DNA from: Thermoanaerobaculia bacterium
GTDB taxonomy: Bacteria > Acidobacteriota > Thermoanaerobaculia > Multivoradales > JAGPDF01
Reading direction: 5' to 3'
DNA: 55,260 nt
Assembly (NCBI GenBank): GCA_018057705.1
Contig: JAGPDF010000028.1
Location: 1-55,260, forward strand
Below, in pieces: positions 1-55,260 of this stretch. A program made the translations under genes and the position numbers. How positions within the stretch are numbered: position 1 is the first letter of the stretch; every line of letters starts with the position of its first letter. The notes under the pieces are model-generated. The model saw only the letters and a program-made list of their open reading frames with translations. It searched no databases and was not told the DNA's origin.

Positions 1-540
1 GGCGCGTTCGGAAGGCCGCAAGGCGAGAAGTCGTCCCTCAGGGCTCGATCTGTCGGAGTCCTTGCTGCCGTCGCGGTGGCCCTCTCCTTCGGGGCCGGCC
101 TCGTTCGATTTCATGACGGTCTCGTCCGGCGTGATTCGCGCGTCGAGGCGATCGATTGGCTCGCACAACGGGTCCAGCCGGGCGACCAGGTGCTGGTTCT
201 GCGGGAGCTCGCTATTCTCCCGTCAGAGATCCGGCGCCTGCCGGTGGAGACCAGAGTCCTGCCCTGCAGGAGCCTCAAGAGGCTCGCCAGCTCCGCCCGG
301 TCCGCGTATCTCGTCATCGGCGTGCCCCAGCAAGACGCTCCTGCCGGCGGTGCAATGGGTGCGAGCTGTGACGCGCTCTTCACTTCGGCGAGCGAAGTCG
401 CCTCTTTCGGCTCCGTTCCGACGTCGCCGAACCCTACCTTCTGGCGCACCAATCGGGAGGCTCTCCGCATCCTGAAGATCACCGACCCGGCTACGTTGAG
501 CCCCTCTCCTGAACCACCTTCCGTTCAGCGTCCCTTCTAG
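1..540 (+). CDS. C-terminal fragment of a membrane glycosyltransferase-like protein (5' end outside window)
   Basis: The frame is open from the first base, so the start lies upstream of the window. The visible part begins with a basic stretch and one hydrophobic helix (about residues 18-33). It continues into a soluble tail with the pattern 'EAIDWLAQRVQPGDQVLVL', a charged helix followed by a Pro-Gly turn and a beta strand. That pattern is common after the last membrane helix of GT39/ArnT-like glycosyltransferases. No catalytic residues are in view, so the family is a guess from this tail alone. The gene ends in TAG at 538-540 and is followed by about 280 bases with no convincing gene. Confidence 0.45.
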   Translation, partial: GAFGRPQGEKSSLRARSVGVLAAVAVALSFGAGLVRFHDGLVRRDSRVEAIDWLAQRVQPGDQVLVLRELAILPSEIRRLPVETRVLPCRSLKRLASSARSAYLVIGVPQQDAPAGGAMGASCDALFTSASEVASFGSVPTSPNPTFWRTNREALRILKITDPATLSPSPEPPSVQRPF

Positions 541-822
541 TCTTCCAGCTTCCGCAAGGCTGTCGACTTCAGCCGCCAGCAAGCCAATCCAAGGCCCACC
601 GCTCACCCACCAGTCCCAGGAGTCGGGTTACATGCAGGGATGGCACCCGTCGAAGTCCGCAGTGGCGAGCGTCGGCAGGACGCCGGCGACATGGCCAGCT
701 CCTGCGACAAGGCGGTCGTAAGACAGGAGCGCGATCGATGCAAAATTTTGGGCATGCAGCCTCTGGGAGCGCTCTGCCGAAGTCTGGGCGGTGAGGCGGC
801 GGATGTACCATCAGCTTGGCAA
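541..822. other. Intergenic stretch without a supported gene
   Basis: Short open frames exist on both strands but have no ribosome binding site, no recognisable domain and frame usage typical of shadows. The only notable element is a perfect 10-bp palindrome CAAAATTTTG at 741-750, an AT-rich island in a GC-rich background. I cannot assign it. Confidence 0.5.
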
Positions 823-855
823 GCATCAACGCATCACGGGTTGACATCATGATGC
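823..855. promoter_or_regulatory. Probable VapB operator: repeated GCATCA/TGATGC half-sites
   Basis: Two direct half-sites GCATCA (823-828 and 831-836) are followed by the palindrome CATCATGATG (845-854), whose right arm reads TGATGC (850-855). The cluster overlaps the -35 box and spacer of the vapBC promoter. Ribbon-helix-helix antitoxins typically bind short repeated half-sites like these and repress their own promoter. The half-sites are seen directly; the binding is inferred. Confidence 0.55.
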
Positions 856-869
856 GAAGTCGTTACATT
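841..869 (+). promoter_or_regulatory. vapBC promoter, sigma-70 type
   Basis: A perfect TTGACA (841-846), a 17-bp spacer and TACATT (864-869). The ATG of vapB is at 876, only six bases after the -10 box, so transcription would begin at or next to the start codon and the mRNA would be leaderless. No Shine-Dalgarno sequence precedes the ATG, which agrees with this. Confidence 0.7.
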
Positions 870-875
870 CGCTCC

Positions 876-1133
876 ATGAGAACCACCATCAACCTTCCGG
901 AGTCGGCTCTCGAGTTGGCGAAACGCAAGGCCGCCGAGGAGGATGCCTCGTTGGGAGAGGTGATTGCCGAGGCGATCTACTCGACCTACCTGGCTCGCCC
1001 CGCCTCCCATGGCGAGGCAGTGGTCGGCATCGGTCGCGACCTGCCGGTGTCGGAACTCGGGGGCGGGCTTCTGCCTGGCGTGCGGCTGGAGAACAACGCC
1101 GAGCTCGAAGACGTGATGAACGGTCTGCGGTGA
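876..1133 (+). CDS. VapB-type antitoxin, ribbon-helix-helix
   Basis: An 85-residue antitoxin of a type II toxin-antitoxin pair. The N-terminus MRTTINLPESALELAKRKA is a ribbon-helix-helix DNA-binding strand and helix; the acidic C-terminal half would bind and block the toxin. An in-frame ATG at 816 exists, but the promoter lies between 816 and 876, so the start at 876 is preferred. It overlaps vapC by four bases (GTGA, 1130-1133), the usual translational coupling in these operons. It probably autoregulates through the half-sites at 823-855. Confidence 0.8.
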   Translation: MRTTINLPESALELAKRKAAEEDASLGEVIAEAIYSTYLARPASHGEAVVGIGRDLPVSELGGGLLPGVRLENNAELEDVMNGLR

Positions 1134-1585
1134 TCCTCCCCGACGTCAACGTACTCGTCGGCGCCTATCGCAGCGACGCCGAGCGGCATGACGAGTATCG
1201 GGAGTGGCTCTTCGCCGAGACTCGTTCCGGCGCCGCATTCGGAATCTCGGAGCCCGTCCTCGTGGGATTTCTGAGAGTCGTTACCCACCCGCGTGTCTTC
1301 GCACGACCGTCGCCGCTCGTCGCGGCGATGCAGTTCGCGGACGCGCTGCTCGCGCTGCCCGGCTGCCGCCTCCTGCGCGCCGGCCCGCGGTACTGGGAGA
1401 TCCTGCGCCAGACCTGCGCCCACGCGGACGCCCGCGGCAATCTCGTTTCAGATGCCGCTCACGCGGCGCTGGCGCTCGAGCACGACTGTGTCTGGATCAC
1501 CGCCGATCGAGACTTCGCGCGTTTTCCCGGACTGCGCTGGCGCCATCCTCTCGACGATCGGGCGACGCGCGAGAATCCTCGCTAG
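1130..1585 (+). CDS. VapC-type PIN-domain ribonuclease toxin
   Basis: A 151-residue PIN-domain protein that would cleave RNA when not bound by its antitoxin. The acidic metal-binding residues are all present: D5 in 'ILPDVNVLV', E41 in 'ISEPV', D108 in 'LVSDAAHA', and D126/D128 in 'TADRDF'. The length is normal for VapC. It starts with GTG inside the vapB stop codon. Its TAG stop (1583-1585) shares the CTAG palindrome with the stop of the convergent thioredoxin gene. Known VapC targets include tRNA and rRNA; the target here cannot be read from sequence. Confidence 0.85.
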   Translation: MILPDVNVLVGAYRSDAERHDEYREWLFAETRSGAAFGISEPVLVGFLRVVTHPRVFARPSPLVAAMQFADALLALPGCRLLRAGPRYWEILRQTCAHADARGNLVSDAAHAALALEHDCVWITADRDFARFPGLRWRHPLDDRATRENPR

Positions 1586-2577
1586 CTCGCCGGCTCTGCG
1601 AGCAGCTCTTCGATGCGGCGCTCGAGCTCGGCTTCGGTCATCCGGGTGGGGGTGTAGAGACGGACGCGGCCGGAGCGGTCCACGAGGACGAGCGTCGGGG
1701 TGGCAGAGGCGCCGTAACGCACCATGGCCGCCTCGCTGATCGGCACCGGAATCGAGGCAAAGCCGGGGTAGGACTCGGCCAGCACCTCGGCGATGCGCGC
1801 GGTCTCGCCCGCGGGCGTCGCCTCCTGGTCGTCCTTGCCGGTGCCGTAGAGCCGCGTCGGCGCGAGCACCGCGAGGCCGCGCGGGCCGTAGTTCGCTGCC
1901 AGGCGGGCGATCGCCGGGGCCTGCGCCTTGCAGTCGCCGCACCAGTGCGCCCAGAAGAAGAGGAGCACGGGTCGACCGCGCAGATCGGCGAGCGCCGGCG
2001 GGGTCGGGCCGACGTGAGCTGCCGGCAGGAGCTCCGGTGCCGGGCTCCCTTCGAGTGCGATGAGGTTGATGTTCTTCGAGATCCGCGAGCGCAGGGCGGT
2101 GTCGCGAGCCCGCCCGAGCTCCTGTTCGAAGAAGCGCAGCGCGCTGCCGCGACCCTCGCGCTCCAGGAGGACCCGGCCTTCCACCTCGATCGCCGCGCCG
2201 AGGGCGTTGCCGGTGGCCGCCGTCTCGGCGGGGATTCGCAGCCGGACTTCGTGAACATAGGCGAGGGCCTGGTCGTCCCGGCCGAGGAGCAGGGCACCAC
2301 GAGCGAGCCAGGCGAGTCCGTCGAGGTACTCGCCGTCCTCGCCGTTCGTCCGCTTCCAATCCTCGAGTGCAGCCTCGCCGCTCGCGAGGTCGCCGGCCGA
2401 GAGCTTGAGCCGGATCGTGCGGGTGAGCTCGCCGGCGCAGAGCGCGCTGCCGGCAAAGTGGAGGAGCAGCAGCATTCCCGCGGCGCGAACGCCGAGTTTC
2501 AGCAACGGGCTGCGGCGGCCGCGGCGGAAGAGATCCGAGTCAGCTTGGCGCATCCGGCGGCAGGCTGCACAGGCCAT
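1582..2577 (-). CDS. TlpA-like thioredoxin-domain protein with helical N-terminal region
   Basis: A secreted or membrane-anchored thiol-disulfide protein of about 331 residues. A hydrophobic signal segment (about 26-48) is followed by a helical region resembling TPR (about 60-170) and a thioredoxin fold (about 185-330). The active site W-C-G-D-C is at 212-216 and the cis-proline loop 'ATPT' at 292-295. The reading frame stays open for 112 more codons upstream, but that part is Pro/Arg/Ala-rich and overlaps the divergent gene, so it is left out. The start could be ATG 2577 or 2553; neither has a clear ribosome binding site. The family reduces or oxidises periplasmic cysteines; the partner is unknown. 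Confidence 0.75.
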   Translation of the reverse strand: MACAACRRMRQADSDLFRRGRRSPLLKLGVRAAGMLLLLHFAGSALCAGELTRTIRLKLSAGDLASGEAALEDWKRTNGEDGEYLDGLAWLARGALLLGRDDQALAYVHEVRLRIPAETAATGNALGAAIEVEGRVLLEREGRGSALRFFEQELGRARDTALRSRISKNINLIALEGSPAPELLPAAHVGPTPPALADLRGRPVLLFFWAHWCGDCKAQAPAIARLAANYGPRGLAVLAPTRLYGTGKDDQEATPAGETARIAEVLAESYPGFASIPVPISEAAMVRYGASATPTLVLVDRSGRVRLYTPTRMTEAELERRIEELLAEPAS

Positions 2578-2648
2578 GCCGCGCGCGCTCGCACCGCCCC
2601 GCCTGACCGGGTGGTGCCCGGGGTCGCGGCCGGCAGTACCTTGAGAGC

Positions 2649-4217
2649 ATGGCCGCTCGCCCTCCGCGCCCCTCGCGCCCTCAGCGCCTTCCGATCGCTC
2701 CGCTGCTCCCGCTGGCGCAGGTCGACCCGCTGGCCCCACTGGATCCAATGGCCGCGCTGGCTGCGGTGTTCCGGCCGGCGGCTTCCGGCGCGGCACCGGC
2801 GGGAACGAACGGCGGGCGCAAGGCGGCGGCGGAGTGGCGGCGTTTCTACGCCCATCCGTCGGTGCGGCGCCGCCACCAGGAGTATCTCGGCGGACGTAGC
2901 CTCGAGACGTCACCGACGGCCTATCTGACTTCGCCCTCTCCGACGCCCGATCCCCCGGCGCGCTTTCGTCCGGTGACCGACCTGCCGGTGATGCTCTCGA
3001 GCGAGCTCGAGGTTGCGCGCTCGCTCTGGGACAAGAACTCCCTCCTCGTCCACCTCGACATCGAGCACGTGCACTTCGACGCGCCCTGGGAGCCGCTGAT
3101 CTATCCCAAGCGCAGCCTCTTCGTGCAGAGGGACGTCGTCGCCGCGATCTCCGCCCTGCTCGCCGAATTCGGGATCGAGGCGCTCCACCTGCTCACCGGG
3201 CGCGGCCATCACTTCGTCTGGAAGATCGGGCGGCGTTCGGCGGCGTTCGCGGCTCTGGTGCGTCTCGCAACGCTCAGCGAGGCTCAGAGAACCGCCTATG
3301 GCACGCGACGGCCTTTCGCCGGAAAGGCCGTTGGCGCGCCCGCGGGCGCGGCATGGAACGGCCTCGGCAAGGTGATGGAGTACCTCGGCCATCGCATCCT
3401 CGCGGCGAGTGGCCCGTCTCCGGTGCCGGTGCAATTCACCGCGGTCGTGGTCGGCCCCGGTGCGCACGGCCGCGAGATCGTCGCCATCGACCTTTCGGAG
3501 TACGCCGATCCGCTGCACAAGCGGGCGGTTCGCATGCCGTTCACCGCCTATCTCAAGGCGGAGCGGCGCGGCTGGATTCCGCCCCCACCGGCGGCGCTGC
3601 CCCGACTCGTCGCCATTCCCGATTCGGGGGACGAGGACGAGGGCATCCGGATCATGCGCGATCCCGATCTCGCGGCGGCGTTCGCGCGACGCACCCACAC
3701 GACGATTCCCGATGCGTCGCTCGCCATGGCGGGCCTGATCGCGGCTTACGAGAGCAGTGAGCTGGCGGACTTCCATCGCCGGTTCTATGCCCAGGAGCCC
3801 GACCCTCCGGAGCTCTGGACGAACACCTACGACCGGATCGACCTCGGCGCCCTGCCCGCCTGCGTCGCTCGCATCCTCGGGCATCCGAACGACCTGCTCC
3901 TGCAGCCGGGCGGGATTCAGCTCGTGGTGCGGACCCTGCTCGCGCAGGGCTGGCATCCGCGGCACATCGCCGGCCTCATCCGGTCGAAGTACGAACGCCC
4001 CTTCGGCTGGCTGGCGGACTTCCATTTTCATGATGCGGCGATGCGGGCCGAGATCTACACCCGGTTCTTTGCCGGGCTGATCGCGGTCGGCAACGACCAG
4101 ATGGTCGACTTCAACTGCACCTCGACGCAGGAGAAGCTCCTCTGCCCAGGAACCGGCTGCCCGTGGAACCTGGAGGCTCTGCGGACCGCCGCGCAGAGCG
4201 GTGGTGGACACGCCTGA
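2649..4217 (+). CDS. Fused PriS-like/PriL-like primase (archaeo-eukaryotic primase superfamily)
   Basis: A 522-residue protein with two recognisable parts. The N-terminal part (about 60-310) has the AEP signatures in order: a strand with acidic pair D137/E139 in 'LLVHLDIEHVHFD'; 'LLTGRGHHFVWKI' (181-193), matching the S/T-x-H motif II; 'EIVAIDLS' with D281 as motif III; then 'RAVRMPFTAYLK' (292-303), like the RxPxSxHxK strand. The C-terminal part (about 395-515) resembles the PriL iron-sulfur domain: 'LPACVARIL' with C405, a helical stretch 'VVRTLLAQGWHPRHIAGLI', then C490, C499 and C504 in 'FNC...LCPGTGCPWN'. The four cysteines fit the 4Fe-4S ligands of PriL. The likely activity is primer or short DNA synthesis. 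ATG 2649 lies six bases after a TACCTT box, so it may be leaderless. It is coupled to the next gene (TGAGATG). Confidence 0.7.
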   Translation: MAARPPRPSRPQRLPIAPLLPLAQVDPLAPLDPMAALAAVFRPAASGAAPAGTNGGRKAAAEWRRFYAHPSVRRRHQEYLGGRSLETSPTAYLTSPSPTPDPPARFRPVTDLPVMLSSELEVARSLWDKNSLLVHLDIEHVHFDAPWEPLIYPKRSLFVQRDVVAAISALLAEFGIEALHLLTGRGHHFVWKIGRRSAAFAALVRLATLSEAQRTAYGTRRPFAGKAVGAPAGAAWNGLGKVMEYLGHRILAASGPSPVPVQFTAVVVGPGAHGREIVAIDLSEYADPLHKRAVRMPFTAYLKAERRGWIPPPPAALPRLVAIPDSGDEDEGIRIMRDPDLAAAFARRTHTTIPDASLAMAGLIAAYESSELADFHRRFYAQEPDPPELWTNTYDRIDLGALPACVARILGHPNDLLLQPGGIQLVVRTLLAQGWHPRHIAGLIRSKYERPFGWLADFHFHDAAMRAEIYTRFFAGLIAVGNDQMVDFNCTSTQEKLLCPGTGCPWNLEALRTAAQSGGGHA

Positions 4218-4218
4218 G

Positions 4219-5103
4219 ATGGCCGGGATGGCCGAAACGGCCGAGAGGCCGGTGCTCGCCGCGGCGGCCGGAGAGCTCGCGATCGGATTCTCGACCGGTT
4301 CGTTCTGGCGGACCCGCCTGATCGACTGTCTGGAGCCGATTCGCAAGGCCGGCTTCGGCCAGATCGAGGTCTCGTCGTCGCCCACGCATCTCGACTACCA
4401 CGATCCGGCGGCTTGCCTCGCCGCAGCGGCGAGGATCCGCGCGCTGGGGCTCGAAGTGCACTCCTTCCAGGCTCCGTTCGCCGACCGGATCGACATCTCG
4501 GCCCTCGACGCCCGCGTGCGGGACGCCGCCGTCGACGAGATCTCCCGCGCCGCCGAGGCGGCGGCCACGATCGGGGCGCGCTTCTTCGTCCTGCATCCCG
4601 GACCCGAGACGACCGGCGTGCCGCGCGAGCAGCGCCTCGACCGCATGGACTGCGCCGTCGAAGCGCTCGATCGCATCGCCTGGCGCGCCGGTGAGCTCGG
4701 GGTGCGGCTGGTGCTCGAGAACATGCTGCCGCATCTGTTCGCCGGCCATGTACGCGACCTTCTCTGGTTGCTCGGCGCTCTCGCCTCGAGCAACGTCGGC
4801 ATCTGCCTCGACACAGGCCACGCCTACCTCTCCGGCGACCTGAGCCATGTCGCCCACAAGCTCTCCGGGCATCTCTGGATGGTGCACGCGAGCGACAACC
4901 ACGGCGAGTGCGACGACCATCTCGCGCCGGGGGAAGGCGGCATCGCCTGGCCCGAGCTGCTGCGCCAGCTCACCGCGGAGCACTTTTCGGGCGCTTTCGT
5001 TCTGGAGCTCGCGCCGGAGGACGACACGGCTCGATTGCTGCGCCGGGCGCGCGTGTCGGCCGATCTGCTGCGCCGCCTGCATCGCGAGCGTGCCGCCGCC
5101 TGA
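4219..5103 (+). CDS. Xylose isomerase/endonuclease IV-fold TIM-barrel protein
   Basis: A TIM barrel of 294 residues (300 if started at GTG 4201). Numbered from GTG 4201, it contains H87 ('EVHSFQ'), H132 ('FFVLHPG'), E173 ('LVLENM'), D204 and H207 ('CLDTGHAYL'), H229 ('MVHASD'), D238 and H240 ('CDDHL') and E269 ('FVLEL'). These match in order the nine metal ligands of the trinuclear zinc site of endonuclease IV. Sugar-phosphate isomerases of the same superfamily (COG1082) share several of them, so the substrate is open: an abasic-site nuclease or a sugar isomerase/epimerase. ATG 4219 directly follows the primase stop (TGA 4215-4217), which suggests coupled translation and favours a nucleic-acid role. 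Confidence 0.65.
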   Translation: MAGMAETAERPVLAAAAGELAIGFSTGSFWRTRLIDCLEPIRKAGFGQIEVSSSPTHLDYHDPAACLAAAARIRALGLEVHSFQAPFADRIDISALDARVRDAAVDEISRAAEAAATIGARFFVLHPGPETTGVPREQRLDRMDCAVEALDRIAWRAGELGVRLVLENMLPHLFAGHVRDLLWLLGALASSNVGICLDTGHAYLSGDLSHVAHKLSGHLWMVHASDNHGECDDHLAPGEGGIAWPELLRQLTAEHFSGAFVLELAPEDDTARLLRRARVSADLLRRLHRERAAA

Positions 5104-5104
5104 A

Positions 5105-5130
5105 GGCGATAGCCGCAATCGCCTATCGCC
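5105..5130 (+). other. Hairpin downstream of the TIM-barrel gene
   Basis: GGCGATAG (5105-5112) pairs with CTATCGCC (5123-5130) just after the stop codon. There is no U-tract, so it may stabilise the 3' end or be a weak or factor-assisted terminator. The rest of the stretch to 5269 shows nothing else. Confidence 0.35.
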
Positions 5131-5269
5131 AAGTGACGATCCTCTCCGCGCGTGGCAAAAGCCGCCCTTCCGGGTAAGACTCCGTCCACGCCGCGAGCCC
5201 GAGGGGCAGAGCGGGAGTTACCCGGGAATGGGCTTTGAGGTGCTTCGATTCAGTGGCCCGGCGATCGCT

Positions 5270-5707
5270 TCAGGGGGTCTCGTACGAGCCCCACTTCGGA
5301 TCGATCTGATCGAGCAGGCGCTGCGCCACTTTCTCCGGGACCTGCTCCTTGCAGATACCGCGCAGGCCCAACCAGCCGGCGTCGCACTCGAGGACCTGCC
5401 AAGCTCCGTTCTGCTTGCGCAGCACCGCCTGGCCGGCCTCTTTCTCGTGCATCCAGGTGACCAGGGCGTAGCCGGAGTCGACCCCCACCTGGGCGACCTC
5501 GAGGTCGAGAGGTTTGGCCCCGGGGGTGCGGTCGACGAATTCGTGGAGCGCCTGGCGGATCGCCGGCCCCTCCACGTCGACGCTCATCGGCGCGGCGTCG
5601 ACCGCCGGCGGCGGCGCCTTGCAGCCCGCGAGGCCGAGCGCCAGAAGAGTCATGCATCCACCCAGCGTGACGAAGGATCGCAATACGACGTTCGACAGAG
5701 TTCTCAT
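5270..5707 (-). CDS. Small lipoprotein, similar to copper-uptake-associated proteins
   Basis: A 145-residue secreted lipoprotein. The signal peptide ends in the lipobox 'LALGLAGC'. The mature part has the pattern 'AIRQALHEFVDR ... YALVTWMHEKEAGQAVLRK ... WQVLECDAGWLG', ending in a short helix with 'QVPEKVAQRLLDQI'. This resembles small periplasmic proteins annotated as copper uptake system-associated, but I cannot check the match. The mature protein has cysteines in 'VLECDAG' and 'RGICKEQ'. GGAGG abuts the chosen ATG, so a downstream start is possible. It follows the DUF2723 gene on the same strand after a 126-base gap. Confidence 0.5.
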   Translation of the reverse strand: MRTLSNVVLRSFVTLGGCMTLLALGLAGCKAPPPAVDAAPMSVDVEGPAIRQALHEFVDRTPGAKPLDLEVAQVGVDSGYALVTWMHEKEAGQAVLRKQNGAWQVLECDAGWLGLRGICKEQVPEKVAQRLLDQIDPKWGSYETP

Positions 5708-5833
5708 CCTCCACCCCCGGAAGGGCGTTCCGGTCCGGAGAGTCACTCGCGGAGGGCGCCCTCTGTGGCAACTCTGCACCTCCGGGGCGTCGGCGCGCGA
5801 TACCCGCAAAGGGGGCGGGCGCACCCACCCGGG

Positions 5834-7708
5834 CTAGTGGGGAAGGGGCGACGGCCGCGGTTGTGCCAGCGCGGCGCGAAGCTCGGCGATGCGGTCGGCG
5901 GCGCGCGGCCGGCTGCCGCTCGCCAGATGCCGGGGGTTGATCTCCTGCGAGCGCTCGAAAGCGGCGAGCGCTTCCGGCAGGCGGCCGGCCCGCGAGTGGA
6001 TCAGGCCGAGGTTGTAGAACAGCACATCGTTGTCCGGTGCCGCTTCTGCAGCGAGGCGGAATTCCCGTGCCGACCTTTCCGGATCCCGGAGCTCGGCGGT
6101 GAGGCCGCGCATGTAGTGGAACTCGCCGATGAGATTTCTCGTCAGGTAGTCCTTGGGAACCCGCGGATCGCTCTCGCCCGCGAGCTCGTCGGCGTCGGCG
6201 ATGGCGGCGATGTCGGAGCCAGCGGCGAACTCGTTCGGGCGATCTCCGGGTGCGCCGCGCCGCGCGACGCGGAAGAGAAGCCCTTCGGGGAGGATCTCGA
6301 GCGGGGGCAGGTTCCAGTTGGGATGGTGGGTAAAGTAGAGCCGGCTCCGGTCGGGGTCGAAGCGCAGCGGTGGACGCGGCGTCTCGTCGGCCCCCTGGAC
6401 TCCCTGGGCGACGAGGTCGACGTCGGGCCGCAGCCCCACGACGTGGCGCAGGTAGAGCAGCACGAACAGGATGTTGTCGTCGCTCGCCACCAGATGCGCG
6501 CCGGGGGGGAGCTGCGCGAGGAGCCTCCGGCTGTAGTCCTCGGCGATGCGGTAGCGGCTGCGGTCGAAGGCGTTCCAACCGGTGATGAGGCCGAGCGCCG
6601 GCAGGGCGAGGAGCAGCCAGGCGAGCCGCCGCGGGAGCCGCGCGGCCAGCGCCTGGGCGCCGAAGCCGGCGAGGAGTGCCCCGCAGAGGTAGGCCGGGAT
6701 GTAGTACCGGTGCCAGATGAAGAGATCGCTCCTCGAGCCGTGCAGTCCCATAGCGACGAGATTGCCGAGAATGCAGAGCAGGAGGATCGCGGGCGCGAAG
6801 CGTCGCCGGCCACTCGCGAGCAGAACGAGGGTGCCGAGCAGTGCGAGGAAGGCGCCGCCGGCAGTGAGCTCGGCGCCGAAGCTCGCCACGAAGTCGCTGG
6901 CGATCGCAGCCCAGTCGCGGGCGCTCTCGAGCCAGCGCCTCTCCCAGAAGCCGCGCCGGGTGACGACGGCGAGAAGGCGGTCGAGCGTCTCGGGGTCCCC
7001 CCAGTCGAGCGCCGGGTCGCTGCGCGAACGCCACGGCAGAAAGAGGTAAGGGAGGAGGCCGGCCGAGAAGGCGGCCGCAGCGACGCCGAGCTCGCGCCAG
7101 CGCAGCAGGAGGCGCGGCTCGACGAGGCTCGCGGCGCCGGCGAAGGCGGCGGCTGCGACCAGCATGAAGGTGTGGTTGGTGGCTCCGAGGCCGCAGAGGA
7201 AGGCGACTGCAGCCAGCCGGCGCGGCGTCCGGTCACCCTCCCAGGCGAACGCCGCGAGGAGCGCCGCCACAAGACAGAGCGCGCCGAGGGCGTAGACCCG
7301 CTGGATGTTGGCCTCGCCCCAGAAGCTCGGCGCGACGGCGAGGAGGCCGGCGACGAAGAGAGCGACCGGTCGTTCCATTCCCAGGCGACGCGCCAGCCTG
7401 AACAGCAGTCCCAGAGTCGCCGCCGCGCACGCGGCAGAGAAGAGGCTCATGCGGAACGCGATCGAGCCCGCGGGCAGCAACATCGTCCAGAGCTTGCCCA
7501 GGAGAACGTAGAGCGGATAGGCGCTGGGGTGAGGGATGCCGAGGACGTACACCGCCGTCGTGAGCTCGCCGCTGTCGCCGACGTAGATCGTCCTGCAGGC
7601 TCCGGTGGCGTAAATTGCAAATCCGAGACAGGCGAGCGCGACACCGATCCAGCGGTCCACCCTGGCCGCCGCTGCCGTCGTCGCCGGAGCTCCTTCCGTC
7701 GGCTTCAC
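5834..7708 (-). CDS. DUF2723 membrane protein with C-terminal TPR
   Basis: A 624-residue polytopic membrane protein. The first loop has 'VGDSGELTTAVYVLGIPHPSAYPLY' (split here as two parts of the DUF2723 signature: GDSGE and GIPHPSAYPLY), typical of these O-mannosyltransferase-like proteins. About ten hydrophobic helices run to residue 380, followed by a soluble domain with 'SDDNILFVLLYLRHV' and TPR-like helices near 545-600 ('DNDVLFYNLGLIHSRAGRLPE' region). It starts with GTG overlapping the stop of the upstream phosphodiesterase gene by four bases (GTGA). The family is thought to transfer sugars from lipid carriers to proteins or glycans at the outer face of the inner membrane; the substrate is unknown. 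Confidence 0.8.
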   Translation of the reverse strand: MKPTEGAPATTAAAARVDRWIGVALACLGFAIYATGACRTIYVGDSGELTTAVYVLGIPHPSAYPLYVLLGKLWTMLLPAGSIAFRMSLFSAACAAATLGLLFRLARRLGMERPVALFVAGLLAVAPSFWGEANIQRVYALGALCLVAALLAAFAWEGDRTPRRLAAVAFLCGLGATNHTFMLVAAAAFAGAASLVEPRLLLRWRELGVAAAAFSAGLLPYLFLPWRSRSDPALDWGDPETLDRLLAVVTRRGFWERRWLESARDWAAIASDFVASFGAELTAGGAFLALLGTLVLLASGRRRFAPAILLLCILGNLVAMGLHGSRSDLFIWHRYYIPAYLCGALLAGFGAQALAARLPRRLAWLLLALPALGLITGWNAFDRSRYRIAEDYSRRLLAQLPPGAHLVASDDNILFVLLYLRHVVGLRPDVDLVAQGVQGADETPRPPLRFDPDRSRLYFTHHPNWNLPPLEILPEGLLFRVARRGAPGDRPNEFAAGSDIAAIADADELAGESDPRVPKDYLTRNLIGEFHYMRGLTAELRDPERSAREFRLAAEAAPDNDVLFYNLGLIHSRAGRLPEALAAFERSQEINPRHLASGSRPRAADRIAELRAALAQPRPSPLPH

Positions 7709-9726
7709 GGCCCTCCCTGCAGCTGCTTCAGGTTCTGCTGGAAGAGCGCGTTGTCGGGCTCGAGAGCGAGGCAGCGCTCGAGCGCGCGGATGGCGCGCGG
7801 CCGGTCCCCGGCGAGGTAGGCGACGTTCGATTCGTACTGACAGACGATGGCCAGGCGGGGCGCAACGGCACCGGCCTCGGCCAGCTGCGCGAGCGCCTCG
7901 GGATAGGCGCCGCGCCGGGCGGCCGTCGCCGCCGCTTCGGCGAGCGCCAGGGCCCGGGCCTCGGCCGCGTTCGCGGCCACGAACTCACCGGAGCTCCCGG
8001 TCAGTCGCAGCAGTGCCTGTCGGGCCGGTTCGTAGCCCGGCTGGTAGCGCAGCGCCAGCCGGTAGCTCGTGACCGCCTCGCTGGCGCGCCCGAGCCGTTC
8101 GAGGGCCAGTCCCTGGTTGTAGTGCCCCTCGGGGTTGAGCGGCTCGAGCTTCAGGGCCACGGCGAGCTGGACGAGCGCCTCTTCGTAGCGCCCGAGCGCG
8201 CCCAGGGCCCCGGCGAGACTCGTCCGCAGGGAGGAATCTTCGGGATCGCGCTCGACCAGCGCCTGGTACATCCGCGCCGAGCGCTCGAACTGCTTCTCTT
8301 CGAAGGCGATGGCGGCGAGGTTGCGGTCGCTTTCGGGGGAGCTGCCCCCCGCGAGGTAGCCGAGACTCTGCAGGTGCTCGACGAGCGCCTCGTCCACCTT
8401 GCCGTCCCGGGACGGCGCGGCGCCGGTCTCGCCGCCGCCCTTCTGGCCGGCGTTCCCGCCACTGTTCTCGCGCCTGTTTTCGTAGGTCGCTATGCGATCG
8501 AGCTGCGGGAGATCGCGGAAGGCCGCCTGCAGGACCTTGCCGGGCATGTCCGCCGCCGGCGCGAGGCCGCCCAGGGCGAGCACCGTCGGCGCGATGTCGA
8601 GGAGCGTCGCACCGTCGAGCCGCGTTCCGGGCCGCACGCCGGCGCCGTAGAAGAAGAGCACGCCCTCCTCGTCGTGGAACTTCTCGGAGACGCGCCGCAT
8701 GTCGCGCAAGCGGCTCGGATCGTCGGGCAGCGTGCCGAGCTCGAAGCCGTGGTCGGAGAGCACGACGAGTGTCGTTCCTGAGTCGAGTACGGCCAGGAAG
8801 TCGCCCAGAATCCGGTCGGCATACTCGTACACCGCCTCGACGGCGCGGCCATAACGGCGCTGCTGGAGGGCCAACTCACCGGCCAGCCCCTGGGCACGGA
8901 AGAGGTGACCGAAGAGGTGGGACGTCGAATCGGTGCCCTCGAAGTAGGTGAGCATGAGGTGAGGGCGTTCGCTCCGCCAGAGCTCGAGGCCGAGGTCGCG
9001 ATAGGTGCGCATGGTCGCGAGCACCCAGCGGAAGTGCTGCAGATCGTCCCCGAGTGAGAACGGACGGGCGATCTCCTCCGCCGTCACATCGACGAACGGC
9101 GCCAGCTCGGCCGCGCCGATCTGCTGCGGGCGGACGAGTCGGGGCGCCAGCCGGCTTTCGAGCTCGGGAGGCCAGGTCGCGCCCGGACCGCTCTGCTGCT
9201 CGAAACCCTGCGCGAAGAGGAAGTGCCAGGCGAGATGGTCGCTGGCGATGAATCCGTTGACCTTCTCCGGCGGCCAGGTCGCCCACCACCCGAGAGTGCC
9301 GACACGCTTGCCGGCGTCGGAGAAGAGGTTCCAGAGAGCCTTGACGCGCCGCATCTCGCTCGTCACCGGAGCCGTGCGCTCGCTGCCGGCCTCGTGCACG
9401 ACGAAGTGGCCGATGCCGTGCTGGTCCGGGGTCTTGCCCGTGGCGATCGTCGTCCAGAGGATGGGCGAGAGCATCGGCTGGAAGCTCTTGAGCCGCCCGT
9501 AGGCGCCGCCCCGGCGCAGCTTCGCGAAGTTTGGGAGCTTGCCCTCCGCGAGCATCAGGTCGACCGTGTCGGGGTCGAGTCCGTCGAAGCCGAGGACGAG
9601 CACCCGGCGCTCGCTCGGAGCACACGACGAGAGGGCGAGGGCGGCCAGGAGCGCCGGCGCGACGAGCGCGCCGACGACTCGGCGCCGGAAGCGAACCGCA
9701 AGGGAGAGGCAGGGAACGGGGCGCAT
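7705..9726 (-). CDS. Phosphodiesterase/nucleotide pyrophosphatase-like lipoprotein with TPR tail
   Basis: A 673-residue lipoprotein (lipobox 'LALSSC', C35). Residues 40-430 form an alkaline-phosphatase-superfamily domain of the type I phosphodiesterase kind: 'LVLGFDGLDPDT' with metal ligand D48, 'SPILWTTIATGKTPDQHGI' with a probable Thr nucleophile (T92), then 'GTDSTSHLFGH' and 'LSDHGFE'. After a conserved linker 'LQSLGYLAGG' come TPR repeats to the C-terminus. The same architecture appears in the gene at 17708. The enzyme would hydrolyse phosphodiesters outside the inner membrane; the TPRs suggest a protein partner. It is the first gene of an operon with the DUF2723 gene, which suggests a role in surface-glycan modification (inference). 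Confidence 0.8.
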   Translation of the reverse strand: MRPVPCLSLAVRFRRRVVGALVAPALLAALALSSCAPSERRVLVLGFDGLDPDTVDLMLAEGKLPNFAKLRRGGAYGRLKSFQPMLSPILWTTIATGKTPDQHGIGHFVVHEAGSERTAPVTSEMRRVKALWNLFSDAGKRVGTLGWWATWPPEKVNGFIASDHLAWHFLFAQGFEQQSGPGATWPPELESRLAPRLVRPQQIGAAELAPFVDVTAEEIARPFSLGDDLQHFRWVLATMRTYRDLGLELWRSERPHLMLTYFEGTDSTSHLFGHLFRAQGLAGELALQQRRYGRAVEAVYEYADRILGDFLAVLDSGTTLVVLSDHGFELGTLPDDPSRLRDMRRVSEKFHDEEGVLFFYGAGVRPGTRLDGATLLDIAPTVLALGGLAPAADMPGKVLQAAFRDLPQLDRIATYENRRENSGGNAGQKGGGETGAAPSRDGKVDEALVEHLQSLGYLAGGSSPESDRNLAAIAFEEKQFERSARMYQALVERDPEDSSLRTSLAGALGALGRYEEALVQLAVALKLEPLNPEGHYNQGLALERLGRASEAVTSYRLALRYQPGYEPARQALLRLTGSSGEFVAANAAEARALALAEAAATAARRGAYPEALAQLAEAGAVAPRLAIVCQYESNVAYLAGDRPRAIRALERCLALEPDNALFQQNLKQLQGGP

Positions 9727-9800
9727 CGAGTGGCCAGGATGCTAGCAGGAGGTCGCGCCCTGGTTTCCATTTCCGCGGCGCAATGGGAGGATCTGCTGCC

Positions 9801-10601
9801 ATGGACGAGTCCGCGGGTCCGTCCCTGGTTCGCGCAGCGGGGTCCGTCTGGAATCGAGTCGTCTGGGACGAGGACCGGATGAGGCTCGACGGACAGGTCT
9901 TTCGCCTCGAAGAGGTGGGGACGCCACCGGCGGTGGCGCCGGAGGAGCTGCGCTTCTTCAAGAATCGAGCCTTCGTCGAGAGCCTGATGGGCTTCTTCCG
10001 GCTGCGCCCGGAGTTCCAGCCGCAGCGCATCCTGGAGATGGGGATCTGGGAGGGTGGCAGCGTCGCGTTCTGGAACCAGGTCTTCCGTCCTCTGCGCCAC
10101 GTCGCCTTCGACCTCGCTCAGCGTGAGGACAGCCCGGAGTTCAGGACCTGGGCATCACGGCGCGCCGAGCCCGGCTCGGTCGAGACGATCTGGGGAGTCG
10201 ACCAGTCCGACCGCAGCGTCGTTCTCGACCTTGCCCGCGGCAAGCTCCGGGGAGCACCCGACCTCATCATCGACGACGCGGCCCATATTCTCGAGTGCCT
10301 GCAGCCTGCCTTCGAAACCCTCTTCCCGCTCCTGCGCCCGGGGGGGATCTACCTGATCGAGGACTGGTCCTGGGCGCATCGCGCCGGAGCGCAGGATGAC
10401 GATCACTTCTGGCGCCCTTACGGAGATCCGACGAGGCTGATCTTCGAACTCGTCGAAGCGGTGGCGACGAGCGGCGACATTGTCGCATCGGTCCATCTCG
10501 ACCCGGACTGGGTCGCCATCGAGCGCGGACCGCGTCGCATCGACGATCCCCTCCGTTTCCGGGTCAACGAACATATTGTCCGCCGGGAGACTCGCCGGTA
10601 G
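9801..10601 (+). CDS. Class I SAM-dependent methyltransferase, CmcI-like
   Basis: A 266-residue methyltransferase. The SAM motif is 'ILEMGIWEGGSVAFW' (about 75-90), followed by 'DLIIDDAAHILE' and 'LRPGGIYLIEDWSW', the pattern of CmcI/rhamnosyl-O-methyltransferase relatives. ATG 9801 is preceded by GGGAGG with good spacing; an alternative ATG is at 9783. The gene is divergent from the phosphodiesterase operon and convergent with the OPT transporter. A sugar or small-metabolite acceptor is likely but cannot be named. Confidence 0.7.
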   Translation: MDESAGPSLVRAAGSVWNRVVWDEDRMRLDGQVFRLEEVGTPPAVAPEELRFFKNRAFVESLMGFFRLRPEFQPQRILEMGIWEGGSVAFWNQVFRPLRHVAFDLAQREDSPEFRTWASRRAEPGSVETIWGVDQSDRSVVLDLARGKLRGAPDLIIDDAAHILECLQPAFETLFPLLRPGGIYLIEDWSWAHRAGAQDDDHFWRPYGDPTRLIFELVEAVATSGDIVASVHLDPDWVAIERGPRRIDDPLRFRVNEHIVRRETRR

Positions 10602-10658
10602 TGCGCGTCCGCCCGCACCCTCGCGGTCCCCGCGCGGTCCGGTTGCGGAGTCTCCGCC

Positions 10659-12602
10659 TCAAGCCGACTTCGCAGTCGGCGTCTTCGCGGTCGATCTGCC
10701 GGCCGCATAGAGGAATCCGAGCACCGCGAGTATGACGGCGAGCGTCAGCAGCTCGCCAGACAGGCCTCCGACCTTCGGGTCCGCGCTCTTGGGGATCCAC
10801 TTGAGCGCCGCCGCGGCGGCGATCGCGATCCCGGCGAGGCCCTCGCCCGCGACCAGACCCGAGGCGGCGAGGATTCCCGGATCGCTCTCGTTGGCACTCT
10901 TTTCGCCCGGCGCGGCGGCCTTCTTTTCGAACCGCTTGCGCACCAGGCCGCCGACGTAGAGACAGGCCATCGAGGAAAGCGGCAGGTAGACCCCGATCGC
11001 GAAGGCGAGGCCCGAGACGCCACAGAGCATCGCCGAGATGGAAACACCGGCTCCGGTCGCCACGAGATCCCAGGGCAGGTTGCCCGACAACACCCCTTCG
11101 ATGATCGTCTTCATGAGCGTCGCCTGCGGCGCCGCGAGCTCCTTGCCGCCGAACGTGTAGGTGTTGCCGAGCAGCAGCACCGTACCGGCGACCGCCCAGC
11201 AGGCCACAGAAGCGCCGATGAGCTGGCCGAGCTGTTGCTTGGCCGGCGTCGCGCCGACGAGATACCCGGTCTTCAGGTCCTGTGCGATGTCGCCGGCCTT
11301 GGACGCGGCGATGGCGACGATCGTTCCCACGGTGAGCACTGCGGCGCGGGCGCCGCCGTCCACCCAGCCGGCGGCAGCGAAGGCCGAGGCGACGCCGAGC
11401 AGCGTCACGAGGGCAATGCCGGAGGTCGGTTGCGATGAGACTCCGACGATGCCGACGATGCGCGCTGCGACGGCGACGAAGAGCACGCCGAAGAGCCCGA
11501 CGCCCGCTGCGCAGACGGCGCGCTGGGTGAGGTCCATGCCGCCGGCGAAGATGCCGGGGACGAGCCACGAGACGGTGACGACGGTGGCGATGCCGCCGAA
11601 GACGAAGCCGCCCGGGAGATCCCGGTCGGTGGTCGCGGCCGCGAGCCGGCTCTCCGCGGAGATCGCAGTGCCAGCGGTCGCCGCCTTCTTCTTCAGGCCC
11701 TTGGCGACCGCGGCGAAAGACGCGACCATGGTCGGGAAATTGCGCGCCACCGTGAGGATGCCGGCGGTCGCCACCGCGCCGGCGCCGATGTAGCGCACAT
11801 AGCGCGACCAGATGTCCCCGACCCCCATGTCGGTGACCAGGCGGACCGTCTCGGGATAGAGCGGCGCTCCCAGGTGCGCGCCCATCCAGGCGATGAGCGG
11901 AATGAGGACGAGCGACGAGACGATCGAGCCCGCGACGCAGACCGCAGCCTGGCGGTAGCCGAGGATGAAACCGACGGCGAAGAGCGCCGGCGAGAGCTCG
12001 AGCGCGAGTTGCGCCTTCGGCAGGACCGGCAGCAGGTAGGAGATTTCCGACGGAAAGAGAAAGGCGACCGAGATCAGGATCTTCACCGCCGCGCCGACCG
12101 CCATGCCGCGGAAGATCCAGACGCCGGCACTCGTCCCGCTCTCCGACGCCCGCAGCACTTCGGCGCAGGCTCGGCCCTCGGGGTAGGGGAGCTCGTCGTG
12201 GGCATCGACGATCAGCAGGCGACGCAGCGGGATCATCGCCGAGATACCGAGCAGGCCGCCCAGGAAGCAGAGCGCCACCACCTGCATGTAGGGCGGCACC
12301 ATTCCCCAGAGGAAGAGCGCCGGGATGGTGAAGATCGTGCCGGTGGCGAGCGCGGTCGAAGCCGAGCCGATGGTCTGGGCGAGATTCACTTCGAGAATCG
12401 TCGAGCGCAGCTTGAGCGCGCGGAAGACGACGACCGCCATCACCGCAGCCGGAATCGAGGCCGAAACGGTCATGCCGACTCTCAGGCCCAGGTAGGCGTT
12501 GGCGGCGCCGAAGAGCACGCCGAGGACGACTCCGGCCGCGACGGCCTTGAAGGTGAACTCGGCGACGCTCTCGGAGCGCAGGGCGAGGGGGTCGCGTGTC
12601 AT
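10659..12602 (-). CDS. OPT-family oligopeptide/metal-chelate transporter
   Basis: A 647-residue inner-membrane protein with about 15-16 hydrophobic helices. The start 'EFTFKAVAAGVVLGVLFGAANAYLGLRVGM' region (GAANAYLGL) and the internal 'ISSQPTSGIALVT'-type segment are characteristic of the bacterial OPT family. These secondary transporters take up peptides or metal-peptide complexes with protons. GGAG lies before ATG 12602 and a TAGTAT box sits further upstream in the short region shared with the divergent MATE gene. It stands as a single gene. Confidence 0.85.
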   Translation of the reverse strand: MTRDPLALRSESVAEFTFKAVAAGVVLGVLFGAANAYLGLRVGMTVSASIPAAVMAVVVFRALKLRSTILEVNLAQTIGSASTALATGTIFTIPALFLWGMVPPYMQVVALCFLGGLLGISAMIPLRRLLIVDAHDELPYPEGRACAEVLRASESGTSAGVWIFRGMAVGAAVKILISVAFLFPSEISYLLPVLPKAQLALELSPALFAVGFILGYRQAAVCVAGSIVSSLVLIPLIAWMGAHLGAPLYPETVRLVTDMGVGDIWSRYVRYIGAGAVATAGILTVARNFPTMVASFAAVAKGLKKKAATAGTAISAESRLAAATTDRDLPGGFVFGGIATVVTVSWLVPGIFAGGMDLTQRAVCAAGVGLFGVLFVAVAARIVGIVGVSSQPTSGIALVTLLGVASAFAAAGWVDGGARAAVLTVGTIVAIAASKAGDIAQDLKTGYLVGATPAKQQLGQLIGASVACWAVAGTVLLLGNTYTFGGKELAAPQATLMKTIIEGVLSGNLPWDLVATGAGVSISAMLCGVSGLAFAIGVYLPLSSMACLYVGGLVRKRFEKKAAAPGEKSANESDPGILAASGLVAGEGLAGIAIAAAAALKWIPKSADPKVGGLSGELLTLAVILAVLGFLYAAGRSTAKTPTAKSA

Positions 12603-12670
12603 GTCGATCTCCGCTAGAAGACCTGGATACTACATGAGCGAAATCGCCCGCGGCGCGATAGTTTGCAGCG

Positions 12671-14029
12671 ATGTCCTTCGGGGTTTCGAGCGCCAGTTGG
12701 CGGGAGGTTCGCCGCTTGACCGTGCTGGCCACGCCGGTGGCCCTGACCCAGCTCTCGTCGATGCTGCTCTGGACGATCGATCTGCTGATGGTCGGGCGAA
12801 TCGACGTCCTCTCGCTCAATGCCGTCTCGCTCGGCCGCATCTGGGTGATGGGGACCTCGATCTGCGCCATCGGACTGATCTTCGGGATCGACGCGATCGC
12901 GTCCCAGGCGCATGGGGCGCGCGATCGCGAGCGGCTCGGGGACGTCCTGCTCCACGCCGGGGTGCTGGCGCTCGGCATCAGCCTGCCACTCGGCGCCCTC
13001 TGGCTCGGCACGGAGCGCCTGCTGCTGCTTCTCGGCCAGGATGCGGCGACGGTCGCCCTCGCGCATCGTTACGTCGTGGTGCAGATCCCCGCCCTGCCGT
13101 TCTTTCTTCTCTTCGTGGCGCTCAAACAGTACCTGCAGGCGCGCGGCATCGTGCGGCCGGCGATGTGGGTGAGCTTCGCCGCCTGCGGATTCAATACGTT
13201 TCTCAACTGGCTGCTGATCTTCGGCCATTGGGGGGTGCCGAAGATGGGGGCGGTCGGCGCCGGCGTCGCGACGGCCGTCACCGAGGCGATGATGCTGCTG
13301 GCGCTGCTGTTCTTGATCCGCCGATTCCGTCTGCAGCGCGGGGCCGCCACGGTGCTGGACCTCACGCGGCTGCGGGTGAAGGGGCTGTCGGAGATCGCGC
13401 GCCTCGGGCTGCCGGTCGCGGTGATGCTGGCGCTCGAGTACTGGGCCTTCGCGATCTCCTCGATGTGGGCCGGCTGGCTGGGCCCGACCGAGCTCGCGGC
13501 GCACTCGATCGCGCTCAACCTGGCCTCGATCACCTACATGGTGCCGCTGGGAATCAGTCTAGGCGCCGCGACCCGGGTCGGGAACCTGATCGGTGCCGGC
13601 GAACCGCGGGCCGCACAACGCGCGGCGTGGGTCGCCTTCGTTCTGGGAGGGGGGGTGATGTCGCTCTTCGCGCTGCTGTTCGTCGGCGGACGCAACATCA
13701 TCCCCACCTGGTTCACACTCGACGTTTCGGTCGTCGCCCTGGTGGCGACGCTCCTGCCGATTGCCGCCGCCTTCGAGCTCTTCGACGGCCTGCAGGTGGT
13801 CGGGAGCGGCGTTCTGCGCGGCATGGGCAGGACGCGCCCGGCAGCACTCTTCAATCTGTTCGGCTACTACGCACTTGGGCTTCCACTCGCCGCCTGGCTC
13901 GGGCGTCCCGAGCGGCTGGGGTTGGTCGGCATCTGGTGGGGACTGGCTCTCGGCCTCGCCGTGGTCGCCGGCCTGTCGGTCGCCTGGGTGGCCTGGCGCG
14001 GGCCGGCTCGGACCCCCGCTCTGCTCTAG
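12671..14029 (+). CDS. MATE-family efflux transporter
   Basis: A 452-residue inner-membrane protein with twelve predicted helices in two homologous halves. The opening segment 'ATPVALTQLSSMLLWTIDLL' (P-A-x-x-x-Q and W-T-I-D) and 'GARDRERLGDVLLHA' are typical of MATE Na+/H+-coupled multidrug exporters. A TAGTTT box ends six bases before the ATG, so the transcript may be leaderless. The TAG stop (14027-14029) shares a CTAG with the stop of the convergent folE gene. Confidence 0.85.
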   Translation: MSFGVSSASWREVRRLTVLATPVALTQLSSMLLWTIDLLMVGRIDVLSLNAVSLGRIWVMGTSICAIGLIFGIDAIASQAHGARDRERLGDVLLHAGVLALGISLPLGALWLGTERLLLLLGQDAATVALAHRYVVVQIPALPFFLLFVALKQYLQARGIVRPAMWVSFAACGFNTFLNWLLIFGHWGVPKMGAVGAGVATAVTEAMMLLALLFLIRRFRLQRGAATVLDLTRLRVKGLSEIARLGLPVAVMLALEYWAFAISSMWAGWLGPTELAAHSIALNLASITYMVPLGISLGAATRVGNLIGAGEPRAAQRAAWVAFVLGGGVMSLFALLFVGGRNIIPTWFTLDVSVVALVATLLPIAAAFELFDGLQVVGSGVLRGMGRTRPAALFNLFGYYALGLPLAAWLGRPERLGLVGIWWGLALGLAVVAGLSVAWVAWRGPARTPALL

Positions 14030-14667
14030 GCCAGGTGCTCCCCGGCGGGGCGGCCCAGCAGGAGGAGCAGGGTTTCCTCGCGGAGCCCGGCGTCCTCCCG
14101 ATGGCGCCCCCGGGCCGCCATGGTCTTCATCACTGGCTGCTGCTTGCGAACGCCGCGCATCTTCATGCACATGTGCTCGGCCTCGACGACGACCAGGGCG
14201 CCCACGGGGGCGAGGTGCTCCATCAGCGCGTCCGCGATCTGCGCCGTCATCCGTTCCTGAAGCTGCGGCCGGCGGGCGAAGACCTCGACCGTGCGGGCGA
14301 GCTTCGAGAGACCGACGACACGGCGCTGAGAAGGCAGGTAGGCGATGTGCGCCCGGCCGAATACGGGGAGGAGGTGGTGCTCGCAGAAGCTCGTGAACTC
14401 GATGTCGGCCAGCGTCACGAGATCCTCGGACTCCTGTTCGAAGGTCCTCGATAGGTGGACGCCGGCCTCCTCTCCCAGTCCCGCAAAGAGCTCCTGCCAG
14501 GAGCGCGCGACCCGGGCCGGAGTGTCCATAAGTCCTTCGCGCGCCGGATCCTCGCCGATGGCGAGCAGCATTTCGCGCACGGCCCTCTCCATCCGGGGGC
14601 GATCGAAGCCGTGCGGCGCCGGGGAGAGGTTGTGCGGCAGGAGCGACAGCTTCGGATGCGTGACCAT
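14026..14667 (-). CDS. folE: GTP cyclohydrolase I
   Basis: A 213-residue enzyme converting GTP to 7,8-dihydroneopterin triphosphate, the first step of tetrahydrofolate (or pterin) synthesis. Zinc ligands are C95 and H98 in 'SFCEHHLLP' and C167 in 'EHMCMKMRGV'. The fold core 'EDPAREGLMDTPARVARSW' and 'VGLSKLARTVEVFARRPQLQE' match the family. It ends inside the MATE gene by four bases (CTAG). A GGAGG ribosome binding site precedes ATG 14667. No other folate gene is adjacent. Confidence 0.95.
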   Translation of the reverse strand: MVTHPKLSLLPHNLSPAPHGFDRPRMERAVREMLLAIGEDPAREGLMDTPARVARSWQELFAGLGEEAGVHLSRTFEQESEDLVTLADIEFTSFCEHHLLPVFGRAHIAYLPSQRRVVGLSKLARTVEVFARRPQLQERMTAQIADALMEHLAPVGALVVVEAEHMCMKMRGVRKQQPVMKTMAARGRHREDAGLREETLLLLLGRPAGEHLA

Positions 14668-14755
14668 GATTCGACTTCCTCCGCTCTCATTACGCGGCAG
14701 AAGGCGTGGCCAGATGAACTTCCGGTGAGACGGCGCCTGCGGCGAGCCCGGAACG

Positions 14756-14785
14756 GAAAAAGGGCCGGCGAACGCTCGCCGGCCC
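14756..14785 (-). terminator. Intrinsic terminator after the TonB receptor gene
   Basis: On the minus strand, a 10-bp GC-rich stem (14776-14785 with 14762-14771) with a four-base loop is followed by a run of five T (14757-14761). It lies about 35 bases past the stop of the receptor gene at 14821. Confidence 0.8.
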
Positions 14786-14820
14786 CCAGCTTTCGGACTG
14801 CCTCCGCCTTCAGGGCGGAA

Positions 14821-17517
14821 TCAGAAGCTGTACTTCGCCCCGAACCGGTAGGTGCGCGGCGAGTTCGTCGAGCGCCCCTCCTCGAAGGTGCTGCCCGCCC
14901 GATCCTGCACGAGGGTGAATCGCGCCTGATTCGTGACGTTGAAGATGTCGAGGAAGATTCCGAAGCGGCCATCCGCGTCGCCGACGTTCATGAACCACTC
15001 GGCCCGCAGGTCGAGCTCGCTCTTGTCCTCGAGGCGTCGCGAACCGCGCGGCTCACCGTGGAAGCGCACGGTGCCCTGGTTGAAGTCGTAGCAGTCGCCA
15101 TCGACGACCAGGCAGGTCGAACGCAGGTTGTAGGTGTCGCCGGTGTTGAAGGTGTAGTTGCCCGAGAACAGCAGATTCAGCTTCGGGATGGCGTAGGAGC
15201 CCTGCAGCTTGACGGCGTGGGTCGGATCGTTGGTGAGCTTGCCTTCGGCGAAGACCAGCGAGTTCGGCGTGTCGAGGAAGCTGCTGGCATTGTCGCCGCC
15301 GTACTGACCGCTGGCGCTCAGGTTGTCGATGTTGCCCGTCGCTTCCGAGTAGACGTAGGAGAGCAGCATCTGCCAGTTGTCGCGCAGCCGCCGGTTGAGG
15401 ACGAACATGTAGCCTTCGTACTTGCGGTGGAGGTCCGGGACATTCCGGTAGACGAGAACGTCGTCTTCCGGGTTCAGATAGTCGTAGACCGTCGCGGGTC
15501 TCCCGGTCTCCTCGACGATCCCGTTGATGGGCACGAAGATGCCATCCCGACTGACGGTCTCGATGAAGTCCTTCTTCTCGCGGTGGATGTACGTGAAGGA
15601 GGCCGTGATGCCGCCCCCCAGCTCGCGGTCGATACCGAGGGTGTACTGGTCCATGTAGGGTTGATCGAGGTCCTCCTCGATGACCACGACGCCAGGGGTC
15701 ACCTGGCCCAGGTCCTCGATGTAGCCGCTCGGATAGATGTTGCGGTATTCGAGCGGCGTGTAGGCGCCCTCCCTCGCGTAGTAGAACTCGGTGGCGACGA
15801 ACTTCTCGAAGAAGCGGCCGTAGTGCCCCTTCAGGACGGTCTTGCCGTCCCGGGTCATGTCCCAGGCGAAGCCGAGCCGGGGCGCGACGGCGGTGTTGTC
15901 GAAGATGTTGCCTTCGCCGGGAACCGAACCGTGGTTGAACTCGGCGCGGACGCCGACGTTCACCGTGAAGGTCGGCGTGATCCGCCAGCTGTCCTGCGCG
16001 AAGAGCGACTGGCGCTCGACGGTGCCCTTCAGGTCGTAGCTGTAGTTGTAATAGCCCTGGGTGTAGGGGACGTAGTCGTACTCTTCCGTGCCCGGGTCGT
16101 CGTAGTAGCCGTAGTTGTCGTAGAACCAGACACCGGTCGGCGCGCCATAGCGGCTGCGCACCGTCGAGCGCTCGAGCTCCATGCCGAACTTGAAGTCGTG
16201 ATCGCCCTTGATGAAGTCGTCGGCGAAGTGCGAGACCGACGCGACGATCTGGTTGCGCGTGCGATCGGCAAGGTAGAAGAAGTTGGAGTTGGTGTTGTAG
16301 AGGCCGGTCGCGCCGTCGTACCGTCCGGCGATGTCGTAGCCCTGGTTCGGATCGAGGTAGTAGTAGCCGTCGTAGCCGCCGTAGGAGACGTTGAGGATGG
16401 TGTTCTCCGAGAGGATCGAGCGCCAGGAGACGTTGCCGACGTACTCGGGGGCGTCCTCGGTCACGGTCGCCTCGAGCGGCGTCACGGAATCCGCGCCGCG
16501 GCCGATGATGTCGTAGCGGTCCCATTCGAGCCAGCCGTCGATGCTGTTCTGCTCGTTCAGCTGCCAGGAGAGCTTGCCGAAGAGGCGCGGCGATTCCTCG
16601 GTGCGGATCGGGCCGCCGTTGGAGCTCTCCTCCTTGAAGTACTGGGCGGAAACGAAGAACCAGAGCTTGTCCTGGATGAACGGACCGCCGATCTGCGCGG
16701 TGGTGTCGATGAACGACTCGTTGGTCGGGTTCAAGCCTTCGAACTCCTCGCCGCTGAAGCTGTCGGAGAGGCTCTTGTTCGAGTAGTAGGCGTCGACCAA
16801 ACCCTTGTACTCGTTGCCGCCCGACTTGGTCACGCTGTTGAAGACCACGCCGGTGAAGCTGCCGTACTCTGCCGGCGCCCCGAGGCCGACCAGCTGGACC
16901 TCCTCGACGATGTTGTAGTTGACGAACGACCAGGCCGTGCCGCCCTCCGGGTCCGAAGTATCGACCCCGTCGAGCTGATAGGCGAGTCCGGATCCGGCGG
17001 AACCGAAGGCGACATCGTTGTTGATTCCGGGTGCGAGATTCAGGACGTCGGGCTGGAAGCGGCCGGTCGGCAGGTTCTGGAGATAGTCGCTGTCGAGGTT
17101 GGTGTTCGTGGCGGAGCTCGCGGTGTCGACCGTCGCGGCGTCAGCGGTCACCACGAGGGTCTCGCTGACGGTCGCGACGCCGAGCTTTACCGCGACGTCC
17201 TGGGTCGCTCCGGTCACCAGTGTCACGCCCTCGAGGCGGACGGTCTGGAAACCATCGAGGCTGACGGTCACGGAGTAGAGACCGGGCGCCACTTCGGGAA
17301 AGCGGAAGCGTCCGCTCTCTTCGGTGACCGAAGTGCGGGCGCCGCCGATCAGCGAAGGGCTCGAGACTTCGACGCTGGCGCCGGGCACCGCAGCGCCCGA
17401 TTCGTCGGTCACCGTTCCGGTCAGCGCGGCCGTTGTCTTGCTCTGTGCCCATGCGCCCGACGCGAGGAGCGCCGCGCAGAGGGCCATTCCCAGTGTGCTC
17501 CGAAACCGACTTGTCAT
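14821..17517 (-). CDS. Oar-like TonB-dependent receptor
   Basis: An outer-membrane receptor of 898 residues. A signal peptide (cut after 'ASGAWAQ') is followed by a carboxypeptidase-regulatory Ig-like domain ('LTGTVTDESGAAVPGASVEV'), a plug region with 'YQLDGVDTSDPEGGTAW', and a large beta-barrel rich in aromatic strands ending in 'YRFGAKYSF', the C-terminal Phe signature for Bam insertion. The frame is open 147 codons further upstream, but ATG 17517 has an AAGGAGG eight bases away and gives the signal peptide. A small inverted repeat (17539-17554) lies in the leader. Such Oar-type receptors are abundant in Acidobacteriota; the ligand is unknown. Confidence 0.9.
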   Translation of the reverse strand: MTSRFRSTLGMALCAALLASGAWAQSKTTAALTGTVTDESGAAVPGASVEVSSPSLIGGARTSVTEESGRFRFPEVAPGLYSVTVSLDGFQTVRLEGVTLVTGATQDVAVKLGVATVSETLVVTADAATVDTASSATNTNLDSDYLQNLPTGRFQPDVLNLAPGINNDVAFGSAGSGLAYQLDGVDTSDPEGGTAWSFVNYNIVEEVQLVGLGAPAEYGSFTGVVFNSVTKSGGNEYKGLVDAYYSNKSLSDSFSGEEFEGLNPTNESFIDTTAQIGGPFIQDKLWFFVSAQYFKEESSNGGPIRTEESPRLFGKLSWQLNEQNSIDGWLEWDRYDIIGRGADSVTPLEATVTEDAPEYVGNVSWRSILSENTILNVSYGGYDGYYYLDPNQGYDIAGRYDGATGLYNTNSNFFYLADRTRNQIVASVSHFADDFIKGDHDFKFGMELERSTVRSRYGAPTGVWFYDNYGYYDDPGTEEYDYVPYTQGYYNYSYDLKGTVERQSLFAQDSWRITPTFTVNVGVRAEFNHGSVPGEGNIFDNTAVAPRLGFAWDMTRDGKTVLKGHYGRFFEKFVATEFYYAREGAYTPLEYRNIYPSGYIEDLGQVTPGVVVIEEDLDQPYMDQYTLGIDRELGGGITASFTYIHREKKDFIETVSRDGIFVPINGIVEETGRPATVYDYLNPEDDVLVYRNVPDLHRKYEGYMFVLNRRLRDNWQMLLSYVYSEATGNIDNLSASGQYGGDNASSFLDTPNSLVFAEGKLTNDPTHAVKLQGSYAIPKLNLLFSGNYTFNTGDTYNLRSTCLVVDGDCYDFNQGTVRFHGEPRGSRRLEDKSELDLRAEWFMNVGDADGRFGIFLDIFNVTNQARFTLVQDRAGSTFEEGRSTNSPRTYRFGAKYSF

Positions 17518-17707
17518 CTTTCCAGCCTCCTTGTTCGCCTTCGGAAGTCCGAAGAAGGTTCGCGGCATCGCGACCCTGGCTCGATGGGCGAGCGCAAGAT
17601 CACTGCCATGTATCCGGTACGCGGTTCGTGGCGGGCACAATAGCGCCGAAGGCGAGAGCCGACAAGGGTTGCGGCGCCCAGTCTGGTGATTTCGTAGGAT
17701 AAAGGGG

Positions 17708-20197
17708 ATGCCCGCGCTGCGACGGCCCCATGGACGGACTCCGCCGATTTGGATCGGGCTCGGCCTGGCCGTGTGCCTCGCGGGCGCCTTCGCCACCCTC
17801 GGCTGCGGTGGCTCTGGCGGCGCCGGCGACTCGGACGCGGCTGTGTCCTCCCGCGGCCTCACGGTCGAGAAGACGCTTGGCCCCCTCCCGTCGGGTGTCC
17901 GGCCTGACCAGCTCAACGTCCTGCTGGTGACGCTCGACACCACGCGCGCCGACCGCATCGGCGTCTATGGACGACCGCTCGGCGCACCGGCGGCGGAGAC
18001 TCCGGTGCTCGACCGGTTGGCGGCGACCGGTGCGAACTTCCTGCACGCGGCTTCGGTGACCCCGCTCACCCTTCCGGCGCATGCGACGCTCATGACCGGA
18101 CTCCTGCCTGCCGCCCACGGAGTGCGCGACAACGGCGGCTACCGGCTCGCGGACGACCGCAAGACATTGGCCGAGGCCTTCTCCGCGGCCGGCTTCCGCA
18201 CCGGCGGCTTCGTCTCGGCCTACGTGCTCGACCACAAGTGGGGCATCGCCCAGGGGTTCGAGCAGTATTTCGACGATTTCGACCTCGAGAAGATGAAGAC
18301 CCTGAGCCTGGGGGAGATCCAGCGCCCCGGCGACGAGACGATCGCCCACGCCATGCAGTGGATCGATGGGTTGCAGGCGGGGCAGAACGGCGCCGCCGGA
18401 CAGGGCGAACGCTTTTTCGCCTGGGTGCACCTCTACGATCCGCACACACCCTATACCCCGCCCGAACCGTGGAAGAGCCGCTACCCCGAGGCGCCCTACA
18501 ACGCCGAGATCGCCTGGACGGACAGCCTGGTGGGCAGGCTCCTCGAATACCTGCAGGCGCGTGGTCTGCGCGACCGCACCATCGTCGCCGTCGTCGGCGA
18601 TCACGGCGAGGGCCTGGGCGACCATGGCGAGCTCGACCACGGCTACTTCATCTATCGTTCGACGTCGTGGGTGCCTTTTCTGCTCGATGCCCCGTTCGCT
18701 GCCGCGAAAGGCCGGGTCGTGCCGACCCCGGTGGGCCATGCGGACGTCGCGCCGACGCTGCTCGAGCTCGCCGGAGTCGCGGGCGGCCTGGAGCCGGGAC
18801 AGGGGAGGAGCCTCGTGCCGCTCCTCGCCGGCGAGGCCGACCCGGCAGGGTCGCCGCCGCGCGCCTACAGCGAGATCTTCCTGCCGCGCCTCCACTACGG
18901 CTGGTCGGAGCTGCGCTCCCTGCGGCGCGACCGCTGGCACTTCATCGAGGCGCCGCGCGCCGAGCTCTACGACGTCGAGGCCGATCCGCGCGAGGTGCGC
19001 AACCTGGCCGATGACGAGCGCCGCGTCGTCCGCGAGCTCCGGGCGGAGCTCGCGGCGCTCGATGCCACCGTCCAGCCCGCGGCCTCCGGCACGGCGCCCG
19101 TCGAAGAGGACGAGGAGACCATGCGGGCGCTGGCGGCGCTCGGCTATATCGGCGGCCAGGCGCTCGACACCGGCAAGTCGTTCCGGGACCTGCCCGACCC
19201 GAAGGACCGGCTCGACGTCTTCGCCAAGATGGGCCGGGCGCGCGGATTGGCGCGTGGCGAGGACTCGAAGAAGGCCATCTCCCTGCTCGAAGAGGTGCTG
19301 GCGGAGGACCCGGAGGTCGTCGACGCCTGGTTCACTCTCGCGAACGTGCACTATCGCGAGCGCAACTGGGCGAAGTCCGCCGAGTACTACCGCGAGACGC
19401 TCGCGCGCCGCCCCGATCACGACTGGGCGATGATCGGCCTCGCCGACACCTACGTCGCCCGCGGCGAGATCGACGCTGCGGTCGCCGGCTATCGCAAGTA
19501 CCTGGAGGTCGATCCGAAGAACGCCCAGATTCTCTATCGGCTGGCCCAGGTCGAGCTCGACGCCGGCCGTGATGCAGACGCCGAGAAAGGCCTGCGGAAG
19601 ACCCTCGAGGTCGAACCGCGGACGGCGCGCGCCGAGGTCGGTCTGGCGGTCGTCGCCTTTCGCCGGAAGGATCTGCCGGCGGCCCACGCGGCGCTCGATC
19701 GTGCCCAGCGAATCGACCCCCGAGCCAAGCACGCGCGCTACAACCGCGCCCTGATCTTCGAGGCGGAGGGCCGGCTCGCCGAGGCGGCCGCCGCTTATCG
19801 CCAGGAGATCTCCGATCATCCCGGGAGCTTCAAGGCGTTCTTCAATCTCGGCCGGCTGCTCGAAGCGATGGGGGACAGGGCCGGAGCGCTCGCGGCCCTG
19901 CAGAGCGCCGTCGCCATCAACGGCGAGTACGCGATGGGCCGCCTTTTTCTGGCGCGGGCGCTGCTCGCGACCGGGGATCTGGCCGGCGCCGAACGCGAGG
20001 CGCGCCGCGGGCTCGAGATCGACGCGCAAGGCCCGTTTGCGCCGCTGGGGCACTACGTCCTGGCGGATGCCTACGGCCGTCAGGGGCGCGCCGGCGATGC
20101 GGCAAGGGAAGCGCAGCTGGGCAAGGAGGCCGAGGCCCGCGCCGCGATTGTGGGCAACGCGCGGGCGAAGGTCGCGCCCGCCGATCCCGATTCCTAG
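17708..20197 (+). CDS. Sulfatase-fold (alkaline phosphatase superfamily) lipoprotein with TPR tail
   Basis: An 829-residue lipoprotein (lipobox around C33 in 'ATLGCGG'). Residues 68-440 form a sulfatase-like domain: 'VLLVTLDTTRADRIGVYG' with D77, then 'TPLTLPAHATLMTG', and the metal motif 'GDHGEGLGDHGE'. Where sulfatases carry C/S-x-P-x-R for formylglycine, this protein has T121-L-P-A-H, so it is probably not a formylglycine sulfatase. A Thr nucleophile as in phosphodiesterases is possible. After 'LAALGYIGG' there are about nine TPR repeats to the end. A TAGGAT box ends seven bases before the ATG, so it may be leaderless. The architecture parallels the gene at 7705. Confidence 0.8.
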   Translation: MPALRRPHGRTPPIWIGLGLAVCLAGAFATLGCGGSGGAGDSDAAVSSRGLTVEKTLGPLPSGVRPDQLNVLLVTLDTTRADRIGVYGRPLGAPAAETPVLDRLAATGANFLHAASVTPLTLPAHATLMTGLLPAAHGVRDNGGYRLADDRKTLAEAFSAAGFRTGGFVSAYVLDHKWGIAQGFEQYFDDFDLEKMKTLSLGEIQRPGDETIAHAMQWIDGLQAGQNGAAGQGERFFAWVHLYDPHTPYTPPEPWKSRYPEAPYNAEIAWTDSLVGRLLEYLQARGLRDRTIVAVVGDHGEGLGDHGELDHGYFIYRSTSWVPFLLDAPFAAAKGRVVPTPVGHADVAPTLLELAGVAGGLEPGQGRSLVPLLAGEADPAGSPPRAYSEIFLPRLHYGWSELRSLRRDRWHFIEAPRAELYDVEADPREVRNLADDERRVVRELRAELAALDATVQPAASGTAPVEEDEETMRALAALGYIGGQALDTGKSFRDLPDPKDRLDVFAKMGRARGLARGEDSKKAISLLEEVLAEDPEVVDAWFTLANVHYRERNWAKSAEYYRETLARRPDHDWAMIGLADTYVARGEIDAAVAGYRKYLEVDPKNAQILYRLAQVELDAGRDADAEKGLRKTLEVEPRTARAEVGLAVVAFRRKDLPAAHAALDRAQRIDPRAKHARYNRALIFEAEGRLAEAAAAYRQEISDHPGSFKAFFNLGRLLEAMGDRAGALAALQSAVAINGEYAMGRLFLARALLATGDLAGAEREARRGLEIDAQGPFAPLGHYVLADAYGRQGRAGDAAREAQLGKEAEARAAIVGNARAKVAPADPDS

Positions 20198-20239
20198 ATC
20201 CGGCGCTGCGAGTTTTCAGTCAACGGAGGTGAAGGGCGG

Positions 20240-20845
20240 TCAGCTCTTCGCTTCGAGCTCGAGCGCGCGCCAGAGGTACCAGCTGGCGGCGGTTCGATAC
20301 GGTCGCCACTTTTCTCCGAGCGCGAGCAGTTCCTTGGGCTTGGGCAGGACCTCCCTCCCGAATGTGCGGGCGAAGCCCTTGCGTACGCCGTAGTCGTCGA
20401 GCGGCAGCACGTCCGGCCGGCCGAGAGTGAAGATCAGGAACATCTCGACCGTCCAGGTGCCGATGCCGCGGACGCTCGTCAGGCGCTCGACGAGCTCGCT
20501 GTCCGAGAGTTTCTCGGCCGCCCGCCGGGTGGGAATCTCTCCGGCCAACGACTTCTGCGCCAGATCCTTGACCGCGGCGACTTTGCTGCGCGACAGCCCC
20601 GCGGCCCGCAGGAGCTCCTCGGGGGCGTCGGCGATCTTCTCCGGACCGGGGCAGCGGCGCGAGCCGAAGCTCGCGCAGACTCGGGCATAGATCGTCGCGG
20701 CCGCCTTGCCGGTCAGCTGCTGGTAGACCACCGACTCGAGCAACGCCTGGTAGGGGGTCTGCCGCGGTGCGATCGTGAGCCGGCAGGGGCCGACCTCGCG
20801 GATGAGCCGCGCCATCGTCCGATCCTTGCGGGAGAGATGCGCCAC
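20240..20845 (-). CDS. AlkA-type DNA-3-methyladenine glycosylase
   Basis: A base-excision-repair glycosylase of about 201 residues. It contains 'ALLESVVYQQLTGKAA', the helix-hairpin-helix 'LTSVRGIGTWTVEMFL', and 'DVLPLDDYGVRKG', which carries the catalytic aspartate. It removes alkylated bases from DNA. The start is uncertain: GTG 20845 is used here, ATG 20815 would cut a conserved segment, and a CTG at 20866 would give 'FDVDTAVAHLSRKD', which fits the family better. It is the last gene of a three-gene operon after the CBM9-like gene (80-base gap). Confidence 0.85.
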   Translation of the reverse strand: MAHLSRKDRTMARLIREVGPCRLTIAPRQTPYQALLESVVYQQLTGKAAATIYARVCASFGSRRCPGPEKIADAPEELLRAAGLSRSKVAAVKDLAQKSLAGEIPTRRAAEKLSDSELVERLTSVRGIGTWTVEMFLIFTLGRPDVLPLDDYGVRKGFARTFGREVLPKPKELLALGEKWRPYRTAASWYLWRALELEAKS

Positions 20846-20925
20846 GGCGGTGTCGACGTCGAACAGCGGTGAGACGTTGGTGTCGCGAATTTGCGTGGCC
20901 TCCTCTGCTTCGGGGAGGCGGGAGT

Positions 20926-21534
20926 CTAGCGGATCAGGTCGAGAACGCCGAATCGACTCGGACGATGGAAATCGGCGGGCGAAGTGAAGGTCGGCGACCA
21001 GCACGAGAACTCCGGCTCTCCGCCGTGCGGACGCTCGATGCGGTAGAAGTTGGCCCTGAGCGTCGACGGCGGCGCTGCGAGATCGAGGCCGCGCCATGGG
21101 ATGGCGAGGTGGGCACGCCAGTCGGCACGCTCGCCGGTCGGTTCGGCGCCCCACTCGAGGCCGCTGCAGTTCCATTGCGTGTCGACCTGCATGCCGATGC
21201 GATCGCCGTGGGGATTGAAGACCCGAGCATCGAACAGCACACCGGCCGGGCTGAGCTCGAACTCGAAGTAACGGGTCGGCACCGCCTCGCCCGGAGCGAG
21301 AAAGAGCTCCACGACCTCCTGCTGCCAGAGCGGGTCGTCGCGCTCGGTGAAGGTGCCCCAGGCGTCGTCGTCGCAGCAGTGGAAACGGACGTGGAGGTGC
21401 GACTCCTCCCACGCGAGCTCGACCTGCGTCGGCCAGCACGCCTGCGCCCGGCCATCGGCACGCACGAACGCGGTGAGCTCCGTCCGGCCAGCGCCAAGGT
21501 GGACGACGCCGACCCGCGGGGGCGTCACTCCCAT
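20926..21534 (-). CDS. CBM9/DOMON-like domain protein
   Basis: A 202-residue protein without a signal peptide. The pattern 'VELAWEESHLHVRFHCCDDDAWGTFTERDDPLWQQEVVELFL' (a sandwich fold with 'DDPLWQQEVVELFL') and 'RYFEFELSPAGVLFDARV' is typical of carbohydrate-binding family 9-like domains. ATG 21534 lies inside the upstream [2Fe-2S] gene, overlapping by ten bases. The family includes sugar-binding modules and many stand-alone proteins of unknown role; without an export signal a cytoplasmic role is likely here. Confidence 0.7.
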   Translation of the reverse strand: MGVTPPRVGVVHLGAGRTELTAFVRADGRAQACWPTQVELAWEESHLHVRFHCCDDDAWGTFTERDDPLWQQEVVELFLAPGEAVPTRYFEFELSPAGVLFDARVFNPHGDRIGMQVDTQWNCSGLEWGAEPTGERADWRAHLAIPWRGLDLAAPPSTLRANFYRIERPHGGEPEFSCWSPTFTSPADFHRPSRFGVLDLIR

Positions 21535-21851
21535 GGGCCGGGTGGCATCGCCAGGCGTTCGACCGCCTCGCCGGCGAGCGCCGAGCGCTCGAGGATCTCG
21601 GGGACGTCGCCCAGCGTCACGCCGGCGAACCAGAGATTCCCCGGCCAGACCACCACGGTGACCCCGCGGCTGCAGTGCTTGAGGCAGCCGGTGCGTGTCA
21701 CCAGCACCTCGTCCCTGAGCCCGCGGGCTCGCACCAGGTCCTTGAATGCCTGATAGACGGAGAGCCCGTCGCGCGCGGCGCAGCAGGGTTTCTCGGAGTC
21801 CGGACCGCGTTCGTTCACGCACACCAGCACCTGGGATTGCGGCTTCGGCAT
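21525..21851 (-). CDS. Thioredoxin-like [2Fe-2S] ferredoxin
   Basis: A 108-residue protein with the thioredoxin-like ferredoxin pattern. C11 lies in 'VLVCVNERG', C23/C24 in 'KPCCAARDG', and C56 and C60 in 'TRTGCLKHCSRGVTVVVWP'. Four of these would bind a [2Fe-2S] cluster. Such proteins often transfer electrons or act near hydrogenases and nitrogenases, but none is nearby. It is the first gene of the operon that continues with the CBM9-like and AlkA genes. Confidence 0.8.
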   Translation of the reverse strand: MPKPQSQVLVCVNERGPDSEKPCCAARDGLSVYQAFKDLVRARGLRDEVLVTRTGCLKHCSRGVTVVVWPGNLWFAGVTLGDVPEILERSALAGEAVERLAMPPGPWE

Positions 21852-21953
21852 GCGTGGATACTAGCGAAGCGACGCAGCAGGCGCGGTCAGAAGTGGCGCT
21901 GCGCCAGAAAGCTGGCGAGAGATCCGGGCTAGGATCCTGCCCGGGCCCCCTGA

Positions 21954-22868
21954 ATGACCGCACGCATGCTCCTCAATCCTGCCGCCGGGCGCGGCCGCGG
22001 CCGGCGCTCGATTGCGGCGATCACCGCGGCGGCGCGCCGGCACGGCATCGAGGTCGAGGTTCCGGAGAGTGCGGCGGATCTGACGGCGTGCGCGCGGCGC
22101 GCCGCCGGTGACGGGATCGAGCGCCTGCTGGTCGGCGGCGGCGACGGCACCTGGCACCAGGCGGCGCGCGGCCTCGCCGGCAGCGCCTGCGCGCTCGCCC
22201 CGATCGCCCTCGGTACCGGCAACGATCTGGCGCGGGAGCTCGGCTTTCCGCTCGACCCGATCGCGGCGATCGGTCGCGCCGTCGAGGGTCCGGTCACCCG
22301 CATCGACCTCGGCCGGGCTGGCGAGGGGATCTTCTGCGGCGTCGCCGGTTCGGGCTTCGACAGCCAGTGCGCCGAGTACGCGAAGAGCGTCCGCCGGTTG
22401 CGCGGCCCGCTGGTCTATGTCTGGTCGGTGATCCGGGTGCTGGCGCGCTTCACGCCGCTCCGCGCGACGCTCGACCACGACGGCGGGAGGTTCGAGGGCG
22501 AGGTCATGTTCGTCTCGCTCGCCAACACCCGCTGGTTCGGCGGCGGCATGCACATCGCTCCGCACGCCGACGCGACCGATGGACTGCTCGACGTGGTGAT
22601 CGTGCACCGCGTCTCTCGCCTGCGGCTGCTTTCGGTCTTTCCGCGCGTCTACTCCGGCAGGCACCTCACGCACCCGGCGGTTTCGATCCTGCGCACCAGC
22701 CGGGCCCGCCTCGCTTTCGATCGTCCGTCGATGCTCTATGGCGACGGCGAAGCGATCACCCCGGTGCCGATGGCTTCGTTGTCCGGCGATGCGGCCGGCG
22801 GACTCGCAGTGAGCCTCGAGCCGAAGCGGCTCGCCGTCGTGCGCTCGCAGGAGGGAAGGCTAGCGTGA
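21954..22868 (+). CDS. Diacylglycerol/sphingosine kinase-family lipid kinase
   Basis: A 304-residue kinase of the DagK/YegS family. It begins with 'LLNPAAGRGRGR', has the ATP-binding 'LLVGGGDGTWHQAARGL' (about 58-74), 'ALGTGNDLARELGFPLD', and the C-terminal lobe 'GGGMHIAPHADATDGLLDVVI'. It would phosphorylate a lipid such as diacylglycerol. A TAGGAT box (21930-21935) gives a very short leader without a ribosome binding site. It is divergent from the [2Fe-2S] operon. Confidence 0.85.
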   Translation: MTARMLLNPAAGRGRGRRSIAAITAAARRHGIEVEVPESAADLTACARRAAGDGIERLLVGGGDGTWHQAARGLAGSACALAPIALGTGNDLARELGFPLDPIAAIGRAVEGPVTRIDLGRAGEGIFCGVAGSGFDSQCAEYAKSVRRLRGPLVYVWSVIRVLARFTPLRATLDHDGGRFEGEVMFVSLANTRWFGGGMHIAPHADATDGLLDVVIVHRVSRLRLLSVFPRVYSGRHLTHPAVSILRTSRARLAFDRPSMLYGDGEAITPVPMASLSGDAAGGLAVSLEPKRLAVVRSQEGRLA

Positions 22869-22893
22869 AGTCTGGGACGGGTGAAGCGAGGAA

Positions 22894-22920
22894 GCCCGGC
22901 CCGGGGTCGCCGGGCCGGGC
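22894..22920. terminator. Bidirectional hairpin between convergent genes
   Basis: A perfect 11-bp GC-only stem (22894-22904 with 22910-22920) and a five-base loop lie between the stops of the lipid kinase and the TonB receptor. There is no strong T-run on either side, so termination efficiency is unclear. Confidence 0.6.
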
Positions 22921-22934
22921 CGATGCGGCTCGCC

Positions 22935-25250
22935 TCAGAAGCTGAAGACGAACTCGACGCCGACCGTCCGCGGGTCGTTCGTCATGCCGGTCAGGTTGTT
23001 GAAGTCGATGCCGTTCTGGACGATCTCTTCGTCGGTCAGGTTGCGGCCGAAGATCGCCAGCTCGTAGCGCGCGTCGGAGAAGGCATAGGCGACGCGGGCG
23101 CCGATCTCGAGCGAGTCGCCGTTGAACTCCTTCGACTCGTAGAGGAAGAAGCTCTTCTCGCTGTGGTAGGCCCAGTCGAGGCTGGCGGAGAAGAGGCCTG
23201 AACCGGCCGGGCGCCGGTAGTCGACGATGCCGTTCACGATCCACTCCGGCGCATGCGGCAGGGGGTTGCCGTCGACGCGCGCCAGGCCGCCGACGATCGG
23301 GTCGAGCACCGTGCAGCCGCCGCCGCAAGGGGTCACCCCGAGGCTCGGATCGTCGATCTCGGTGTGGTTGTAGCTGCCACCCAGGTTGATCAGCCAGTGG
23401 GCGGCCGGCATCCAGTCGATGTCGGCCTCGAAGCCGTAGCCCTTGCTCTGGTCGGCGTTGAGGAGCGTCGCGGTGTTGAACTGCCCGCCGACGGCGACGA
23501 GCTGCTGGCCGTCGACGGTGAACTCGTAGAGAGCGAGGTTCAGCCGGAGCTTGCGGTCGAGCAGCTCGCTCTTCATGCCGACCTCGAACGACAGCACCTC
23601 CTCCTCGTCGGCGATCGAGACGCAGTTCGTCGCCGGGTTCGTGCCGCCCTGGAAGTCGGCGCAGAACAGGATGCGCCCCTGGATCGACGGGGCGCGGAAA
23701 CCGGTGCCGGCGCGGCCGTAGAAGTTCACGGTCTCGGTGGCCTCGTAGTTCGCCGAGAGGTCCCAGGTGACGAGGTCGGCGTCGGTCGACGCCCGGATCG
23801 GTCCCGCCGTCGGGGTCTGGAAGGTCGGGTCCGGGCGCTCGACCGAGAACTCCTTCTCGTCGGTGGTGTAGCGCAGGCCGCCCTTGAGCGACCAGCGATC
23901 GGTCGGCCGGAAATCGACCGAAGTGAAGAGCGCCCAGGATTCGGTGTCCTGGACCTGGAAGGCGTACCCGTCCTGGACGCCTCCGCCGAGCGTGTCGTAG
24001 CTGAAGCTGTCGGCCTGGAGGCTCTCGTCGAAATAGAAGAAGCCGACGAGCCAGTCCCAGGCGCCTCCCGTGTCACTCGCCAGACGGATCTCCTGGGTGA
24101 ACTGGTCGAGGTCCGGAATGCCGTCGGCCGACTCGGAGGTGAAGGGGATGAACCCGGGGCCGAAGGGCGGCGCATAGACCGCTCCAAAGCCGCCGTCGAT
24201 GTCGCCCCGGCTCAGCATGTCGAGCGTCTCGTAGCCGGTGATGGCGGTGAGAGTCGCGAAGTCGAACTTGTAGTCGAGCGTGAAGGCGCCGCCCTGGGCG
24301 CTGATCTCCTGGAAGTTGCGGCCGTCCTGGTAGACCTTGTCCTGCGAGAAGTCGCTCGTCAGGTCGCTGGTCCCCGACTTGATGATGTTGGCGCGGAAGA
24401 CGCGCGCCGTCCCGTCGAGCTCCCAGCCGTGGATGTTGAACAGCGCGCTCAGGCGCTCGTTGGGCTCCCAGAGGAGCTGCAGGCGGTAGGCGCCGGTCTC
24501 GTGGCCGCCCAGGGCGTCACTTTCACCGGTGAAACCGTTGTCGATCCAGTCGGACTGCGACTGGTAGAGCACCGAGGCCCGCACGGAAAGCGTCTCGGTG
24601 AGGGCGCCGCCGAACGCCGCCTTGGCGTCGACGGTGTTGAACGTTCCGAACGAAGCGCTGACGAAACCGTCGCGCTCCTGGGACGGCCGGACGGTGTCGA
24701 ACTTCACGATGCCGGCGGGGGTGTTGCGCCCGAAAAGCGTCCCCTGGGGGCCGCGCAGGACTTCGGTGCGCGCGACGTCGAAGAGCGGCATGCCCTTGAC
24801 CACCGGGTTCTCGAGGACGACGTCGTCGACCACCATCGAGACCGGCTGCGAGGCGTTCAAGTCGAAGTCGGTGTTGCCGAGGCCGCGCACATAGAAACGC
24901 GGGAAGGCGCGGCCGAAAGAGGACTCGAGCAGGAGACTCGGGACCCGTCCAGAGAGGGCCTTGACGTCACCGGCGCCGGAGGTCAGGAGGTTGAACTTCG
25001 CCGTGTCGAGGGTGGTGATCGAAAGCGGCACGAGTTGGACGTTCTCTTCCCGCTTCTGCGCCGTGACGGTGATCTCGTCGAGGACGACCGCGGTCTCCTC
25101 TTCCGTGGCGGCGGACTCGGCGGCCCCGGCGGGCGCCGCAGGCGGCGCCTGGCTTTCCGCCTGCTGGGCGAAGCCGGCGCCGCTTGTGAACGGCAGGAGG
25201 GCGAAAGCGATCCAGGCTGCGAGGTTTCTCCGCGACGGCAAGATGGCCAT
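22935..25250 (-). CDS. TonB-dependent receptor of the classical plug-barrel type
   Basis: A 771-residue outer-membrane receptor. After the signal peptide (cut near 'GAGFAQ') comes a TonB-box region 'LDEITVTAQKREENVQ', the plug domain with 'RFYVRGLGN', 'VDDVVLENP' and 'EVLRGPQGTLFGRNTPAG', and a 22-strand-type barrel ending in 'VGVEFVFSF'. Unlike the other receptors here it lacks the carboxypeptidase-regulatory domain and reads like proteobacterial siderophore or substrate receptors. AGGAG lies nine bases before ATG 25250, and a TACACT -10 box is at 25281-25286 on the minus strand. The ligand is unknown. Confidence 0.9.
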   Translation of the reverse strand: MAILPSRRNLAAWIAFALLPFTSGAGFAQQAESQAPPAAPAGAAESAATEEETAVVLDEITVTAQKREENVQLVPLSITTLDTAKFNLLTSGAGDVKALSGRVPSLLLESSFGRAFPRFYVRGLGNTDFDLNASQPVSMVVDDVVLENPVVKGMPLFDVARTEVLRGPQGTLFGRNTPAGIVKFDTVRPSQERDGFVSASFGTFNTVDAKAAFGGALTETLSVRASVLYQSQSDWIDNGFTGESDALGGHETGAYRLQLLWEPNERLSALFNIHGWELDGTARVFRANIIKSGTSDLTSDFSQDKVYQDGRNFQEISAQGGAFTLDYKFDFATLTAITGYETLDMLSRGDIDGGFGAVYAPPFGPGFIPFTSESADGIPDLDQFTQEIRLASDTGGAWDWLVGFFYFDESLQADSFSYDTLGGGVQDGYAFQVQDTESWALFTSVDFRPTDRWSLKGGLRYTTDEKEFSVERPDPTFQTPTAGPIRASTDADLVTWDLSANYEATETVNFYGRAGTGFRAPSIQGRILFCADFQGGTNPATNCVSIADEEEVLSFEVGMKSELLDRKLRLNLALYEFTVDGQQLVAVGGQFNTATLLNADQSKGYGFEADIDWMPAAHWLINLGGSYNHTEIDDPSLGVTPCGGGCTVLDPIVGGLARVDGNPLPHAPEWIVNGIVDYRRPAGSGLFSASLDWAYHSEKSFFLYESKEFNGDSLEIGARVAYAFSDARYELAIFGRNLTDEEIVQNGIDFNNLTGMTNDPRTVGVEFVFSF

Positions 25251-25415
25251 GTTTGCAGTCTCCTGTTGAAATTTTGCGAGAGTGTAACACCCGGACTCGG
25301 CGTGAAAAGCGTGTCTTTCGAGCTCCTCGAAGCCCCACTGGAGGCAGGCGCGACAAGGGTTCCCGAATCCGGGAGGAGGGCGCGGGAGGGGCGAACTGCA
25401 CAGTTCCTTGTGCGG

Positions 25416-25444
25416 CTGACAGGCTCCCGCCGGTCGGGTAGGAT
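25416..25444 (+). promoter_or_regulatory. Promoter of the Oar-like receptor gene
   Basis: CTGACA (25416-25421), a 17-bp spacer and TAGGAT (25439-25444). Transcription would start near 25451, leaving a leader of about 127 bases before ATG 25578, unusually long for this window. The 25251-25577 stretch holds this promoter and that of the divergent receptor and no gene. Confidence 0.55.
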
Positions 25445-25577
25445 TCCGTATACGAAGTTCAGCCGTCGTCGTTCCGCCTTCGCCTGGAAATGCGCCGTGC
25501 CTCGCAGAGGGATGTTCTCGCGCTCGCAGCTGTCTGGATGGACCGCTTTCCTTCCCTGTTTCAAGGAGATTGACTTT

Positions 25578-28490
25578 ATGAAGAGGTTGCAGAGGGTTCT
25601 CGCAGCAGGCCTGATGTCCGCGGCGTTCGCCGCGACGGTCTGGGCCCAGACCGACGTCACCACCACGCGCGTCTCCGGCACGATCAGCGCCGAGGACGGA
25701 TCAGTCCTCCCGGGCGTCGCGGTCACGGCGACGAATCTCGCGACCGGCCTGGTCGTGACCGCCACCACCGACGGCGAAGGCTTCTACCGCCTGTTGAACC
25801 TGCCGACCGGCAACTACAGCTTCACCGCCGCGCTCGACGGCTTCGCCACCTCCAGCCGGGCGGATGTCCGCCTGGTCCTCGGCTCGACGCCGACGATCGA
25901 CTTCACGATGCAGGTCTCGGCGATCGTCGAGACGATCGACGTGACCTCGGAGATCGCGGTCATCGAGGTGACCAACACCTCGAACTCGACGACGATTCTC
26001 ACCGAGCAGATCGAGAAGATGCCGCTCGCCTCGCGCGACTTCCGCAACCTCGTCCTCCTGACGCCGCAGACGCGGTTCGACAGCGAGCGCGGCAACCTCG
26101 CGATCTCGGGCCAGCGCGGCATCAACACCAACGTCACCCTCGACGGCGTGGACTTCAACAACGCCTTCTTCGGCGGCACGGTGGGCGGCGCCGAAGGCCG
26201 CGCTCCGCTCTCCGTCTCGCAGGAGTCGATCAAGGAGTTCTCGGTCATCACCAACGGCGCCTCGGTCGAGTTCGGGCGCTCGGGCGGCGGCTTCGTCAAC
26301 GTGATCACCAAGAGCGGCACCAACAACCTGCACGGCTCGGCCTTCTACTACAACCAGCCGCAGAGCCTGATCTCCGACTTCGCCAACGGCACCGAGCCGG
26401 CCGACCAGGAGAAGGACCAGTACGGCGGCTCGATCGGCGGCCGGATCGTCAGCGACAAGCTGTTCTACTTCCTCTCCTACGACGAAGTGAACAAGAGCGA
26501 GACGGTGCCGATCGATCCGCGCGTTCTGGACGCCGGAGTTTTCGCGCGCTATCCCGAGCTCGCCTCCCCGGACACCTATACCTTCGGTCAGGATGGTGAC
26601 GTGCTCTTCGGCCGCCTCGACTGGCAGCCGACGCAGGAGCACCGCCTGATGCTGCGCGGCAACTTCACCAACTACACCGGCGTGAACGGCACCTCGAGCG
26701 CCACCACCCGCACCGAGTCGTACAACGGCATCGAAGGCCTCGACACCGAGGCCTGGGTCGCCAGCTACAGCTCGCAGTGGGGCAACAACGTGCTCAACGA
26801 CCTGAACATCAACTACATCGTCGAAGACACGCCGCGCGAAGACAAGGGCCTCGACCTGCCGGACTTCCAGGTCTCCGGCCTGGGCGCCTACGGCGAGGTG
26901 TCGTTCCTGCCGATCGTCTCGACCACCGAGCGCAAGGGCATCGCCGACACGGTGACCTGGCTGACCGGCGACCACATCCTGAAGTTCGGCGGTGAGTACA
27001 ACGACACCAGCATCGACCAGATCTTCAAGGGCAACTGGCGCGGCGTCTTCCGGTTCAACAGCCGCGCCGATTTCCTGGCCGGCCGCTGGGCCTCCTACAA
27101 CCAGTTCGGCGGTCTGGGCGGCCTGACGGCCGACGAGGCCGGCCGGGCGGACTTCGGTCAGAAGGAGACGGCGCTCTTCATCCAGGACCAGTGGTTCATG
27201 AAGTCGAACTTGACGATCTCGGCGGGCGTCCGTTTCGAGAGCCAGGACAATCCGAACGACCCGATCCTGAACCCGCGGGATCGCAACGCCAACGGCTCCT
27301 ACAACCTGTCGACCGAGATCCCCGACGCCGACATCACCGACCAGATCTCGCCGCGCTTCGGCCTCACCTGGTCGCCGGGCGACCAGAAGTCGGTCCTGCG
27401 ATTCTCGGCCGGCCGTTTCTGGTCGCGGACGCCGGCGATTCTGATGGCCCAGCTCTTCACCTCGAACGGCCTGCAGGGAACCCAGTACCAGATCAACGCG
27501 CCGACCGGACCGGGCGGCGCTGTGCTGCCGCCGACCGATCCGCTGGCGCCCGGCTGGGGGACGAACTTCACGGTTTCGGGTACCGAGCGTATCGACTTCA
27601 CTCGGGTTCCGACGCCACGCGCGCCGGGAGTCTTCACTATCGACGAGGATTTCGAGAATTCGTACACCGACCGGCTCACCCTCGGCTTCGAGCGTGAAGT
27701 GGCCTCGCAGACCGTCGTCGGCATGGACATCACCTATGCCGAGGCGAAGCAGCTGCAGCGCCTCACGGACACCAACCTGCAGTACGACGGCACGCTGGCG
27801 GCGAACGGACTGCCGCGCTACAGCCGGACCCGCCCGAACGCCTACTACGGTCGCGTCACGACCAGCCTCTCGGACGCCGAGTCGGCGTTCACCGGCATCA
27901 CCGTGCTCGCCAAGCGCCGGATGAGCGCCGGATTCCAGTACTACGCGGCGATCACCTGGTCGCAGGACAAGGATCACGACTCGAACGAGCGCAACTTCGC
28001 CGGCATCCAGGCCGAGGACGTCAACAATCTCGACCTGAACTACGGCGTCTCGAACCGCGACCAGGCCTGGCGCGGTCTCTTGAGCGGTCTCTGGGACACC
28101 GGCTGGTGGGGGATCAATGTCGCGGGTTCGTTCCGCTATGCGACCGGTTCGCCGTGGACCATCACCGCGGGCTCGGACGTGAACCTCGACACCAACAACG
28201 TCGACCGTCCGACCATCCTCGGCGTGCATCAGGAAAGGAACGGCGAGCGTCAGCCCGACGGCTACTCGCTCGACCTGCGGATCGGCAAGGACATCACCGT
28301 CGGCCCCGGCGTCATCGGCATCTTCGCCGAGTGCTTCAACTGCACGGATGCGGCGAACCGCTTCATCCCGGGCGTCAACATGTCCTGGGGCAACGCCGCC
28401 GGTTCCACGCCGACGAACGCGAACTTCGGCAAGGAGACCGGTTTCGGCACGCCGCGCACCATCCAGTTCGGCGTCCGTTTCGACTTCTGA
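25578..28490 (+). CDS. Oar-like TonB-dependent receptor
   Basis: A 970-residue outer-membrane protein. The signal peptide ends at 'ATVWAQ'. Next come a carboxypeptidase-regulatory domain ('VSGTISAEDGSVLPGVAV'), a plug with 'ISGQRGINTNVTLDGVDFNN', 'FGRSGGGFVNVITKSGTNN', and a long barrel ending in 'IQFGVRFDF'. AAGGAG is nine bases before ATG 25578, which also fixes the signal peptide; the much longer open frame upstream is the antisense shadow of the other receptor. It is followed by a strong terminator. The ligand cannot be read from sequence; the next operon is a TRAP transporter, but the terminator separates them. Confidence 0.92.
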   Translation: MKRLQRVLAAGLMSAAFAATVWAQTDVTTTRVSGTISAEDGSVLPGVAVTATNLATGLVVTATTDGEGFYRLLNLPTGNYSFTAALDGFATSSRADVRLVLGSTPTIDFTMQVSAIVETIDVTSEIAVIEVTNTSNSTTILTEQIEKMPLASRDFRNLVLLTPQTRFDSERGNLAISGQRGINTNVTLDGVDFNNAFFGGTVGGAEGRAPLSVSQESIKEFSVITNGASVEFGRSGGGFVNVITKSGTNNLHGSAFYYNQPQSLISDFANGTEPADQEKDQYGGSIGGRIVSDKLFYFLSYDEVNKSETVPIDPRVLDAGVFARYPELASPDTYTFGQDGDVLFGRLDWQPTQEHRLMLRGNFTNYTGVNGTSSATTRTESYNGIEGLDTEAWVASYSSQWGNNVLNDLNINYIVEDTPREDKGLDLPDFQVSGLGAYGEVSFLPIVSTTERKGIADTVTWLTGDHILKFGGEYNDTSIDQIFKGNWRGVFRFNSRADFLAGRWASYNQFGGLGGLTADEAGRADFGQKETALFIQDQWFMKSNLTISAGVRFESQDNPNDPILNPRDRNANGSYNLSTEIPDADITDQISPRFGLTWSPGDQKSVLRFSAGRFWSRTPAILMAQLFTSNGLQGTQYQINAPTGPGGAVLPPTDPLAPGWGTNFTVSGTERIDFTRVPTPRAPGVFTIDEDFENSYTDRLTLGFEREVASQTVVGMDITYAEAKQLQRLTDTNLQYDGTLAANGLPRYSRTRPNAYYGRVTTSLSDAESAFTGITVLAKRRMSAGFQYYAAITWSQDKDHDSNERNFAGIQAEDVNNLDLNYGVSNRDQAWRGLLSGLWDTGWWGINVAGSFRYATGSPWTITAGSDVNLDTNNVDRPTILGVHQERNGERQPDGYSLDLRIGKDITVGPGVIGIFAECFNCTDAANRFIPGVNMSWGNAAGSTPTNANFGKETGFGTPRTIQFGVRFDF

Positions 28491-28516
28491 TCTTTCGGAA
28501 GACGAATCCGCAGGGA

Positions 28517-28550
28517 GAGGGAGGGGCGGCGACGCCCCTCTCTTTTTTTT
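28517..28550 (+). terminator. Strong intrinsic terminator after the Oar-like receptor
   Basis: An eight-base GC-rich stem (28521-28528 with 28533-28540), extended outward by A/G-U pairs, closes a GCGA tetraloop (GNRA type). It is followed by an unbroken run of eight T (28543-28550). It lies about 30 bases past the stop codon. Confidence 0.92.
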
Positions 28551-28557
28551 GTCTAGA

Positions 28558-29550
28558 ATGACCTCGACCATGGCTCGCGTCTCCCCCCTGCTGCCGCTCT
28601 CTGCCGCGGCTCTCCTTCTGGCCGGCTGTTCCGTGAACAGCTACGTGGCCGGAAAGGTCGGCACCGCGCTCACCCAGGGTGGCTCTTCCTGGAGCACGGA
28701 GGACGATCCGGAGCTGGTCCGCGACGCTCTGCCGTTCGCGCTCAAGACGATGGAGAGTCTGGCCCAGGAGGCTCCGCGGCACACCGGCCTCCAGCTCGGT
28801 CTCTGCCGCGGCTACTCGAGCTACGCCGGCGGCTTCCTCGAGCCCGAGGCCGAGGCGATCGAGGTCGAGTCCTTCGAACGCGCGAAGCAGATCCGCCTGC
28901 GGGCGGAGAGGCTCTATCTGCGGGCCTTCGGCTACTGCAAGCGGGCCCTCGATCTCGACTTCGACGGTGCCGGCGGGGATCTCGAAGGTTCTCCCGCGGA
29001 GCTCGACGCCGCGCTCTCCAGGGTCTCGGCGCAGGGTGTCGAGACGCTCTACTGGACCGGCGTCGCCTGGGGCTCGGCGGTCGCGCTCGGTCTCGATCGT
29101 CCGGAGCGAGTGGCCCAGTTGCCCACCGTGCGCGCGATCTTCGAGCGCGCCTTGGCGCTCGAAGAGGCCTGGGATCAAGGGTCCCTGCACGAAGCGCTGC
29201 TGGTCTTCGACTCGATGCCGGCGATGATGGGCGGGTCCGCCGCGCGCGCGCGCGAGCATTTCGACCGCGCCATCGAGCTCTCGCATGGCCGGCGTGCGAG
29301 CCCCTACGTCACCTGGGCGCGCTCTTCGGCGGTGGCTCGCCAGGCGCGCCGCGAATACCGGGAGACGCTCGAGAAGGCGCTGGCGATCGACCCGGATGCC
29401 TCGCCTCCCGATCGTCTGTTGAATCTCGTCTCCCAGCGCCGTGCGCGGACGCTGCTCGATCGCATCGACGATTTCTTCTTCGTCGATGAAGCCGACGAAT
29501 CCGAAGGTCAGCTCCCGCCAGCGGCGGGGGAGGAGGCTCCTGATGAATAG
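28558..29550 (+). CDS. TRAP transporter-associated TatT-type lipoprotein
   Basis: A 330-residue lipoprotein with lipobox 'LLLAGC'. It is an all-helical, TPR-like protein. Segments such as 'ALPFALKTMESLAQEAPRH', 'YSSYAGGFLEPEAEA' and 'LYLRAFGYCKRALDLDF' match the TatT family, periplasmic trimers that partner with DctP-type binding proteins (described in Treponema). ATG 28558 or 28570 may be the start; a TAGAAT box at 28554-28559 would favour 28570. It overlaps the dctP-like gene by eight bases, as expected for a TatT-TatP pair. Confidence 0.85.
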   Translation: MTSTMARVSPLLPLSAAALLLAGCSVNSYVAGKVGTALTQGGSSWSTEDDPELVRDALPFALKTMESLAQEAPRHTGLQLGLCRGYSSYAGGFLEPEAEAIEVESFERAKQIRLRAERLYLRAFGYCKRALDLDFDGAGGDLEGSPAELDAALSRVSAQGVETLYWTGVAWGSAVALGLDRPERVAQLPTVRAIFERALALEEAWDQGSLHEALLVFDSMPAMMGGSAARAREHFDRAIELSHGRRASPYVTWARSSAVARQARREYRETLEKALAIDPDASPPDRLLNLVSQRRARTLLDRIDDFFFVDEADESEGQLPPAAGEEAPDE

Positions 29551-30601
29551 AACTGACACGTCCCGGCACCGGCCGGCGCGACTCACGGTCGCCGCGGCAT
29601 GGCTGCTGGCGCTCCTCTCTCTCACAACGGCCCTCCACGCGCAGACGCTCAAGATGGCGACGCTCGCCCCGCAGGGCTCGATCTGGGATCAGGCCATCCG
29701 CGCGATGGGCGAGCGCTGGGCGAAGGAGACCGCGGGGAGGGTGCAACTGCGGATCTACGCCGGAGGGGTCGCCGGCGACGAGTCGGATGCGATGAGGAAG
29801 ACCCGGGCCGGACAGTTCCAGGGTCTGGCGATCACGGTGGCCGGGCTGACGGAGATCGACAGCGCGTTCAACGTCTTCCAGATTCCGATGTACTTCGAGA
29901 GTTTCGAGGAGCTCTATTTCGTGCTCGCCGAGCTGCGCCCGGCGCTCGAGGCGCGGCTGGCGGCGAAGGGCTACGTGCTGCTGCACTGGGGGCACGGCGG
30001 CTGGATCCACCTCTTCTCGCGCCAGCCGATTCGCACCCTGGCCGACTTGAAGCAGCAGAAGCTCTTCGTCTGGGCGGGGGACGACAGCGCGGTGCAGGCG
30101 TGGAAGAAGAACGGCTATCAGCCGGTGCCCCTCGCCGCCACCGACATTCTGCTCGGCTTCCAGACCAAGATGATCGACGTCGTTCCGACGACGCCGATCG
30201 CCGCGCTTTCGCTGCAGTGGTACCGCCAGACGCCCTACATGCTCGGCATGGGCCTGGCCCCGCTGGTGGGCGGCGTCGTGCTCACGAAGGGCGCCTGGGA
30301 CAAGATCTCGCCCGCCGACCAGGCCTTGGTCCTCGCGGCGGCGAAGGCGACCGAGAAAGGGCTCGAAGCCGAGGTTCCGCGGCAGGACAAGAGTGCCATC
30401 GACCAGATGAGCCAGCGTGGACTGTCGGTCGTCGAGATCGGTGCAGAGGAGCAGAAGTCCTGGCGCGGCGAGGCGCAGCGATTCGCCGTCGCGGCGCGCG
30501 ACGGACGGGTGCCGGCGGAGATCCTCGCCGCGGCGGAGGCCGCGATTGCGAAGTTCCGTTCCCGCCCGGCGGCGGCTCCGGGCGGAGGGGCTGGCAACTG
30601 A
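29543..30601 (+). CDS. TRAP transporter substrate-binding protein, DctP family
   Basis: A 352-residue periplasmic binding protein. The signal peptide is cut after 'TTALHAQ'. The mature start 'LKMATLAPQGSIWDQ' and the patterns 'LRIYAGGVAGDES', 'FQIPMYFESFEELYFV', 'FVWAGDDSAVQAWKKNGYQPVPL' and 'VVPTTPIAALSLQWY' are typical of DctP-like proteins. It would deliver an unknown carboxylate-type or hydrophobic ligand to the fused permease. It overlaps TatT at its start and the permease at its end. Confidence 0.9.
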   Translation: MNRTDTSRHRPARLTVAAAWLLALLSLTTALHAQTLKMATLAPQGSIWDQAIRAMGERWAKETAGRVQLRIYAGGVAGDESDAMRKTRAGQFQGLAITVAGLTEIDSAFNVFQIPMYFESFEELYFVLAELRPALEARLAAKGYVLLHWGHGGWIHLFSRQPIRTLADLKQQKLFVWAGDDSAVQAWKKNGYQPVPLAATDILLGFQTKMIDVVPTTPIAALSLQWYRQTPYMLGMGLAPLVGGVVLTKGAWDKISPADQALVLAAAKATEKGLEAEVPRQDKSAIDQMSQRGLSVVEIGAEEQKSWRGEAQRFAVAARDGRVPAEILAAAEAAIAKFRSRPAAAPGGGAGN

Positions 30602-32382
30602 GCTTCCTGCGCCGCGCTGAATCGACTCTCGCCATCCTGCCGCTCGCGGCGATGGCGCTCATCGTCGCGAGTGAGCTCGTGCTCCGGCAGCTCGGCGGCA
30701 GCGGCGTGCCCGGTGCGCTGCCCCTCGTCCAGCACCTGACGCTCTGGCTCGGCTTCCTCGGGGCGGCCTACGCCGCACGCGAAGGCAAGCTCCTGGCGAT
30801 CGCCTCTTCGGCGCTGTTTCCGGAAGGACGATGGCGGCACGCAGCGGCGATCTTCGCCGGCGCGGTCGGCGCCGCGGTTTCGATCCTCCTGGCGCGAGCT
30901 TCGCTGGAGATGGTGCGGCTGGACCGCGAGGCCGGCGGCGAGGTCGCGCTCGGCATTCCGATCTGGGTGGCGCAGCTCGTGCTGCCGGTCGCCTTCGTCG
31001 TGCTCGCGCTGCGGCTGGCCTGGATGGCCTCGCCGCTCCTGAGCGGACGGGCCCTGGCGGCCCTGGGGCTCGTCGTGGGCACGCTCCTCGGGCAGTATCC
31101 GCTGTGGACAGAGGGCGCTCCCAAGCTCGCGGGTCTCGTCGTCCTGCTGCTCGGGGCGACGGCCGGGGCGCCGCTCTTCGTGTTGCTCGGTGGCGCCGCC
31201 GTCTGGCTGTTCCTGACCGACGGCGTGCCGATCGCGGTGGTGCCGATCGAGAGCTACCGCCTGGCGGTGCACCCGACCTTGCCGTCGATTCCGCTCTTCA
31301 CCCTGACCGGGTTCCTGCTCGCCGAAGGCAAGGCCGCCCTGCGCCTGCTGGCGCTCTTCCGCGCCGCCGTCGGCTGGTTGCCCGGCGGCACTGCCGTGGT
31401 GACGGCGGTGCTCTGCGCCTTCTTCACCACCTTCACCGGCGGGTCGGGGGTGACGATCCTCGCGCTCGGCGCGCTGCTCTTCCAGACGCTTCAGGCGGAG
31501 CGCTACCGCGAGCGCTTCTCGCTCGGGCTGCTGACCTCCTCCGGCGCGCTCGGCCTGCTCTTCCCGCCGGCGCTGCCGCTCATCTTCTACGGCATCGTGG
31601 CCTCCGTTCCGATCCCAGACCTCTTCAAGGCCGGCATCCTTCCCGGCATGTTGATGGTCGGGGCGGTCGCTTTCTGGGGCCTCCGCGAAGGGCGGCGGTC
31701 CGGAATCGGTGGCCAGCCTTTCTCCTTTGGGGAGTTGGCGCGCGCGTCCTGGGCTGCGAAGTGGGAGATCCTCCTGCCCGTCCTGATCGTCGTGCTGATG
31801 CTCACCGGCCGCGCCACGGCGGTCGAGGCGGCGGGCGCGAGCGTCCTCTACGCCGTGGTCGTCGGGCTCGCGGTCCATCGCGACATCTCCTGGCGCCGCC
31901 TGCCGCACGTGCTGCGCGAATGCGTGCTGGTGGTCGGCGGCGTGCTGCTCATCCTCGGCGTGGCGCTCGGGCTGACGAGTTACCTGGTGGACGCGCAGGT
32001 GCCGATGCACCTGCTGGAATGGGCGCAGGCGCACATCGGCTCGAAGTGGGTCTTTCTCCTGGCGCTCAATCTGCTGCTGATCGTGGTCGGGTGCCTGATG
32101 GACATCTTCTCGGCCACCGCGGTCGTCGTGCCGCTGATCGTGCCGCTGGCTCTCGCTTATGGTGTCGATCCGATCCATCTCGGGATCATCTTCATCGCCA
32201 ACCTGGAGTTGGGTTTTCTGACTCCGCCGGTCGGGGTGAATCTCTTCCTCGCGTCGTACCGATTCGAGCGCCCGATGTCCGAGATCACTCTGGCGGTGCT
32301 GCCCTGGCTGGCGATCCGCGCCGTGGGAGTGCTCGCGATCACCTATCTCCCCTGGCTGACGCTGGTCCTTCTCGACCGGTGA
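30598..32382 (+). CDS. TRAP transporter fused small-large permease (DctQ-DctM)
   Basis: A 594-residue inner-membrane protein fusing a DctQ-like four-helix part (about 1-150) to a DctM-like part (about 165-594). DctM features include 'TTFTGGSGVTILALG', 'GLLFPPALPLIFYGI' and 'LELGFLTPPVGVNLFL'. It transports the DctP ligand using an ion gradient. No ATG, GTG or TTG exists at the expected N-terminus. A CTG at 30598-30600 overlaps the dctP stop (CTGA) and would give 'SFLRRAESTLAILPLAAMAL', a normal DctQ start. The first internal ATG (30652) would remove most of the first helix. Confidence 0.85.
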   Translation: MSFLRRAESTLAILPLAAMALIVASELVLRQLGGSGVPGALPLVQHLTLWLGFLGAAYAAREGKLLAIASSALFPEGRWRHAAAIFAGAVGAAVSILLARASLEMVRLDREAGGEVALGIPIWVAQLVLPVAFVVLALRLAWMASPLLSGRALAALGLVVGTLLGQYPLWTEGAPKLAGLVVLLLGATAGAPLFVLLGGAAVWLFLTDGVPIAVVPIESYRLAVHPTLPSIPLFTLTGFLLAEGKAALRLLALFRAAVGWLPGGTAVVTAVLCAFFTTFTGGSGVTILALGALLFQTLQAERYRERFSLGLLTSSGALGLLFPPALPLIFYGIVASVPIPDLFKAGILPGMLMVGAVAFWGLREGRRSGIGGQPFSFGELARASWAAKWEILLPVLIVVLMLTGRATAVEAAGASVLYAVVVGLAVHRDISWRRLPHVLRECVLVVGGVLLILGVALGLTSYLVDAQVPMHLLEWAQAHIGSKWVFLLALNLLLIVVGCLMDIFSATAVVVPLIVPLALAYGVDPIHLGIIFIANLELGFLTPPVGVNLFLASYRFERPMSEITLAVLPWLAIRAVGVLAITYLPWLTLVLLDR

Positions 32383-32389
32383 GCCGCAG

Positions 32390-33073
32390 GTGAAAACTGA
32401 GAGCGCGGTTCGAGACAAGGCAGAAGCGAAAAGACCAGTAAAGGAAAGGCAAAAGACCTACGATCGCGAGTACTTCGACCGCTGGTACCGGCGCGACGCG
32501 AGCCGCATCGAAGGCCCGTCGGCCCTGCGCCGCAGAGTGGCGCTGGCGGTGGCGATGGCCGAGCGCTTCCTCGAGCGCCCGATCCGCTCGGCGCTCGACG
32601 TCGGCTGCGGCGAAGGGAGGTGGCGCACCGAGCTCCTGCGATTGCGCCCGAAGCTCTTCTATCAAGGAGTCGAACCCTCGGCCTATGCCGTCAATCGGTT
32701 CGGCAAACGCCGTAACATCGTCCAGGGAGGCTTCACCGATCTCGAGAGCCTGAACCTGGACGGACCGTTCGATCTGGTGATCTGCGCCGACGTCCTGCAC
32801 TACCTCGAAGTCGATGCCATCGAGAGAGGACTAGCGGCGCTCGTCACGCTGACCGGAGGCCTCGCCTACCTGGAGCTCCTGACGAACCAGGAAGAGGTGG
32901 AGGGCGACCAGCTGGCGCTGAAACTGCGACCGCCCTCCCTTTACCAGAAGCTTTTTTCTTCTTTCGGCCTTACCGGCGTCGGCTGCCACGGCTGGCTTGC
33001 GCCGGATCTCGCCGAGCTGCCTGCGGCACTCGAGCGCAGCAGCCAGGCCTGCGCAGCTCCCCACCTCGATTAG
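32390..33073 (+). CDS. Class I SAM-dependent methyltransferase
   Basis: A 227-residue methyltransferase starting at GTG, eight bases after the permease. SAM motif I is 'SALDVGCGEGRWRTELL' (about 64-80), followed by 'FDLVICADVLHYLE' and 'TGGLAYLELLT'. The C-terminus 'SLYQKLFSSFGLTGVG' is typical of the family. The acceptor is unknown. Two AT-rich islands in this gene, at the N-terminal Lys-rich segment (32421-32459) and at 32936-32965, contain copies of the recurring motif described in the findings. Confidence 0.75.
   Translation: MKTESAVRDKAEAKRPVKERQKTYDREYFDRWYRRDASRIEGPSALRRRVALAVAMAERFLERPIRSALDVGCGEGRWRTELLRLRPKLFYQGVEPSAYAVNRFGKRRNIVQGGFTDLESLNLDGPFDLVICADVLHYLEVDAIERGLAALVTLTGGLAYLELLTNQEEVEGDQLALKLRPPSLYQKLFSSFGLTGVGCHGWLAPDLAELPAALERSSQACAAPHLD
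32429..32442. repeat. AT-rich recurring motif, copy A
   Basis: Plus strand reads AAAAGACCAGTAAA, within the methyltransferase gene. It differs by one base from copy B at 53578-53591. Confidence 0.4.
32937..32965. repeat. AT-rich recurring motif, copy D (opposite orientation to A)
   Basis: Plus strand has CCCTTTACC (32937-32945) and TTTTCTTCTTTC (32954-32965). Both words recur in copy C at 53693-53718 with a three-base difference in spacing. Confidence 0.4.
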
Positions 33074-33149
33074 GGGTACACTCGAACCGCCTCAACGGGT
33101 AGGGGCGGATCGCCCTGCAGGCGCCCGCGAAAGGAAAGGAGTGGCTCGC

Positions 33150-34706
33150 ATGTGCCCGGATGCGCCAAGGGTCGTCGACGTTCGTTTGCGCGCGGCGGTC
33201 GAGTCGTCGCCCAGCGGCCTGTTGATGATCGATCAGGGAGGAAGGATCGTGCTGGTCAACCGGGAGATCGAGCGGCTCTTCGGACGCTCGCGCGAGGAGT
33301 TGCTCGGGCAGCCGGTCGAGCTGCTCGTGCCGGAGCGCTACCGTGGCGCCCACCCCGGTTCGCGAGCCACCTACTTCGCCGCCCCCAGGGTCCGCTCGAT
33401 GGGCGCTGGACGCGAGCTCTTCGGGTTGCGCAAGGACGGGAGCGAGTTCCCGGTCGAGATCGGCCTCACTCCGGTAGCGACCGGCGAGGGTCTCTTCGTC
33501 ATCAGCTCGATCGTCGACATCTCCGCCCGCAAAGCGGCGGAGCAGGAGCATCAGCGGCTCGAAGAGCAGTTGCGCCAGGCGCAGAAGCTGGAGGCGGTAG
33601 GTCGCCTGGCGGGCGGCATCGCGCACGACTTCAACAACATCCTGGCCGTCATTGTCGGCTACACCGAGCTGGTTCGCGACTCGGCAGCGAGGCGGGAGAA
33701 CGACGGCGACCTGGAGCGGGTCCTCGAGGCCGCGGCTCGCGGCAAGGAACTGGTGGAGCGCATTCTCGTGTTCAGCCGGCGGCAGGAGGTCGTCCGGCGA
33801 CCGATGGATCTCAGGCAGACGCTGATCGAAGCCTCCCGTCTCCTCCGGCCGACGCTGCCGTCGACCGTGGAGATTCTGCTCGACCTGGATCGCACTCCCA
33901 ACCGCATCCTCGCCGATCCGACTTCGGTCCACCAGGTGGTCATGAATCTGGTGACCAACGCCACCCATGCGATGCCTGCGGGCGGAGCGATCCAGATCGG
34001 CGTCGAGCCGTTCTACGCCAAGGACAGTTTCGCCCGCGCCCACCCCGGGCTGCGCGAGGGCCCGTTCGCGCTCCTGCGCATTCGTGACCGCGGAACCGGC
34101 ATGAGCGCGGAGACCCTGGCGCGAGCTTTCGAGCCGTTCTTCACCACGAAGGCGCAGGGCCAGGGCACGGGGCTCGGGTTGGCGATGGTCCACGGTATCG
34201 TTCGCGACCACGGCGGCGCGACCTGGATCGAGAGCCAGCAGGATCAGGGAACCACCGTCTGCTGCCTTTTTCCCGCGCTCGAGACCGAAGAGGCAGAGGA
34301 GGTCGGCCTCGAGCCCGTCTTGCCGCGGGGCAGGGGTGAGCGCATCCTCTTCGTCGACGACGAGCCGGCTCTCGCTGAGCTCGGTCGCAGGCGCCTCATC
34401 GCCCTCGGTTACGAGGTGACGGCCCTTTCGGACCCGCTCCTGGCGATGGCGACGCTGCGCGCGACGCCCGAGGCGTTCGATCTGGTCATTACGGACTTCC
34501 TGATGCCGCGAATGACCGGCGTGGATCTGGCGCGGGAGATCGGCCGGATGAGGCCCGGGCTCGGCGTCGTCATGCTCACCGGGCACATCGAGGACTTCCC
34601 TGGAGACCTCCTGTCCGAGGTCGGCGTCCGGGCACTGGTGAAGAAGCCGCTGACCCTTCCCGAGCTCGCCGGGGTCCTGCGCCAGGCGCTCTGCCCGGAC
34701 TCCTGA
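33150..34706 (+). CDS. PAS-containing hybrid histidine kinase
   Basis: A 518-residue soluble sensor kinase without membrane segments. It has a PAS domain (about 8-125, 'SSPSGLLMIDQGGRIVLVN'), a short coiled coil, a phospho-acceptor H159 in 'GRLAGGIAHDFNNIL', a HATPase domain with the N-box 'NLVTNATHAM' (266-275) and 'GTGLGLAMVHGIV', and a C-terminal receiver with D449 in 'DLVITDFLMPRMTG'. GGAG precedes ATG 33150. The fused receiver would pass phosphate to a histidine phosphotransferase or modulate the kinase. No partner regulator is adjacent. A TACACT box at 33077-33082 may be its promoter. Confidence 0.9.
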   Translation: MCPDAPRVVDVRLRAAVESSPSGLLMIDQGGRIVLVNREIERLFGRSREELLGQPVELLVPERYRGAHPGSRATYFAAPRVRSMGAGRELFGLRKDGSEFPVEIGLTPVATGEGLFVISSIVDISARKAAEQEHQRLEEQLRQAQKLEAVGRLAGGIAHDFNNILAVIVGYTELVRDSAARRENDGDLERVLEAAARGKELVERILVFSRRQEVVRRPMDLRQTLIEASRLLRPTLPSTVEILLDLDRTPNRILADPTSVHQVVMNLVTNATHAMPAGGAIQIGVEPFYAKDSFARAHPGLREGPFALLRIRDRGTGMSAETLARAFEPFFTTKAQGQGTGLGLAMVHGIVRDHGGATWIESQQDQGTTVCCLFPALETEEAEEVGLEPVLPRGRGERILFVDDEPALAELGRRRLIALGYEVTALSDPLLAMATLRATPEAFDLVITDFLMPRMTGVDLAREIGRMRPGLGVVMLTGHIEDFPGDLLSEVGVRALVKKPLTLPELAGVLRQALCPDS

Positions 34707-34707
34707 G

Positions 34708-34732
34708 GGGCCGGCCCGCGGGGGACCGGCCC
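34708..34732. terminator. Hairpin between convergent kinase and dehydrogenase genes
   Basis: GGGCCGG (34708-34714) pairs with CCGGCCC (34726-34732) across an 11-base loop. No T-run follows, so it is only a possible terminator. Confidence 0.45.
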
Positions 34733-34745
34733 GACAGGCAGGGCG

Positions 34746-36281
34746 TCAGAAGTCGAAGGTGACACCCTGGGCGAGCGGCAGGGTCTCGCCGAAGTTCAGG
34801 GTGCAGGTCTGGCGGCGCATGTAGAACTTCCAGGAGTCCGACCCGGCCTCGCGGCCGCCGCCGGTCTCCTTCTCGCCGCCGAACGCTCCACCGATCTCGG
34901 CGCCGGAGGTCCCGATGTTGACGTTGGCGATGCCGCAGTCGCTGCCGTCGACGGACAGGAACTTCTCGGCCGACCGCATGTTGAGCGTGAAGATCGCCGA
35001 GGAGAGGCCCTGCGGCACACTGTTGTGGATCTCGATCGCCTCGTCGAGGCTCTCGAACTCGAACAGGTAGAGGATCGGCGCGAAGGTCTCTTCGCAGGTG
35101 ATCGGCATGTGCGCCGTCGCCTCGACGAGCGTCGGCTCGACGAAGAAGCCGGGGCGGTCGAGAGTCTTCCCGCCGTAGAGGATCTTGCCACCTTGCGCGA
35201 CCGCGGTTTCGAGCGCCTGGCGATAGTCGGCGACCGCCTTGGCGTGCACGAGGGGTCCCATCAGCGTCGTCGGATCGCTCGGATCGCCGATCCGCACCGA
35301 ACCGTAGGCCTTGACGAGCTTGGCTTTCATCTCCGCGGCGATCGACTTGTGGAGGAAGAGGCGGCGGGTCGTCGTGCAGCGTTGGCCGGCCGTGCCGACG
35401 GCGGCGAAGAGCACGGCGCGCAGGGCGAGGTCGAGATCGGCGTCGGCGGTGACGATGATGCCGTTGTTGCCGCCGAGCTCGAGGAGCGCCCGTCCGAGGC
35501 GGTCCGCCAGGACTTTGCCGATCGACTTGCCCATGCTGACCGAGCCGGTGGCCGAAATCATCGGGAAGCGGCGGTCGGCGGCGAGCGGCGCACCCACCGC
35601 ATGGCGGTCGCCGACCGCGAGGTTCCAGATCGGCGGCGCGCCGTTGGCGGCGAGAACCTGCTGCGCGATCCGGGTCACGGCGATCGCCGAGAGCGGTGCC
35701 TGCTCCGAGGGCTTCCAGAGCGTCGAATCGCCGCACACCGCGGCGATCATCGCGTTCCAGGCCCAGACGGCGACGGGGAAGTTGAAGGCCGAGATGACGC
35801 CCACCGGGCCGAGCGGGTGCCACTGCTCGTACATGCGGTGCAGGGGCCGTTCGGAATGCATCGACAGGCCGTAGAGCTGGCGCGAGAGGCCGACGCAGAA
35901 GTCGGCCATGTCGATCATTTCCTGCACCTCGCCCAGACCCTCGGTGCGGACCTTGCCGACTTCCAGCGTGACCAGCTGGCCGAGGTCGTCCTTGTGGCGG
36001 CGAAGTGCCTCGCCCAACTGCCGCACGACCTCCCCGCGGCGCGGTGCGGGCCAGCGCTTCCACTCGTGGAACGCCTGCGCGGTGCTCGCGGCGACCTTCT
36101 CGTAGTCGGCGGAGGTGGCGTCGCGGACGGCGGCAATCGCTTTTCCGGTGGCCGGGTTGATCGACTCGACCCGCGGTCCGGCGGTCTCGAGCCATTCGCC
36201 GGCGAAGGCGCCGGAGTTCTCCTCGGCGAGGCCGAGGCGGGAGAGGAGGGAGGAAACTTCGGACGGACTGGCGACGGTCAT
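34746..36281 (-). CDS. Aldehyde dehydrogenase, alpha-aminoadipate semialdehyde (ALDH7/AmaB) type
   Basis: A 511-residue NAD(P)-dependent dehydrogenase. Catalytic residues are N167 ('ISAFNFPV'), K190 ('LWKPSEQAP'), E268 ('LLELGGNN') and C302 ('GQRCTTTRRL'). The sequence style, including 'ANVNIGTSGAEIGGAFGGEK', matches the ALDH7 family that oxidises alpha-aminoadipate semialdehyde/piperideine-6-carboxylate in lysine breakdown. That fits with the lysine 6-aminotransferase at 38564. GGAG lies seven bases before ATG 36281; the frame upstream is open but not conserved. Confidence 0.88.
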   Translation of the reverse strand: MTVASPSEVSSLLSRLGLAEENSGAFAGEWLETAGPRVESINPATGKAIAAVRDATSADYEKVAASTAQAFHEWKRWPAPRRGEVVRQLGEALRRHKDDLGQLVTLEVGKVRTEGLGEVQEMIDMADFCVGLSRQLYGLSMHSERPLHRMYEQWHPLGPVGVISAFNFPVAVWAWNAMIAAVCGDSTLWKPSEQAPLSAIAVTRIAQQVLAANGAPPIWNLAVGDRHAVGAPLAADRRFPMISATGSVSMGKSIGKVLADRLGRALLELGGNNGIIVTADADLDLALRAVLFAAVGTAGQRCTTTRRLFLHKSIAAEMKAKLVKAYGSVRIGDPSDPTTLMGPLVHAKAVADYRQALETAVAQGGKILYGGKTLDRPGFFVEPTLVEATAHMPITCEETFAPILYLFEFESLDEAIEIHNSVPQGLSSAIFTLNMRSAEKFLSVDGSDCGIANVNIGTSGAEIGGAFGGEKETGGGREAGSDSWKFYMRRQTCTLNFGETLPLAQGVTFDF

Positions 36282-36440
36282 GAGGATCTCCGCTTCGGGT
36301 TCGGTGGGGATTCGCTTCGACGTGGCTCGAACGGGTTCGGACGGGCGCCGGAGGCGTCGTGCGCAGACGAGCAATTCTATCGCAGCCGGCCAGCGGAGGT
36401 GCTTCCGGGCGGGCGGAGCCGGACGGGAGCGGCATCGCCT

Positions 36441-36490
36441 CTCGACTCCCGCCGACTCCTGCCGACGCCGGCCGACGCCTGCCGATACAA
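36441..36490 (+). repeat. 10-bp tandem repeat in the promoter of the ligase-like gene
   Basis: Four units of ten bases beginning GCCGA run exactly head to tail from 36451 to 36490 (GCCGACTCCT, GCCGACGCCG, GCCGACGCCT, GCCGATACAA). A degraded fifth unit (CTCGACTCCC) lies at 36441-36450. The last unit runs into a TACAAT -10 box (36486-36491) twelve bases before ATG 36503. Confidence 0.75.
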
Positions 36491-36502
36491 TGCGGAGCTT
36501 CG

Positions 36503-38539
36503 ATGCCCCTGCTTCCTGCGCTTCTCCTCGCCAGCTTCGCCTTCTGGAGCGGCACCTTCCCTGGCGCCGCCGCCTTCCCGGCCGGAGCCGTCGGACAGGG
36601 ACTGGTGCTCGCTGCCGCGATCGTCGGCGCCGCTTCCTGGCGCGATCCGCTACGCCTCGGCCCGGCCGGACGCTGGCTCGCCGCTGCTCTCGTCGCGGCG
36701 GTCGCTCTCAGCCTCGTGGTCTCGCCCGTGGCGCGCGCGGGGCGCGTCGGGGCCCTGCTCCTTCCGGCCTATCTCCTGCTGCCGTCCTTCGTCGCCCGCT
36801 GCTGGTCGACCGACCGCCGGCGCGAGGTCGGCCTCGCGGCCTGGAGCGCCGTAGTCGGCGCGACCGCGATCTGGGCGGTCGCCCAGGAGGTGCAGCACAG
36901 CAGCTCGCGCACCGCGATGCCGCTCGGCCACCACAACCTCCTCGCAGCCTTCCTGGTAATCGCCCTGCCGCTCACCATGCCGGCGCTGCGCCGTCGCGGG
37001 GCAGGGCGCTGGCTGGCGCTCGTCGCCGTCGTGGCGTCGGTCGTCGCCCTCGTCGAAACGCGCTCTTTCGTCGGCGGTGCGGCGCTCGCGCTGCTGGCGC
37101 TCGCGGGCGCGGCGCGCTTCGAGCGCGCCCGGCATCTGGTCTGCGGCCTGGCCCTCCTCGGACTGGCGCTGCTGGTGCCGCGTGCCGTGGCGATCGCGCG
37201 CGGCGACGACTCCTCGGCCTCGGCGCGCGAGGTCTATTTGCGCGCCGGATGGCATGGCGTGATCGAGAGGCCTGTGGCCGGATGGGGACCCGGATCAACC
37301 CCCTGGACGCTCGCCGAACAGCTGCAGCCGCTGCCGGGAGTGAACCCCCCGGGCGAGGTCGTCGGTGAGATGCACTCGCTGCCGCTGGCACTGGCCTACG
37401 AGCTCGGATTCGTCGGGCTGGCGCTCGCCGGCGCCGTCGTCGGACTGTTCTGCCTCCGGCGCTGGCGTGGCCTTGCGTCGGCCGCCGACCGGGCGCTCGT
37501 GGAGGCCGGCCTCGCCGGTGTCGCCGGTTTCCTGCTCACCGCTCTGGGCGGAGCCCAACTCTCGGTCACCGCCCTGCCGCTGGCGGCGGCGCTGGCGGCG
37601 GGGGCGGCCCTGGCCGGCGAAGGCGCGGCGGGCAAGATCCTCGGGCAGCGCCAGGCGTCCTCCGGTAGAGGTCGGCTCCGGCGCCTCGACGCCTGGGGGG
37701 CTCCGGTCTGGCTCTATGTCGCGGCGGCGGTGACGATTCTCCTGCCGCTCGCCCGCGCCCAGGCACTCTACGATCGCGCCGCCGGACTGCGCACGCGGGC
37801 CAAGGCCGCGCCGCTCGTCGCGCAGGCCATGGCGCTCGACCCGGAGTTCGCGCTCTACAGGGCCCGGTGGGCATGGTCTTCGGACGCTCCGGTCGGCGAG
37901 CGGGCGGTCGAGGCGATTGCGGCCGCCCGCAGCGCCCGCGGCGTCGCCGCGCTATGGCTGCGGGCAGGGGCGCTGGCGCTCGAAGCCGGACGGACGGATC
38001 TGGCACGCGAGGCGTCGGAGCGCGCCCTGGCGCTCGACCCGTTGAGCGGCTTCGCACCGTTTCACTTGGCGACGATGAGCAGGGATCTCGCGGCGGTCGC
38101 CGGCGACCGCGAGAGGAGCTCGGCCGTCGACTGTGCAGCACGAGCCCTGCTCGCCGAACCGCGCCTCGCGGCGGCGAGCGCCTGGCGCGGGCGCGAAGAG
38201 CTCCTCCAGCGGGCCCTGTTGCGCCTCGAACATTGGCCGGGGGTCGACGCCGGCTGGCGGGTCGAGATGCTGAAGCAGGCGGCCGACGCGGTACTGGCTC
38301 CGGGGGCACCCGGATCGCCTGGTGGGGCCGTCGACGAGGTGGAGCTCGCCGCCCAGATCGACACGACACCGGCGCTCGCGGTCTCGCTGCACCTTTTCCG
38401 CCGGTCACCCTGGCCCGCGGACGTGGCGCGCATCCGGGTCGAACGGGCGGCCGTGCGTCGGATGAAGCTACCCTCCGCTGCGGCCATGCACGAGTCCTCC
38501 CCCGCCGCCTTCCCGCGCGACCGCTGCGCGCCGCTGTAA
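36503..38539 (+). CDS. O-antigen ligase-like membrane protein with TPR-like tail
   Basis: A 678-residue protein. About twelve hydrophobic helices (1-440) include a large loop with 'AVAQEVQHSSSRTAMPLGHHNLLAAFLVI' (GHHNLLAAF is the ligase-like histidine pair) and 'REVYLRAGWHGVIERPVAGWGPGS', typical of the Wzy/WaaL (O-antigen ligase) family. A soluble helical TPR-like tail follows (about 450-678). It would join or polymerise glycans at the outer face of the inner membrane, or be one of the Acidobacteriota relatives of unknown substrate. It is divergent from the dehydrogenase and sits between two lysine-degradation genes on the other strand. Confidence 0.78.
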   Translation: MPLLPALLLASFAFWSGTFPGAAAFPAGAVGQGLVLAAAIVGAASWRDPLRLGPAGRWLAAALVAAVALSLVVSPVARAGRVGALLLPAYLLLPSFVARCWSTDRRREVGLAAWSAVVGATAIWAVAQEVQHSSSRTAMPLGHHNLLAAFLVIALPLTMPALRRRGAGRWLALVAVVASVVALVETRSFVGGAALALLALAGAARFERARHLVCGLALLGLALLVPRAVAIARGDDSSASAREVYLRAGWHGVIERPVAGWGPGSTPWTLAEQLQPLPGVNPPGEVVGEMHSLPLALAYELGFVGLALAGAVVGLFCLRRWRGLASAADRALVEAGLAGVAGFLLTALGGAQLSVTALPLAAALAAGAALAGEGAAGKILGQRQASSGRGRLRRLDAWGAPVWLYVAAAVTILLPLARAQALYDRAAGLRTRAKAAPLVAQAMALDPEFALYRARWAWSSDAPVGERAVEAIAAARSARGVAALWLRAGALALEAGRTDLAREASERALALDPLSGFAPFHLATMSRDLAAVAGDRERSSAVDCAARALLAEPRLAAASAWRGREELLQRALLRLEHWPGVDAGWRVEMLKQAADAVLAPGAPGSPGGAVDEVELAAQIDTTPALAVSLHLFRRSPWPADVARIRVERAAVRRMKLPSAAAMHESSPAAFPRDRCAPL

Positions 38540-38563
38540 GCCGCGAGGGCTGCCCGGCGCAGG

Positions 38564-39943
38564 TCAGCCGAGGATGGTCGCCAGGGCGCGCTCGATGCGG
38601 CGCAGGCCGAGGTCGGCCTCGCCGCGGGTGAGCACGAGCGGTGGGCGCATGCGGATGGCGCGGTCGCCGGAGGCGAGGCCCAGCACGTCGCTGTCGTTGA
38701 GAGCGGTGAGCGTGCGGTTCCGGGTGTCGGTGTCCGGCAGATCGAAAGCGAGGAAGAAGCCCCGGCCGCGTCCGTTGGTGACCTTGCCCGGGAAGAGGCG
38801 CTCGAGCTCGACGATGCCTTCGAGGAGGTGGGCTCCGACCTCGGTGACGTTCGCGAGCAGCGCATCCTCCTCGATGACTTCGATGATCCGCTGGCTGCGC
38901 ACCATGTCCACGAGGTTGCCGCCCCAGGTCGAGTTGATGCGCGACGAGATCTTGAACACCGAGTCGACTTCGTCGATCCTCGGACCGGCGGCGAGGCCGC
39001 AGATCTGGGTCTTCTTGGCGAACGAGAAGAGGTCCGGCTCGACGCCGAAATGCTCGAACGACCACCACTTCCCCGTCGTGCCGAAGCCGGTCTGGACCTC
39101 GTCGAAAATCAGCAGAAACTCGTGCTCGTCGGCGAGCTCGCGCAGCCTCTTCAGGAACTCGGCGCGGAAGTGGTTGTCGCCACCTTCGCCCTGGATCGGC
39201 TCGACGATGAGGGCGGCAATGTCGTGGCCGTGCTTCGCCACCGCGGTCTCGATCTCGGTCACGGCCTGGCGCTCGAGTGCCATCGTCGTCTCGAGCCCCT
39301 CCGGTGTCAGCGGGAAGCGCAGCATCGGATTGACGACCCGCGGCCAGGGGAACTTGGGGAAGTACTGGGTCTTGCGCGGATCGGCGGTGTTGGTGAGCGA
39401 GAGAGTGTAGCCACTGCGGCCATGAAACGCCTGGCGGAAGTGCAGGATCTGTGACCCGAGCTCGCCCCTGCCCGCGGCCAGATTCTTGCGCACCTTCCAA
39501 TCGAAGGCGACCTTGAGCGCGTTCTCTACAGCCAGCGCTCCGCCTTCGATGAAGAAGAGGTGCCGGCGAAAAGCCTCCGGTACCGTGCGCGCGAACGTCT
39601 CGACGAACTCGGCCATGAACGTGGTGTAGATATCGGAGTTCGCAGGCTTGTTCAGGGCCGCCGGCAGGATCCGCTGGGCGAACTCGCGGGTGGCGAGCTT
39701 GGGATGATTGAAACCGAGGGGCGAGGTCGAGAAATGGCCGAAGAAGTCGAGCACGTCGCGGCCGCGGACGGCGTCGTGGAGGAACACGCCATGGCTCTTC
39801 TCGATGTCCTGAACCATGTGATAGCCGTCGACGAGGATGTGCCGCGAAAGAACCTCTCGCACCTCTTGCGGGGTGAAGCGAACGGAGTTGTGGACGGGGA
39901 TCGTCATCGGGGGCCTCGCGTCGATCGGGCTACTGGAAGTCAT
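38564..39943 (-). CDS. lat: L-lysine 6-aminotransferase
   Basis: A 459-residue class III PLP aminotransferase that moves the epsilon-amino group of lysine to 2-oxoglutarate, giving alpha-aminoadipate semialdehyde. Features are 'DIEKSHGVFLHDA', 'FFGHFSTSPLGFNHP', 'FIEGGALAVENALK', D281 in 'LLIFDEVQTGFG' and the PLP lysine K310 or K311 in 'FSFAKKTQICGLAAG'; 'KKTQICG' is diagnostic of this subfamily. It would feed the dehydrogenase at 34746. A promoter is visible upstream at 39992-40021. ATG 39907 is an alternative start. Confidence 0.92.
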   Translation of the reverse strand: MTSSSPIDARPPMTIPVHNSVRFTPQEVREVLSRHILVDGYHMVQDIEKSHGVFLHDAVRGRDVLDFFGHFSTSPLGFNHPKLATREFAQRILPAALNKPANSDIYTTFMAEFVETFARTVPEAFRRHLFFIEGGALAVENALKVAFDWKVRKNLAAGRGELGSQILHFRQAFHGRSGYTLSLTNTADPRKTQYFPKFPWPRVVNPMLRFPLTPEGLETTMALERQAVTEIETAVAKHGHDIAALIVEPIQGEGGDNHFRAEFLKRLRELADEHEFLLIFDEVQTGFGTTGKWWSFEHFGVEPDLFSFAKKTQICGLAAGPRIDEVDSVFKISSRINSTWGGNLVDMVRSQRIIEVIEEDALLANVTEVGAHLLEGIVELERLFPGKVTNGRGRGFFLAFDLPDTDTRNRTLTALNDSDVLGLASGDRAIRMRPPLVLTRGEADLGLRRIERALATILG

Positions 39944-39991
39944 TGATTCGAAAGGCAGGAAGGCCTTCGCAGGGGCTTGCGCTGCAGCACC

Positions 39992-40021
39992 AGCCTATCA
40001 GGCCGGTCGCGAAGGGGTCAA
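39992..40021 (-). promoter_or_regulatory. Promoter of the lysine aminotransferase gene
   Basis: On the minus strand, TTGACC (40016-40021), an 18-bp spacer and TAGGCT (39992-39997) give a start near 39985 and a leader of about 42 bases. The -35 box overlaps the stop of the diguanylate cyclase gene. Confidence 0.5.
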
Positions 40022-41169
40022 CGCGCCGCGGTGCGCGCCAGGCCGGAGTTCAGGTCGGCTTCGGTGTCGGCGAGCATCACACGGTTCCGGCCCGACTCCT
40101 TGGCTCGGTACATCGCCGAATCGGCGAGGCGCAGCAACTGGCTCTTGGCGATCGCGAGGCTCTGTTCTCTCGGGACGTGTCGCGACAGCGTCGCCACCCC
40201 GATCGAGCAGCCGATTCCGGAGAGAAAGAGAGGTTCGGGCTGAATCTCGCCCGGAGCGTTGCAGAAGACCGCCTGCTCGATGTCGGCGCGCAGGCGCTCG
40301 GCGATCGCCATCGCCTCCACTGCCGGAACATCCGGCAGGACGACCACGAACTCGTCGCCGCCGTAGCGCGCCACCAGTGCGCGGGCCAGGCCGACCGACC
40401 GCCGCAGAAGCTGCCCGGTTTCGCGCAGAACCTGCGAGCCGGCGAGGTGCCCGTGCCGGTCGTTGACCAGCTTGAAGTAGTCGAGATCGAGAAAGAGCAG
40501 CGCCAGGTCGAGCTCCTCGGTGCGGCAGCGCACGAGGGTCTGCTCGAGCGCCGAGTGGAGGTAGCGGTCGTTGAAGAGCCCGGTGAGGTTGTCGCGCTTT
40601 GCGGCCTCCTGGGCCAGCCTGCCGTCGAGGACGTTCTGGATCGAGATCGAGATGTAGTCAGCGAAGATCTCGAGCAGGTCGCGTTCCTGCTCGGTGTAGG
40701 AGTCGGCACCCCGGCGGTTGATCAACTCGAGGACTCCGCAGACGTCGGTTCCGATACGGATCGGGATGGCGACCAGCGACTGGGTCCGGTACTGGGTCTC
40801 AGCGTCGATCGAGGCGTCGAAGAAGCGGTCCGAAGCGACATCCCTCGACGAATAGGCCTTGCCCGACAGGTAGACATGTCCGGCGATACCCTGGTCGGCC
40901 GGCAGTGTCTGGCCGACCAGAAGCTGCGCCTTGTCGCCGAAGGCAGCGAGGAAGGTGAGCCGGTTGCGGCTGCGATCGACCTGCTTCAGGCGCGGGTTGT
41001 CGAGCAGGATCGACCCGGCCTGCGAGGGTACGAACTCGTTCGCCTTGCGCAGCACCTCGACGAGATTGTCCGCGAGGCTCATCTCGGGCTCGAAATTCGG
41101 CAGGGACGCACGTCGACGCTCGAGGAATTGCTCGAGTGCGTGGGGGTCGAGGCTGAAGACTTCGCTCAT
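40018..41169 (-). CDS. Diguanylate cyclase with GAF domain
   Basis: A 383-residue cytoplasmic signalling enzyme. A GAF sensor (about 30-180, including 'PADQGIAGHVYLSGKAYSSRD') is followed by a GGDEF domain (about 185-375) with intact 'ARYGGDEFVVVLPD' (GGDEF at 270-274) and metal-binding D230 in 'LFLDLDYFK'. It makes cyclic di-GMP from two GTP. The RxxD product-inhibition site is not visible before GGDEF, so feedback control is probably absent. The start ATG 41169 is chosen because the upstream extension is not conserved. It lies 73 bases after batD and may be read through from the bat operon. Confidence 0.88.
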   Translation of the reverse strand: MSEVFSLDPHALEQFLERRRASLPNFEPEMSLADNLVEVLRKANEFVPSQAGSILLDNPRLKQVDRSRNRLTFLAAFGDKAQLLVGQTLPADQGIAGHVYLSGKAYSSRDVASDRFFDASIDAETQYRTQSLVAIPIRIGTDVCGVLELINRRGADSYTEQERDLLEIFADYISISIQNVLDGRLAQEAAKRDNLTGLFNDRYLHSALEQTLVRCRTEELDLALLFLDLDYFKLVNDRHGHLAGSQVLRETGQLLRRSVGLARALVARYGGDEFVVVLPDVPAVEAMAIAERLRADIEQAVFCNAPGEIQPEPLFLSGIGCSIGVATLSRHVPREQSLAIAKSQLLRLADSAMYRAKESGRNRVMLADTEADLNSGLARTAAR

Positions 41170-41242
41170 GCCGAAGCGCTCTGGTCGCTCAAAACTCGGG
41201 CGAAAGATACCAGAAGTAGCGCAGAGGCAGCTGTGCAGTCGC

Positions 41243-43051
41243 CTAGCGCAGGGCCCGAGCAAGGCGCCGCGCCCGCGACAGGGCATCGGAACGAAGCTCG
41301 TCGGCGGCGGCCAGCTCGGGGGCATAACGCAGATAGTGGAGCTCCCGGGTGAGCTCGGCGACCTCCGTTGCCGTCGCCGGATCAACCCTCGCGGCGGTCA
41401 GTAGCGCATGCCAATGCGAGACCGGCGTGCCGGGCGCGATCTCGAAGCGCGCCTCCAGGTGGGCGCGCAGCGCCTCTTCGATCTCCGCTGCGGTCTCGCG
41501 CGGCGTTGCCTTCGTGGCCGAGGCCTCGATCGCCCGCAGGGCAGAGGCGAGCGGCCTGCCGGTGCCGCGCGAGCGTGACGTCCGGTGAGTGCGCCCCAGG
41601 GCGGCCCCGCCCAGCAGGCCGGCGACGAGAAGACCCCCGCCCGCAGCCCAGAGCCAGATCCTGCCGGAGCGCGGGGCCGGGGCGGGCTCCGTGGCCGCGG
41701 CGGGTGACGGCTCTGGGGGGGCGGCGGGCGGGGGCGCCGCGGCCGTCGCCGAATCTCCTGTGACGGCGAGTCTCAGCGGGCGGGTCGAGGCCTGGCGAAA
41801 CTCCCTCTTCGCCGGGTCGAAGTAGGGCAACGCGAGCGCCGGTACTTCGAAGCTCCCGGGCCGTTCGGCGACGAGTACGTAGCTCCATTCCTGGGACGAG
41901 ACGAGACTCCCGTCGGTGAGCCGCTCGGCGCTCTCCTGACGCGGAGGAAAGGTCCGGATGCCGTCCGGGATCGGCAGCTGCGGCGCGCGCAGGCTCTGCA
42001 GATTGCCGTTTCCGGTGGAGCGAATGGTGAGTGTGGCGGCCTCGCCGACGGCGATCGTCGAGCGGTCGAGACGGGCCGAGACGGTGAGGTCGCCCACGGC
42101 GCCGGTGAAGCCGGGCGGCGAGGGGGGCAGGGCGAGGACTTCGAGCGCGATCGGCTCGGTCTTGAGGTGCAGTGTTTCCGACCGGCCGAAGGGGGTTCCG
42201 AACGGGCCGATCTCCGCCATCCGCGCGACGAGATCGACCTCTGCGGCTTCGATCGAGAACCGCCCGGCCTGCAGCGGAAAGAGGGCACGGCGCAAAATGG
42301 CGAAGCGGGCGATGCGTTCGCCGTTCGGCTCGAGCCAGTCCGGCTTGAGCTCTGCCGGTTGCGGGATCTCCCGCACCCAGAACCCCTTGAAGGCAGGCAG
42401 GCGAGTCGGCTGGTAGGCGCCGACATCCGTCTGCGTGTAGAGCCAGAGCGTGTAGGTCATCTGCTGGCCGGCGTAGACCGCGGCGGGCTGGAGCTCGGCA
42501 CGCAGATAGACCTTGGGCCGCGCGATCTCGGCCGCCGACGGATTCCGCCGCCGGCCGGCACCGGCACGCCCGAACAGATCTTCGAATGGGTCGAACGATC
42601 GGGCGCCCGGCGCTCCCGGCTGGCCGGGCGCGGGCTGCGGGCGGGGCGGCGGCTCCTGCCGGACCTCGATCTCCTTGTCCGAGAGCCGCAGCGCCTGGCC
42701 CGCCACGGTGAGCGCGATCGACCGCACGCGCGCCGGCCCGACGCCCTTGGGGCGCAGGCGCCAGGTGAGCTGCAGCTTGCTCGAGGTCTTGCCGTTCACC
42801 CAGCTCTGGCTGTGCGACTGCGACGGCCCACCGGCGACCTCCAGGTTGTCGAGCTCGAACGCCGGCTGGGCGTCGATTCCGCCGAAGCCGCCGGAGGTCA
42901 CCGTGATGGTGAAGCTCGCGAGCTCGCCGACCCCGATGACCGCGGGCTCGAGGACCGCCGTGGCGGACGCCGGTGGCTCGGCGGCGGCGCCGGGAGCCGG
43001 CGGCGCGAGGAGCAGCGCCGCGAGGCAGGTGGCGCCAGCGAGCCGGCTCAC
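41243..43051 (-). CDS. batD: BatD-type aerotolerance protein
   Basis: A 602-residue membrane-anchored periplasmic protein. A signal peptide (cut near 'APGAAA') is followed by repeated Ig-like beta domains with 'FELDNLEVAGGPSQSHSQSWVNGKTSSKLQLTW' (pattern QSxSxSWVNGK, a BatD hallmark) and 'YTLWLYTQTDVGAYQ'. One transmembrane helix (about 465-485) and a helical cytoplasmic tail follow. The start is GTG overlapping the batC stop (GTGA). Bat proteins act with the MoxR ATPase in stress tolerance or complex assembly. Confidence 0.88.
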   Translation of the reverse strand: MSRLAGATCLAALLLAPPAPGAAAEPPASATAVLEPAVIGVGELASFTITVTSGGFGGIDAQPAFELDNLEVAGGPSQSHSQSWVNGKTSSKLQLTWRLRPKGVGPARVRSIALTVAGQALRLSDKEIEVRQEPPPRPQPAPGQPGAPGARSFDPFEDLFGRAGAGRRRNPSAAEIARPKVYLRAELQPAAVYAGQQMTYTLWLYTQTDVGAYQPTRLPAFKGFWVREIPQPAELKPDWLEPNGERIARFAILRRALFPLQAGRFSIEAAEVDLVARMAEIGPFGTPFGRSETLHLKTEPIALEVLALPPSPPGFTGAVGDLTVSARLDRSTIAVGEAATLTIRSTGNGNLQSLRAPQLPIPDGIRTFPPRQESAERLTDGSLVSSQEWSYVLVAERPGSFEVPALALPYFDPAKREFRQASTRPLRLAVTGDSATAAAPPPAAPPEPSPAAATEPAPAPRSGRIWLWAAGGGLLVAGLLGGAALGRTHRTSRSRGTGRPLASALRAIEASATKATPRETAAEIEEALRAHLEARFEIAPGTPVSHWHALLTAARVDPATATEVAELTRELHYLRYAPELAAADELRSDALSRARRLARALR

Positions 43052-43941
43052 CAGTCCTTCTCCACGCTGGTCTTGGCGCGCGCCAGGGCACGCGCCTGAT
43101 CACGGCGCTGCTGGCGCTCGAGATTCTCGACCGCCTGGAGAATCGCCGCTGCCTGCTCTGCAGTCATATCCTGCTGCTCCTGGAACTGCGGCAGCGGCCG
43201 GTTCTGCGGTGGTTGCGCCTGCGGCGGCTGTCCCGTCTGGGGTTGGCCGTCGCCGGGCTGAGGAGGCGTCTGCTGCTTCGGGTCCGGCTGCGCTGGCCCT
43301 TGCCGGTCCTGCGGCTCGTTGCCGCCGCCCTGCTGCGGGCTCGGGTTCTCCCCGTCCTCCTGCTTCTGCTTCTCCTGCGAGTCCTTCTGCTGCTGCTTCT
43401 CCTGCTGGCGCTGCTGCTCCTCGAGCAGGCGCAGCGCGAGCTCGAGGTTGCGCTTCGCGCCCGCCTGGTCGGCCCGGGCACGCAGCGAGCTCTTGTAGGC
43501 CTCGATCGCCCCCCGGGCGTCTTTCGTCGCCAGACGCGCGTTGCCGAGGTTGTAGAGGGCATCCGCCGCGAGCTCGGGCGGCGCATGCTTCGCCGCCTGC
43601 TCGAGCAGTTGCGCGGCGTCCGGCTGGCTCGCGGCGAGGTGGGCCGTGCCGGCGTTGTACTCGACGAGCGGGTCGCCCGGCTGCAGCCGCAGTGCGCTGT
43701 CGAGTGGAGCGACCGTTTCCTCGGGCCGCCCCTTCTCCCAGGCGGCAAGTGCGCGCGCGGTGCGTTCGCGGGCGTTGAAGCGATAGGGCTCGAGCACCGG
43801 GGTGCCCTGAGTGGCAGGAGGGGTGGGGGTTCCGGGGCCGCCAGGCGGCGTGCCGGCCGCCGCTTGCGCAGCGGCGGGAGCGTCGGCGGCGCACAGAGCG
43901 ATCACCGTGAGCAGGGCGGCAGGGAGGCCGAGGCGCTTCAG
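43048..43941 (-). CDS. batC: BatC-type TPR protein, probable CTG start
   Basis: A 297-residue secreted protein. It has TPR repeats ('PLVEYNAGTAHLAASQPDAAQ', split by 'ALYNLGNARLATKDARGAIEAY') and then a Gln/Glu/Pro-rich low-complexity tail ending in 'RAKTSVEKDW'. The signal peptide only appears complete when translation begins at a CTG (43939-43941) overlapping the batB stop (CTGA): 'KRLGLPAALLTVIALCAAD' then 'APAAAQA'. Every other junction inside this operon from DUF58 onwards is also a 4-nt NTGA overlap. An ATG/GTG-type start upstream at 44037 would add a poor, arginine-rich extension. Confidence 0.82.
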   Translation of the reverse strand: MKRLGLPAALLTVIALCAADAPAAAQAAAGTPPGGPGTPTPPATQGTPVLEPYRFNARERTARALAAWEKGRPEETVAPLDSALRLQPGDPLVEYNAGTAHLAASQPDAAQLLEQAAKHAPPELAADALYNLGNARLATKDARGAIEAYKSSLRARADQAGAKRNLELALRLLEEQQRQQEKQQQKDSQEKQKQEDGENPSPQQGGGNEPQDRQGPAQPDPKQQTPPQPGDGQPQTGQPPQAQPPQNRPLPQFQEQQDMTAEQAAAILQAVENLERQQRRDQARALARAKTSVEKDW

Positions 43942-44960
43942 GGTGCCTCCTCGCGCGCCGCGCGGCGTGGCCAGCGGACATAGGGCGAAAGCGTGAGCCA
44001 GAGGGCGAGCGCCACGCCGGCAGCGGCGAGCGGCCACTGGAATCGCTCCTCCAGGGTCGCCACCGTCGAGCTCGAGATGCCGCGCTTCTGCATGGCCGAG
44101 ACTCGCTCGACGAGCGGCCGCGGATCGACACCGGCGTTCGTCGCTTCGAGGTAGATCCCGCCGGTGGCCTTGGCGAGCCGTTCCAGCACGGCCGGCTGCA
44201 GGCGGCTGATCACGATCTCACCGGTGCTGGTGCGCTTGAACTCGCCCTCGGCACCGGCGACCGGAACGGGCGCGCCCTGCTTCGTGCCGACTCCGACCGT
44301 GTGCACGACGATTCCGGCTTCGACCAGGCGATCGATCACCGGTGACAGCTCCTCGTCGTGGTCCTCACCGTCGGAAAGCAGGATCAGGACGCGCTGCTTG
44401 TCGTGCCCGGCCGGGAAGAGGTCGATCGCGCGCGACAGCGCGGGAGCGAACTGCGTGCCGGGAAGCGGCAGGGAGCCCGGCTCGACGGCGTCGAGAAGCA
44501 GATCGAGCACGGCGACGTCGACGGTGAGCGGCGCCATGACCACGCCCACGCCCTCCGCCTGGACCAGCGCCACCCGGTTTCCGGGCAGCTCCTGCGCCAT
44601 GCGGCGCACCAACGACTGCGCCAGCCAGATCCGCGACGGCAGAACGTCGTAGGTCGCCATCGAGGCGGACGTGTCGAGCAGGAAGACGATGTCGACGCCG
44701 CGATGCTCGACCTTCTCGATCGATTCGCCCCACCGCGGGCGCGCGAGCGCGATCGCGAGACACAGGGTCGCGAAACCGAGCAGGATCGCCGCCCACGCCG
44801 CGGCGCGCGGCCGGTTGCCGGAGCGCAGCCGGGGCTCGATGGCACGCGAGGCCCAGGCGGCTTCGGCGGTGGCGCGGCGGCGGTGCAGCCAGAATGCGGC
44901 CGCCGCGGCGAGCGGCGCCGCGAGCGCGAGCCAGAGCAGGCGGGGATCGGCGAAGTTCAT
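43938..44960 (-). CDS. batB: BatB-type von Willebrand factor A protein
   Basis: A 340-residue inner-membrane protein with two N-terminal helices, a VWA domain facing the periplasm and a C-terminal helix (about 310-330). The metal-ion site is 'VFLLDTSASMATYD' (D-x-S-x-S), with a second Asp in 'ILLSDGEDHDEE'. The segment 'VGVGTKQGAPVP' is typical. It overlaps batA upstream (ATGA) and batC downstream (CTGA). It likely acts as an adaptor with BatA and MoxR. Confidence 0.9.
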   Translation of the reverse strand: MNFADPRLLWLALAAPLAAAAAFWLHRRRATAEAAWASRAIEPRLRSGNRPRAAAWAAILLGFATLCLAIALARPRWGESIEKVEHRGVDIVFLLDTSASMATYDVLPSRIWLAQSLVRRMAQELPGNRVALVQAEGVGVVMAPLTVDVAVLDLLLDAVEPGSLPLPGTQFAPALSRAIDLFPAGHDKQRVLILLSDGEDHDEELSPVIDRLVEAGIVVHTVGVGTKQGAPVPVAGAEGEFKRTSTGEIVISRLQPAVLERLAKATGGIYLEATNAGVDPRPLVERVSAMQKRGISSSTVATLEERFQWPLAAAGVALALWLTLSPYVRWPRRAAREEAP

Positions 44961-45952
44961 GGCTCGGCGGTCATCCGCAGGGCGCCGGCGACGAATGGCA
45001 GAAGGAGAAAGGCGAGCGCCGTCCAGGCGAACGGCTGGAAGCTCTCGCGGTAGCGGATGTAGCGCTTGACCTGCATCGGAGTCTTCTCGAGCAGGTCGAT
45101 GCGGTCGAAGACGGCACGCAGCGTGCCCGGATCGACTGCGGAGAAGAAGGCGCCGCCGGTGCGTTCGGCGATCGCGCGCAGGAGCTTCTCGTCGACCTGG
45201 ACCTCCATCGGAACGCGGCGGGTCTCGATCCGTCCGGTGAGCGGATCACGCACCTGCACCGGCACCGGCACGCGGCCTTCGCGGCCGACGCCGATGGTGT
45301 AGACGCGCAGGCCCAGACCCTTGGCGACCGCGGCCGCCGAGAGCGGGTCGATCTCGCCGGCGTTGTTGACACCGTCGGTGACCAGCACGACGACCTTGGA
45401 CTTCGCGCTGCTGTCCTTCAGCCGGCTGGCGGCGTTGGCCAGGGCGACGCCGATCGCCGTCCCGTCCTGGACGATGTTGAGCTCGATCGAAGCGACCAGC
45501 TCGTCGAGCATGGCGCGATCGGTCGTGAGCGGCGACCGGGTGAGCGCGGTGCCGCCGAAGATCGTGACTCCAATGCGATCGCCCGGACGTTTGGCGATGA
45601 ACTCTCGGACCACCTGCTTGGCGACGGAGAGGCGGTTCTTGGGCTGAAAGTCCTCCGCCCCCATGCTGCCCGAAGTGTCGATGACGATCTGAATGTCGAT
45701 CCCTTCGGTTGTCGCCTCCTCCCAGGAGTAGCCGAGCCGGGGCCGCCCGAGAGCGACGATGAGTGCCAGCAGCGCAATCACCCGGAAGTAGAACGGCAGG
45801 TGGAGGCGCCAGGCGCCGCCCGTGGTGCGCGGCAGGCGGCTGGCGAGGAGGGCGCCGCGACCGCCGCGGCGATGGTGACGCCAGACGAGAGCCGGCACGA
45901 GCAGCGCGGCGAGCAGCCAGAGCGGATCGGCGAACTGCGGCAGGCTGGTCAT
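44957..45952 (-). CDS. batA: BatA-type von Willebrand factor A protein
   Basis: A 331-residue membrane-anchored VWA protein. The metal site 'IVIDTSGSMGAEDF' (D-x-S-x-S) and 'VLVTDGVNNAGEIDP' are intact; 'LDELVASIELNIVQDGTAIG' holds the conserved threonine. Hydrophobic helices sit at the N-terminus (5-25 and 55-75) and at the C-terminus. The start ATG overlaps the upstream gene by four bases. Confidence 0.9.
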   Translation of the reverse strand: MTSLPQFADPLWLLAALLVPALVWRHHRRGGRGALLASRLPRTTGGAWRLHLPFYFRVIALLALIVALGRPRLGYSWEEATTEGIDIQIVIDTSGSMGAEDFQPKNRLSVAKQVVREFIAKRPGDRIGVTIFGGTALTRSPLTTDRAMLDELVASIELNIVQDGTAIGVALANAASRLKDSSAKSKVVVLVTDGVNNAGEIDPLSAAAVAKGLGLRVYTIGVGREGRVPVPVQVRDPLTGRIETRRVPMEVQVDEKLLRAIAERTGGAFFSAVDPGTLRAVFDRIDLLEKTPMQVKRYIRYRESFQPFAWTALAFLLLPFVAGALRMTAEP

Positions 45953-46980
45953 GCCGCGCCCCGTCCCCCGGCCGCCGAACCGCCCGCCGCCGTGGCAGCT
46001 GCCGTTGCAGCCGGCTCGACTGCGACCGGTGGTGCGAGGTGGCTCTCGATCGCGCCCGCGAGCTCGCGGGTCTCGCCGATGCGCGCCGCCGCCTCCGCGC
46101 TCTCCGCCGGGCGGAGCGCGAACTTGATCTGGTCGGCGAGGCGCAGCAGTCGAACGGCGCGCTGCACCAGCGCCGGGTCGAAACGCTCAGCGGCAAGCCG
46201 GCGCTGCACCTCGGTCGTCGTGCTCTCGAGGGCGCGAAAACCGAGGCGGCGGCCGAGGTAGCGCCGCAGCGCCTGGCTCAGGTGGACGAACGCCCCCGCC
46301 GGAGCTTCCGCGGCGAGCAGCCCCAGCGCGCGCTCGAGCTCGTCGAGCGGCGAGAGCTCCGGAGCGGCGAGCGGATCGATGCCCGGCCGCCGGCGCCAGG
46401 CGAGCACGGCCGCGAGAGCGGTGAGCGCGCCGGCGGTCGCGAGGGTCCACCAGAAGCTCCGTGGCACCGCGAGCGACCGCGGCGGCGAAGGCGGCGCCGG
46501 CGCGAGCTCCTTGTCGTCCGCCGGGATCACCGACCGTACTTCGAGTGCCAGATCGGGCGGCGTGAGGGCGCGTCGTCCGGGCTCGCCCGAAAGTCGAACT
46601 TCGACCGGCGGCAGCGCTGTTCTGCCCGGCCGGAAGGCAGTGAGCCGGAGCCGCTGCACCAGCTTTACCCCTGCTGGAGTGGAGGTCTTTTCGACCGGCG
46701 AGGCCGCGAGCACCTCGACGTCGCCCCAGCCGCTCGACCAGTCGGGGAACGTCGCCTCTCGGGCAGCGTCGGCGCCGGGAAGCTCGAGCGTGAGGGTGGC
46801 GGAGACGGGATCCCCGACGGCGAGGGCAGCCGGTTCGAGCTCGACCCCGACCCGCGCCTCTGGTGGGGCGGCCACTGTCGCACCGGGAGCCGTGCCGGCC
46901 GCCGTTGGAGATGCCGATGACGCGGTCTGCGGCGCCGAAAGGAGCAAGGCGAAGGCGACGAGTGACCGCAGGATTCTCAT
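45949..46980 (-). CDS. BatD-like/DUF4381-like protein of the moxR operon
   Basis: A 343-residue protein with a signal peptide ('LVAFALLLSAPQTASSA'), one Ig-like domain resembling the BatD repeat ('VGVELEPAALAVGDPVSATLTLELPG', core EPxxxxVGDP), a single transmembrane helix (about 175-195) and a cytoplasmic helical tail ('LERALGLLAAEAPAGAFVHLSQALRRYLGRRLG' region) like that of DUF4381 proteins. It ends in an Ala/Gly-rich tail. It sits between DUF58 and batA with 4-nt overlaps on both sides. The exact role is unknown; it is probably a scaffold for the VWA proteins. Confidence 0.7.
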   Translation of the reverse strand: MRILRSLVAFALLLSAPQTASSASPTAAGTAPGATVAAPPEARVGVELEPAALAVGDPVSATLTLELPGADAAREATFPDWSSGWGDVEVLAASPVEKTSTPAGVKLVQRLRLTAFRPGRTALPPVEVRLSGEPGRRALTPPDLALEVRSVIPADDKELAPAPPSPPRSLAVPRSFWWTLATAGALTALAAVLAWRRRPGIDPLAAPELSPLDELERALGLLAAEAPAGAFVHLSQALRRYLGRRLGFRALESTTTEVQRRLAAERFDPALVQRAVRLLRLADQIKFALRPAESAEAAARIGETRELAGAIESHLAPPVAVEPAATAAATAAGGSAAGGRGAA

Positions 46981-47921
46981 CGGCGCAGGCGCTTTCGACG
47001 CGACTCGAAAAAGGCCACCAGCTCCGGCATGTAGGGGCGATCGGTGGCGAGCACGAGGTGATCGAGGCCCAGGCTGCGGATCGTGGCGTGGAGTGCTTCG
47101 CGCTCGCCGCGGGCCCGCGCGATCTCCGCGGCGGCGTTCCTTCTGCCGTCGTAGAAGGCGACCTCGCCGGTCTCGGCGTCGCGCAGCACCAGAGGTCCGG
47201 CGGCCGGCGGTTGCAGGTCCTTCGGGTCGGCGAGCTCGACGACGATGACGTCGTGACGGGTCGCAGCGCGCTGCAGCGCCTGGACCGGCGGCGCGCCGAC
47301 GAAGTCCGAGACCACGAACAACACCGAGCGCTGGCGGAGGTTGGAGAGCACCGCGCCCAGACCCCGCTCGAGGTCGGTACCGCCGGCGGCCGGATGCTGC
47401 AGAACGTCGTGCACGAGCCGCAATACCTGGTTGCGTCGCCGCTGCGGCGGCAGGAACAGCTCGAGACGGTCCGAGAGCAGGGCCGCGCCGACGCGGTCGT
47501 GATTGCGCAATGCGGCAAAGGCGAGCAGGGCGGAGATCTCGGCGGCGAGCTCGCGCTTCAGGATGGCGCGCGAGCCGAAGCCGAGGCTGCCCGAGACGTC
47601 GATGGCGAGGAAGACCGTGAGGTCGCGCTCTTCGACGAACTGCTTGACGAACGGCGCGCCCATGCGGGCGGTCCGGTTCCAGTCGATGGTGCGGACATCG
47701 TCCCCCGGCTGGTAGGGGCGCACCTCGGCGAACTCCATGCCGCGGCCCTTGAAGACCGAGTGGTAGGTGCCGGCGACCCCCTGGTCGACCAGGCGGCGGG
47801 TCGAGATCTCGATCCGCCGGACCTTGGCCAGCAGGTCGGCCGGTACTCGTCGTACCGTTTTCGTCGAAGCGGGGGCGGCCGCTTCGCGGCGCCGCCAGCG
47901 CTCGCGCAGCGCGGAGAGCAT
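46977..47921 (-). CDS. DUF58 protein of the moxR operon
   Basis: A 314-residue soluble protein. The family signature 'GRGMEFAEVRPYQPGDDVRTIDWNRTARMG' is present (core RPYQPGDDVRTIDWN, about 65-80), followed by a degenerate VWA fold 'TVFLAIDVSGSLGFG'. DUF58 proteins are encoded directly after MoxR in most moxR-bat operons and probably bind it. The moxR stop is 14 bases upstream; the next gene overlaps by four bases. Confidence 0.92.
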   Translation of the reverse strand: MLSALRERWRRREAAAPASTKTVRRVPADLLAKVRRIEISTRRLVDQGVAGTYHSVFKGRGMEFAEVRPYQPGDDVRTIDWNRTARMGAPFVKQFVEERDLTVFLAIDVSGSLGFGSRAILKRELAAEISALLAFAALRNHDRVGAALLSDRLELFLPPQRRRNQVLRLVHDVLQHPAAGGTDLERGLGAVLSNLRQRSVLFVVSDFVGAPPVQALQRAATRHDVIVVELADPKDLQPPAAGPLVLRDAETGEVAFYDGRRNAAAEIARARGEREALHATIRSLGLDHLVLATDRPYMPELVAFFESRRKRLRR

Positions 47922-47935
47922 CAGGGTGCCCGAAC

Positions 47936-48988
<1,053 letters not shown>

Positions 48989-49064
48989 GCACACACTCCC
49001 ATGAGGCCCGGGCTGCAAGGGAAATGCCATCCGCGCTGTGCCAAGATGGCGGCGGAGCGACAAC

Positions 49065-49955
49065 TTGAAGGCAGAGACTACATTCCCGGCGCGGCCCCGC
49101 CGCAAGAAGGCCCTGGGGCAGCATCACCTGCGGGAGGGGAGCCTCTGCCGGCCGCTGCTCGAGTTTCTCTTCGCGAGTACCGGGCCGGCAGCCTTACCCC
49201 CGTTCGTCGTCGAGATCGGCCCGGGAGGGGGCGTGCTGACGGCCGAACTGCTCTCCGCCGGCGCCGAGGTTCTCGCCCTGGAGCTCGATCCGGAGTGGGC
49301 GGAGACCCTGCGCTCGCGCCTGGCGAGCGAAAAGCTCTCGGTAAAGGTGGGCGACGTTCTCGAGTTCGACTGGTCCGCCGTGCCCTCCGGGACGCTGGTC
49401 TGCGGAAATCTGCCGTACCAGATCGGGACGGCGATCGTGGACCGCGTCCTGCGCGCCTATCCCCAGGTCGAGCGGGCGGCGTTCCTGTTGCAGCGCGAGG
49501 TCGTCGACCGGCTGACGGCCAAACCCGGGGATCCCGAGTACGGCTCCTTGTCGCTGCTCACACAGGCGAGGGCGAGCGTCATCCGCCTGGGTATCGTCCG
49601 GCCCGGTTCCTTTGTCCCGCCACCCAAGGTCGACAGCGCCTTCGTCGGTCTGCGTCTGCACCCTGCGCCGCTCCCTGAAAGCGATATGCCGGAGTTCGAG
49701 CGGCTCCTGCGCGCCGCGTTCCGTCAGCGGCGCAAGACGCTTCTCAACTCCTTTACCAGCAGCTTTTCGCGCCCGGCTGTCGAAACCGCCCTGGCGACCG
49801 TCGGCTACGACCCCAAGACGCGCGCTGAGAGTCTGGCGATGGACGATTTTCTGGCCCTTTCCCGCGCCCTTTCCGGGCACGCCGGAACGGAGGCCGCTGC
49901 GCCGGGTGGTATTCTCGGTGCCATCGAAAGCACGGGAAACCCTAGAAAACCTTGA
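49065..49955 (+). CDS. rsmA: 16S rRNA dimethyladenosine transferase (RsmA/KsgA)
   Basis: A 296-residue SAM-dependent enzyme that dimethylates two adenines near the 3' end of 16S rRNA. SAM motif I is 'VVEIGPGGGVLTAELL' (48-63) and the catalytic 'GNLPYQIGTAI' (N115-L-P-Y118). The usual 'GQNFL' near the N-terminus reads 'GQHHL'. The start is taken as TTG 49065, with GGAG seven to eight bases upstream; GTG 49038 is possible. The stop overlaps the ftsK start by four bases (TTGA). Confidence 0.92.
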   Translation: MKAETTFPARPRRKKALGQHHLREGSLCRPLLEFLFASTGPAALPPFVVEIGPGGGVLTAELLSAGAEVLALELDPEWAETLRSRLASEKLSVKVGDVLEFDWSAVPSGTLVCGNLPYQIGTAIVDRVLRAYPQVERAAFLLQREVVDRLTAKPGDPEYGSLSLLTQARASVIRLGIVRPGSFVPPPKVDSAFVGLRLHPAPLPESDMPEFERLLRAAFRQRRKTLLNSFTSSFSRPAVETALATVGYDPKTRAESLAMDDFLALSRALSGHAGTEAAAPGGILGAIESTGNPRKP

Positions 49956-52435
49956 GCGAACCGCGTCGTGAGCAGCCCCGGGTCGAGATCTCCCCCGACA
50001 AGGGGCGCGAGATCGTCGGCGTCGTCTTCGCCGCGCTGGCGCTCCTCTGCGGAGCCAGCCTCGCGAGCTTCGCGCCTTCCGACCCGAGCTTCCTGCGCCA
50101 GGTCTCCGGCGCCGCGCCGACCCGCAACTGGATCGGTGGCTTCGGTGCCGAGATCGCCGCCGCCGGATTCGGCCTGCTCGGCCTGACCTGCCTGCTGATC
50201 CCCTTCCTCCTCGCTGTCGCCGCCTTGCGGCGGCTGCGCCCCCGGGCGCGGCCGACCGTCGTCGGGCGGGGCGCCGGAGCGGTCCTGATGATGGGGAGTC
50301 TGCCGGCGCTGCTGCAACTGCTGGTTCCGTCGCTCCTCTGGAGGGGCGAGGCGATCGATTCCGGCGGCGCCCTCGGAGTCGTGTTCTCCGGCGCTCTCGC
50401 GCAGCGGATGAACTTCGCCGGCGCGTTCGTCCTCCTGCTGGCGCTCTGCATCGTCGGCGTCGCGCTGCTCGTCCAGACGAGCCTCGGCGAGCTCCTCGAC
50501 CGCTGGCGGCGGCGCTTCTCCGGCATGCTCGATCAGTGGCGGCTGGCGCGCGCCCGCAAGGCCGAGCGCAAGGAGAAGGAGCGCTCGCGCAATCGCGTCG
50601 TCGTCAAGCACCTGCAGCGTGTCGCCGAAGAGAAACAGGAGCGTCTCGACAGGCTCGCCGGTGTCGCGTCGGGAAAGCGTCCGGGTTCCCCGGCTTCCGA
50701 CACCGGTGCCGATCCTTCCTCGGGAGAGGTCGCGCTGCCGGCGGCCGGCGGCCGCCTCGACCTGCCGTTGCGCGGCCCCGACCGGCCGGCGGACCGCCCG
50801 GTCACGGTCCGTCGGGTCGCAGCACCCTCGAATCCGATGCCGCTGCCAGGCGGAGCGGCGTCGGCGCTCGCTCCATCCACCGGCGCGTTTGCCCCCGAGA
50901 CGCCGGCGCGCAAGGAGAAGCAGAAGGAGTTCGGTTTCGTCGAAACCCAGACCGAGTCGGAGCTGCCGCCGCTCAATCTCCTCCAGCTCGAGAACGAGAA
51001 GCCGACGATCGACGAGGACGAGCTCGTCCGCCTCGGCGAGGCGATCCGCTCCCGTTGCCACGAATTCGGGGTCGAGGGCACCATCGAGGGCATCGGCCCG
51101 GGCCCGGTGATCACGGTATTCGAGTTCCAGCCCGCCCCCGGGGTGAAGGTCAGCCAGATCGTCAACCTCCAGGACGATCTGGCGCTCGCGTTGAAGGCCG
51201 AGTCGGTGCGCATCGACCGGATCGCGGGGCGGTCGACCCTGGGCGTCGAGGTGCCGAATCCGCGCCGCGGGATGATCCGGCTCGGCTCGATGCTCGCCAA
51301 CGACGCGTTCCGCCGGTCGCCCTCGCTGCTGTCGCTCGCCATCGGCATGACGATCCACGGCGAACCCTACTACGCCGACCTCGCGACGATGCCGCATCTG
51401 CTCGTTGCCGGCGCCACCGGATCGGGCAAGTCGATCGGCCTGCAGAGCCTCATCACTTCGATCCTCTACAAGGCGACGCGCGACCAGGTGCAGTTCATCT
51501 TCATCGATCCGAAGCGCATCGAGCTCGGGGTCTACGCCGATATCCCGCACTTGAAGACCGAGGTCGTGGTCGAACCGAAGAAGGCGGCGAACGCCCTGCG
51601 CTGGGCGGTGGCCGAGATGGAGCGGCGCTACAAGCTCCTCGCCGAGGTGCATGTGCGGTCGATCGACTTCTACAACCGGGCGATCCGCGACCCCGAAGTC
51701 CGCAAGCGCCTCGAGCTGACCGACACCGAGGGCCCGGTGCGCGAATCCGATCTCAAGCCGCTGCCGTACTACGTGATCATCATCGACGAGCTCGCCGATC
51801 TGATGATGGTCGCGGCGGCGGAGGTCGAGACCTCGATCGCGCGGCTCGCCCAGATGGCGCGCGCGGTCGGCATCCACCTCATCGTAGCGACCCAGCGGCC
51901 GTCGGTGGACATTCTCACCGGCACCATCAAGGCGAACTTCCCCTGCCGGCTGTCGTTCGCGACGGCGAGCCGGCACGACTCGCGGACGATTCTCGACGGC
52001 GTCGGCGCCGAGAAGCTCCTGGGCAAGGGCGACATGCTCTTCCTGCCCCCGGGCAGCAGTCGGCCGATCCGCCTGCACGGTCCGTACATCTCCGAGCAGG
52101 AGACGGCCGCGCTGGTGCGCTGGCTGAAGAAGCAGGGCAAGCCCGTCCTCGACCCGGCGGTACTCGCGGGTCCGGAGGAGAATGGCAACGAAGGGGGCGC
52201 GGGACCGATCGACGACGACCTCTTCGACCAGGCCGCCCGGCTCGTCGTCCAGGAGCGCCAGGCCTCCGCGAGTTTCCTGCAGCGCCGCATGCGGGTCGGC
52301 TTCTCGCGCGCCGCGCGCCTCATCGACATGATGGAGCGCGAAGGCCTCCTGGGGCCCGCTCAGGGCAGCAAGCCGCGCGACGTCCTCGTGCCGCCCAACT
52401 ACTTCACGGAAGTCGACGAGACGCTCGACCGCTAG
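49952..52435 (+). CDS. ftsK: DNA translocase FtsK
   Basis: An 827-residue septal DNA pump. Four hydrophobic helices (about 20-180) anchor it. A charged/Pro-rich linker (about 190-330) leads to the motor: Walker A 'GATGSGKSIGLQS' near 487, Walker B 'IIIDELADLMM' near 609, and 'ATQRPSVDILTGTIKANFP'. A C-terminal gamma winged helix ('LVVQERQASASFLQRRMRVG', about 770-790) would read chromosome-orienting motifs. It starts with TTG overlapping rsmA and ends in a CTAG shared with the convergent methyltransferase gene. Confidence 0.95.
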   Translation: MSEPRREQPRVEISPDKGREIVGVVFAALALLCGASLASFAPSDPSFLRQVSGAAPTRNWIGGFGAEIAAAGFGLLGLTCLLIPFLLAVAALRRLRPRARPTVVGRGAGAVLMMGSLPALLQLLVPSLLWRGEAIDSGGALGVVFSGALAQRMNFAGAFVLLLALCIVGVALLVQTSLGELLDRWRRRFSGMLDQWRLARARKAERKEKERSRNRVVVKHLQRVAEEKQERLDRLAGVASGKRPGSPASDTGADPSSGEVALPAAGGRLDLPLRGPDRPADRPVTVRRVAAPSNPMPLPGGAASALAPSTGAFAPETPARKEKQKEFGFVETQTESELPPLNLLQLENEKPTIDEDELVRLGEAIRSRCHEFGVEGTIEGIGPGPVITVFEFQPAPGVKVSQIVNLQDDLALALKAESVRIDRIAGRSTLGVEVPNPRRGMIRLGSMLANDAFRRSPSLLSLAIGMTIHGEPYYADLATMPHLLVAGATGSGKSIGLQSLITSILYKATRDQVQFIFIDPKRIELGVYADIPHLKTEVVVEPKKAANALRWAVAEMERRYKLLAEVHVRSIDFYNRAIRDPEVRKRLELTDTEGPVRESDLKPLPYYVIIIDELADLMMVAAAEVETSIARLAQMARAVGIHLIVATQRPSVDILTGTIKANFPCRLSFATASRHDSRTILDGVGAEKLLGKGDMLFLPPGSSRPIRLHGPYISEQETAALVRWLKKQGKPVLDPAVLAGPEENGNEGGAGPIDDDLFDQAARLVVQERQASASFLQRRMRVGFSRAARLIDMMEREGLLGPAQGSKPRDVLVPPNYFTEVDETLDR

Positions 52436-53163
52436 GCTCTGCCTCCGGCAGCCGGCTTCAGGGTGACCAGCACTTCGATGTACTCGGCGCGGATGCCGCG
52501 TGAGAGGTCGTCGATCCAGGCGATCTCCGTGAACAGGCCGGAGGCGTCGAAGATGTGACGGCAGATGTCGTAGCCCCAGTCGAACGTGACCAGCGAGCCT
52601 TCCGGAGTGAGTGGATTGTCGTGGTACTCGGGGGGCTCGAGGTGGAGGACCTCGCCACCCTGGCCGAGCCGCGCGCGCCGCCGGCTGGGGCGCTCCTTGT
52701 GGACCAAAGGCACCGTGCAGATGTGGGCGCCCCCGGGCTTGAGCGTGCGGGCGATCTCGCGGAAGACCTCGTCCGGCCGGAAGACGTGTTCGAGCACGTC
52801 CTGCGTCACGTGGAGGTCGACACTGCCGTCCGCGAACGACATGGCTTCGAGATCCTCGCAGCGCACGCCGCCGACCGAGCCTCCGGAGGGCGTGCCGGGA
52901 AAGTAGTGCGACGGGATGTAGCTCGGGCACTCCGCCGCGAGGCGCACGCTCGCGCCGCGGCTGCCTGGCGAAGATTCGTGAATGACGAGCTCGCGCCAGC
53001 GGGGATAGAAACGCTCGATGGTGAGCATCAGCGCCCGTTCGCGCGGGATGCTGCCGCAGTGCGAACAGGCGAAGTAGTCGCGCAGCCACTCCTGCGAGGC
53101 GACGAAGGTCACGTCGCGATCGCAGGTGGGGCAGTGCCCGGCGCTCTGCAGCAAAGCCGTCAC
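52432..53163 (-). CDS. Zinc-ribbon SAM-dependent methyltransferase
   Basis: A 243-residue protein beginning with a zinc-ribbon pair 'HCPTCDRD' and 'ACSHCGSIPRERAL' (four cysteines within the first 40 residues), then a methyltransferase domain with 'FADGSVDLHVTQDVLEHVFRP' (core VTQDVLEHV) and 'LKPGGAHICTVPL'. The classical glycine motif I is replaced by the diverged 'IHESSPGSRGASV', which some sugar-related methyltransferases show. The GTG start overlaps the lipoprotein gene upstream by four bases (GTGA). Confidence 0.75.
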   Translation of the reverse strand: MTALLQSAGHCPTCDRDVTFVASQEWLRDYFACSHCGSIPRERALMLTIERFYPRWRELVIHESSPGSRGASVRLAAECPSYIPSHYFPGTPSGGSVGGVRCEDLEAMSFADGSVDLHVTQDVLEHVFRPDEVFREIARTLKPGGAHICTVPLVHKERPSRRRARLGQGGEVLHLEPPEYHDNPLTPEGSLVTFDWGYDICRHIFDASGLFTEIAWIDDLSRGIRAEYIEVLVTLKPAAGGRA

Positions 53164-53627
53164 TGGAGATCCCGCGACGCGGAGGGAGTGACCTGCAGCG
53201 CGATCCCATAGTCGGCGGCGGTGAGCTTTCGCGTCGAGCGCGCCTCGGGGGTAACACCGAGGAGCTCGAAGCGCAGGCCGCGTACCTCGGCAGTCGGCGC
53301 CGTCGTTGCGAGCTCGAACTCGAAGCGCGGTGCCTCGCCCTGCGGCGACTCGAGGGCGAAGGCAAGCCGGATCTCGCCCGCCCAGACGCAGGTGACGTCG
53401 ACCGGGCATCGGCTGTCGGCCACCACCCGCTCGAGAGTCAGGACGATCCCGGGAGCTACCTCGGCTCGATCGGAAACGGAAAGGTCGAACCGGCCAGCGG
53501 CGTCGGGCTTCACCAGGTTCTCTCCTGCAGACGTAGCGGGGTCGGTCGGAGCAGCCGTTGCGCCACAACCGAAAAGCAAAAGACCGGTAAATAGAAAGGA
53601 GAAAGGAATCGGCCGGGAGGATCTCAT
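53160..53627 (-). CDS. Small lipoprotein of unknown function
   Basis: A 155-residue lipoprotein (160 if started at ATG 53642). The signal peptide 'PFSFLFTGLLLFGC' ends in a lipobox. The mature part is a beta-rich domain with 'DSRCPVDVTCVWAGEIRLAF', a disulfide-capable Cys-x5-Cys followed by W-A-G, seen in a family of uncharacterised secreted proteins. AGGA precedes ATG 53627. The DNA of its signal peptide contains copy B of the recurring AT-rich motif. It is co-transcribed with the zinc-ribbon methyltransferase. Confidence 0.65.
   Translation of the reverse strand: MRSSRPIPFSFLFTGLLLFGCGATAAPTDPATSAGENLVKPDAAGRFDLSVSDRAEVAPGIVLTLERVVADSRCPVDVTCVWAGEIRLAFALESPQGEAPRFEFELATTAPTAEVRGLRFELLGVTPEARSTRKLTAADYGIALQVTPSASRDLQ
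53578..53591. repeat. AT-rich recurring motif, copy B
   Basis: Plus strand reads AAAAGACCGGTAAA, inside the lipoprotein signal-peptide region. It matches copy A at 32429-32442 in 13 of 14 positions. Confidence 0.4.
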
Positions 53628-53692
53628 GCGCCTATCCTGCATCAGACAGGCGGCGCTGAGTCCCTCACGGCCGAATCATCCAGCTCTTTTTT

Positions 53693-53718
53693 CCCTTTAC
53701 CGGTCCTTTTCTTCTTTC
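53693..53718. repeat. AT-rich recurring motif, copy C (opposite orientation to B)
   Basis: Plus strand has CCCTTTACC (53693-53701), TTTACCGGTCCTTTT (53696-53710) and TTTTCTTCTTTC (53707-53718), in the noncoding stretch between the lipoprotein and the helicase genes. Confidence 0.4.
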
Positions 53719-53760
53719 CTACCTTTCGCTCCGCTGGCCTCCCGCGCTTCGCACGAGCGG

Positions 53761-55260
53761 TCAGCGGTCGCGGCGGCGTCCGGGCGGAGTCTTGCCGTAA
53801 CGGTTCCCGCTGGGCGCGGCGCCGCGCGAGGCCGGCGCCGGGCCGCGTCCGAAGACGCTCCGGGGAGCGCCGCTCGGATTCGCGGGCGCGCCGCCGGTGT
53901 TGCCGTCCGCAACCCGCGGGCGGGCCGGTCCACCGGACGGACGTGACGGTGCCGCGCTGGTCCTTCCTCCGGCGGTGGCTGGACGGCCCCCTGCGGCGGC
54001 GGGACGCGAGCCGCGCGCCGGGGCGGCGGCGCCGGGCCGGCTTCCGCCGCGGCGGTCGGCGTTGGCCTTGGCGCGGGCGCGTTCTTCGGACTTCCTGGCC
54101 CGGATCTCGGCGATCCGGTCCTGCAGCGGGATCTCGAGCTTTTCGACCGGCTTGTGGCTGTAGTCGAAGTCCGGCACGGTGACGCGCGGCAGCCGTTTGC
54201 CGATGGCGCGCTCGATGGCCCGCAACTCGTTCTCCTCGTCGGGCGAGACGAAAGTGATGGCATCGCCGGTCGCCTCGGCGCGCGCCGTGCGGCCGACGCG
54301 ATGGATGTAGTCGTCCGGGATCTTCGGCACGTCGAAGTTCACGACGTGCGAGAGCGCCTCGACGTCGATGCCGCGGGCGGCGATGTCGGTCGCCACGAGA
54401 ATCCGGTAACGCCCGCTGCGAAAGCCGGTGAGCGCTTCGGTGCGCTGCGCCTGGCTGCGGTTGCCGTGGATCCGCGCGACGTTGATCTTGCGCTTCTCCA
54501 GCTGCTCGAAGAGACGGTTGGCGCGGTGCTTGGTGCGTGTGAAGACGATGGCGTTGGTGATCTCGCCGCGCTCGAGGAGCGACGCCAGGAGCGACGTCTT
54601 GAGCTCCTGCGAAACCGGGAAGACCGACTGGGTGATGCCGGTGGCCGGCGCCGACTTGCGCTCGATCGAGATCATCGCCGGGTCCTTGAGCATCTCGCGC
54701 GACAGCTCGATGATCGGATAGGGGAGCGTCGCCGAGAAGAACAGCGTCTGGCGCTTGGTCGGCAGATGCTTGAGAACTCGCCGGATGTCCGGCAGGAAGC
54801 CCATGTCGAGCATCCGGTCGGCCTCGTCCAGGACGAGCACCTCGAGCCCTTCGAGCTTCGCGTATTTGTACTGGAAATGGTCGAGGAGACGCCCGGGCGT
54901 CGCGACGATGACGTCGACGCCGCTGCGGAAGGCGTGCTCCTGCGGACCCATGCCGACGCCGCCGTAGATCGCGGCGCCCGAGAGCGGCGTGTGGACGGCG
55001 AGATCGCGCAGGTGCTCGTCGATCTGGGCGGCGAGCTCGCGGGTCGGGGTGAGGATGAGGGCGCGCGTCGTGCCGCGCTTCTTGCCCATCAGGCGGTTCA
55101 TGATCGGGAGCAGGAACGCCGCGCTCTTGCCGCTGCCGGTCATCGCGCAGGCGAGGACGTCGCGGCCCTCGAGGGCCGGCGGGATGGCGTCGTTCTGGAT
55201 CGGCGTCGGGCGGGTGAAGCCCAGGGACTTCACGCCCTTCAGCAGATCGGGGTGAAGGTC
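53761..55260 (-). CDS. DEAD-box RNA helicase (5' end outside window)
   Basis: The frame runs off the right edge, so the true N-terminus is missing; 'DLHPDLLKGVKSLGFTRPTPIQ' (partly the Q motif GFTRPTPIQ) is visible at the edge. Motif I 'ACAMTGSGKSAAFLL', Ia 'PTRELAAQ', II 'VLDEADRMLDMGF', III 'FFSATLP', V 'VATDIAARGID' and VI 'YIHRVGRTARAE' are all intact. The last 110 or so residues are a Gly/Ala/Pro/Arg-rich tail that could bind RNA, as in RhlE-type helicases. An internal GTG at 55233 is not the real start. Confidence 0.93.
   Translation of the reverse strand, partial: DLHPDLLKGVKSLGFTRPTPIQNDAIPPALEGRDVLACAMTGSGKSAAFLLPIMNRLMGKKRGTTRALILTPTRELAAQIDEHLRDLAVHTPLSGAAIYGGVGMGPQEHAFRSGVDVIVATPGRLLDHFQYKYAKLEGLEVLVLDEADRMLDMGFLPDIRRVLKHLPTKRQTLFFSATLPYPIIELSREMLKDPAMISIERKSAPATGITQSVFPVSQELKTSLLASLLERGEITNAIVFTRTKHRANRLFEQLEKRKINVARIHGNRSQAQRTEALTGFRSGRYRILVATDIAARGIDVEALSHVVNFDVPKIPDDYIHRVGRTARAEATGDAITFVSPDEENELRAIERAIGKRLPRVTVPDFDYSHKPVEKLEIPLQDRIAEIRARKSEERARAKANADRRGGSRPGAAAPARGSRPAAAGGRPATAGGRTSAAPSRPSGGPARPRVADGNTGGAPANPSGAPRSVFGRGPAPASRGAAPSGNRYGKTPPGRRRDR

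Follow-up and report, generated by a model that had tools for sequence, protein, structure and literature searches.

Published bacterial members of the archaeo-eukaryotic primase (AEP) group are mostly parts of mobile elements, families of which are covered by an AEP survey (PMC5862659), or enzymes of LigC/LigD repair. Mycobacterial Prim-PolC fills short 5'-phosphorylated gaps after the excision of damaged bases; together with endonuclease IV (EndoIV) and LigC1 it rebuilds excision repair in vitro, with EndoIV as the best end-processor, and mycobacteria express the LigC complex as they enter stationary phase (PMC5663958). The polymerase domain of LigD is likewise a repair polymerase, acting in NHEJ. 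PolpTN2, encoded by plasmid pTN2, is a PriS-PriL fusion in which R231, the Arg of its motif IV (RAPLTFNHK), is essential (PMC5862659). A literature search returned no paper joining archaeo-eukaryotic primase with Acidobacteri*.

The protein described here belongs to a chromosomal AEP family lying outside both of the published groups and, in two phyla, tightly coupled to an EndoIV-like partner. It is encoded in the window, which is the whole analysed stretch of 55,260 nucleotides from a Thermoanaerobaculia bacterium, and the features discussed below are as follows.

2649..4217, plus strand: putative primase-polymerase gene, 522 aa, comprising an AEP catalytic domain and a four-cysteine helical C-terminal domain (open frame, family alignments)
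2652..2813, plus strand: residues 2-55, a Pro/Ala-rich insertion of 54 residues, predicted to be disordered (missing in the closest relative, L002; pLDDT <50)
2835..3701, plus strand: predicted AEP catalytic domain, about residues 63-351 (VIA-align Z 10.4 to Prim-PolC, 9.8 to LigD-Pol, 7.7 to CAPP)
3057..3065, plus strand: motif I, D137-I-E139
3195..3212, plus strand: motif II, TGRGHH, residues 183-188
3489..3491, plus strand: motif III, D281
3531..3557, plus strand: motif IV-like RMPFTAYLK, residues 295-303
3702..4214, plus strand: predicted helical C-terminal domain, residues 352-522, with C405, C490, C499 and C504 (AlphaFold2, cysteine alignment)
4201..5103, plus strand: EndoIV-like TIM-barrel partner gene, PF01261 AP_endonuc_2 (Pfam E 5e-39; conserved neighbour)

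The protein resembles Prim-PolC in its predicted AEP fold and chromosomal location, and Prim-PolC works with endonuclease IV in the rebuilt reaction (PMC5663958). However, the two share only about 10% identity, and the four-cysteine domain is missing from Prim-PolC, whose gene is accompanied by that of a ligase, whereas the operon partner of the window family is an EndoIV-like gene with no ligase adjoining. The LigD polymerase domain is similar in its AEP fold, but the window family has no adjoining ligase, phosphoesterase or Ku. A fused or adjacent ATP-dependent ligase, which marks the LigC/LigD repair polymerases, is absent from the conserved neighbours, and the family was not placed among them. 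PolpTN2 shares the succession of an AEP domain and a helical domain, four cysteines in similar order and a motif IV resembling RMPFTAYLK; unlike PolpTN2, the window protein is about half as long, chromosomal and without detectable sequence kinship to it. Assignment to the PolpTN2-like group (PrimPol-PV1) was rejected, since the motif II histidine, which is Gln in PolpTN2-like proteins, is kept as H188 in 23 of the 24 aligned family members, and no association with mobile elements, as in the PrimPol-PV1 supergroup, was seen in the relatives and neighbours inspected. The replicative primase PriS/PriL offers a comparable PriS fold and cysteine count, but the window protein is a single bacterial chain in which kinship to PriL was not detected.

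The primase family and its catalytic domain

The earlier note had read this frame as a primase, and the open frame and the residues that it named are real: D137, E139, TGRGHH (183-188), D281, RMPFTAYLK (295-303), C405, C490, C499 and C504 all lie at the positions it gave. A long minus-strand shadow frame (2910-4385) was ruled out as the coding sequence, as conservation lies in the plus frame. The upstream DNA adjoining the ATG at 2649 (CGGCAGTACCTTGA..GCATG) is common to the window and its closest relative, which makes this codon a plausible start of the gene. A promoter and terminator scan around the operon of the primase and TIM-barrel genes found nothing.

The systematic search for homologues covered two phyla, Acidobacteriota and Verrucomicrobiota. 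Thermoanaerobaculia contributed homologues of 78%, about 50% and 33% identity and Verrucomicrobiota homologues of about 40%; others come from elsewhere in Acidobacteriota. Carriers number 5 of the 149 genomes of class Thermoanaerobaculia, 5 of 396 in the Acidobacteriota phylum sample and 11 of 388 in the Verrucomicrobiota sample, three of the last being very weak or divergent; the distribution is patchy, at about 1-3% of genomes per group. The survey of Acidobacteriota homologues suggested in the earlier note thus brought out a conserved primase family that reaches into Verrucomicrobiota too and is unnamed in Pfam, NCBIfam, PADLOC and PHROG, none of which holds an acceptable model for the protein. 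A PDB sequence search returned chance matches only, and no plasmid, phage or IMG/VR-contig relatives of the primase were found. No mobile-element genes adjoin the primase gene, in agreement with the earlier reading of its surroundings. No replicative PriS or PriL was identified in the window's genome by Pfam match. In one genome (G770; L055 / L122) the primase is frameshifted before the C-terminal cysteines, an assembly error or a pseudogene, and another (G570) has the gene pair twice (G570:C16 and G570:C8; L048, L049).

The motifs that define AEPs, namely I (hhhDhD/E), II (GxGxH type) and III (hD), occur in order across the 24 aligned family members, as D137/E139, TGRGHH and D281 in the window protein. 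Position 137 is D in 23 of the 24 and position 139 is E in 21 and D in the rest; H188 is nearly as constant, and G186, D281, R292 and R295 are invariant. The motif IV-like RxPFTxYxK varies hardly more. The AlphaFold2 model of the whole protein (pLDDT 71, pTM 0.77) found its best solved match in mycobacterial Prim-PolC (245 residues aligned, rmsd 6.5), followed by LigD-Pol, CAPP and PriS (Z about 6-7), with human PrimPol also among the matches. The best 34 structural-alignment rows are nearly all AEPs, Prim-PolC and LigD-Pol standing well above the unrelated rows. Foldseek by itself gave an E of 0.1 only and identity to the fold matches is about 10%; the assignment to the AEP fold is therefore based on the motifs in combination with the consistency of the AEP matches. 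On these grounds an AEP fold is supported for the predicted catalytic domain, as the earlier note had proposed in calling it PriS-like.

The four-cysteine C-terminal domain

Modelled alone, the C-terminal domain gave a confident, helical AlphaFold2 prediction (pLDDT 87.5, pTM 0.84). All four cysteines are kept in 19 of the 21 intact family members, the fourth lying 4-10 residues past the third; all four are lost in L054 and two in L043, and the cysteine region is missing from the highly divergent homologues, of which L056 has one and L057 two. Both L057 homologues (6148-7512 and 7843-9156) are AEP relatives; they lie in inverted orientation and lack an adjoining EndoIV-like gene. The domain probably holds a metal or an Fe-S cluster.

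The cysteines are spaced X84, X8, X4 in the window protein, against X89, X5, X8 in PolpTN2 and X79, X16, X39 in human PriL, and in order and spacing they are nearer PolpTN2 than human PriL. The spacing had been described in the earlier note as that of PriL, which holds loosely, the exact values differing from those of both proteins. Its PriL-like C-terminus survives as a conserved four-cysteine domain, but the kinship with PriL does not emerge from the comparisons: with single-sequence targets, hhalign stayed <2% and hmmsearch at shuffle level against human PriL-CTD (a query letter-for-letter identical to the PDB chains), PolpTN2 and pRN1. The domain-only model matched no AEP or PriL chain in the PDB, an absent match that is not evidence for a different fold. 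Weak matches to helical domains were obtained with the whole chain (pRN1, Z 3.9; ASFV PrimPol, Z 3.1), and the BFVD search of viral structures gave nothing useful. PriCT, PriX and PriL-CTD are described as related (PMC5862659), and in Sulfolobus priming does not require the Fe-S cluster (PMC5700102), so that cysteine loss in some family members would be unsurprising. The PriL-like identity of the domain is at present a fair lead rather than a result.

The EndoIV-like partner gene and its neighbourhood

The TIM-barrel gene lies directly downstream of the primase gene in the window, on the same strand and with a 17-base overlap. An all-versus-all comparison of the open reading frames around 26 loci identified it as the sole conserved neighbour, adjoining the primase gene in 22 of the 26, fragments counted. 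The TIM barrel does not adjoin the primase gene where the contig ends (L042), where the assembly is split and its other half has the gene (L046/L047), and in the divergent L056 and L057. The two genes share a strand in the 18 tabulated loci, with gaps of -59 to +5 bases and, in ten loci, a 4-base overlap, an arrangement typical of coupled translation. Primase and TIM-barrel distances in these 18 loci are correlated in a mirror-tree comparison (r 0.87, a value reached by 0 of 2000 permutations); the divergence of one gene parallels that of the other. No ligase was found among the conserved neighbours or in the operon, and the primase gene is not accompanied by a helicase or SSB gene, in the loci compared.

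A search of 526 genomes with a profile of the partner showed matches above 390 bits to lie always beside a primase gene; only one further match exceeds 250 bits, a truncated remnant in G025 at a locus from which the primase is gone. This decayed locus (L116; G025:C41:203500-214500) has Hsp20 and CBS genes beside it and a helix-hairpin-helix gene near. TIM barrels of about 210 bits from small Verrucomicrobiota genomes were rejected as members of the pair, as they adjoin metabolic genes and no primase.

The partner shares with endonuclease IV (Nfo) and MJ1311 the PF01261 TIM barrel, and the nine EndoIV metal-ligand positions align in its family, eight of them being invariant and the full nine present in 17 of 18 members. 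Q90 of the window copy (4468-4470) stands at the first ligand position, where all relatives covering it have H; this may be either a real change or a sequencing error. Unlike Nfo, however, the partner forms a subfamily of its own tied to the primase gene, and it lies far below the Nfo cut-off, with 29.6 bits against 129.65 for the EndoIV model TIGR00587. It falls below every curated cut-off, its scores for CbiR, epimerases and EndoIV being nearly tied, and its nearest solved structure, nearer than EndoIV, is the uncharacterised MJ1311 (3wqo). A comparison of the family profile with the true nfo of four carrier genomes gave 98.7% (E 4e-16). Of the 18 carrier genomes searched, only four, among them that of the window, yielded an Nfo above its cut-off; Ku was found in 10 and not in the other 8.

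General-stress genes (Usp, CBS, Hsp20, OsmC) surround some of the loci; directly upstream of the primase gene stands OsmC in L044, L045 and L047 and Hsp20 in L054, and at times CBS or Usp takes that place. DJ-1/PfpI with topoisomerase IB and CsbD with DUF892 were each seen singly. Usp, Hsp20, OsmC or CBS genes occur in 9 of 24 pair windows and in 4 of 40 control windows drawn from the carrier genomes (Fisher p 0.011; p 0.002 in a reduced set), for families picked post hoc and with profiles seeded from the test windows. The copy of the pair in L049 is followed by the DJ-1/PfpI and topoisomerase IB genes, and in L042 (12578-14446) the primase carries a fused N-terminal CBS-domain pair within one open frame. 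Upstream of the pair in the window lie genes for a VapC-like PIN protein and a thioredoxin-like protein, and stress genes are missing from the near vicinity. At 816-1585 (plus strand) a small open reading frame is followed by a PIN-domain gene (PF01850), with the look of a VapBC toxin-antitoxin pair and syntenic with L002.

Probable function of the pair and its significance

By analogy with the mycobacterial reaction, the two-gene operon may encode an excision/gap-repair pair of stress or stationary phase, a reading to which we give roughly even confidence. The EndoIV-like protein, as a metallo-phosphodiesterase, would most likely cut abasic sites or clean blocked 3' ends, leaving a 3'-OH that the AEP polymerase, possibly in contact with it, would extend. 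The primase-polymerase would most likely fill short gaps, or lay a short primer, in chromosomal DNA, with the helical four-cysteine domain helping to bind the template or the starting nucleotide, and the nick would be closed by a ligase whose gene lies elsewhere. The pair probably works in stress or stationary phase, because several loci carry stress genes beside it. We are somewhat more reserved, and short of even confidence, about the fuller proposal of a new AEP family with a metal or Fe-S domain and an obligate EndoIV-like subfamily, together forming an undescribed repair module of stress or stationary phase without LigC/LigD.

The earlier note had suggested a role in repair or in replication restart. 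Repair is the better supported of the two because of the EndoIV-like partner gene downstream, and the best fold matches, Prim-PolC and LigD-Pol, are gap-filling repair polymerases. Counting against repair of the EndoIV type are the presence of a true nfo in the window's genome as well, the distance of the TIM barrel from the EndoIV cut-off, Q90 in the window copy and the absence of a ligase from the operon; the cysteines, moreover, are not universal and the window locus is without nearby stress genes. Restart is retained as a repriming enzyme of the human PrimPol/CAPP type, with the AEP priming past stalled forks and the EndoIV-like partner processing the damage. The ability to start chains is usually ascribed to AEPs that are coupled with a PriL-like or PriCT domain (PMC5862659, PMC5700102), the fold matches include CAPP and human PrimPol, and the C-terminus weakly matches the helical domains of pRN1 and ASFV PrimPol, but the nearest folds are those of gap-filling enzymes and not of primases, no helicase or SSB gene is among the travelling neighbours and the PriL/PriCT kinship of the C-terminal domain is unproven, so that repriming appears unlikely.

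A mobile or defence module, in which an AEP and a nuclease-like partner are passed among bacteria and act on foreign DNA, would fit the very patchy distribution, the strict gene pairing and the two copies in G570. This is distinctly improbable, however, given that PADLOC match and plasmid, phage or viral-contig relatives are all lacking, that stress genes rather than recombinases or defence genes were seen at the loci inspected and that the primase and TIM-barrel genes diverge in parallel. The TIM barrel might instead be a small-molecule enzyme, a sugar/nucleotide epimerase or a CbiR-like phosphodiesterase, the pair handling a nucleotide signal or an unusual nucleotide and not repair. Its scores are evenly spread over CbiR, epimerases and EndoIV, and the neighbouring CBS (fused to the primase in L042) and Usp belong to families that often bind adenine nucleotides. 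Against this, the extra EndoIV metal-site residues (HPG His, DxxH, H..D.H), which ordinary epimerases are not known to have, are invariant in the TIM barrel, and its operon mate has the fold of a templated polymerase; we regard the small-molecule function as about as improbable as a mobile or defence module.

As AEP repair polymerases are already known, the new point would be the pairing of such a protein with an EndoIV-like enzyme. The occurrence of an unnamed AEP family nearly always first in an operon with a repair-like enzyme suggests an undescribed DNA-repair module. If this is true, the two genes would constitute a self-contained cut-and-fill pair, already arranged as one natural operon, and would provide a test case for a cysteine-rich domain in repair synthesis rather than in replication priming, as well as a function for a branch of the TIM-barrel superfamily that is unnamed in the databases.
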